This document shows, one piece after another, positions 1 through 33,689 of a DNA stretch of 33,689 nt (position 1 is the stretch's first letter; the number at the start of each line of letters is the position of its first letter). The DNA is taken from positions 1 through 33,689 of the forward strand of contig JAFQAZ010000004.1 of assembly GCA_017416855.1 (NCBI GenBank). Reading direction: 5' to 3'. Source of the stretch: Clostridia bacterium. Its GTDB lineage: Bacteria; Bacillota; Clostridia; UBA1381; UBA9506. The position numbers and the translations under genes are program-made. The notes beneath the pieces were generated by a model. The model was not told where the DNA came from, did no database searches, and saw only the letters and a list, made by a program, of their open reading frames with translations.

Positions 1-1040
1 CAACAATTTATATAGACGTTGAAAACCCCGATAAGCTGGACCTTATCGCAGAACGTTTATCAAAGGTTTTTGGTATTGTGTCTGTAACGCGTGCAGCAGT
101 ATGTGAAAAGGATATTGAAAAGATAAAACAGACTGCCAGAGAATACTGCAAAGACGATTTATTACCGGGTAAAAAATTCAAGGTTGAGGCTAAGCGCTCA
201 GATAAAGCATTTTCTTTAAATTCGTTGGAGATTGGAATAGAGGTAGGCGGATATCTTCACGAGGAATGCGAAGGTTTGATAGTGGATGTTCATAATCCTG
301 AGGTGACAGTTAAAGTTGAAGTAAGAGATTTTGGCGCTTATGTATACTGCGTAGAGAAAAAAATTGCAGGTCAGGGCGGTATGCCTATCGGCTCAAGCAG
401 AAAAGCAACACTTTTGCTCTCAGGCGGTATAGATTCACCCGTTGCAGGACATATGATAGCAAAAAGAGGTGTTGAGCTTGAAGCGGTAAACTTTTTTAGC
501 TATCCATATACTTCGGATCGTGCAAAGGAAAAGGTCATAGAGCTTGCATCAATCATTGCACAGTATACATCTAAAATAGATTTGTATATTGTACCTTTTA
601 CAGAGATTCAGCTTGCAATCCGAGATAATTGCCCTGAAGAGCATATGACCTTGATTATGAGAAGATTTATGATGAAGATTTCTGAAAAGCTTGCAAGATG
701 GCATAATTCGGACGCATTAATTACAGGTGAAAGCTTAGGTCAGGTTGCAAGTCAGACTATGGGTGCATTAGATGTTACAAATTCAGCAGTAGACATTCCT
801 GTTTTAAGACCTTTAATCGGTATGGATAAAGAGGAGATTATAGTCCGCTCAAGAGAAATCGGAACTTTTGAAACTTCAATCCTTCCTTATGAGGATTGCT
901 GCACTGTCTTCACTCCAAAACATCCGACAACTAATCCGAGACGAAAGAATATAATAAGAAGTATGTCAGTTCTTCCTGTTGATGAACTTATTAAAAACGC
1001 CCTTGACGGAGTAGAAAAAATAACGGTTTACCCTAATTGA
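1..1040 (+). CDS. thiI: tRNA 4-thiouridine synthase ThiI (5' end outside window)
   Basis: ThiI is a cytoplasmic ATP-dependent sulfurtransferase that makes 4-thiouridine at U8 of tRNA and also serves thiamine thiazole synthesis. The reading frame is open from the first bases (codons begin at base 3), and the upstream residues read as the first part of a THUMP region, so the gene begins before the window; the GTG at 78 is internal. About 346 residues are visible. The THUMP RNA-binding region is followed by the PP-loop ATP pyrophosphatase motif SGGIDSPVAG and then the ThiI-type YEDCCTVFTPKHP segment near the C-terminus, which carries the conserved cysteine. It ends without a rhodanese domain, which is usual in Firmicutes, where sulfur is delivered by a separate cysteine desulfurase. 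No U-run terminator follows; the next feature is a repeat element. Confidence 0.95.
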   Translation, partial: TIYIDVENPDKLDLIAERLSKVFGIVSVTRAAVCEKDIEKIKQTAREYCKDDLLPGKKFKVEAKRSDKAFSLNSLEIGIEVGGYLHEECEGLIVDVHNPEVTVKVEVRDFGAYVYCVEKKIAGQGGMPIGSSRKATLLLSGGIDSPVAGHMIAKRGVELEAVNFFSYPYTSDRAKEKVIELASIIAQYTSKIDLYIVPFTEIQLAIRDNCPEEHMTLIMRRFMMKISEKLARWHNSDALITGESLGQVASQTMGALDVTNSAVDIPVLRPLIGMDKEEIIVRSREIGTFETSILPYEDCCTVFTPKHPTTNPRRKNIIRSMSVLPVDELIKNALDGVEKITVYPN

Positions 1041-1140
1041 TTATAATAATGGTTGAAATTTCTCTGGATGAAATAAAATAATTTTTTGTTCTGATTTGAT
1101 ATGAACAATATGAATATGTCGAAAGATGTCGAAATAAAAA

Positions 1141-1263
1141 AGCCTTCCCCTTGAGGGGAAGGTGTCAGCGATAGCTGACGGATGAGGTGGAAAAAATAAC
1201 GATTGCTACGCAATCTACACCTCACCACCGCCTACGGCGGAGCCTCTCCTCAAGGAGAAGCCT
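1141..1263. repeat. quasi-palindromic interspersed repeat element
   Basis: In the gene-free stretch 1041-1379, a segment of about 123 bases has two arms that are imperfect reverse complements of each other. Each arm is itself built from hairpins. The left arm has CCTTCCCC-TTGA-GGGGAAGG (1143-1162) and GTCAGC-GATA-GCTGAC. The middle has GATTGC-TAC-GCAATC. The right arm has CCGCC-TAC-GGCGG and TCTCCT-CA-AGGAGA. Both arms contain a GAGGTG/CACCTC block. This looks like a non-autonomous, folded, REP/MITE-like repeat of a kind scattered in gut Clostridia genomes. No gene is encoded, although a spurious antisense reading frame runs through it. The flank 1264-1379 holds a small AAGGTTT/AAACCTT dyad (1268-1287) and the ribosome binding site of the next gene; I see no clear promoter there. 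Confidence 0.7.
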
Positions 1264-1379
1264 TTGAAAGGTTTGCATCTAAACCTTATGTATCGCAATA
1301 TAAGTTATAAACCAACAATTATTTTGGGATTTAATTAGATTGATAAAAATTTTTACAGGATAAAAAGGAGCTTTGTTCA

Positions 1380-2723
1380 ATGAAAACAGGATTTGCAAAG
1401 AAATGTATCACGCCGCCAATGGGCTTTCCTATAAGAGGCTACTATAAGCCCAGGTTTGCCAAAGGAATTTTGGAAGACCTTTATGTAAGAGCACTAGCTT
1501 TTTGTGATGGTGAGAATAGTGCAGTTATACTAAGCGCCGAAATCTCTCTTTTAACAACTAAGCAGTGTGATGAATTTAGAAAGGTTATATCCGACTTTTG
1601 TGGATTGCCTGTTGAAGCGGTATTTATCACATGTTCTCATACGCATACTGGGCCTTATGTCAAGTCTGCAGAGCAGACTGAAACGGACATAGAGCGTTTG
1701 TATTATGAAAAACTTAAAATCAGTTTCAGAGATGCGGCGTTTTTAGCACTTGGAGATTTGAAGGAATCAAAGTTCTATGCGTCTGAGGGAAAAGCAAAAA
1801 ACATTTCTTTTATCCGAAGATTTAGAATGAAGGATGGTTCGGTACAAACAAATCCGGGAGTTTTAAATCAGGACATTGATTATCCCTTAGGAGAGCCAAA
1901 TGAAACGGTAAAACTTTTAAAGATAACAAGAGAGAATACAGAAGATATTTTCCTTATTAATTTTGGAACCCATCCAGATACAATTGGTGGTGAGCTTATC
2001 AGCCCGGATTATCCCGGATATGTTTGTAACATAGTAGAAAATGCTCTTCCGGGCGTTAAGTGTATGTTTCTGTTAGGCGCACAAGGTGATGTAAATCATA
2101 TAAATGTAAATCCAACCAAGGGAGAACAAGCCATTACAAAAATTGATTTTGATAATGTGCCTCGTGGAATCAAGCAATCAATGCATATGGCAAGAGTTAT
2201 TGCAGGAAGTGTGCTTTCAATTTGCACAACGGCAGAAGAATTAGCCGTGGATAAAATTATGTTCTTATCTAAAGAAATTGTTATCCCATCCTATCAAGAA
2301 AATGATAAAATAGTTGAAGCTCAAAAAATAGAAGGACTTTATAAAAATGGTAAAACGGATGAACTTCCATATAAAGGAATGGAGCTTACAACTAAAATTG
2401 CAGAGGCGATGAGAATAATTACTTTGCAGAATGGCCCCGAAAGCTACACTTTTAATTTATCTGCTGTGCGTATTGGAAATATCGTTTTTGCCGGAATACC
2501 GGGTGAACCTTTTGTTGAGATAGGTGACAGAATATGTGAAAATTCTCCTTTTGAGACAACAATTCTTTGTTGCTTGGCAAATGGCGGCGACTCGTATTTT
2601 CCAACCAGCAAGGCTTATTTGGAAGGCGGATACGAAGCTAAAACATCTAGGCTTGCTCCCGGAGGAGACAAAATTCTTGTTAATGGGATGTTAGAATTAC
2701 TTAATGAAGTTAAATCAATTTAA
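1380..2723 (+). CDS. neutral/alkaline ceramidase-like hydrolase, no signal peptide, catalytic Ser replaced
   Basis: The start is an ATG behind AAGGAG. The N-terminus (FAKKCITPPMGFPIRGYY) and overall motif order match the neutral/alkaline non-lysosomal ceramidase fold, a zinc amidase family. Likely metal ligands are visible: the SHTHTGP motif at 86-92, His198 in NFGTHPD, Glu376 in GIPGEPF, and a Tyr at 406 or 418. The segment matching the catalytic GDVSPN of true ceramidases reads GDVNHIN (237-243), so the nucleophile-like Ser is Asn. The protein is 447 residues, well below the 640-700 of secreted ceramidases, and lacks both a signal peptide and the C-terminal domain. The family fit is good, but the substrate is unlikely to be ceramide and may be another cytoplasmic amide. 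It sits 23 bases ahead of an unknown gene, probably in one transcript. Its codons look more AT-rich than those of genes downstream. Confidence 0.75.
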   Translation: MKTGFAKKCITPPMGFPIRGYYKPRFAKGILEDLYVRALAFCDGENSAVILSAEISLLTTKQCDEFRKVISDFCGLPVEAVFITCSHTHTGPYVKSAEQTETDIERLYYEKLKISFRDAAFLALGDLKESKFYASEGKAKNISFIRRFRMKDGSVQTNPGVLNQDIDYPLGEPNETVKLLKITRENTEDIFLINFGTHPDTIGGELISPDYPGYVCNIVENALPGVKCMFLLGAQGDVNHINVNPTKGEQAITKIDFDNVPRGIKQSMHMARVIAGSVLSICTTAEELAVDKIMFLSKEIVIPSYQENDKIVEAQKIEGLYKNGKTDELPYKGMELTTKIAEAMRIITLQNGPESYTFNLSAVRIGNIVFAGIPGEPFVEIGDRICENSPFETTILCCLANGGDSYFPTSKAYLEGGYEAKTSRLAPGGDKILVNGMLELLNEVKSI

Positions 2724-2746
2724 ACTAAACAGAGAGGCTAATAAAT

Positions 2747-3622
2747 ATGAAAGTAGAAAATGTTTCAAAAATAAAAGACGGTAGACAAGATGGAGCTGTT
2801 TACGGCGGTTATTACTTCAGTTTTAATCATCGTGGAGAGTGTACCGTTTACCGGATGGATGCTCTTGCCATTGGACAAGATGGCGAAGCGGAGGTTTTTT
2901 CCGAGTTTGTTCTGGATAAAAGCGACATCGTTGTGCCTCACAGTAATTCGGTAACCTTTGGCAATGAATTTTTTGATGATCAAGATGAATTTCCACTTTT
3001 ATACACCAACATATATAATAACTATGCCAAAACGGAGAATCCCTTAAAAGGGGTTTGTCTTGTGTACCGTTTGCAAAGAAATGGAAAACACTTTGAAACC
3101 ACATTGGTTCAGATGATTGAAGTAGGCTTTGTGGAAGATGAAAGCCTATGGAAATCAGCAGGGGAGCAGGAGGATGTAAGACCATACGGCAATTTTGCTG
3201 TGGATGCAGAAAATGGAATCCTCTATGCCTTTACCATGCGGGATAACACGCAGACCACCCGGTATTTTTCCTTTCCGTTGCCCAAGGTGACAGCAGGGGA
3301 ACTGTGCACTGTCTATGGTGTGCAGAAGGTTGTGCTGAGAGAGGGAGATATTCAGCAATATTTTGATTGTGATTATCATCACTATGTGCAGGGCGCCTGT
3401 TGCTTCAAGGGTAACATTTACTCTCTGGAAGGATTTACAAACAGCGAGGATAATCCTCCGGCGATCCGTGTAATTGACCCGACATTACAGAAGGAAACGT
3501 TGTATATGCAATTTAAAGAACTGGGCACTGATATAGAACCGGAAATGATTGATTTTGAAAACGGCATTTGTTATTATACAGACCACCATGGTAATATGTA
3601 TACAATCGATTTTCAGAACTAA
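2747..3622 (+). CDS. hypothetical protein, possible beta-propeller-like repeat protein
   Basis: I do not recognise this 291-residue protein. It starts at an ATG preceded by AGAGAGG and has no signal peptide or membrane segment, so it should be cytoplasmic. The sequence is rich in short hydrophobic beta-type stretches alternating with acidic turns (for example GILYAFTMRDN, GNIYSLEGFTN, GICYYTDHHGNMYTIDF). This pattern suggests a propeller-like, strand-rich fold. No catalytic motif is evident. It lies 23 bases after the ceramidase-like gene and ends at a strong terminator, so the two probably form a two-gene operon with a shared role, perhaps sensing or handling the same substrate. An opposite-strand frame of 120 codons inside it has no supporting signals and was not called. 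Confidence 0.6.
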   Translation: MKVENVSKIKDGRQDGAVYGGYYFSFNHRGECTVYRMDALAIGQDGEAEVFSEFVLDKSDIVVPHSNSVTFGNEFFDDQDEFPLLYTNIYNNYAKTENPLKGVCLVYRLQRNGKHFETTLVQMIEVGFVEDESLWKSAGEQEDVRPYGNFAVDAENGILYAFTMRDNTQTTRYFSFPLPKVTAGELCTVYGVQKVVLREGDIQQYFDCDYHHYVQGACCFKGNIYSLEGFTNSEDNPPAIRVIDPTLQKETLYMQFKELGTDIEPEMIDFENGICYYTDHHGNMYTIDFQN

Positions 3623-3654
3623 AAAAGCCTCCCTTTCAAAAAGGGAGGCTTTTT
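3622..3654. terminator. bidirectional intrinsic terminator
   Basis: AAAAAGCCTCCCTTT pairs with AAAGGGAGGCTTTTT around a CAA loop, giving A and T runs on both sides. It separates the convergent unknown gene (plus) and nagB (minus) and can serve both. Confidence 0.9.
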
Positions 3655-3663
3655 ATAGTGAGA

Positions 3664-4449
3664 TTATTTTTCGTCTTTATAAATCTCTTTGAAGTATTTG
3701 TAGGTGTCTACCTTCAGTTCACCGCAGGCATCCTCGTCGCAGGCAACAATGCCATTTTTATGCAACTGCAATGCGCTGATGGTCCAGGCGTGGTCAACAC
3801 CGCCTTCAACGCAATGACGCAGAGCGCGAGCCTTGTTGTGACCGCTGATTAACAAAAGAACTTCTTTAGAATCACAAACGGTGCCAACACCAACGGAAAG
3901 AGCTGTTTTGGGCACTTTGTTGGGGTCGTTATCAAAGAAACGGGAGTTCACAATTAAAGTATCCTGTGTTAAAGCACGAACGCCGGTGCGGGAAGAAAGG
4001 GAAGTGAAGGGTTCGTTAAAAGCAATGTGGCCATCCACACCGCTGCCGCCTAAGAACAAGTCAATGCCGCCGTAGGAAGCAATTTTATCTTCATAGCGCT
4101 GACATTCAGCTTCTAAATCCTCTGCCATACCATTTAAAATATTGATGTTTTCAGCAGGAATATCAATGTGGTTAAAGAAATTATCGTGCATGAAATACCA
4201 GTAGCTCTGGTCGTGGTCTTTAGGCAGACCAACATATTCATCCATATTAAAGGTTACCACGTTTTTAAAGGAAACCTTGCCGGCTTTGTTCATTTCAATA
4301 AGTCTTTTGTAAACACCCAGGGGAGAAGAACCGGTGGGCAAACCCAGAATGAAGGGGCGGTTTTCTTTGTGATTGTTAATAGCATCAGCAATGTGCTGAG
4401 CAGACCAGGCACACATTTCATCGTAATTGTTTTTGATAATCAGTTTCAT
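3664..4449 (-). CDS. nagB: glucosamine-6-phosphate deaminase
   Basis: NagB converts glucosamine-6-phosphate to fructose-6-phosphate and ammonia in cytoplasmic amino-sugar catabolism. The motifs are clear: the [11 protein letters not shown] phosphate-binding loop (38-48), FNMDEYVG with Asp70, and [11 protein letters not shown] with Asp139, His141 and Glu146. These match the catalytic Asp72/Asp141/His143/Glu148 set of the E. coli enzyme. I chose the ATG at 4449 (261 aa): GGAG lies 10 bases upstream, while the in-frame GTG at 4458 would be only one base from it, and family members start at MKxII. A good sigma-A promoter sits just upstream, so it is probably transcribed alone. No nagA or regulator gene is nearby. 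Confidence 0.96.
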
Positions 4450-4484
4450 TTTGCTCACACTCCAGTTTTTTGTTTATATATATT

Positions 4485-4513
4485 ATTATATTCTTTTTCA
4501 AATGATTTGTAAA
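4485..4513 (-). promoter_or_regulatory. sigma-A promoter of nagB
   Basis: On the minus strand, TTTACA (4508-4513) and TATAAT (4485-4490) are separated by 17 bases and followed within about 20 bases by the nagB ribosome binding site. Confidence 0.75.
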
Positions 4514-4571
4514 GCAATAGTTTTTTACAAAAAATAATTAAGCGTTGTAAACTTTTGTTTCATGTTTGTTA

Positions 4572-5156
4572 TTAAAACTTTAAGTTTTTTTCTTTTCGAC
4601 CATCAAAGAGTAATCGCAAAAGAACAGAGCCGACTGAATTACCCAGAATAATGACCACAAACTTTAAAAGATTTACAGGTGAGAACACTAAAAACAGATA
4701 GGGAAAATCGGCAATACAGTGCTCAAAACCGGAGAGGATAAAGGCCATAATGCTCATTACGGTAATTAAAGGTTCTTTGGAATAAACGGCAATAAACATA
4801 AGTGCACCGCACATAATGCCGTGGGTAAACAAATACAGAAAATCGTGACCGAATTTAGCGTTGGCGGCAGCTTGCATAGCGGCCATAACCGTTTCTCTTT
4901 GGGGAATGATCATATACACCGTGAGGAATATGCCAACAAAATTGAAAATCAGCATAATGGCTAAGTCCTGCAGAGGAATATCTCGGATGAAGCCGATTTT
5001 TCCTGTATACAGGGTGAAACCGTTTTTGATAATGGTGAGTAATGCCAGACTGAACAAAAAGGAACCAACTACGGGATTTTCGGCGATGGTGTTAATCAGA
5101 ACACCAATTCCTACCAAAATACCGCTCACAATGGAGTGACGGATTAATTTTATCAT
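4572..5156 (-). CDS. short formate/nitrite transporter (FNT) family protein
   Basis: This is a polytopic membrane protein of 194 residues with about six hydrophobic segments. It carries FNT hallmarks: LYTGK (49-53), matching the family LFTGN re-entrant loop, and SGFEHCIAD (142-150), with the pore histidine at 146, followed by a GNSVG block (172-176). FNT pentamers conduct small monovalent anions such as formate, nitrite or hydrosulfide. Typical members have 250-280 residues; this one lacks the usual N-terminal extension and has short loops, so it may be a distinct subfamily. The substrate cannot be told from the sequence. It has its own promoter overlapped by a palindrome, which suggests regulation separate from lonB upstream. 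Confidence 0.8.
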   Translation of the reverse strand: MIKLIRHSIVSGILVGIGVLINTIAENPVVGSFLFSLALLTIIKNGFTLYTGKIGFIRDIPLQDLAIMLIFNFVGIFLTVYMIIPQRETVMAAMQAAANAKFGHDFLYLFTHGIMCGALMFIAVYSKEPLITVMSIMAFILSGFEHCIADFPYLFLVFSPVNLLKFVVIILGNSVGSVLLRLLFDGRKEKNLKF

Positions 5157-5181
5157 ATTAATTCATCCTTTCCCAACTATA

Positions 5182-5218
5182 ATGATACCATTGTATCATA
5201 AGTGGGAAAAGAATGCAA
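5182..5218 (-). promoter_or_regulatory. sigma-A promoter of FNT gene with overlapping dyad operator
   Basis: On the minus strand, TTGCAT (5213-5218) and TACAAT (5190-5195) are 17 bases apart. A dyad with 7-base arms separated by 4 bases (plus strand 5182-5199, TGATAC and GTATCA blocks) is centred on the -10. Outer TCCCA/TGGGA blocks at 5171-5207 extend the symmetry. A repressor bound here would cover the -10 and start site. Confidence 0.6.
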
Positions 5219-5245
5219 TCTTTTAGAGAATTTTAGCAATAATTA

Positions 5246-6931
5246 TCATTTTGTGGTGCCTGTGGCACTGTAAATGTGTGTCTGTGGCGGTGAGATAACC
5301 ACAGGCATTTGTCTGTGGTCTGTCGCAATGCCGAAAATGTGGCTGAAAATGTCGCTGATGTGCCCAACGGCAACAACCTGTATTGTATCAGGCCAGGTAC
5401 AGTCTTTGTAATTTTCCTCGGGAATAAAAACGGTTTTAATGCCGGCATTTGCGGCAGCGGTTACCTTAGCCGCAACGCCGCCCACCGGCTTGACCTTGCC
5501 GTGGATGGAAATTTCCCCTGTCATGGCAATGCGGTGACTCACCGGCTGATTGGTCATGGCAGAATATACGGCAGTTATAATCGCGGTGCCGGCAGAAGGT
5601 CCATCAATGGGCGTTCCACCGGGAAAATTGATGTGCAGATGATAGGCAGAAGGGTCAATGCCATAAAACCGCTCCAGTACCGTGAGCATATTTTCTACAG
5701 AGGCTCGGGCAGAGCTGGAACGGATAAACCGACCGCCCCGAGACTCCAGTTCTTCGGTTTCGATTATGCCGGTGACGGAGAGCTTGCCGGTGCCGGCAGG
5801 GCAGGGAACTGCACAAACCTCCACATCCATAACGGCACCACAATCAGCACCGGAAACAGCTAGACCATTGACCAAGCCCACAGAGTGACCGTCGACGACT
5901 TTCTTCTCATAACGCGGAACATACCGTCCGAATTCTGCTACCCATTTTACATCCTCAGTAGTAATGTTGTGCCGTTTATCCAAGAGGGCGACGCTACCGG
6001 CAATCTGAACAATATTCACAGCATCGCGGCCGTTCTGCGCATATTTGCAGACCAGCTCCAACGAGCCTGAATCGATTGAGAAATTACCTTTTTTGGCAGC
6101 GCTGTCAGCGATGGTTTGAATGTGATCCGGAGAAAGGGGTGCAAAAAAAATCTCCACACATCGGGAACGAATGGCAGGGGGGATATCCTCAGGTCCCCGG
6201 GTGGTGGCGCCGATTAAGCGAAAGTCAGCCGGCAGACCTTTTTGAAAAATTTCATGCACATGGGGCGGAATATCTTTGTTACCGGTGGAATAATAAGCGC
6301 TTTCCAAAAAGACTTTCCGATCCTCCAATACCTTGAGAAGCTTGTTGATTTGGGTGGGGTGCAGTTCACCGATTTCATCCAAAAACAAAATACCTCCGTG
6401 GGCTTTTGTCACGGCACCGGGTTTGGGTTGGGGCACGCCGGCAGGGCCATAGGCACCGGCCCCCTGATAAATAGGGTCGTGCACAGAACCAATTAAAGGG
6501 TCGGCAATACCGCGTTCATCAAAACGGAGAGTGGTGGCATCCATTTCTATAAATCTTGCATCGCTCCTAAAAGGTGAAAGCTCGGATTTTATGGCTTCCT
6601 GCAAAACTGCCCGGGCGGCGGCTGTTTTGCCCACGCCGGGCGGGCCGTAAATTAAAATATGCTGTGGGTTAGGGCCGCAGAGGGCGGCTTTTAAAGCCTT
6701 AATACCATCCTCCTGACCAATGACCTCTGATAAATTGGTCGGCCTTGTTTTTTCGGCAAGGGGCTGCGTTAAATGAATTTGTTTTAAGCGATGGAGCTTT
6801 TCCAGCTCTTTTAAAGAGTCGGTTTCTATACCGGATTTGCTCTGGTGTTGTCCCCGGAGCATATTGCAGAAATAAATCCCCATAACGGTGGTTAAAAAGA
6901 GTTGTAAAAGAATTAAAACAGTATTGAACAA
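5246..6931 (-). CDS. lonB: membrane-anchored sporulation protease LonB
   Basis: LonB is a Lon-family ATP-dependent serine protease; in Bacillus subtilis it is a forespore protein. The 561 residues match the family length of about 550. An N-terminal membrane helix (about 4-24) is followed by an AAA+ domain with Walker A GPPGVGKT (96-103) and Walker B ILFLDEIG (181-188), then a C-terminal Lon protease domain. The catalytic dyad is Ser446 in DGPSAG and Lys489 in GGVAAK. The start is TTG at 6931, with AGGAGG at 6942-6947. That ribosome binding site lies inside the terminator hairpin of pcrA, and a forespore-type promoter overlaps the hairpin, so expression is probably limited to the forespore. 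The final 20 or so residues after the protease core are a low-complexity tail. Confidence 0.93.
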   Translation of the reverse strand: MFNTVLILLQLFLTTVMGIYFCNMLRGQHQSKSGIETDSLKELEKLHRLKQIHLTQPLAEKTRPTNLSEVIGQEDGIKALKAALCGPNPQHILIYGPPGVGKTAAARAVLQEAIKSELSPFRSDARFIEMDATTLRFDERGIADPLIGSVHDPIYQGAGAYGPAGVPQPKPGAVTKAHGGILFLDEIGELHPTQINKLLKVLEDRKVFLESAYYSTGNKDIPPHVHEIFQKGLPADFRLIGATTRGPEDIPPAIRSRCVEIFFAPLSPDHIQTIADSAAKKGNFSIDSGSLELVCKYAQNGRDAVNIVQIAGSVALLDKRHNITTEDVKWVAEFGRYVPRYEKKVVDGHSVGLVNGLAVSGADCGAVMDVEVCAVPCPAGTGKLSVTGIIETEELESRGGRFIRSSSARASVENMLTVLERFYGIDPSAYHLHINFPGGTPIDGPSAGTAIITAVYSAMTNQPVSHRIAMTGEISIHGKVKPVGGVAAKVTAAANAGIKTVFIPEENYKDCTWPDTIQVVAVGHISDIFSHIFGIATDHRQMPVVISPPQTHIYSATGTTK

Positions 6932-6932
6932 G

Positions 6933-6984
6933 AAAAAAGCGCCTCCTGTTTATCATTTGGGTTTAGTATAAACAGGAGCGCTTT
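6933..6984 (-). terminator. pcrA terminator whose 3' arm contains the lonB ribosome binding site
   Basis: On the minus strand a 5' arm (6969-6984) pairs with a 3' arm (6936-6952) with a single bulged base, around a loop of about 16 bases, and is followed by six Ts. The 3' arm carries the AGGAGG (6942-6947) used by lonB, whose TTG start comes one base after the T run. Any transcript from pcrA would terminate here or hide the lonB site. Confidence 0.85.
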
Positions 6985-6994
6985 AAATTATTGA
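6964..6994 (-). promoter_or_regulatory. candidate forespore (sigma-G/sigma-F-type) promoter of lonB
   Basis: On the minus strand, TCAATA (6989-6994) and TATACTA (6964-6970) are 18 bases apart, against the sigma-G consensus TGAATA and CATACTA: 5 of 6 and 6 of 7 matches. Transcription would start near 6957, in the loop of the pcrA terminator, so the mRNA would lack the 5' hairpin arm and its ribosome binding site would be free. Confidence 0.5.
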
Positions 6995-7013
6995 TGTTAT
7001 GTAAGTTTTTCTT

Positions 7014-9221
7014 TCAGTTTTCTTTTGTCAGCTTAGCAAAAGAGCCCAGCATGGTTTTTGTGCCGTGTTCGTCGAAGGCGATTTCCAGCTGTACATCACT
7101 GCCTGAGGGTGTAACGGAGATAATCATACCTCGACCGAATTTTTTGTGAGAAACCACATCACCGGGGCTATATGCTGCAGCAGCGGCCTTTTTGGCTTCT
7201 TTATCTTTAGAAAGGGCCGAAAGCAAGGACTGAGTACTGTCATAGAACTGATAGTCACGCTTTTTGGCAGGGGCTTCCTTCATTCGCTCCGGTTCTTTTA
7301 CAATGGCATTTAAGCATTCCATCGGAATTTCTTCCAAAAACCGGGAGGGCATTGTGTAGCCACTGCTGTCATAGCGGTTACGGTATCCGGCGTGGGTGAT
7401 AACAAGCTGATGCTTGGCACGGGTAATGCCTACATAGCATAAACGTCGTTCTTCTTCAATGTCATCTTCTGCCAAAGATTTAAAGCCGGGGAATAAGCCT
7501 TCCTCCAAGCCGCAAAGGAACACATGAGGGAATTCAAGACCTTTGGCACTGTGCAATGTCATCATCACAACGCTCTCTGCGGTTTCGTCGTAATTATCCA
7601 CATCGGAAATCAAAGCAGTGAGTTCCAAAAATCCAGCCAGGGAGGGTTCGGAATCGTTGCGTTCATATTCTAAAACAGCATTGGCCAATTCGTTTAAGTT
7701 ATCCAAACGAGTCTGGTTTTCCACGGAGTCATCCACCGTGAGCATAGCCCGGTAACCGCTTTCCACCAGCACGTGTTCAATGAGCTCTGAAGGCTTTACA
7801 TTGGTGGCTAAGGACTGTAATTTGCGGATTAAACCGGTAAACTCCATCACCTTATCAGCAACGCGGGCCAATTCAGGCTGTTCTTTGGCCTGCTCCATGG
7901 CGAGGAACATACTGATGCCAAAGCGATTAGCAACATCTGACACTTTTTCTAAGGTGGCGGCACCGATTTTGCGGGAGGGTTCATTCACAACCCTCAGCAG
8001 GCTGATGTTATCATTGGGGTTCTGCACAAGACGAAGGTAAGAGAGAATATCTTTAACTTCCTTGCGGTCATAGAACCTGAGACCTGCCAGCACACGATAG
8101 GGAATGCCGTGACCATTTAAGGTAGTTTCTATCACACGGGATTGAATGTTGGTGCGGTATAAAATAGCACAGTCAGAGTAGTTTCCGCCATCTTTTACAA
8201 CGGCTTTGATGCGGTTGGCGATAAATTCAGCTTCGTCATATTCGTTATCGGCACGGTATAAATCAATTAAAGAACCGGTGCCGTTTTTTGTCCACAGCTT
8301 CTTGCTTTTTCTACCGCGATTGTTGGCAATGACTGCGTTGGCGGCATCTAAAATAGTTTGGGTGGAACGATAATTCTGTTCCAGTTTAATTACCTGCGCG
8401 CCGGGGAATTCCTTTTCGAAATTCAAAATGTTCTGAATGTTGGCGCCACGAAATTTATAAATGCTCTGATCATCGTCACCTACTACACAAATGTTGTCAT
8501 AACCCTGCGCCAGCAGGCTGACCAGCATAGACTGAGAATTATTGGTGTCCTGATACTCATCCACAAAAACATAACGGAACTGCCGCTGATAGCGCTTTAA
8601 CACCTCCGGTTCCTGAGAAAGAAGCTGAACGGTGCGCATAATGATATCGTCAAAATCCAGGGCGTTTGCTTCCATCAGTTGTTTCTGATACTGACGATAG
8701 GCCTCGCCGATGAGTTTTTTGCGGTAGTTATCCTCGTGCATAGATAAATATTCGGTGGGACCGAACAGTTCGTCTTTAGCTGATGAAATTTCAAACAGCA
8801 CACTACGGATGGGAAGCATTTTTTCATCAATATTTAAAGATTTGAGCACTCGCTTCATTAAGGTTTTCTGGTCAGCAGAATCGTAGATAACAAAGTCGCT
8901 GCTGTAACCGCCACCCAATTTGTCTATGTCGCGTCGGAGAATGCGCATACAGAGGGAGTGAAAGGTTCCGATCCACATACTGTCGGCTTCTTCGCCAACG
9001 GTATTCATAATTCTTTCCTTCATCTCACCGGCGGCTTTATTGGTGAAGGTGATGGCTAAAATTTGCCATGGTTCTGCCTTTTTCTGTTCTAAAATATGAG
9101 CAATTTTGTTGACAACCACTGTGGTTTTGCCACTTCCGGCACCAGCTAATATGAGGAGAGGGCCATCTGTTTGCAAAATGGCTTCTCTTTGTTGTGGGTT
9201 AAATCTGCTTAAGTCTATCAT
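7014..9221 (-). CDS. pcrA: ATP-dependent DNA helicase PcrA/UvrD
   Basis: PcrA is the 3'-5' superfamily 1 helicase of Gram-positive bacteria, used in nucleotide excision repair, rolling-circle replication and clearing of RecA filaments and stalled RNA polymerase. All SF1A motifs are present in 735 residues: Q-motif LNPQQREAI-like start, Walker A AGAGSGKT (26-33), motif II DEYQDTN (about 220), motif [18 protein letters not shown], motif IV LEQNYRS, motif [15 protein letters not shown] and motif [10 protein letters not shown]. The C-terminal 50 residues ([17 protein letters not shown] onward) form the Tudor-like RNA-polymerase-binding tail. The start ATG overlaps the TGA of trmFO (ATGA), indicating translational coupling in the operon acetyltransferase-trmFO-pcrA. 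It ends at a strong terminator. Confidence 0.97.
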
Positions 9222-10522
9222 AGTGTTTCGATTATTCCTTTCATAACGGAGAGAGCACGTTCCGAAATTTTGCGGTACCGTTCCCGTTTGTTCCGTTCCC
9301 GTTCTTCCAAAGAGTCAATAATGCCGAAATTAATGTTCATAGGCTGAAAGTTTTTGCCTGTGTAGTTTGCAATGTAATGCCCCAATGCACCGGTAGCAGT
9401 AGAGGAGGGGAAGACAACCGGCGGTTTATCCAACAGATAGCGGGCGGCATTGAGTCCGGCTACAATACCGGAGGCAGCTGATTCTACATAGCCTTCCACA
9501 CCGGTCATCTGCCCGGCGAAATATAACCCTTTGCGGGCTTTATAGCCGAAACATTCATTCAACAAGCCGGGGGAGTTAATATATGTATTGCGGTGCATTA
9601 CGCCATAACGGACAATTTCCATATTTTCCAGCCCGGGAATCATAGAAAACACCCGTTTTTGCTCACCAAATTTTAAATGAGTCTGAAACCCTACGATGTT
9701 ATATAATGTACCTTCCGTGTTGTCCTGACGGAGTTGTACCACTGCGTGGTACCGCTTGCCGGTTTCAGGATGCTCTAAGCCAACCGGCTTTAAGGGACCA
9801 AAAGTGAGAGCCTGTTCACCACGTTTTGCCATAACCTCCACAGGCATACAGCCTTCAAAAACACGGTCATCTTCAAAGTCCTTCAGTTCAGCTGTTTCGG
9901 CAGAAATGAGAGCCTGATAAAAGGCATTGTATTCCTCTTTGGTCATGGGGCAATTAATGTAATCCGCTGTGCCCTTATCGTAACGGGCTTTGCGGAAACA
10001 CTTTGTCATATCAATGGATTCTAAAGTGATAATGGGTGCGGCGGCATCATAAAAAAACATCTGATCTTTACCGCACAAAGCGCCGATTTTTTCAGATAAC
10101 GGAGTAGAGGTTAACGGGCCGGAGGCGATGATGACACAATCACCTTCGGGAATATCCGTGATTTCTTCCGGAATGATGCGGATGTTGGGGCAACTTTTAA
10201 TCCGTTCGGTAATCGTTTGCGAAAAGGTTGTGCGGTCAACGGCTAATGCACCCCCTGCGGGCACACGGGTGCGGTCTGCGGCGTACATCACCACAGAGTC
10301 TAAAAGCCGCATTTCTTCTTTTAATAAACCGGCACCGTTTTCCAGCCCTTCTGCACGCAGAGAGTTGGAGCAAACCAACTCACCCAGAGTATCAAGGGAA
10401 TGGGCTGGTGTGTGCTTTTGTGGTTTCATTTCATATAAATCAACGGCGATGTTATGTCTAGAAAGCTGCCAGGCCGCTTCACATCCGGCCAGACCACCGC
10501 CGACGACAATTGCTTTTTTCAT
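9218..10522 (-). CDS. trmFO: methylenetetrahydrofolate-tRNA (uracil-5-) methyltransferase TrmFO
   Basis: TrmFO is a folate- and FAD-dependent enzyme that makes ribothymidine at position 54 of the T-loop in most Firmicutes tRNAs. The 434 residues match the family. The Rossmann FAD loop [12 protein letters not shown] (7-18) is followed by the family signatures [22 protein letters not shown], split here as [10 protein letters not shown] and [10 protein letters not shown], then [10 protein letters not shown], and near the C-terminus [18 protein letters not shown] precedes the ATG at 10522. It lies 17 bases after the acetyltransferase gene and overlaps pcrA by four bases, so the three are one operon that joins tRNA modification and DNA repair. 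Confidence 0.97.
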
Positions 10523-10539
10523 GTGAATTTGCTCCTTGT

Positions 10540-11685
10540 TCAGATGTTATCTGTTAAAATGTGATTGATAAAATTATGCTGTTTAGGATAGAGTCTATCC
10601 AGTTGAACAATGGCATCTATATCGCCGATGATGTGACCGGTAACAGACAAATCGTAAGCAGAACGGAACCCCATAACGAGCTGGGTTAAAGCACCAATGT
10701 GGGTCTGAATTTCGCAATCCAGACTGTCATAGCGTACAATGCCGCCACCGTTTTCTTCATAAACACCGGTGTTTTCCGGACAAAAATCATCCGATACACC
10801 TAGGCGGAGTCCGCCCAGACCGGCAGACAGAACACGAGGGATATCTAAAATTCTGCCCATAACGGTGGGGTGCAGTTCGCACACCGGCGGTTCACCGAAC
10901 AGAGTCGGCAGAGGACTGCCGGCAGGCAGAGTCATATCTATGTGAGAATAAGAAGAAAAATGAGAGCCAATGAAGGATAGCAATGCCTGCAAGCCCTCCG
11001 GATTGATATAAGCGGCTTCAATAACCTGAAAATGTTCAGCATTTTTAACAAAGCTCACATAGGCAATGGTTGTGCCTTCTTCGTTCTGGTAGGTATATAA
11101 ATAGCCACCGGCTAATTTCAGCATATCAAAAATGAACTGCCATTCTTCTTTCTGACGGAACACATAGCCGTTTTTGTGTTTGCAAAACTGATGATACACA
11201 GTAGAAAGATCATTCCAGTCGCTCAGGGCAGCACGATTGAACTTGCCTTTATATTGATAGTTAGGGAACCGCTCAGAGGGAATGTGACAACGCATTTCCT
11301 GATAGCAGGCAGCATAACCCATTTTATTATAGAAATTAAAGGAAAAAGGAGAAAGAAGGCTGAGAACCTCACGACGCTCTTTTTGTTTTTCCATAGCGGC
11401 ACGCATTAAAGTGGAGGCAATACCGCCACCACGGGCTTCCGGAGCAGTGCTCACTCCCACAATGTAGGAGGTGTCTACGACATTGCCGCGGAGTGAAAGC
11501 TTATAGGGTACGAGTTCTAAAGCACCAATCACTTTTTTGTCGTCTAAAGCTGTAATGGCATTCTTGCCCTGCCAGTAATGTCCGAAATAAAGGGACATAA
11601 AGTCTTCCGTATCGGAAAAAGAATATCGCCACAGTTCTTTAATCTGTTCGCGCTTTGAAGAATTGTCAGTTGTATTCAGCTTCAT
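10540..11685 (-). CDS. Eis-like GNAT N-acetyltransferase
   Basis: The 381-residue protein has an N-terminal GNAT fold with the acetyl-CoA loop [14 protein letters not shown] (about residue 80-93), a second GNAT-like region, and a C-terminal SCP2-like part. This is the architecture of Eis-family acetyltransferases, which acetylate amines on diverse substrates including aminoglycosides; the natural substrate here is unknown. I chose the ATG at 11685 because AGGAAG lies 7 bases upstream; an upstream in-frame TTG (11712) has no ribosome binding site. It is the first gene of the operon with trmFO and pcrA and has its own sigma-A promoter. It may be a housekeeping acetyltransferase and not a resistance gene. 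Confidence 0.82.
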
Positions 11686-11742
11686 AAGTTCACTTCCTAA
11701 CATAGTTTTCAATTCATATCATAAACAAAATATACCCTTTTT

Positions 11743-11772
11743 AGTCTATCATAAAAGGCAGTATATTGTCAA
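11743..11772 (-). promoter_or_regulatory. sigma-A promoter of the acetyltransferase-trmFO-pcrA operon
   Basis: On the minus strand, TTGACA (11767-11772) and TAGACT (11743-11748) are 18 bases apart, about 60 bases before the first start codon. Confidence 0.7.
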
Positions 11773-11787
11773 CTAAATAACCAAATG

Positions 11788-11836
11788 AAAAGAGGCTGCA
11801 GCAAAACATTTTTTGTTTCACTACAGCCTCTTTTTT
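11788..11836 (-). terminator. spoVS terminator (works on both strands)
   Basis: AAAAGAGGCTG (11788-11798) pairs with CAGCCTCTTTTTT (11824-11836). It follows spoVS on the minus strand. The loop begins with the CTGCAGCAAA motif found in other terminators of this window. Confidence 0.8.
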
Positions 11837-11853
11837 AACAACACTTTTTTCAT

Positions 11854-12114
11854 TTAACGGGGTTCGATCTGTAATTTGATGGCGGTTCTTTCTTCCCCGT
11901 TGATTTCAACATCGGAAAAAGAAGGAATGCAAATCAAATCGGTTCCGGAAGGTGCTAAAAACCCCCGGGCGATGGCGATGGCCTTAATGGATTGATTCAG
12001 TGCACCGGCACCAATAGCCTGGATTTCTGCTGAACCGTTTTCTCTGATGACACCAGCTAAAGCACCGGCTACAGAATTTGGATTGGATTTTGACGAAACT
12101 TTAAGGGCATCCAT
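11854..12114 (-). CDS. spoVS: stage V sporulation protein SpoVS
   Basis: SpoVS is a small, highly conserved Alba-fold protein, probably nucleic-acid binding, that influences septation and coat assembly in sporulating bacteria. The 86 residues match family length exactly, and the signatures LKVSSKSNPNSVAGALAG, IGAGALNQSIKAIAIARG and IPSFSDVEINGEERTAIK are nearly invariant. AAAGGAG sits 7 bases before the ATG. Its upstream region contains a very good sigma-H promoter, which agrees with the sigma-H control known for B. subtilis spoVS. It is monocistronic, between its promoter and terminator, and divergent from sleB. Confidence 0.97.
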   Translation of the reverse strand: MDALKVSSKSNPNSVAGALAGVIRENGSAEIQAIGAGALNQSIKAIAIARGFLAPSGTDLICIPSFSDVEINGEERTAIKLQIEPR

Positions 12115-12157
12115 TTTTTTACTCCTTTACTATGTACTGGTAAAACCTTACAGTATT

Positions 12158-12186
12158 TTATTCGACAAAAAAATACAAATTCCTTC
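12158..12186 (-). promoter_or_regulatory. sigma-H promoter of spoVS
   Basis: On the minus strand, GAAGGAATT (12178-12186) and GTCGAATAA (12158-12166) are 11 bases apart. Both fit the sigma-H consensus RnAGGAWWW and RnnGAATWW at every defined position, with the expected spacing. Confidence 0.8.
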
Positions 12187-12328
12187 CAAAAAATTGAAAT
12201 TCTGTACTTTTTTGTTAAGTTTGTGCATTTTTTACAAAGAAAAACCTAGGGAAGAGATGTATAAATTTACAAAAATGGCAAACAGTAACAATTACTGATG
12301 TCAAAGTGATTGAGAAAGGAGTTATGTA

Positions 12329-12808
12329 ATGAAAATAAAGAAATTAATTTCTTTTGTGTTTGTGTTGAGCATAGCTTTACTGCTTGCTTTAGAAGGTATG
12401 TATTCAGAACAGGGAGAATTAACATCGACAGCCTTGGCCGCCAGCCGGTCATCCAATGAAATCCAGCTTTTGGCCAGATGTGTAAACGGTGAAGCAAGAG
12501 GAGAACCGTATATTGGTCAGGTGGCGGTGGCGGCGGTTATTTTAAACAGAGTCCGGCATCCTTCTTTTCCCAATACCATTGCCGGTGTGATTTATCAGCC
12601 ACGGGCTTTCACAGCAACGATTGATGGTCAGATGAATGTTCCCATCAGTCAGGACAGTACAGTATATCAGGCATGCCAGGATGCGATGAACGGCTGGGAT
12701 CCTTCAGGCGGTGCTGTGTATTATTATAACCCACGCAAAACCACGAACCGCTGGATTTTTTCACGGGAAGTGGTGAAGGTGATTGGCAACCACCGCTTTG
12801 CCAGATAG
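12329..12808 (+). CDS. sleB: spore cortex-lytic enzyme SleB (catalytic domain only)
   Basis: SleB is a lytic transglycosylase that degrades spore cortex peptidoglycan containing muramic-delta-lactam during germination. The 159-residue precursor starts with a secretion signal (hydrophobic 7-22, likely cleavage after ALA near residue 38). The hydrolase-2 domain follows directly with LLARCVNGEARGEPYIGQVA; Glu55 is the expected catalytic acid. The usual N-terminal peptidoglycan-binding repeat of Bacillus SleB is absent, a shortened form common in Clostridia. AAAGGAG lies 7 bases before the ATG. The gene is 12 bases upstream of ypeB, its obligate partner. I found only a weak match to a forespore promoter upstream, although forespore expression is expected. 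Confidence 0.95.
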   Translation: MKIKKLISFVFVLSIALLLALEGMYSEQGELTSTALAASRSSNEIQLLARCVNGEARGEPYIGQVAVAAVILNRVRHPSFPNTIAGVIYQPRAFTATIDGQMNVPISQDSTVYQACQDAMNGWDPSGGAVYYYNPRKTTNRWIFSREVVKVIGNHRFAR

Positions 12809-12820
12809 AAGGAGGCTATT

Positions 12821-14167
12821 ATGGAGAAGAGAAATAGAAGATTACCTACTGTTTTTTTGGTTATGCTGTTAATCGCGTTGTCCTTGTTTGGAGTTTATCA
12901 ATTTAAACGGGCAGAGGATTTGCGGCTAGCGGTAGAAAATCAATATACCCACGCGTTTCATGAATTAACAGAATATGTCAGCGACATTGATGTTCTGTTA
13001 AAAAAAGCTATGCTGGTGCAGGATGCCGGGCAGATATCATCGCTTTCAGCTGAAATTTATATGCAGTCAGCTGCGGCAAAAGCCAATCTGGCCATGCTGC
13101 CCACCGGAGAAATCAATTTGTCTGAAACGGCAAGATTTTTGTCTCAAACCGCTGACTATACGGAATATCTTTCAACAAAGGCAATCCGCGATGGAGATAT
13201 AACGGAGGAAGAATATCAGAATCTTCAGTCTTTATCCGGCTTTGCCGGCCGGGTGAAGGAGCATGTTACAAAATTGGATGACCAGTTATATTTTGGTCAG
13301 CTCAGCTTTGAAAAAACAAAGAATTTTACCGTACATGCAGAAGATACAGATGGTGATTTTGCTGGCGGTATGGAAGCAATAGAAAAAGCCTTCCAGGATT
13401 ATCCAAGCCTGATTTATGACGGACCGTTTTCGGAACACGTTGAATCTTTACAACCGGCATTTTTAGAGGGAAGACGAAATGTGAGCCAGAATGGGGCTAT
13501 GGATGCGGCAAAAGCTATTCTGGGTAAAGAACGGTCCTTGAAGCTGCAGTTTTCTGGGGAAGGAAACGGAACAGTGCCGACCTTTGATTTTACCTCTGAA
13601 AACGAAAATGGGCGAACCTGTTCAGTGAGTGTCTCTCAGAAAGGCGGTCAGGTTGTTTATATGCTGGATAGCCGCAGCGTTACAGAGAGCAAGCTCACAG
13701 CCGAAGATGCGGTGACACTTGCCGGAAAATTTTTACTTGAAAAAGATTTTGTCAATATGAAGCCCAGCTATTATGAAAGAACCGGCAACACGGTGACGGT
13801 AAATTTTGCAGCGGTGCAGAAGGATGTGGTGCTGTATTCCGATTTGGTTAAAGTAAAAGTGGCTTTAGATAACGGAGAAATTTTAGGACTTGAAACGATG
13901 GGGTATCTGATGAATCACAAGGTTAGGGTGTTCCCGTCACAGCTATTATCAGAGGAAAATATAAGGAGCAGAGTTTCACCCCATTTAGAACTGGAATCTG
14001 TGAGATTGGCTTTGATTCCCTTAGAGAGCAAGCGGGAAGTACTGACCTATGAGTGCAGGGGAACATTCGAGGGAGACCGTTTTTTGCTATATATCAATGC
14101 GGAGACCGGCGTTGAGGAAAAAATTCTGATGCTTATTGAAACAGAAAACGGAACGCTGACAGTTTAA
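12821..14167 (+). CDS. ypeB: germination protein YpeB
   Basis: YpeB is required to deposit and stabilise SleB in the dormant spore. The 448-residue protein has an N-terminal membrane anchor (about 9-27), a helical N-terminal domain rich in Glu, Ala and Leu, and C-terminal PepSY-type repeats (from about residue 235, including LTAEDAVTLAGKFL and LDNGEILGLETMGY). This order and the length match the family. AGGAGG precedes the ATG by six bases, immediately after sleB, so both are translated from one transcript. No strong terminator follows; the mRNA may continue towards the SASP gene. Confidence 0.95.
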   Translation: MEKRNRRLPTVFLVMLLIALSLFGVYQFKRAEDLRLAVENQYTHAFHELTEYVSDIDVLLKKAMLVQDAGQISSLSAEIYMQSAAAKANLAMLPTGEINLSETARFLSQTADYTEYLSTKAIRDGDITEEEYQNLQSLSGFAGRVKEHVTKLDDQLYFGQLSFEKTKNFTVHAEDTDGDFAGGMEAIEKAFQDYPSLIYDGPFSEHVESLQPAFLEGRRNVSQNGAMDAAKAILGKERSLKLQFSGEGNGTVPTFDFTSENENGRTCSVSVSQKGGQVVYMLDSRSVTESKLTAEDAVTLAGKFLLEKDFVNMKPSYYERTGNTVTVNFAAVQKDVVLYSDLVKVKVALDNGEILGLETMGYLMNHKVRVFPSQLLSEENIRSRVSPHLELESVRLALIPLESKREVLTYECRGTFEGDRFLLYINAETGVEEKILMLIETENGTLTV

Positions 14168-14216
14168 AAATGAAAAAATTTCCTGTGTTTTTTTAAAAAT
14201 AAAGGTCAAACTATGA

Positions 14217-14244
14217 GTGTAGCCAAGGGCTGCAAAACAGTTTA
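14217..14244 (+). promoter_or_regulatory. weak candidate forespore promoter of the SASP gene, in a dyad
   Basis: GTGTA (14217-14221) and CAGTTTA (14238-14244) are 16 bases apart; each differs at one defined position from the sigma-G consensus GHATR and CATnnTA. A long dyad (GTTTACA 14240-14246 with TGTAAAC 14273-14279; GAATTTT 14249-14255 with AAAATTC 14262-14268) overlaps it. Confidence 0.35.
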
Positions 14245-14293
14245 CAAAGAATTTTGTTCTTAAAATTCAATCTGTAAACAGGGAGTGTAAAAA

Positions 14294-14467
14294 ATGAGTA
14301 AGCGTTCAATCATGTCGAATCAGTTAAAAGAAGAAATCGCAAAAGAATTAGGCGTTTATGAAACGGTTAAGAAAAACGGCGGTTGGGGAGATGTTTCCTC
14401 CCGTGACTGTGGCAACATGGTGACCAAAGCCATTGAAATGGCGGAACGGTCGGTTTCAACATCGTAA
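14294..14467 (+). CDS. sspF: SspF-like alpha/beta-type small acid-soluble spore protein
   Basis: This short frame of 57 residues encodes a DNA-binding spore protein that coats and protects forespore DNA. The sequence has the SspF pattern: a basic N-terminus ending in MS, then LKEEIAKELGVYETVKKNGGWG split as LKEEIAKELG and VYETVKKNGGWG, a short turn, and NMVTKAIEMAE. Bacillus SspF shows the same K-ELAK-LGFYDTVK-GGWG and GNMVKRAIEIAE blocks. GGGAG lies about nine bases before the ATG. The position after sleB-ypeB places it in a germination/forespore cluster. Cleavage by the GPR protease would be expected near the Glu of the first block. An unusual Cys sits at residue 39. Confidence 0.88.
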   Translation: MSKRSIMSNQLKEEIAKELGVYETVKKNGGWGDVSSRDCGNMVTKAIEMAERSVSTS

Positions 14468-14563
14468 CGGACTCATAAGCTAACGCTCAGTAAACGAGAA
14501 AACAGCTTTTACGTTGGTTCCATTTTTCTTTGTAAAAATCAAAATCCAACAGGATAAAAGCGG

Positions 14564-14592
14564 CCGGACATTCCTGGTTTTGGAATGTCCGG
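14564..14592 (+). terminator. hairpin, probable terminator after the SASP gene
   Basis: CCGGACATTCC (14564-14574) pairs perfectly with GGAATGTCCGG (14582-14592) around a 7-base loop. The downstream T run is short (TTT), so termination strength is uncertain. The rest of 14468-14719 holds no gene. Confidence 0.6.
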
Positions 14593-14643
14593 TTTCCTAC
14601 TATGTAAAAAAATAAGAAATTTTGTGAATTTTTTTGAATTTAC

Positions 14644-14672
14644 TTTACAGAAACCACAATATGTAGTATAAT
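14644..14672 (+). promoter_or_regulatory. sigma-A promoter of the protease-scpAB-gerW operon
   Basis: TTTACA (14644-14649) and TATAAT (14667-14672) are 17 bases apart, about 48 bases before the start of the M50 protease gene. Confidence 0.75.
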
Positions 14673-14719
14673 GTATATGTATATTTGTATTTAATTGACT
14701 TTACATAGGGTGTGATGAA

Positions 14720-15367
14720 TTGTTCAGGTTATGGAATATGGATATAATCACCCTGCTTGTTCGTGCGGTGGTTGTTTTGCTGGCTATTTCTGTTCATGAA
14801 ATGGCTCATGGATATATGGCTTATTGGTTAGGGGATAAAACGGCGAAGTCAATGGGGCGGTTATCGTTAAACCCTTTCCGCCATTTGGATATTGTAGGCT
14901 CGTTGTGCCTTTTGTTCTTTGGCTTTGGTTGGGCAAAACCTGTGGTGGTGAATCCGTATTGCTTTAAAAAACCAAGACGGGATATGATTTTAACCTCTCT
15001 GGCGGGTCCTCTTTCAAACTTTATCATGGCCTTTTTGGGACTGGTTATCTTTAAAGTGCTGTTGATGACCAAGGTTCTTTATTTCAATTTGCTGTTGACA
15101 GATATTGTCATGACTTTTGTGGAACACTTTGTTTTTTTGAATATTGGCTTGGGCGTTTTTAACCTGCTTCCGGTTCCACCGCTGGATGGCTCTAAAATTT
15201 TTCTGCCCTTTCTGCCACAACGCCTGTATGCAGATATTATGCGTTATGAGCATTTGGGCTGGATTGTGCTGATGGTGGCACTGGCGCTGGATGTGCTGTC
15301 TCCGGTTATTGGCACGGTGGGCTCCTGGGTGTTTGAGGCACTTGCCTTTTTGGTGGGTGGTGTATGA
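14720..15367 (+). CDS. site-2 protease family (M50) membrane metalloprotease
   Basis: This is a 215-residue polytopic intramembrane zinc protease of the short S2P type found in Firmicutes ahead of scpAB. The zinc motif HEMAH (26-30) lies in the first membrane segment and the third ligand is Asp156 in NLLPVPPLDG. The AGPLSN motif (95-100) is also typical. The start is TTG at 14720 with GGGTG seven bases upstream; an ATG at 14738 is possible but has a poorer site. It overlaps scpA in ATGA fashion, so it leads the operon protease-scpA-scpB-DUF2953-gerW. Its substrate is unknown. Confidence 0.9.
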   Translation: MFRLWNMDIITLLVRAVVVLLAISVHEMAHGYMAYWLGDKTAKSMGRLSLNPFRHLDIVGSLCLLFFGFGWAKPVVVNPYCFKKPRRDMILTSLAGPLSNFIMAFLGLVIFKVLLMTKVLYFNLLLTDIVMTFVEHFVFLNIGLGVFNLLPVPPLDGSKIFLPFLPQRLYADIMRYEHLGWIVLMVALALDVLSPVIGTVGSWVFEALAFLVGGV

Positions 15368-16104
15368 TGGAAGCGTTATCGTTTAAAGTTGAAGTGTTTG
15401 AAGGGCCTTTAGAGCTTTTATTGCACCTTTTAAAAAAGAATAAAGTGAGTATTTATGATATTCCTATTGAAAGAATTACGGCACAATATATGGAATATCT
15501 GGAGCAAATGCAGAGTTTTGATATGGAAGTTTCCAGCGAGTTTTTAATTATGGCTTCGGAACTTTTGTATATTAAATCCCAAATGCTTCTGCCTCGTCAC
15601 GAGGAGGAAGAGGAAGATCCACGTAAAAACCTGGCAGATCGGCTGGCGGCCTATGAACGGATGAAACAGACCGCCGGATTTTTAAAAGAGCACGAGGGTG
15701 ATGGTCGGTTTTATTTCTTTAAGGCACCGGATATGATTCCTCAGGCAGCACCGGATTACAGCGACCAGGCATTTGATGTGGAACAGCTGATAGCCGCTCT
15801 TTCCGATGTGCTGATTAAAACCAAGCGGAAAGAACCGCCACCGAAAACCTCTTTTGTGGGTATTGGTGGCCATGAGCAGGTTTCCTCATCTTACTGTACC
15901 TCTCATATTAAAGGAAAACTGCTGGGCAAGGGGAGAGTACCCTTTAAACAGGTGTTTGCAGGGCTTGATTCCAAACCGAAGATTGTGGTATCTTTTTTAA
16001 TTCTTTTGGAAATGATTCGATTAAATCTTGTGACAGCGGAAATAAAGGGCAAAGAAATTTATTTAACTCAGATTAAAGACGGGGAGATTACCAATGAATT
16101 TTGA
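15364..16104 (+). CDS. scpA: segregation and condensation protein A
   Basis: ScpA is the kleisin of the Smc-ScpAB condensin, which compacts and separates origins on the nucleoid. The 246 residues begin with the invariant FKVEVFEGPLELLLHLLKKNK segment, given here as FEGPLELLLHLLKKNK, followed by IPIERITAQYMEYL and the acidic linker EEEEEDPRKNLADRL. The C-terminal winged-helix part (FVSFLILLEMIRL-like) binds the Smc head. A second ATG three bases on is an alternative start. It overlaps the protease gene by four bases and scpB by eleven, so expression is tightly coupled. Confidence 0.96.
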   Translation: MMEALSFKVEVFEGPLELLLHLLKKNKVSIYDIPIERITAQYMEYLEQMQSFDMEVSSEFLIMASELLYIKSQMLLPRHEEEEEDPRKNLADRLAAYERMKQTAGFLKEHEGDGRFYFFKAPDMIPQAAPDYSDQAFDVEQLIAALSDVLIKTKRKEPPPKTSFVGIGGHEQVSSSYCTSHIKGKLLGKGRVPFKQVFAGLDSKPKIVVSFLILLEMIRLNLVTAEIKGKEIYLTQIKDGEITNEF

Positions 16105-16660
16105 TCCGTTATATCTTTTTGAAAGTCTGTTGTTTGCAGCCGGCGATAGTGTACCGGCAGAACAGCTGGCAGACATTATGGAAATATCCCAGGAAGAAGT
16201 TGATTGCCTGGCAGATAAGCTGAACGCTGAGTATACAGAGAAAAAACGGGGCTTTTGTGTGCTTCGTTTAGAGGATAGCTATCAGCTCTGCACCAACGAG
16301 CTGGTTTTTCCTTACATACAGAAATTAAAAGAACCGAAGCGTAAACAAAATCTTTCACCGGCGGCTTTGGAAACCTTGGCGGTGGTGGCTTATCATCAGC
16401 CGGTTACCCGATCGAGCATTGAATTTATCCGTGGCGTTAACTCTGATGGCCCTGTCAATAAGCTGATTGAACGTGGCTTGATTGAAGAAAACGGCCGGCT
16501 GGATGCTCCGGGCAGACCGATTTTATATGTAACGACACAAGAGTTTTTGCGCTCCTTTGGCTTATCTTCGCTGTCCGGTCTTCCTGACCCTGTATCAGCT
16601 GATGCAGATGAGCCTTCGTTTGAGGAAAACACAGAAGATTCAGAGGTTGAGGTGGTTTAA
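16094..16660 (+). CDS. scpB: segregation and condensation protein B
   Basis: ScpB dimers bind the central region of ScpA and stabilise the condensin ring. The 188 residues contain two winged-helix domains. The signatures are the N-terminal ESLLFAAGDSVPAEQLA, the mid block LSPAALETLAVVAYHQPVTR followed by IEFIRGVNSDGPVNKLIERG, and an acidic tail after about residue 165 that is variable in the family. The start lies within the last codons of scpA, and the TAA overlaps the ATG of the next gene by one base, consistent with a single operon. Confidence 0.96.
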   Translation: MNFDPLYLFESLLFAAGDSVPAEQLADIMEISQEEVDCLADKLNAEYTEKKRGFCVLRLEDSYQLCTNELVFPYIQKLKEPKRKQNLSPAALETLAVVAYHQPVTRSSIEFIRGVNSDGPVNKLIERGLIEENGRLDAPGRPILYVTTQEFLRSFGLSSLSGLPDPVSADADEPSFEENTEDSEVEVV

Positions 16661-17289
16661 TGCTGCTTTTGTTTTCCATTTTAGGCGGAATTTTACTGTT
16701 GCTTTTACTCCTGTTGTTTCTGCCCACCTTTGTGGGTGTGGATTATTTGCTGGAGCACGGAATTTCTGTGCTGAGAATCCGGATTCGTGTGTTGGGGATT
16801 CCTTTTTCCTTTCGCGTGCCCTTAGACCGGAAAAAGAAACAAAAACCTGAAAAGGAACGAGAAAAAAAGAAAGAACCAATGACGCCGCAAAGACTGATTG
16901 ATTTTTCAAAATCCCTTTATCGGGCTTATCATGATGTCAAAGAAGACTGCAAGACCTTACTCAGTCATATCAAGAAGCGATTTGCCTGTCACGAGCTTTA
17001 TTTTGCTATTCATTACGGAACGGGCAATCCTGCCGGAACCGGTATGCTGAACGGCGCTATCTGGACGGCCGGCACCATGATTCTTTCGGTTTTGGATAAT
17101 GCGTTGGGGGTTTACAAAAAAACGCTGAATGTATATCCTGATTTTAACCGGTCGTTTTTGAGCCTTCAACTAAAAGGAACATTGCGATTTATGCTCTTTG
17201 ATGCGGTGCGGACCGTATTAAAAATAATAAAGTTGGTCAACCTAATTAAAAGTAAACTAAACAGTTTGGAAACTGAAGAGAGAAATTAA
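16660..17289 (+). CDS. DUF2953 family membrane protein (YtfI-like)
   Basis: This 209-residue protein has one strong N-terminal membrane segment (about 1-22), a charged KKKQKPEKEREKKKE linker and a C-terminal soluble region containing the ELYFAIHYGTGNPAGTGMLNGAIW block typical of DUF2953. In B. subtilis the homologue ytfI neighbours ytfJ (gerW), and the same order is seen here. The function is not established; a role in the spore membrane with GerW is a reasonable inference from the pairing. The ATG overlaps the scpB stop codon (TAATG). Confidence 0.85.
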   Translation: MLLLFSILGGILLLLLLLLFLPTFVGVDYLLEHGISVLRIRIRVLGIPFSFRVPLDRKKKQKPEKEREKKKEPMTPQRLIDFSKSLYRAYHDVKEDCKTLLSHIKKRFACHELYFAIHYGTGNPAGTGMLNGAIWTAGTMILSVLDNALGVYKKTLNVYPDFNRSFLSLQLKGTLRFMLFDAVRTVLKIIKLVNLIKSKLNSLETEERN

Positions 17290-17310
17290 AAGAAGGACGG
17301 TGTTAATACT

Positions 17311-17745
17311 ATGGCAGAACATCCTATTAAAGGCTTAATGGAAACAGCAATGAGCAGTATTAAAGAAATGGTGGATGTGAACACAATCGTCGGCACACCG
17401 GTCAATGCGCCGGATGGAACGGTTATCATCCCGATTTCTAAAGTATCTTTCGGCTTTGGTGCCGGCGGCAGCGAGTTCGGTGAACGTTCACAACTTGCAG
17501 CCGATGCCAATGCAAACTTTGGCGGCGGCTCCGGTGGCGGTGCGGTTATTGAACCGGTGGCGTTTATGGTTGTGGGCCAAGGTCAGATTCGCCTGATGCC
17601 CATTGAAAAGAACAACTCTCCCGTGGACGAATTGATTGATAAGGTTCCCGGCTTGGTTGAAAAAGTAGTGGATTTCTTCAAAAAGAGAGAGAAAAAAGCA
17701 AAAAAAGAAGAAATTGTTATTGCAGAAACCATTGATGCTGAATAA
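17311..17745 (+). CDS. gerW: spore germination/sporulation protein GerW (YtfJ)
   Basis: GerW (YtfJ) is a sporulation protein needed for L-alanine-type germination in B. subtilis. The 144 residues fit the family. The N-terminal block PIKGLMETAMSSIKEMVD is followed by VGTPVNAPDGTVIIPISKVSFGFGAGG (given in part) and a glycine-rich NFGGGSGGGAVIEPVAF segment. The C-terminal 40 residues are basic, then acidic. AAGGACGGTG precedes the ATG. It is the last gene of the operon before a strong terminator. Placing scpAB and gerW under one vegetative promoter suggests that an internal forespore promoter also exists, but I could not find one. Confidence 0.93.
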   Translation: MAEHPIKGLMETAMSSIKEMVDVNTIVGTPVNAPDGTVIIPISKVSFGFGAGGSEFGERSQLAADANANFGGGSGGGAVIEPVAFMVVGQGQIRLMPIEKNNSPVDELIDKVPGLVEKVVDFFKKREKKAKKEEIVIAETIDAE

Positions 17746-17762
17746 ACGGTTTATATGTAATG

Positions 17763-17803
17763 AAAAAATCCGGACGAAACAAATTGTTTGTCCGGATTTT
17801 TTT
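17763..17803 (+). terminator. terminator after gerW
   Basis: AAAAAATCCGGAC (17763-17775) pairs with GTCCGGATTTTTTT (17790-17803), extended by AAAC/GTTT inside the loop, and ends in seven Ts. Confidence 0.92.
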
Positions 17804-17862
17804 GTATAAAAATTAAATTTCAACCAACAATATTTTCATAGAATGAAGAAAGGATTAAAAAA

Positions 17863-18045
17863 ATGAATATAACCGATAAAGAACTGATGGCAATAGAAGA
17901 CAGAATGAGCGAAGAACAGGTACTGATCCGCAAGTACAGGAGCTATGCAGAGCAATGCAATGATGCACAGCTGAAAGCTGTTTGTAATCAGGTTGCAGAT
18001 AAGCATCAACAGCACTTTAACATGCTGATGGGTTATTTGCAGTGA
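17863..18045 (+). CDS. small CotF-related spore protein
   Basis: This 60-residue helical protein reads like the short ferritin-like/CotF-associated proteins of Clostridia: ELMAIEDRMSEEQVLIRKY, then QVADKHQQHFNMLMGYLQ. It contains no membrane segment. AAAGGA sits eight bases before the ATG, and it is followed 15 bases later by a CotF-family gene, so both are expected in the spore coat. A CATAGAAT at 17837-17844 fits the -10 of mother-cell sigma-E/K promoters, but no matching -35 is evident. The pair has its own unit after the gerW terminator. Confidence 0.72.
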   Translation: MNITDKELMAIEDRMSEEQVLIRKYRSYAEQCNDAQLKAVCNQVADKHQQHFNMLMGYLQ

Positions 18046-18060
18046 GAACGGAGGACGAAA

Positions 18061-18330
18061 GTGAAAGATAAGAAAACAAAAGCTTTATCAGAACGAGAAA
18101 TGATGGAAGACGGGCTGAATTCACAAAAACAAGCAACAGCAGCGTATAATACCGGGGCAGGAGAGTGTGCCAATGCGCAGCTCAGGTCAACGTTTATCAG
18201 CATCCTGGCAGATGAACACGAGCTGGGAGCAAAAATTTTTGATGCCATGAGTCAGCGTGGCTGGTATCAGCCGCAGGAGGCGGAAGATAGTCAGATTGTA
18301 TCCGTTAAACAAAAATTCACCAACAATTAA
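18061..18330 (+). CDS. CotF-family spore coat protein
   Basis: An 89-residue protein of the CotF family. It has the pattern LSEREMMEDGLNSQKQAT, then YNTGAGECANAQLR, ILADEHELGAKIFDAM and RGWYQPQEA, matching clostridial proteins of this type, which are four-helix coat proteins. The start is GTG, chosen because GGAGG lies six bases upstream; no ATG fits. It is the second gene of the pair. A hairpin at 18333-18354 (GTCTGTA with TACAGAC) follows without a T run, and the mRNA end is uncertain. Confidence 0.8.
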   Translation: MKDKKTKALSEREMMEDGLNSQKQATAAYNTGAGECANAQLRSTFISILADEHELGAKIFDAMSQRGWYQPQEAEDSQIVSVKQKFTNN

Positions 18331-18425
18331 AGGTCTGTAGCAAAATGTACAGACAACACAAAGCGTAAAAAGATATAAATAAGTGTTTTTTTAATTTATA
18401 TATGCACTATTTTTGTCCGACTCTC

Positions 18426-18462
18426 AAAAAGGGCTGTAGCAAATTATACTTTGCAACAGCCC
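18426..18462 (-). terminator. terminator after the glycosyltransferase gene
   Basis: GGGCTGTAGCAAA (18431-18443) pairs with TTTGCAACAGCCC (18450-18462) with one mismatch; on the minus strand five Ts follow. It contains the CTGTAGCAAA motif shared with other terminators here. Confidence 0.85.
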
Positions 18463-18483
18463 CTCTTTATCAATTATATTGTT

Positions 18484-19440
18484 TTACTCTTCAGAATCGT
18501 GGGTGAGACTTTTTTCAATAATATATCTCGGTCTTTGCTTTGATTCGATATAGGTTTTGCCCACATACTGTCCCACCAGGCCGATGGCAAAGAGATTTAA
18601 CCCGCCTAAAAACCAAATGGAGAGAATGAGTGAGGTCCAGCCGGAGGCAGTTTGACCGAAGAAATGAGCACATAAGCTATAAACAGCGGCTGCCAAAGAA
18701 CAAAGCAAAATGAAGAATCCCAAACCGGTAACCATATTAATGGGTTTATTGCTGAAGGAGGTGATTCCATCCCAAGCAAAGGAAAGCATTTTCTTTAACG
18801 GATATTTACTTTCGCCGGCGTTTCGCTCACCGCGTTTATAATAAACAGTATCAGTCACAAAACCCATTTTAGACACAATGGCACGGATGAAAATATTCCG
18901 CTCCTGATAGAGAGATAGAGCTTCCATAGCGCGTCGACTTAATAAACGATAATCTGCATGGTTATATACAGTTTTAGTACCCAGGATTTTCATAAACTTG
19001 TAAAAGCCCTGTGCAGTAAAGCGTTTAAAGAAGGAGTCTGTTGTTCTGTCGTTCCGGACACCGAAAACAACATCAGCACCGGCGATGTATTTATCGACCA
19101 TTTCTTCAATTACATTTACATCATCCTGTAAGTCAGCATCAATAGAAACGGTCATATCGCAAAGGGAAGTGGCAAATTCAAGACCGGCCAGAAGTGCATT
19201 CTGATGGCCAACGTTGCCGGCTAAATTCAAACCGAATACGTGAGAATCTTTTTCGTGTGCGGCGGCAATAACCTCCCAGGTTTTATCCCGGCTGCCGTCA
19301 TTTACATATAACACAGCACTGCTTTTAGCAATTTTTCCCTTAGAAATCATGTTGTTTATAACCTCAGACAACACAGGAATGGTTAAGGGTAATGCTTCTT
19401 CTTCGTTATAACATGGTACAACAATAATCAGTCTGTTCAT
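18484..19440 (-). CDS. GT2 polyprenyl-phosphate glycosyltransferase (DPM1/GtrB-like)
   Basis: A 318-residue membrane enzyme that should transfer a sugar from a nucleotide donor to undecaprenyl phosphate. The N-terminal GT2 domain starts with VVPCYNEEEALP and has VNDGSRDKTWEVI, the acceptor-side GNVGHQNALLAGL and the metal motif DADLQDD. Two C-terminal membrane helices (about 230-255 and 265-290) end in GQYVGKTYIESKQRPRYIIE, typical of the DPM1/GtrB subgroup. The donor sugar cannot be assigned. The gene has a good sigma-A promoter and is divergent from the P-type ATPase; it could feed modification of wall polymers or lipoteichoic acid. Confidence 0.9.
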   Translation of the reverse strand: MNRLIIVVPCYNEEEALPLTIPVLSEVINNMISKGKIAKSSAVLYVNDGSRDKTWEVIAAAHEKDSHVFGLNLAGNVGHQNALLAGLEFATSLCDMTVSIDADLQDDVNVIEEMVDKYIAGADVVFGVRNDRTTDSFFKRFTAQGFYKFMKILGTKTVYNHADYRLLSRRAMEALSLYQERNIFIRAIVSKMGFVTDTVYYKRGERNAGESKYPLKKMLSFAWDGITSFSNKPINMVTGLGFFILLCSLAAAVYSLCAHFFGQTASGWTSLILSIWFLGGLNLFAIGLVGQYVGKTYIESKQRPRYIIEKSLTHDSEE

Positions 19441-19470
19441 AAGAATAGCTCCTTTTACTTGGATATTTTT

Positions 19471-19499
19471 ATTATATCATCGACGATATAAAAAGTCAA
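19471..19499 (-). promoter_or_regulatory. sigma-A promoter of the glycosyltransferase gene
   Basis: On the minus strand, TTGACT (19494-19499) and TATAAT (19471-19476) are 17 bases apart. Confidence 0.8.
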
Positions 19500-19573
19500 T
19501 GCCGGGCGTTCGGTATATAAATTGGGAAAAAATATAAAATTTACAAATAATTAAAAACAATATCTGGCCTTTG

Positions 19574-19582
19574 TGATATAAT
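19574..19582 (+). promoter_or_regulatory. extended -10 promoter of the P-type ATPase gene
   Basis: TGATATAAT (19574-19582) is a full extended -10 element (TGn followed by TATAAT). No good -35 lies 16-18 bases upstream. It is followed by GGAGG and the TTG start after only about 30 bases, so the leader is short and holds no riboswitch. Confidence 0.6.
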
Positions 19583-19611
19583 GTATATATAACTTTTTGG
19601 GAGGAATTTTT

Positions 19612-22221
19612 TTGAGGTATTATCATTTGTCTGTAGAGGAAATGCTGGAAAAACTGGCGGTTGATCCTGCTCATGGGTTAACAGAGGAGAAGGTTAGAAG
19701 CCTGAAGGAGCGGTTTGGTGAGAACAAACTGCAGGAAAAGGCAAAGAAGAGTAATTTCCGCCGCTTTTTAGATCAGTTCAAAGATGTAATGATTTTGATT
19801 TTGCTGGTGGCTGCTGTGGTTTCTTTTGTGATTGCCTGTGTGGAGAAAAATCCAAAGGAATTTTTTGAACCTTTACTGATTCTCCTGATTGTGGTTCTGA
19901 ATGCAGTTTTAGGTGTTGCGCAGGAGAGCAAGGCAGAAAAGGCGCTGGATGCATTAAAGAATATGTCTGCACCGCATGCGCGGGTGCTGCGTGATGGCAA
20001 GGAATCCGTTATTGAGGCAAAAGAACTGGTACCCGGAGATATCATCCACTTAGAAGCAGGCGATTTTGTTCCGGCCGATGCCCGTCTTATAAAGAGCGTC
20101 AGTTTAAAGAGTGAAGAATCTGCTTTAACCGGTGAATCGGTACCGGCAGAAAAAGATGCAGAGGCTGTGGTTGCAGAACGGGCGCCTTTAGGAGACCGGT
20201 CCAATATGGTTTTCTCGGGTTGCAGTATAACCTATGGTACTGCTACAGCAGTGGTTACGGCTACCGGCATGGATACGGAAATGGGTAAAATTGCGAATTT
20301 ACTGGATGCGGAAGAAGAGGGACAGACACCTCTGCAGCAAAAGCTGGCACAGTTAGGGAAGTATCTTGGGGTTGTGGCACTCATAGCCTGTGCGGTTATC
20401 TTTGTGGTTGGCGTCGCCAATGGTATTCCGGCGATGGAAATTTTTATGACAGCAATTTCGCTGGCAGTATCAGCCATTCCTGAAGGCTTGCCGGCTATTG
20501 TTACGGTGGTGCTTTCCATTGGTGTACAGCGTATGGTAAAACGAAATGCGTTAATCCGCCGTTTACCGGCTGTAGAAACGTTGGGTAGTGCTTCTATCAT
20601 TTGCTCAGATAAAACCGGTACCCTGACACAGAATCGAATGACTCTGGTGAAGGCTTATGTAGATGGAACCGAGCAGATTGAAAATATAGGAGAGGGTAAT
20701 TCTGAAGCGGTGCAGGCGTTGCTGAAGCTGGGTACCTTGTGTAGCGACGGTTCAGTCATTATTCAGGATGGAGAAGAGAAGCACGTTGGCGATCCCACAG
20801 AAACAGCCATTGTGCTGGCGGCTCACAGAATGGGGATGCCGAAGGATGCACTGAATGAAAAATATCCCCGTATAGCTGAAATTCCTTTTGATTCAGACAG
20901 AAAGCTGATGACAACTGTCAATGATATGAACGGCACCACGGTGGTTATTGTAAAAGGTGCCTTTGATGTGATGGCAGAGAGGTGTGTTGCCGGCGATCTG
21001 GAAACGGCAAGACAGGTCAATGAAGTGATGAGTCAGAATGCCCTACGCGTGCTGGCTGTTGGCTATAAAGAAATTGATGCAATGCCGGAGGAAGTAACCT
21101 CGGCAGAATTGGAAAACGGCTTGACCTTTATGGGTCTTGTGGGTATGATTGACCCGCCCCGGCCAGAGGCTAAAGCAGCTGTTGCAACCTGCCGGAAGGC
21201 GGGTATCAAACCGGTTATGATTACCGGTGACCATGTGGTAACGGCCTCAGCCATTGCCAAAGAACTGGGAATTCTGGAAGATGGGGATATGGCTATTACA
21301 GGCACCGAGCTGGACGCTATGACTGACCGTGAGCTGGACGAAAAAGTTACCGGCATTTCAGTATATGCCCGTGTTTCACCCGAAAATAAAATCCGTATTG
21401 TCAAGGCCTGGCAGAGAAAAGGTCAGGTGGTGTCTATGACCGGTGATGGTGTAAACGATGCCCCTGCTTTAAAGGCAGCTGATATTGGCTGTGCTATGGG
21501 TATTACCGGTACCGATGTTGCCAAGGGTGCGGCAGATATAACCCTGACGGATGATAACTTTGCTACTATTGTAGAGGCGGTTCGCGAAGGTCGTGGCATC
21601 TACGCCAACATCAAGAAGGTTGTGGGCTTTTTGCTAGGCACTAACATTGGTGAAGTTATTACCGTGTTTATGGCCATGATCCTGTGGCATAAAACACCGC
21701 TTCTATCAATGCAACTGTTATGGATTAATCTGGTGACAGATAGTTTGCCGGCTATTGCATTAGGTATGGAGGCAGTGGAAAATGATGTAATGGATAAAAA
21801 ACCAAAGCCGAAGGATGAAGGCATTTTCGCCGGTGGATTAGGTATTCTCGTGGTGCTGCAGGGAATTATGTTTGCGGTGCTGACGCTGTTTGGTTTCAAA
21901 CTGGGCGAGCTTGCTGCCGGAGAAGTCGGTGGTCAGACGATGGCTTTTGCAGTCCTTGCTCTTTCTCAGGTGGTGCAAAGCTTTAATATGCGTTCAGAAC
22001 ATTCCCTGTTTAAAATTGGCTTCTTCAGCAACAAAACATTAAATGGTGCAGCATTAGTTTCAACAGTTTTGGTACTTTTGTTGCTCGTAACGCCTGTTGG
22101 CAAAATCTTTGGTCTTGTAATGCTGCCTGGCGGACTCTATCTGTTAGCGCTGAGTTTGGTTTTGATTCCTTTTGTTGTAATGGAACTTTCAAAACTGATC
22201 CATATGTTTGTCAAAAAATAA
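19612..22221 (+). CDS. calcium-type P-type ATPase (SERCA/PMCA-like)
   Basis: An ATP-driven cation exporter of the P2A type, about 869 residues. TTG at 19612 is chosen because GGGAGG lies seven bases upstream and the N-terminus RYYHLSVEEMLEKL then matches the family; the upstream TTG at 19597 would include the ribosome binding site. Visible motifs are LTGES (173-177), the PEGLPA ion-binding turn (290-295), the phosphorylated Asp333 in SDKTGTLTQNRM, and TGDGVNDAPALKAADIGCAMG (given in part as TGDGVNDAPALKAAD), with about ten membrane helices. Calcium is the likely ion; manganese is an alternative for close relatives. It has its own promoter and terminator. Confidence 0.92.
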   Translation: MRYYHLSVEEMLEKLAVDPAHGLTEEKVRSLKERFGENKLQEKAKKSNFRRFLDQFKDVMILILLVAAVVSFVIACVEKNPKEFFEPLLILLIVVLNAVLGVAQESKAEKALDALKNMSAPHARVLRDGKESVIEAKELVPGDIIHLEAGDFVPADARLIKSVSLKSEESALTGESVPAEKDAEAVVAERAPLGDRSNMVFSGCSITYGTATAVVTATGMDTEMGKIANLLDAEEEGQTPLQQKLAQLGKYLGVVALIACAVIFVVGVANGIPAMEIFMTAISLAVSAIPEGLPAIVTVVLSIGVQRMVKRNALIRRLPAVETLGSASIICSDKTGTLTQNRMTLVKAYVDGTEQIENIGEGNSEAVQALLKLGTLCSDGSVIIQDGEEKHVGDPTETAIVLAAHRMGMPKDALNEKYPRIAEIPFDSDRKLMTTVNDMNGTTVVIVKGAFDVMAERCVAGDLETARQVNEVMSQNALRVLAVGYKEIDAMPEEVTSAELENGLTFMGLVGMIDPPRPEAKAAVATCRKAGIKPVMITGDHVVTASAIAKELGILEDGDMAITGTELDAMTDRELDEKVTGISVYARVSPENKIRIVKAWQRKGQVVSMTGDGVNDAPALKAADIGCAMGITGTDVAKGAADITLTDDNFATIVEAVREGRGIYANIKKVVGFLLGTNIGEVITVFMAMILWHKTPLLSMQLLWINLVTDSLPAIALGMEAVENDVMDKKPKPKDEGIFAGGLGILVVLQGIMFAVLTLFGFKLGELAAGEVGGQTMAFAVLALSQVVQSFNMRSEHSLFKIGFFSNKTLNGAALVSTVLVLLLLVTPVGKIFGLVMLPGGLYLLALSLVLIPFVVMELSKLIHMFVKK

Positions 22222-22229
22222 AGACAATG

Positions 22230-22266
22230 AATACTGCAGCACAATTTGTTTGCTGCAGTATTTTTT
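22230..22266 (+). terminator. terminator after the P-type ATPase gene
   Basis: AATACTGCAGCA (22230-22241) pairs perfectly with TGCTGCAGTATT (22251-22262), followed by more Ts. The 5' arm contains CTGCAGCACA, a near match to the shared terminator motif. Confidence 0.9.
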
Positions 22267-22271
22267 GTATG

Positions 22272-22301
22272 TTGACAAGGCGGCAAAGATGGCGGTATAA
22301 T
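22272..22301 (+). promoter_or_regulatory. sigma-A promoter of the GH94-like gene
   Basis: TTGACA (22272-22277) and TATAAT (22296-22301) are 18 bases apart, about 27 bases upstream of the start codon. Confidence 0.85.
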
Positions 22302-22328
22302 CATAATTAGTTGACAAAGGAGGATATT

Positions 22329-24791
22329 ATGATGGTGTATGATAAGATTCAGAAAAACTGCGAATACGGTCACTTCAACCCGGATAGTCCGGCAGGATAC
22401 ACCTTGACAGACGGAGATAAGTTAAAGGGACCGTGGTATTATGTATATAACAACCGTAAATTGCTTTTATATGTTGACCAGAACGGTCCGGTAAAGGTGC
22501 AGTATCAGCCCCCCAATGGCATTCTGATTATTAAAAGAGAGCTTGGTGAAAACCAGAGCAAGTGGCAGGTTTGGGTGCAATCTCCAGATTTAAACAGCGG
22601 TGTGCCGGTGAGTAACTTTAACACACCAAGCTTGCGCTATGATTTTAAAAAACCGGAGTTCTCTGTAGAATGGACACCGGAAAAGGCCTTTTATACAGCA
22701 AAATATGATACAGTTGATATTATTACCGAAATCTTTATGCCTTATGACAAGGCAACAGTTTCGATGAAAACTACCATTGTGAATAAAAGTGACAAGGGAA
22801 TGGACTTTACAGCAACCCCCTCGCTGTTCCCCTATGTGAACATTCCCCAGATGGTTGCCTGGGATCTGCCGGAATGGTATCTGGATACCCAGGTTAAATT
22901 CAGCGATGAAATGCTGACGATTCATGGCCATATGAGAGATCCTTTAATGGATAAACTGGCAGAGCGTTCCGTAACCTTTAATATGGACTATGACGGAGAA
23001 GCTGAGCTGGAACTGGATATGTCCCTCTTTGGTGGTGCCGGCAACTTCCTGTCACCGGATTGTGTAAAAGAAGGCTATTCGATGAGTCAGAAGATGAAAG
23101 AAGCTGAAGGCAGTACCTTTGGCTCTCATCAAACCGTTTGGGCAGCAAGATATGCATTCTCCCTGCAACCGGGTGAAAGCAAAACCTTTACACAGGTGCT
23201 GACCGTGCAGGAGGATTTAATTTACAGCGAAGAAGAAAATCAGTTTGAAAAAGTTTATTTCAATCCCGAGCTGTATGCAAAGAGAGTAGCGGAAACAGAA
23301 GATTTTTACCGCGATTTATTCACGAAGCGCACGGTGAAAACGGATAATCCTTTATATGATAATTTTATTAACTGTTTTGCACCTCTGCAAATGTCCTGGG
23401 TTTGCTCCTTAGACCGCGGCTGGCCCTCCTGTATGCGGGGTATCCGTGATGCCAGTCAGGACTTTACGGGAATGACACCCTTAGATCCTGTGTGGACAAA
23501 AGAAACTATTTTAGCTATGTTCGAGCACCAGCAGGTAGATGGCTGGATGCCAAGACAGATCAGTACAGTATCCAGAACAGCTCCTCACGATATGCGATAT
23601 TACTGTGATGGTGGTGCTTTCCTATTAGAGTTGATTAACGAATATATGACATTTACCCGTGACACATCCTTAATGGAAGAAATGGTGTACTGGCTGGATT
23701 CTGATGAAAAATCCACCGTTTTAGACCATGTGAAGCGTTGTGTGCAGTTCTATTTAGATGAGCATAACATAGGTGAGCACGGCCTTTGCAAGGTTTGGTA
23801 CGGCGATTGGTGGGATCCTATGGATAAAATCGGTATGGAAGGCCGTGGCGAAAGTGTTACCGTAACGGCACAGATGATTCTGGCTTTAGAGAATATGGCA
23901 AAGCTATACCGCTGGCTTAATGCGCAGGGTAAGGCAGATGACAGCATTTTAACGCTGGCTGACAACTATCTTTCAGCAAGAGAAAAGTTCCTTGCGGCAA
24001 TGAAAAATGAAGCGTTCAATGCCTTGGGCTACTTTAATGGTTATTTTAACGATAATGGAAAATGGTTATTATCCGACTGCGATCCGGACGGAGAAGAAAG
24101 ACTGTATCTGGTGGCCAATGCCTGGGCTCTGATTGCCGGTTGTGCCGATAAGGAAATGCAAGAGAGTGTTATCAGTAACATCGAAAGCAGAAACTTTGGA
24201 ACCCGTGGTTACAATACCAATAGCAAAGGCTTTGCAAAACCGGTAGAAAAGGCAGGTCGTGTTGGCCTTGGTTCAGGGGCCAGTCCCTATAACCACGCTC
24301 AGAGCTTTTATGTTCGTGCCTGCTGTGAGGCCGGCAGACCGGACCTTGCGTACAAGGCAACAAGATATATTCTGCCTTTTGAAGAAGAATATGCACCGGT
24401 GGCTAAAACCTATGCACCACCGTTTTCCATTGCCAATGGATACAGCAACGGCAAACGGTTTATGCACAGGGTGCAGTTCCAGTATCTTTCCGGTACTGTT
24501 TCTTATGTTCTGCGCACAGTATACAATTTCTTCAGCGGTATCACCTACGGCTATGACGGGCTGACATTAAAGCCCTGTATTCCGGCTGAATTTGGCGATT
24601 TTACCGTTCGGTTTACATATCTCGGCAAGAACTTCACCGTTAACTTTAAACAAACAGAAAAGGCTGAAAAAACGGTTCTGTTCAACGGTAAGGAGTGGGC
24701 GACGAAAATTAATGAAAACAGCGGCAGACCTGTGGCGTTCTTTAAAGATGAAGATATGATTGCGGAGAATATCGTTGAATTTGAATATTAA
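22329..24791 (+). CDS. GH94-like glycoside phosphorylase
   Basis: A cytoplasmic enzyme of the cellobiose-phosphorylase family, which splits a beta-glycosidic disaccharide with phosphate into a sugar-1-phosphate and a free sugar. It has 820 residues, the usual size for GH94. The N-terminal beta-sandwich is followed by an (alpha/alpha)6 barrel containing RGIRDASQDFTGMTPLDP (370-387), a phosphate/substrate region, and GDWWDPMDKIG (492-502). The latter aligns with the family DWND motif that carries the catalytic Asp; here the Asn is Trp or displaced. The substrate cannot be deduced. There is no signal peptide. AAAGGAGG precedes two adjacent ATGs (22329 and 22332), either of which may be used. It is monocistronic. 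Confidence 0.83.
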   Translation: MMVYDKIQKNCEYGHFNPDSPAGYTLTDGDKLKGPWYYVYNNRKLLLYVDQNGPVKVQYQPPNGILIIKRELGENQSKWQVWVQSPDLNSGVPVSNFNTPSLRYDFKKPEFSVEWTPEKAFYTAKYDTVDIITEIFMPYDKATVSMKTTIVNKSDKGMDFTATPSLFPYVNIPQMVAWDLPEWYLDTQVKFSDEMLTIHGHMRDPLMDKLAERSVTFNMDYDGEAELELDMSLFGGAGNFLSPDCVKEGYSMSQKMKEAEGSTFGSHQTVWAARYAFSLQPGESKTFTQVLTVQEDLIYSEEENQFEKVYFNPELYAKRVAETEDFYRDLFTKRTVKTDNPLYDNFINCFAPLQMSWVCSLDRGWPSCMRGIRDASQDFTGMTPLDPVWTKETILAMFEHQQVDGWMPRQISTVSRTAPHDMRYYCDGGAFLLELINEYMTFTRDTSLMEEMVYWLDSDEKSTVLDHVKRCVQFYLDEHNIGEHGLCKVWYGDWWDPMDKIGMEGRGESVTVTAQMILALENMAKLYRWLNAQGKADDSILTLADNYLSAREKFLAAMKNEAFNALGYFNGYFNDNGKWLLSDCDPDGEERLYLVANAWALIAGCADKEMQESVISNIESRNFGTRGYNTNSKGFAKPVEKAGRVGLGSGASPYNHAQSFYVRACCEAGRPDLAYKATRYILPFEEEYAPVAKTYAPPFSIANGYSNGKRFMHRVQFQYLSGTVSYVLRTVYNFFSGITYGYDGLTLKPCIPAEFGDFTVRFTYLGKNFTVNFKQTEKAEKTVLFNGKEWATKINENSGRPVAFFKDEDMIAENIVEFEY

Positions 24792-24799
24792 AATTAATC

Positions 24800-24830
24800 A
24801 GAAAACCTGCAGCTTGGCTGCAGGTTTTCT
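24800..24830 (+). terminator. terminator after the GH94-like gene
   Basis: AGAAAACCTGCAGC (24800-24813) pairs with GCTGCAGGTTTTCT (24817-24830) around a 3-base loop, a perfect 14-base stem. Confidence 0.9.
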
Positions 24831-24841
24831 AATTTGCACAT

Positions 24842-24884
24842 AAAAATATGCACCTCCAAAAGTGTCTATCTTTTGAAGGTGCAT
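24842..24884 (-). terminator. terminator after the GT2 gene
   Basis: ATGCACCT-C-CAAAAG (24848-24862) pairs with CTTTTG-A-AGGTGCAT (24870-24884) with one mismatch; on the minus strand five Ts follow after one A. Confidence 0.85.
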
Positions 24885-24906
24885 ATCATTATACGGGGAA
24901 TATTTA

Positions 24907-26175
24907 CTATACTGCGGTATTATTATTTTCTATGTGAATATCTTCCAGCGATTTTGAAACCGAATGCTCAATGGGGTCCCATTTAACCTTTTTGAAAAGG
25001 GCAACAATAGCAATGGGAATGTATGTCAGCATAAAGAGCGGGAAGGTAAAGACATATAAAACCTTCTTTTCGGTAGAGCAATGTATTTGTTTCCGCTCGG
25101 TTATGGTGGTGATTAAACCCAATGTAAAGAACATCAGATAAAAGCCTCCAAATGTTTGCAACAGCGATTTAATTAACAAAGGTACATGGACAGAATCGAA
25201 AATGATTCCTACCGGAATGGCAATGAGATTGGTTGCTGACAGCAGTAGGGTAAGCAACATGGCCGGTGTAATGGTCATTAGCATATCGTAGCAAGCAAAA
25301 CGCCCTCTGCACATACCGGTCAGCAGCTTTAAGCCGTAATGAATCAACACCTGATAGAAACCTTTGGCCCAGCGCAACCGCTGCGTATAGGACTGACGGA
25401 AGGATTTAGGCTGTTCATCATACAATATGGCATCGCCACAGTAACCAATTTTTTCACCTTTGATGATACTGTCAGCAGTAAATTCAATATCTTCAGTAAG
25501 CAAATGGTGAATCCAGCCGCCGTTATTTTTCAAGACCTCTGCACTGAGCAGAAAACCGGTGCCGGAAACAGCACAACTGGTGTTAAGCTCCATTCGCACA
25601 TTGTTTAAAAACTTGGATTCACGTAAAAACCAAAGAGAATAACCGGCCGTAATCCAGTTTTCACCATAGTTCTTGGAATTCCGGTAGCTCGTTATAATGC
25701 GGTAGCCATTATCGAACAGATTGTTCATTTCTTCGATGAAATGGGAATCTAACACATTATCGGCATCAAAAACAATAAACGCTTCATAGTTCTTTTCGGT
25801 ATAGTCATTGTTTATATTTTTAAACAACCAGTCTAACGCATAGCCTTTACCCACTTGCTCTGTGTTGAAACGTTCATACACATAGGCACCGGCCGAACGG
25901 GCTATGTCAGCGGTGTCATCGGTACAGTTGTCAGCTACCACAAAGGTATCAATCAACTCGGCAGGGTAGGTTTGTTGCTTGATGCTATCAATTAAATGAC
26001 CAATAACACCGGACTCATTTCGTGCAGAAATGATAACAGCATACCGATGATTGTTTACAGCTTTTCGTTTAACCGGTTTTTTTATCAAACCAATAAAAAC
26101 ATACACGATCTGATAAAAATAACAAAATGTAAACAGAATAGACACAATTAAGTTAAAATATACAATAACTTTCAT
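24907..26175 (-). CDS. processive-type GT2 membrane glycosyltransferase
   Basis: A 422-residue membrane glycosyltransferase with the processive GT2 motif set, like poly-beta-1,6-GlcNAc synthase (PgaC/IcaA) and cellulose synthase. An N-terminal helix (5-29) precedes the catalytic domain with VIISARNESGVIGHLIDS, the first Asp in VVADNCTDDT, FDADN, the TED motif in LLTEDIEFT and QRLRWAKGF (Q-x-x-R-W). Three or more C-terminal membrane helices follow. It may make an exopolysaccharide, but the product is unknown and no partner genes lie beside it. GAGGATG precedes the ATG. I could not find a convincing promoter in 26176-26330. Confidence 0.85.
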   Translation of the reverse strand: MKVIVYFNLIVSILFTFCYFYQIVYVFIGLIKKPVKRKAVNNHRYAVIISARNESGVIGHLIDSIKQQTYPAELIDTFVVADNCTDDTADIARSAGAYVYERFNTEQVGKGYALDWLFKNINNDYTEKNYEAFIVFDADNVLDSHFIEEMNNLFDNGYRIITSYRNSKNYGENWITAGYSLWFLRESKFLNNVRMELNTSCAVSGTGFLLSAEVLKNNGGWIHHLLTEDIEFTADSIIKGEKIGYCGDAILYDEQPKSFRQSYTQRLRWAKGFYQVLIHYGLKLLTGMCRGRFACYDMLMTITPAMLLTLLLSATNLIAIPVGIIFDSVHVPLLIKSLLQTFGGFYLMFFTLGLITTITERKQIHCSTEKKVLYVFTFPLFMLTYIPIAIVALFKKVKWDPIEHSVSKSLEDIHIENNNTAV

Positions 26176-26334
26176 AAGTCATCCTCAATCAACGTAGTAT
26201 TTGTAATACTCTGAAATCGTTATATACAGTTTATATTTAAAGGAATATCTCTCCAGACACAACTGTATTCTAACATAAACATATTACAAACTTATTACAA
26301 AACAAAAGATTTTTTGAAAATATATTATAAACAC

Positions 26335-26367
26335 AAAAAACAGAGCTTACCGTGTTGGTAAGCTCTG
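26335..26367 (-). terminator. terminator of the OadB/OadG-like operon
   Basis: CAGAGCTTACC (26341-26351) pairs perfectly with GGTAAGCTCTG (26357-26367) around a 5-base loop; on the minus strand six Ts follow. Confidence 0.93.
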
Positions 26368-26390
26368 CTTATCACACCAATTACTGACCT

Positions 26391-26522
26391 TCAGTTTTTT
26401 TCCTTAAATAATGCACCCATTACTTTAACACAGAGAAAAATAGCGGTGATAACAATAAATACACCAATCATACCATACCCTGCGATAGGCAGGGCTTTCA
26501 TTAAATTTGCAACATTAAACAT
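26391..26522 (-). CDS. 43-aa OadG-related small membrane subunit
   Basis: This small gene follows the OadB-like gene after 15 bases, with AGGAGG upstream of its ATG. The 43 residues start with MFNVANLMKALPIAGYGMIG, contain one membrane helix (about 13-34) and end in FKEKN. Its size, single helix, short basic tail and position match the short OadG-like (gamma) subunits that accompany stand-alone OadB proteins in Clostridia. Normal OadG has about 80-110 residues with a long hydrophilic C-terminal tail that contacts the carboxyltransferase; that tail is missing here. This suggests a complex of only the beta- and gamma-like membrane parts, without the soluble decarboxylase. Confidence 0.8.
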   Translation of the reverse strand: MFNVANLMKALPIAGYGMIGVFIVITAIFLCVKVMGALFKEKN

Positions 26523-26537
26523 AATTGTTTTACCTCC

Positions 26538-27638
26538 TTATTTCAGCAAGAAGTTCAGGAGCAGACCGCCGGCAATAACGGAAGCAATCTGTCCGGAAAC
26601 ATTAACACCCATAGAATGCATTAACAGGAAATTACTGGGATCTTCAGCCAGACCCATTTTATGAACCACACGGCCGGACATGGGGAACGCGGAAATGCCG
26701 GCAGCGCCAATCATAGGATTCATCTTTTTCTTGGTGAAGAGGTTTAAGATTTTGGCAAACATAACGCCGCCTGCTGTATCAAAAATGAAGGCAAATAAAC
26801 CAAGACCAAGAATCAGCAGGGTTTCGCCCTGCAGGAATTTTTCTGCCTGCATCTGGGATGCAATGGTGATACCCAGCAGAATAGTTACCAGGTTTGCCAG
26901 AACTTTTTGAGCGGTTTCGGATAAGGTGTCCAGCACACCGCATTCGCGGATTAAGTTACCAAACATTAAGAAACCGATTAAAGCAACAGAATCGGGAGCA
27001 ACTAAACCAGCAATGATGGTAATTACAATGGGGAATAGGATTCTGGTAGCTTTTGAAACGCTGGCAGGCTTATATTCCATTTTAATCATACGTTCTTTCT
27101 TGGTTGTCAGCAGTTTAATAACCGGTGGCTGGATAATGGGTACCAAGGCCATATAGGAATAAGCAGCCACCATAATAGCACCAACGTATTTTGAGTTGAG
27201 TGCCTGAGCAACTACGATAGAAGTAGGACCATCTGCTGCACCGATAATGGCAATGGAGCCTGCATCGGGAAGGTCAAAGAATAAAGATGCCAGACAGAAG
27301 GTAAAGAAGATACCGAACTGAGCAGCGGCACCAAAAATCATCAGTTTAGGATTAGACAGCAGGGGGCCGAAGTCGATCATAGCACCAATACCGATAAACA
27401 GAATGAGAGGGAATAATTCGTTGGCGATACCGGCGTTATATAAGGTTGTTAAAACGCCTTCTTCGCCAATGGCACCGGAGCCGGGCAGATTAACTAAAAT
27501 AGCACCGAAACCGATGGGTAAAAGCAGGGTGGGTTCCATATCTTTTTTAATAGCAAGATAAATTAAAATGGCACCAATCAGCCACATAACACCTTGCTGC
27601 CAGGTGAGTTGCATAATGTTTTCAATCAGAATTCCCAT
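26538..27638 (-). CDS. OadB-like sodium-pump decarboxylase beta subunit (stand-alone)
   Basis: A 366-residue polytopic membrane protein with OadB/MmdB/GcdB family signatures. GAADGPTSIVVA carries the Asp thought to bind sodium; YSYMALVPIIQPPVIKLL follows; MSGRVVHKMG and NVSGQIASVIAGGLL lie near the C-terminus. In true decarboxylase pumps this subunit couples carboxybiotin breakdown to Na+ export. Here no alpha (carboxyltransferase) or biotin-carrier gene is nearby, only a truncated gamma-like subunit. The start at 27638 follows AAGGAG; the open frame extends further upstream into the riboswitch-terminator leader and was not used. Expression is under a yybP-ykoY leader, so a role in metal-ion homeostasis is a strong inference. 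Confidence 0.88.
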   Translation of the reverse strand: MGILIENIMQLTWQQGVMWLIGAILIYLAIKKDMEPTLLLPIGFGAILVNLPGSGAIGEEGVLTTLYNAGIANELFPLILFIGIGAMIDFGPLLSNPKLMIFGAAAQFGIFFTFCLASLFFDLPDAGSIAIIGAADGPTSIVVAQALNSKYVGAIMVAAYSYMALVPIIQPPVIKLLTTKKERMIKMEYKPASVSKATRILFPIVITIIAGLVAPDSVALIGFLMFGNLIRECGVLDTLSETAQKVLANLVTILLGITIASQMQAEKFLQGETLLILGLGLFAFIFDTAGGVMFAKILNLFTKKKMNPMIGAAGISAFPMSGRVVHKMGLAEDPSNFLLMHSMGVNVSGQIASVIAGGLLLNFLLK

Positions 27639-27675
27639 AATTTCTCTCCTTACTTTTTTGTTAACAACAGACATT

Positions 27676-27722
27676 AAAAAAAGACCTTTATTGAAGTGAA
27701 AGCTTACTTCAATAAAAGTCTT
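27676..27722 (-). terminator. riboswitch expression-platform terminator
   Basis: On the minus strand the 5' arm (27706-27722) pairs with the 3' arm (27681-27697) with one mismatch, then seven Ts (27676-27682). The 5' arm shares CTTTTATTG (27710-27718) with helix P1 of the riboswitch, so the two structures exclude each other. Confidence 0.88.
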
Positions 27723-27804
27723 GCATTTAAACACATAGCGGGTAAATGTTATACCGTGATGACGCATTGTGTACCGAAATAGCGGTCGCTACTCCCTTTT
27801 ATTG
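27710..27804 (-). ncRNA. yybP-ykoY (Mn2+) riboswitch aptamer
   Basis: On the minus strand, P1 is CAATAAAAG (27796-27804) with CTTTTATTG (27710-27718). It is followed by GGGAGTAGCG, a short ACCG/CGGT hairpin, an ACACA..GCG stem closed by CGC..TGTGT that holds GTCATCACGG, and the terminal GCAAGAC just before P1 closes. The GGGAGTAGCG and GCAAGAC blocks, the first hairpin and the overall order match yybP-ykoY RNAs as I recall them for Lactococcus and Bacillus; the optional last hairpin (P4) is missing. In known cases Mn2+ binding stabilises P1 and turns the gene on. It lies between a consensus promoter and the OadB-like gene. Confidence 0.85.
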
Positions 27805-27827
27805 TCTGTGATTTAAAATTCTTTAAC

Positions 27828-27856
27828 ATTATAACAAAACTAACATATTTTGTCAA
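27828..27856 (-). promoter_or_regulatory. consensus sigma-A promoter of the riboswitch/OadB-like operon
   Basis: On the minus strand, TTGACA (27851-27856) and TATAAT (27828-27833) are 17 bases apart, a perfect match to consensus. Transcription would start near 27821, leaving a leader of about 180 bases that holds the riboswitch. Strong initiation suits control by termination. Confidence 0.88.
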
Positions 27857-27911
27857 GGATATTTATAATATGCATAGCAAAAAAGACAGAGGTATGGAGT
27901 GTCGTAAAGGG

Positions 27912-27940
27912 TTGACAACTTTTGTAAATTGTATTACAAT
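27912..27940 (+). promoter_or_regulatory. sigma-A promoter of carD
   Basis: TTGACA (27912-27917) and TACAAT (27935-27940) are 17 bases apart, about 38 bases before the carD start. Confidence 0.8.
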
Positions 27941-27977
27941 ATACCTATAGGATGTTATAGACTATGGAGGTCTTGGT

Positions 27978-28463
27978 ATGCAGTACTGTATAGGCTCTAA
28001 GGTCGTTTATCCCCTGCACGGTGCAGGTGTAATCGAATCCGTTGAAGAACGAGAAATTATGGGCGTTAAAAAAATGTATTATATTATGCGGATTCCTGTG
28101 GGCGATATGAAAGTTATGGTGCCGATGGACACAGCCGGTGAAATCGGTCTTCGTGATGTGATTGACAGCGAAGAAGCCGACCGTGTACTGGAAGCATTTA
28201 AAAACTGTCCCACGGATATGGATGCCAACTGGAATAAACGGTATCGTGAAAATATGTCCCGTATTAAAAGCGGTAATATTCTGGATGTAGTATATGTGGT
28301 TAAAAACCTGATGTATCGTGATAAATTACGGGGGCTCTCCACCGGAGAACGTAAAATGCTGTCTAACGCCAAGCAGATTCTGGTGAGCGAACTGGTTGTG
28401 GCTAAGTCACAAACACAAAAGGAAATTGAGTCTTTAATGGATGCGATGATTACAGTCGGTTAA
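27978..28463 (+). CDS. CarD-family RNA polymerase-binding regulator
   Basis: A 161-residue CarD/CdnL-family protein. The N-terminal Tudor-like domain (about 5-65), with IGSKVVYPLHGAGVIESVEE, binds the RNA polymerase beta subunit, and the C-terminal helical domain contains NWNKRYRENMSRIKSGN and LSTGERKMLSNAKQILVSEL. These proteins stabilise open complexes, mainly at rRNA and other strong promoters. GGAGG precedes the ATG. The gene has its own promoter and is followed 38 bases later by zapA, probably in the same transcript. Confidence 0.93.
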   Translation: MQYCIGSKVVYPLHGAGVIESVEEREIMGVKKMYYIMRIPVGDMKVMVPMDTAGEIGLRDVIDSEEADRVLEAFKNCPTDMDANWNKRYRENMSRIKSGNILDVVYVVKNLMYRDKLRGLSTGERKMLSNAKQILVSELVVAKSQTQKEIESLMDAMITVG

Positions 28464-28501
28464 CTTTGTAACGAGGAATCATTACAATAGGGGGGAGCTA
28501 T

Positions 28502-28798
28502 ATGCCGAAAAATAAACTTTCCGTTAAAATAAATGGTCAGGAATATACCATTACTTCTGCAGAATCACGGGAATATATGCTCAGTATTGCAGATGTTGTT
28601 GATAAAAATATGAAAGAAGTCAGTCATGCTTGTCCGGGGCTTAACACAACCATGACGGCAGTTTTAGCTGCACTTAATTTAGCAGATGAACATGTGCGCT
28701 TACAGCGAGAATATAAAAAACTGGCCCAGGAAGCCAATGCTAGTGCGGCAAAAGTGCGTGAACTGGAAACTCAACTGTCAAAATATAAAAGATATTAA
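28502..28798 (+). CDS. zapA: cell division protein ZapA
   Basis: ZapA bundles FtsZ filaments at midcell. The 98 residues begin with NKLSVKINGQEYTITSAESREY, given in part, which is the ZapA N-terminal strand-turn-strand, followed by IADVVDKNMKEV and a C-terminal coiled coil (NLADEHVRLQREYKKLAQEA onward). Size and pattern are typical of Firmicutes ZapA. GGGGGGAG lies five bases ahead of the ATG. It is followed by a strong terminator. Confidence 0.93.
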   Translation: MPKNKLSVKINGQEYTITSAESREYMLSIADVVDKNMKEVSHACPGLNTTMTAVLAALNLADEHVRLQREYKKLAQEANASAAKVRELETQLSKYKRY

Positions 28799-28801
28799 TG
28801 G

Positions 28802-28842
28802 AACACCGTGTATCGTTTCCCGAACGGTACAGGGTGTTTTTG
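28802..28842 (+). terminator. terminator after zapA
   Basis: AACACC with GGTGTT as the outer stem and TGTA/TACA and CGTT/AACG inside, ending in a long T-rich run. Confidence 0.85.
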
Positions 28843-28884
28843 CTTTTTTTGTTGAAATTTTTTTGAATTTTTAATGTTTTGTCA

Positions 28885-28912
28885 TTGTTTTTTAATGATT
28901 TTATAGTATGAT
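28885..28912 (+). promoter_or_regulatory. probable sigma-A promoter of the GerMN lipoprotein gene
   Basis: TTGTTT (28885-28890) and TATGAT (28907-28912) are 16 bases apart, a moderate match. Confidence 0.45.
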
Positions 28913-28951
28913 GTATATGTAGGAATTTGAATTGCGAACCGGGAGGTATTT

Positions 28952-29875
28952 ATGAAACGAAGAATATTACTTTTGTTATTAGCGGGGTTGTTCCTGTTAG
29001 GCGGCTGTGGACCCGCCGGAAAAGACGGAAAAAATCCATTGGAGCAAAAACAGGTGGTTCTGTATTTTGCAAACGGAACAAGCACTGATCTGATTGCGGT
29101 GAATCTGGATGTGGAAGACGTTGACCGGGAAGAGTTACCGTCGTTTGTCCTGGAGAAACTGTTGGAGGGGCCTGCGGATGAAAGTTTAAAGCCCTCTGTC
29201 AGAACCGGTACCAGTCTGTTGTCCTTTAGGGCAGAGCAGGGGCTTGCTAAGGTGGATTTATCAAGAGAGTTTTATCATGAAGAAAGCATTTACGATGTGC
29301 TTGCCCTGTCGGCTGTGGTTAAATCTCTAACCTCTATCAGAGGCATTGACCGTGTTATGGTAACGGTGGAGGGTGAACCCATTAAGAAAGACGATGGAGA
29401 AGTATACGGAATTTTAAAAGGGTCTGATGTTGTGTTCGATGCTGATGCACTTGCTGAGGATGAATCGAATGTAACTTTATATTTTTCAGATTTGAATGCA
29501 GAGTATCTGGTGCGCGAAATCCGCAGAATTAAGGTGCCTCGTGGTGACTCTATGGAAAAATTAGTACTTGCTGAATTAATTAATGGTCCCAAAAGTCAGA
29601 ATGGTGCCCGTGTCATTCCGGCAGAAACAAAAATTCTGTCAGTGGAAACAAAGGAATCTATTTGCTTTATCAATCTTTCAGAGGAGTTTGTTACGAAGAA
29701 TAATGTTGGTACTTCAGCAGAACGGTTAACAGTCTTTTCCATAGTCAATTCTCTGACGGAACTTTCCAATATTGATAAGGTTCAGTTTTTGATTGAAGGC
29801 GAAAAGAGAGATGTTTACCATCACATGGTGTTTAATGAACCCATTGAACGGGATATCAGTATGATTCAAAAATAA
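28952..29875 (+). CDS. GerMN-domain lipoprotein (GerM-like)
   Basis: A 307-residue lipoprotein. The signal peptide ends in the lipobox FLLGGC, with the lipidated Cys at 19. Two GerMN domains follow (about 38-150 and 170-300), each with a KVDLSREF- or FINLSEEF-type strand and the LSAVVKSLTSIRGIDRV / FSIVNSLTELSNIDKV helix. This two-domain form matches GerM, which sits between the engulfing membranes in sporulating cells and supports the SpoIIIA-SpoIIQ channel. A vegetative role cannot be excluded. AGGAGG-like GGGAGG precedes the ATG. It lies 18 bases ahead of the next gene in the same unit. Confidence 0.88.
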   Translation: MKRRILLLLLAGLFLLGGCGPAGKDGKNPLEQKQVVLYFANGTSTDLIAVNLDVEDVDREELPSFVLEKLLEGPADESLKPSVRTGTSLLSFRAEQGLAKVDLSREFYHEESIYDVLALSAVVKSLTSIRGIDRVMVTVEGEPIKKDDGEVYGILKGSDVVFDADALAEDESNVTLYFSDLNAEYLVREIRRIKVPRGDSMEKLVLAELINGPKSQNGARVIPAETKILSVETKESICFINLSEEFVTKNNVGTSAERLTVFSIVNSLTELSNIDKVQFLIEGEKRDVYHHMVFNEPIERDISMIQK

Positions 29876-29893
29876 AAGTAAGGAGTTTGACCG

Positions 29894-31663
29894 ATGAAAA
29901 AAGTATTGATAGCACTATTGCTTTGTGTATGCCTATTCCCTGTGCAGGGGTTTGCTCAAACGGCAAATGCCATTGAAGAGGCGACGCAGAAACCAGTTCC
30001 CCAAAAGGGCATTTTAACATACAGTCTGTCTTCTCAGGCCGTGGATGAAGCCTCTGAAGAAATTCTTTCTATGTATGCTCCCTACGCACTTGGTGGTAAT
30101 TATAAATGTACTCTTAACTATGAGATTCTCGGAGAAAAGAAACTGAAAGCCGACACCGTAACAACTTTCTTTTATAATGGAACTGAAAATGAAGAGCGAA
30201 TGTGGATTGATTATGATGAAGCAAATTCAAAGCTCCTTTTAATTTATCTGGTAAACGGACAGTATTCTTACGTGGATATGGGGGAAACAGAAAGCGGTCG
30301 CACAACGCTGGAAAATTTTGAAAATATGTCCGTCTATAATCCTAAACGAATTTATCAGACAATGCAGAAAATGTCCGCGTTGTTATCAGATCCTAGTTAT
30401 AAAGATGGTACATACACACAGGCGTTAGCAGAAGAGGAATACCAGAATTTTTTAAAAGAATTTTCTTATGAAGTGGTCTGCCTGGCCAATGGTGTGACTT
30501 TGTATGATGGAGAGGCAGAACAACTAAAAAATGAGATTACAGAGTATTATGATGTTTTACTTAAAGATGTGCGTCAGTTAGACAGTAAAGAAGGGGTTGT
30601 GTTAGAGACTGTTCTGGATGATAATAATATTAAGTCTTCTTCTTGTACCCTTAATATTGATTTAGATTCCAAGAAATTTGCTGAAGCCATTGGCTATGAA
30701 CCATTAAATGAACTGTCAGATGCTAAAGGTACCGTTAACGTGACGGTGGATTACAAGACCTTTGAAGGTGAGGTTCCATTCCCGGAACTGACGGAAGACA
30801 ATTCAGTGAATTTAAATTCAGAAGAAGCATTACATTCTTATACCAAGGGTTGGAATATTGTCATTGAAGGCAACAGACTGGACATGAAAAATGCTCCGAT
30901 TATTGAAAACGACCGTGCATTAGCAGCAGGTCAGGCTTTGTGCTATGCTTTGGGCGCTGAATATACCTACGAAAACGGTGTTTTAACCGTTAATAATGGC
31001 GAAATGATATTCACGGCAGGGTCTGATAAATGCTCGGTAAACGGCGAAGAAAAGGCCCTTGATGTAACACCGAAGGAAATCGACTATGAACTGTTTGTAC
31101 CGGTTCGTTTTCTGGCCGAAACCCTAGGATATCAAGTTGGCTTTACTCAGGAACTATCCGCTGATGGGGAAAGTGTATATGCTTCTATTGTGCTGATTGA
31201 TCCTGCTAAGTTTACAATAGAACTGATGTTACCGGATAGCCAGACACAGCAACAACAGCTTGCTGAATTGGCAGCTACTATTTCAAATGTTGAACTTAAA
31301 ATGTTAGATGTTTCAGCAGCAAATTACATGGAAAAATCAGCGCTGATATTGGCAGCTGGGGAAGATGTTGTACTGTACGACGCGGAAACATATTCATTGC
31401 CTGATTTTGCAGGATCAGAATATTTTCATGATTTAACTCCTTTCCTGAAAACTTTTGCGCCGGCAACGCTTGCGTGGATTAACGAAAATGAAGAAATTAA
31501 GAAGAGTGTTACTGATGAAAACGAGGCTATTGTTGCATTCCCGGTACAATGTGGTGAAACAGTTGAACGGTTTTACGTGCCGGTGAGTGTTAAAGAACCC
31601 GATCAGGTTGTTCAGTTTTTACAGACATACAGCACATTGGCGAAAGAATTGATTATTAAATAG
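29894..31663 (+). CDS. secreted protein with copper amine oxidase N-terminal (stalk) domain
   Basis: A 589-residue exported protein with a clear signal peptide (1-22, cleavage near GFA). The first 300 residues match nothing I know, with a helical, acidic region. A stalk domain of the PF07833 type lies at about 325-410: IVIEGNRLDMKNAPIIENDRAL, given in part as NRLDMKNAPI, then ALGAEYTYENGVLTV and ELFVPVRFLAETLGYQVGF. These domains occur in cell-wall-associated proteins of Firmicutes and are not enzymes. AAGGAG precedes the ATG. It shares the transcript of the GerMN lipoprotein and may act with it at the envelope. Confidence 0.8.
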   Translation: MKKVLIALLLCVCLFPVQGFAQTANAIEEATQKPVPQKGILTYSLSSQAVDEASEEILSMYAPYALGGNYKCTLNYEILGEKKLKADTVTTFFYNGTENEERMWIDYDEANSKLLLIYLVNGQYSYVDMGETESGRTTLENFENMSVYNPKRIYQTMQKMSALLSDPSYKDGTYTQALAEEEYQNFLKEFSYEVVCLANGVTLYDGEAEQLKNEITEYYDVLLKDVRQLDSKEGVVLETVLDDNNIKSSSCTLNIDLDSKKFAEAIGYEPLNELSDAKGTVNVTVDYKTFEGEVPFPELTEDNSVNLNSEEALHSYTKGWNIVIEGNRLDMKNAPIIENDRALAAGQALCYALGAEYTYENGVLTVNNGEMIFTAGSDKCSVNGEEKALDVTPKEIDYELFVPVRFLAETLGYQVGFTQELSADGESVYASIVLIDPAKFTIELMLPDSQTQQQQLAELAATISNVELKMLDVSAANYMEKSALILAAGEDVVLYDAETYSLPDFAGSEYFHDLTPFLKTFAPATLAWINENEEIKKSVTDENEAIVAFPVQCGETVERFYVPVSVKEPDQVVQFLQTYSTLAKELIIK

Positions 31664-31691
31664 TGCAGATGTCATCAGAGATGATAAAACA

Positions 31692-31723
31692 AAAAACGGT
31701 TCTGCAACAGCAGAACCGTTTTT
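31692..31723. terminator. bidirectional terminator between stalk-domain gene and abrB
   Basis: AAAAACGGTTCTGC (31692-31705) pairs perfectly with GCAGAACCGTTTTT (31710-31723) around an AACA loop. It serves the convergent genes on both sides. Confidence 0.92.
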
Positions 31724-31738
31724 ATGTATGTAAAGGAA

Positions 31739-31978
31739 TTAGTCCTTTAATTCTTTCATACAAGCAGGACAGATATTCCGGCCTTTAAATACTAAAACAT
31801 CTTTAGAGTTACCACAGAAAATGCAAGAAGGTTCATATTTTCTGAGAATAATGGTGTTTCCGTCAACATAAATCTCTAATGCGTCTTTTTCTGCAATGTC
31901 TAATGTTCTTCTTAGCTCGATAGGTAATACAATTCTGCCCAGTTCATCTACTTTTCTAACTATGCCTGTAGATTTCAT
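31739..31978 (-). CDS. abrB: AbrB/SpoVT-type transition-state regulator with Cys4 tail
   Basis: A 79-residue swapped-hairpin DNA-binding protein: STGIVRKVDELGRIVLPIELRR is the AbrB N-terminal signature, given in part as GIVRKVDELGRIVLPIE. AbrB represses stationary-phase and sporulation genes in B. subtilis. The C-terminal part has four Cys (52, 55, 70, 73) as CIFC and CPAC with 14 residues between, a likely zinc site also seen in clostridial AbrB proteins and not in SpoVT. AGGAGG precedes the ATG. A good sigma-A promoter lies upstream. Confidence 0.92.
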   Translation of the reverse strand: MKSTGIVRKVDELGRIVLPIELRRTLDIAEKDALEIYVDGNTIILRKYEPSCIFCGNSKDVLVFKGRNICPACMKELKD

Positions 31979-32014
31979 TTTTTGACCTCCTTATCGTTTG
32001 AATGGTTCTTCATT

Positions 32015-32043
32015 ATGATATCACAAAACCAAAGTAGAGTCAA
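32015..32043 (-). promoter_or_regulatory. sigma-A promoter of abrB
   Basis: On the minus strand, TTGACT (32038-32043) and TATCAT (32015-32020) are 17 bases apart. Confidence 0.7.
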
Positions 32044-32177
32044 GTCGAAAGATGTTAGAATATAGAAAAAAGTTGTATAATTTTTAGAAGAAATACAGGA
32101 TTTTTCTGTGGTTCTTGATAAGGAAAAGGTGATTTGACATAAGGATAAAAAATTCTGATAAAAAAGCAAAAAAAATG

Positions 32178-32206
32178 TTGACAGATGGTTAAGAGTATGC
32201 TATAAT
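32178..32206 (+). promoter_or_regulatory. consensus promoter of tRNA-Thr
   Basis: TTGACA (32178-32183) and TATAAT (32201-32206) are 17 bases apart, 22 bases before the tRNA. Confidence 0.88.
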
Positions 32207-32227
32207 ATCCAATGTTGTCACTAATAT

Positions 32228-32303
32228 GCTGGTGTAGCTCAATCGGTAGAGCAGCTGATTTGTAATCAGCAGGTTACAGGTTCAAGTCCTGCCACCAGCT
32301 CCA
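32228..32303 (+). tRNA. tRNA-Thr (anticodon TGT)
   Basis: A 76-base cloverleaf with acceptor GCTGGTG/CACCAGC, D-arm with GCTC..GAGC, anticodon loop TTTGTAA giving TGT, T-arm GGTTCAAGTCC, and encoded CCA. Confidence 0.97.
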
Positions 32304-32333
32304 ATCTTTTTTTGTAAAACTTCAAAAAAATGA

Positions 32334-32362
32334 TTGACAAATGCATTTGCTTGTGCTATAAT
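32334..32362 (+). promoter_or_regulatory. consensus promoter of tRNA-Tyr
   Basis: TTGACA (32334-32339) and TATAAT (32357-32362) are 17 bases apart, 39 bases before the tRNA. Confidence 0.88.
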
Positions 32363-32400
32363 ACATTAGTCAGCACAACAAAGGCTTTTAGCCAACATAT

Positions 32401-32485
32401 GGAGGGGTTCCCGAGTGGCCAAAGGGGGCAGACTGTAAATCTGTTGTCTTCGACTTCGATGGTTCGAATCCATCTCCCTCCACCA
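32401..32485 (+). tRNA. tRNA-Tyr (anticodon GTA)
   Basis: An 85-base class II tRNA with a long variable arm. Acceptor GGAGGGG pairs with TCCCTCC, anticodon loop contains GTA, T-arm is GGTTCGAATCC, and CCA is encoded. Confidence 0.97.
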
Positions 32486-32492
32486 TTTTTGT

Positions 32493-32516
32493 AAAAGCCC
32501 ATTTTCAGGGCTTTTT
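32493..32516 (+). terminator. terminator after tRNA-Tyr
   Basis: AAAAGCCC (32493-32500) pairs with GGGCTTTT (32508-32515), with Ts following. Confidence 0.8.
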
Positions 32517-32536
32517 GTGTTTTTAATATGTTTTCC

Positions 32537-32613
<77 letters not shown>

Positions 32614-32615
32614 AC

Positions 32616-32650
32616 AAAACCTCAGTAACCAAGCGGTTTCTGAGGTTTTT
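32616..32650 (+). terminator. terminator after tRNA-Pro
   Basis: AAAACCTCAG (32616-32625) pairs with CTGAGGTTTT (32640-32649), with AACC/GGTT inside the loop. The rest of 32651-32778 shows no feature. Confidence 0.85.
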
Positions 32651-32778
32651 GTTTTACTTCAAATTTTGCAAAAATATTATTTTGACCACAATTTTTTGGC
32701 TTCAACTGTGGGACAAAGTCTTTTTCTTTGTTTAAGGTGTGTCATTTTTTGGATTATATGAACAAAACCAAAATATCA

Positions 32779-33689
32779 TTATACTTGTTTTACTATATCA
32801 ATAACCTGATTTATATTCTTCTTTCCAAAGAATATGTGTTCCTCGTTTATAACAAGACATGGAACACTCATAACATTATATTTTTTCTTTAACTCTTCAA
32901 AATGCTGGAGGTCGTACACTTCTGCTTTAATGTTTTTGTTTTTTGTTGCAATACGCTGACAGGCAATTACCAAATCAGGACACATCGTACAAGACAAAGA
33001 TACTAAAATCTTCATATCTGTGCTTTTTTGAATTTCTTCAAGTTCCTTTAATGTATCTTCATCTATTGTCTGTCCGGGACCTGCCGCATTGTAAAGCCCC
33101 AGTACAAAAGATGTAAACTCATGTCCTCCCGGTACACCATGAAATGCAATTCCCAAGTCAATTCCATCCTCTGAAAAGACTCGCACACATGGAGCAAGAT
33201 TTGATTGGTCATTTTTATCAGCTACCATGACTGTAAGCTTGTCCGTAAGGTCTGCAAGATTTGTTATATAATTTTCCAATTCTAAAGACACAGGGCGATT
33301 ATCAAGATACAGCTTAAGGATAAGCTTGCGTTCCATTTTTGAAAATACTCCCTCTAACTGTGCTTTCATTTCTGCTGTAAATATATCATCCGAATCATCA
33401 GATGCCTCAGCGGTTTTTGGCGCATTTGGATAGTCTGTCATTCTTGTAACAGGAGGCTTCGGATGAAGACCTGTTTTTCTCTGCATTTCGGCAACATATT
33501 TTTCAAGCTCTGTAGCAGAAATAGCGCCATCACCTGTAGCTGTAACCACCTGACGGAGAGGTTTAATACATACATCGCCTGCTGCATACAATCCATCAAT
33601 AGTCGTTTTTAGACTTGAGTCAGTTATAACATAGCCATATTCATTCAACTTTGCAATATCTTTAACCAACTCTGTGTCAGGAGAATATC
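32779..33689 (-). CDS. AhpF-like flavoprotein disulfide reductase, permuted domains (5' end outside window)
   Basis: The frame is open to the window edge (upstream codons read YSPDTE), so the N-terminus is missing. The visible part, about 302 residues, starts with the end of a thioredoxin-reductase fold: GYVITDSSLKTTIDGLYAAGDV, given in part, and RQVVTATGDGAISA, the FAD-binding C-terminal signature. This is followed by a linker and then a complete AhpF N-terminal-type module: a first glutaredoxin fold with GHEFTSFVLGLYNAAG and a second with the redox motif SLSCTMCPD (C-x-x-C) and a cis-Pro segment VMSVPCLVI. In E. coli AhpF this module comes first; here it comes last, a circular order change. 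It should pass electrons from NAD(P)H to a peroxiredoxin such as AhpC. No terminator is obvious downstream. Confidence 0.88.
   Translation of the reverse strand, partial: YSPDTELVKDIAKLNEYGYVITDSSLKTTIDGLYAAGDVCIKPLRQVVTATGDGAISATELEKYVAEMQRKTGLHPKPPVTRMTDYPNAPKTAEASDDSDDIFTAEMKAQLEGVFSKMERKLILKLYLDNRPVSLELENYITNLADLTDKLTVMVADKNDQSNLAPCVRVFSEDGIDLGIAFHGVPGGHEFTSFVLGLYNAAGPGQTIDEDTLKELEEIQKSTDMKILVSLSCTMCPDLVIACQRIATKNKNIKAEVYDLQHFEELKKKYNVMSVPCLVINEEHIFFGKKNINQVIDIVKQV

Follow-up and report, generated by a model that had tools for sequence, protein, structure and literature searches.

A hairpin that probably terminates pcrA transcription, hides the lonB Shine-Dalgarno sequence and overlaps a forespore promoter in a gut clostridium

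In a gut clostridium able to form spores, the region between pcrA and lonB is likely to be an insulator and a promoter at the same time: it would terminate transcription from upstream, hide the Shine-Dalgarno (SD) sequence of lonB, and free that sequence in RNA started at a forespore promoter. The window (the whole stretch of 33,689 nucleotides that was analysed) carries both genes on the minus strand, and their coordinates were read directly. In the mechanism that we propose, RNA started upstream would fold a hairpin which, together with a U tract, would end most pcrA transcripts; in the transcripts that read through, the hairpin would bury the ribosome binding site of lonB. In the forespore, a promoter of sigma-F type (perhaps used by sigma-G too) would initiate RNA in the loop, its spacer and −10 being part of the 5' arm. 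Because such RNA lacks the 5' arm, it would be neither terminated nor blocked, and would be translated into LonB. The basis of this mechanism is the anatomy of the locus, its conservation, compensatory changes, thermodynamics, conservation of the promoter at lonB and the presence of genes for forespore sigma factors; from them we infer the termination of pcrA, the start site, the acting sigma factor and the silencing of lonB in growing cells. As judged from sequence, the mechanism appears well supported by comparison.

The upstream gene, pcrA (7014-9221, minus strand), is an open reading frame for a DNA helicase that scores 916.9 bits against the NCBIfam pcrA model (cutoff 911.2) and ends with a TGA codon at 7016-7014. 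The downstream gene, lonB (5246-6931, minus strand), encodes a forespore membrane Lon-like protease identified by NCBIfam TIGR02902 (spore_lonB) with 808.3 bits, above a cutoff of 723.3. Its start codon is TTG (6931-6929), 10 nt after AGGAGG. A different true start codon had been contemplated in the preliminary description; however, the LonB N-terminus is alignable from the TTG in the 10 genomes of the genus and, as the spore_lonB cutoff is also passed, we consider TTG to be the real start. Only 82 nt separate the two genes. Read 5' to 3' on the minus strand, they contain TCAATA, an 18-nt spacer, TATACTA, AGGAGG and a T run. The −35-like TCAATA (6989-6994) of the putative forespore promoter has a comparable element in genus relatives, and the first three bases of the −10-like TATACTA (6964-6970) are inside the 5' arm of the hairpin. 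This arm (AAAGCGCTCCTGTTTAT, 6968-6984), a candidate anti-SD made of the spacer plus the first bases of TATACTA, is present only in RNA begun upstream. The loop (6954-6967) contains the predicted start of the forespore mRNA, placed around 6958-6956 from its distance to the −10. The 3' arm (ATAAACAGGAGGCGCTTT, 6936-6953) contains the SD sequence (6942-6947), and the U6 tract after the hairpin (6933-6938) would complete the intrinsic terminator of pcrA. The location of AGGAGG in the 3' arm of a terminator, with the TTG after the T run, had been noticed earlier and agrees with these coordinates (6947-6942, 6938-6933 and 6931); likewise, a TCAATA-18-TATACTA promoter had been described as overlapping the 5' arm, and its predicted start does fall in the loop.

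An 85-codon open reading frame with an ATG start (6699-6956, minus strand), in a frame other than that of lonB, opens one base past the predicted start of the lonB RNA (AATGATAAACAGGAGG), and its start is also found in genome G007. This reading frame is probably a product of chance; a leaderless start at this site could compete with lonB. Directly downstream of lonB, positions 4572-5156 (minus strand) encode a 194-amino acid protein resembling formate/nitrite transporters; it is shorter than usual and scores 40 bits, well below the family cutoff of 232.

Folding of the minus strand yielded a single hairpin at 6984-6936 (z = −4.57), and none of 200 shuffles was equally good. The stem (−21.3 kcal/mol) contains GC pairs and is directly followed by the U-rich sequence TTTTTTC, as in an intrinsic terminator. 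A terminator scan with a loop limit of 8 missed this hairpin, probably owing to that limit, and comparison with Rfam gave weak, sub-threshold matches only. Burial of the SD sequence was measured as an opening cost: the free energy that must be spent to unpair the SD in read-through RNA, with shuffled versions of the upstream part as reference. This measure replaced the mean unpaired probability of the SD, which could not tell real from shuffled sequence because AGGAGG pairs weakly nearly anywhere in AU-rich RNA. In RNA started upstream, the opening cost is 15.3 kcal/mol, compared with a shuffle mean of 5.9, and none of 300 shuffles reached the real value. RNA from the nested promoter, modelled as starting 6 nt after the −10 and thus devoid of the 5' arm, has an opening cost of 6.7 kcal/mol. 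This short RNA keeps a weak 9-bp hairpin over the SD (MFE −6.5 kcal/mol); the SD is therein freed, not bare. The computed fall in opening cost is in line with the original proposal that the SD is held in a stem in read-through RNA and free in RNA from the nested promoter.

A simpler view is that the hairpin serves as pcrA terminator and nothing else, the SD being trapped in the 3' arm owing to short spacing, so that sequestration would lack a function of its own. The hairpin and U tract have a textbook terminator appearance in the window and in G007, and the intergenic gap is indeed small. Yet we find this view unlikely when the genus is examined. LonB is present throughout the genus (10 genomes) and, among 10 further family members, in 7; all ten genus genomes keep the pcrA-lonB order, the TTG start and an [AG]GGAGG sequence 7-10 nt ahead of it; the block AACAGGAGG is kept in nine. 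Two of these genomes, G002 and G004, keep the stem and bury the SD in the absence of a T run and with loops much longer than a good terminator would have, and termination alone therefore fails as an explanation. Furthermore, a milder sequestration is detected at lonB of Bacillaceae, described below, even beside a separate terminator.

The preliminary description had also suggested that relatives be compared for covariation of both arms. In the ten genomes the arms pair by differing bases: GCGC with GCGC in the window, ACGCC with GGCGT in G001, TGTTCAT with ATGAACA in G003, and G-U pairs in G002. In a loop-trimmed alignment, 7 cells were altered on both sides, compared with 2.0 in shuffles (0/500), a count that includes G005 and G009, where the outer arm, located farther upstream, was positioned manually, a placement biased towards the structure; without these two hand-fitted rows the count was 4, compared with 1.2 in shuffles (8/500). 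Control alignments in which the sequences were slid gave 0-2 such cells. As the SD sequence is fixed, the informative pairs are those beside it, and three of these covary, an observation that also argues against a terminator without further function. Hence compensatory changes do exist, and the genus conserves the hairpin along with the SD buried in it and the nested promoter; lack of conservation, a possibility raised at the outset, is contradicted for both hairpin and promoter. Exchanging upstream halves between genus members gave no information, since the two arms are conserved there.

Inverted repeats that overlap promoters are often operators, and the repeat described here overlaps the −10. 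One might accordingly think of a DNA site for some regulator instead of an RNA structure. Such an operator is, however, very hard to reconcile with the variation among close relatives, and we deem it highly improbable: the loop between the arms measures anything from around 14 to over 60 nt, with unrelated sequences, while pairing is retained, and the G-U pairs of G002 would be needless in a DNA palindrome.

The opening cost of the long RNA was raised in 8 of the 10 genus genomes (7.5-15.7 kcal/mol, with shuffles at about 4-6). The values for the seven relatives other than the window were 15.3, 15.7, 10.8, 13.2, 7.9, 11.0 and 7.5 kcal/mol. The last of these is G004, the weakest raised case, in which 23 of 300 shuffles did as well. 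In 7 of the 8 genomes with raised cost, the short RNA had an opening cost of 3.2-6.7 kcal/mol; G004 is the exception, with 7.4 for the short RNA and 7.5 for the long one. Two genomes, G003 and G009, remained at background level (4.1 and 4.3 kcal/mol, respectively). These two are also the only ones among the ten in which pcrA is followed, ahead of the lonB promoter, by another intrinsic terminator, and their terminators are unrelated in sequence. In other words, sequestration is found in 8/8 genus genomes that lack another pcrA terminator and in 0/2 that have one. G003 and G009 do not form a clade in the LonB tree, which is mostly unresolved. The stem is missing from family members outside the genus, in which lonB does not follow pcrA, and this suggests a local innovation. 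Sequestration confined to loci where lonB lies behind pcrA and no other terminator is available agrees, on the basis of ten genomes, with the prediction for an insulator that guards against read-through from pcrA.

The pattern TCAATAN{17,18}YATAMTA occurs once in the whole window, at lonB, with 0.01 occurrences expected by chance. Upstream of lonB, HATAMTA is found in 10/10 genus genomes, preceded at 17-18 nt by CAATA or YWTA; relatives within the genus have [TG]CAATA or YWTA at the −35 position. Beyond the genus, lonB genes of Clostridia and Bacillaceae keep the same −10: almost all Bacillaceae in the sample have GTTTA-17/18-GATACTA (in the form GTTTA-N-GGAGATACTA), and GGATA-17/18-NATAMTA is common in other Clostridia. 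Such recurrence points to an old forespore promoter of lonB, not to a chance match. Genes gpr, spoIIR and those for small acid-soluble proteins (SASP) in the genus share the −10 (NATACTA or NATACTG), with a −35 located 17-18 nt away, and genes for SigG, a SigF-like factor, SASP, GPR and SpoIIR are present in the genome and in its relatives. The −35 of lonB varies with lineage: most Clostridia (loci L181-L247) have GGATAA, most members of the window's genus have [TG]CAATAA, and Bacillaceae have GTTTA. These differences look like a lineage-specific shift in the forespore −35.

The −10 of the lonB promoter resembles that of sigma-A promoters as well, with 5 matches out of 6 to TATAAT in the window (TATACT) and 6 out of 6 in G007 (TATAAT). 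If the nested promoter were a vegetative promoter read by sigma-A, LonB would be made during growth. We regard this as improbable: the −35 TCAATA coincides with TTGACA at only 3 of 6 positions, and orthologous promoters combine CATACTA, AATACTA or GATACTA with GGATA or GTTTA, like the promoters of gpr, spoIIR and SASP genes. A forespore promoter is thus the reading that we retain, and sigma-F is probably the type. Gene spoIIR is a sigma-F gene, and TGTNNATACT is common to the lonB promoter and spoIIR in the window's genus. Bacillaceae lonB promoters fit the sigma-F consensus, GYWTA plus a GG before the −10 (GGnrAnAnTw); the window lacks the GG. In B. subtilis, lonB belongs to the sigma-F regulon and depends on sigma-F (PMC3416734, PMC12239749), which speaks against a sigma-A promoter and, together with the GG of Bacillaceae and the block in common with spoIIR, leads us to read the nested promoter as probably sigma-F. 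The preliminary description had proposed a sigma-G forespore promoter, and the window does match the sigma-G consensus TGAATA-17/18-CATACTA at 5/6 and 6/7 positions. Its forespore class is upheld by the orthologous promoters; as those promoters are of the sigma-F class, the assignment should be changed from sigma-G to, probably, sigma-F. Sigma-G may possibly read the promoter too.

Elsewhere in the window, the SASP gene at 14318-14452 (plus strand; loci L064-L071) has a block past the −10, ATACTATGAGTGTAG, that is strongly conserved in the genus through the start region, and GAGTGTA is repeated at its Shine-Dalgarno sequence (GGAGTGTAAA ATG). Near it, positions 12329-12808 (plus strand) encode a SleB-like spore cortex hydrolase that is short and, with 198.9 bits, does not reach its cutoff of 236.5. 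The SleB-like and SASP genes make up another sporulation cluster, the second of the window.

The opening-cost calculation was extended to 81 lonB genes of Bacillaceae, all preceded by clpX wherever the neighbouring gene was readable. The cost of the long RNA was in the top 5% of shuffles (rank ≤ 0.05) in 28 of the 81 genomes, compared with 2 of 76 for a control, the next downstream gene in the same genomes. In addition, the SD of a Bacillaceae lonB is sequestered better by its own upstream half than by the halves of other species (Wilcoxon p = 1.4e-6, with no correction for relatedness). No link was found in Bacillaceae between sequestration and the lack of a separate terminator (Mann-Whitney p = 0.95). 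The effect is weak in other Clostridia, with 9 of 42 at lonB and p = 0.25 in the own-half comparison. The lonB promoter spacer of Bacillaceae (loci L090-L180) often contains TTCCC(TC), complementary to lonB GGAGGGAA. These data suggest that lonB promoter DNA may often be used as an anti-SD against read-through RNA. A broader generalization, which we offer as a speculation that could well be wrong, is that lonB promoter DNA has been shaped repeatedly in spore formers to act as an anti-SD in RNA that enters from upstream, and that the point where an mRNA starts would thereby decide whether it can be translated; the terminator between pcrA and lonB would be an extreme form.

The principle involved is already known. 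According to PMC5942855, which cites Masuda 1988 and Sun 1991, a hairpin of 20 bp or more hides the ribosome binding site of B. subtilis sigG (spoIIIG) in read-through RNA from spoIIGA-sigE and is unable to form in RNA from PsigG; the same text reports a 2-4 fold loss of expression through a hairpin of −6.2 kcal/mol at the sigG RBS, a value to set beside the −6.5 kcal/mol of the short lonB RNA. The likeness is that the ribosome binding site of a forespore gene is hidden in read-through RNA and free in RNA from its own promoter. The gene is different, however, as here a protease gene, lonB, follows the housekeeping gene pcrA; besides, the lonB hairpin ends in a U tract beside the TTG, while in the portion available the sigG hairpin is not described as a terminator. 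In phage T4, long early RNAs hide the ribosome binding sites of late and homing endonuclease genes (I-TevI, segB, soc, e) in a stem, and a late promoter initiates inside the 5' part of the stem, thus freeing the site (PMC2988022). A promoter within the 5' part of a stem that frees the ribosome binding site is what T4 has in common with the lonB locus. The T4 case differs in that it belongs to a phage time programme with T4 late promoters and no sporulation sigma factor, and its stem is not stated to be the terminator of an upstream gene. Gene position differs as well among lonB loci: that of B. subtilis is said to adjoin lonA, as reportedly noted by Serrano in 2001, lonB of the Bacillaceae covered here is behind clpX where readable, and lonB of the window is behind pcrA. 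With B. subtilis lonB, the window shares the gene and the promoter class, sigma-F and forespore (PMC12239749, PMC3416734). A literature search that covered few subscription papers retrieved no description of a read-through hairpin sequestering the ribosome binding site at lonB. What is new is lonB as the gene concerned, the fusion with the terminator of the upstream gene, in which the U tract reaches up to the TTG, and the comparative evidence.

The locus provides a testable case in which the point where RNA starts would set compartment-specific expression, with termination, translational silencing and a promoter packed within around 60 bp. If the wider pattern at lonB is true, selection would have acted many times to exclude LonB from growing cells, hinting that LonB may have a cost outside the forespore. 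The same design could then be sought at other sporulation genes located behind housekeeping genes.
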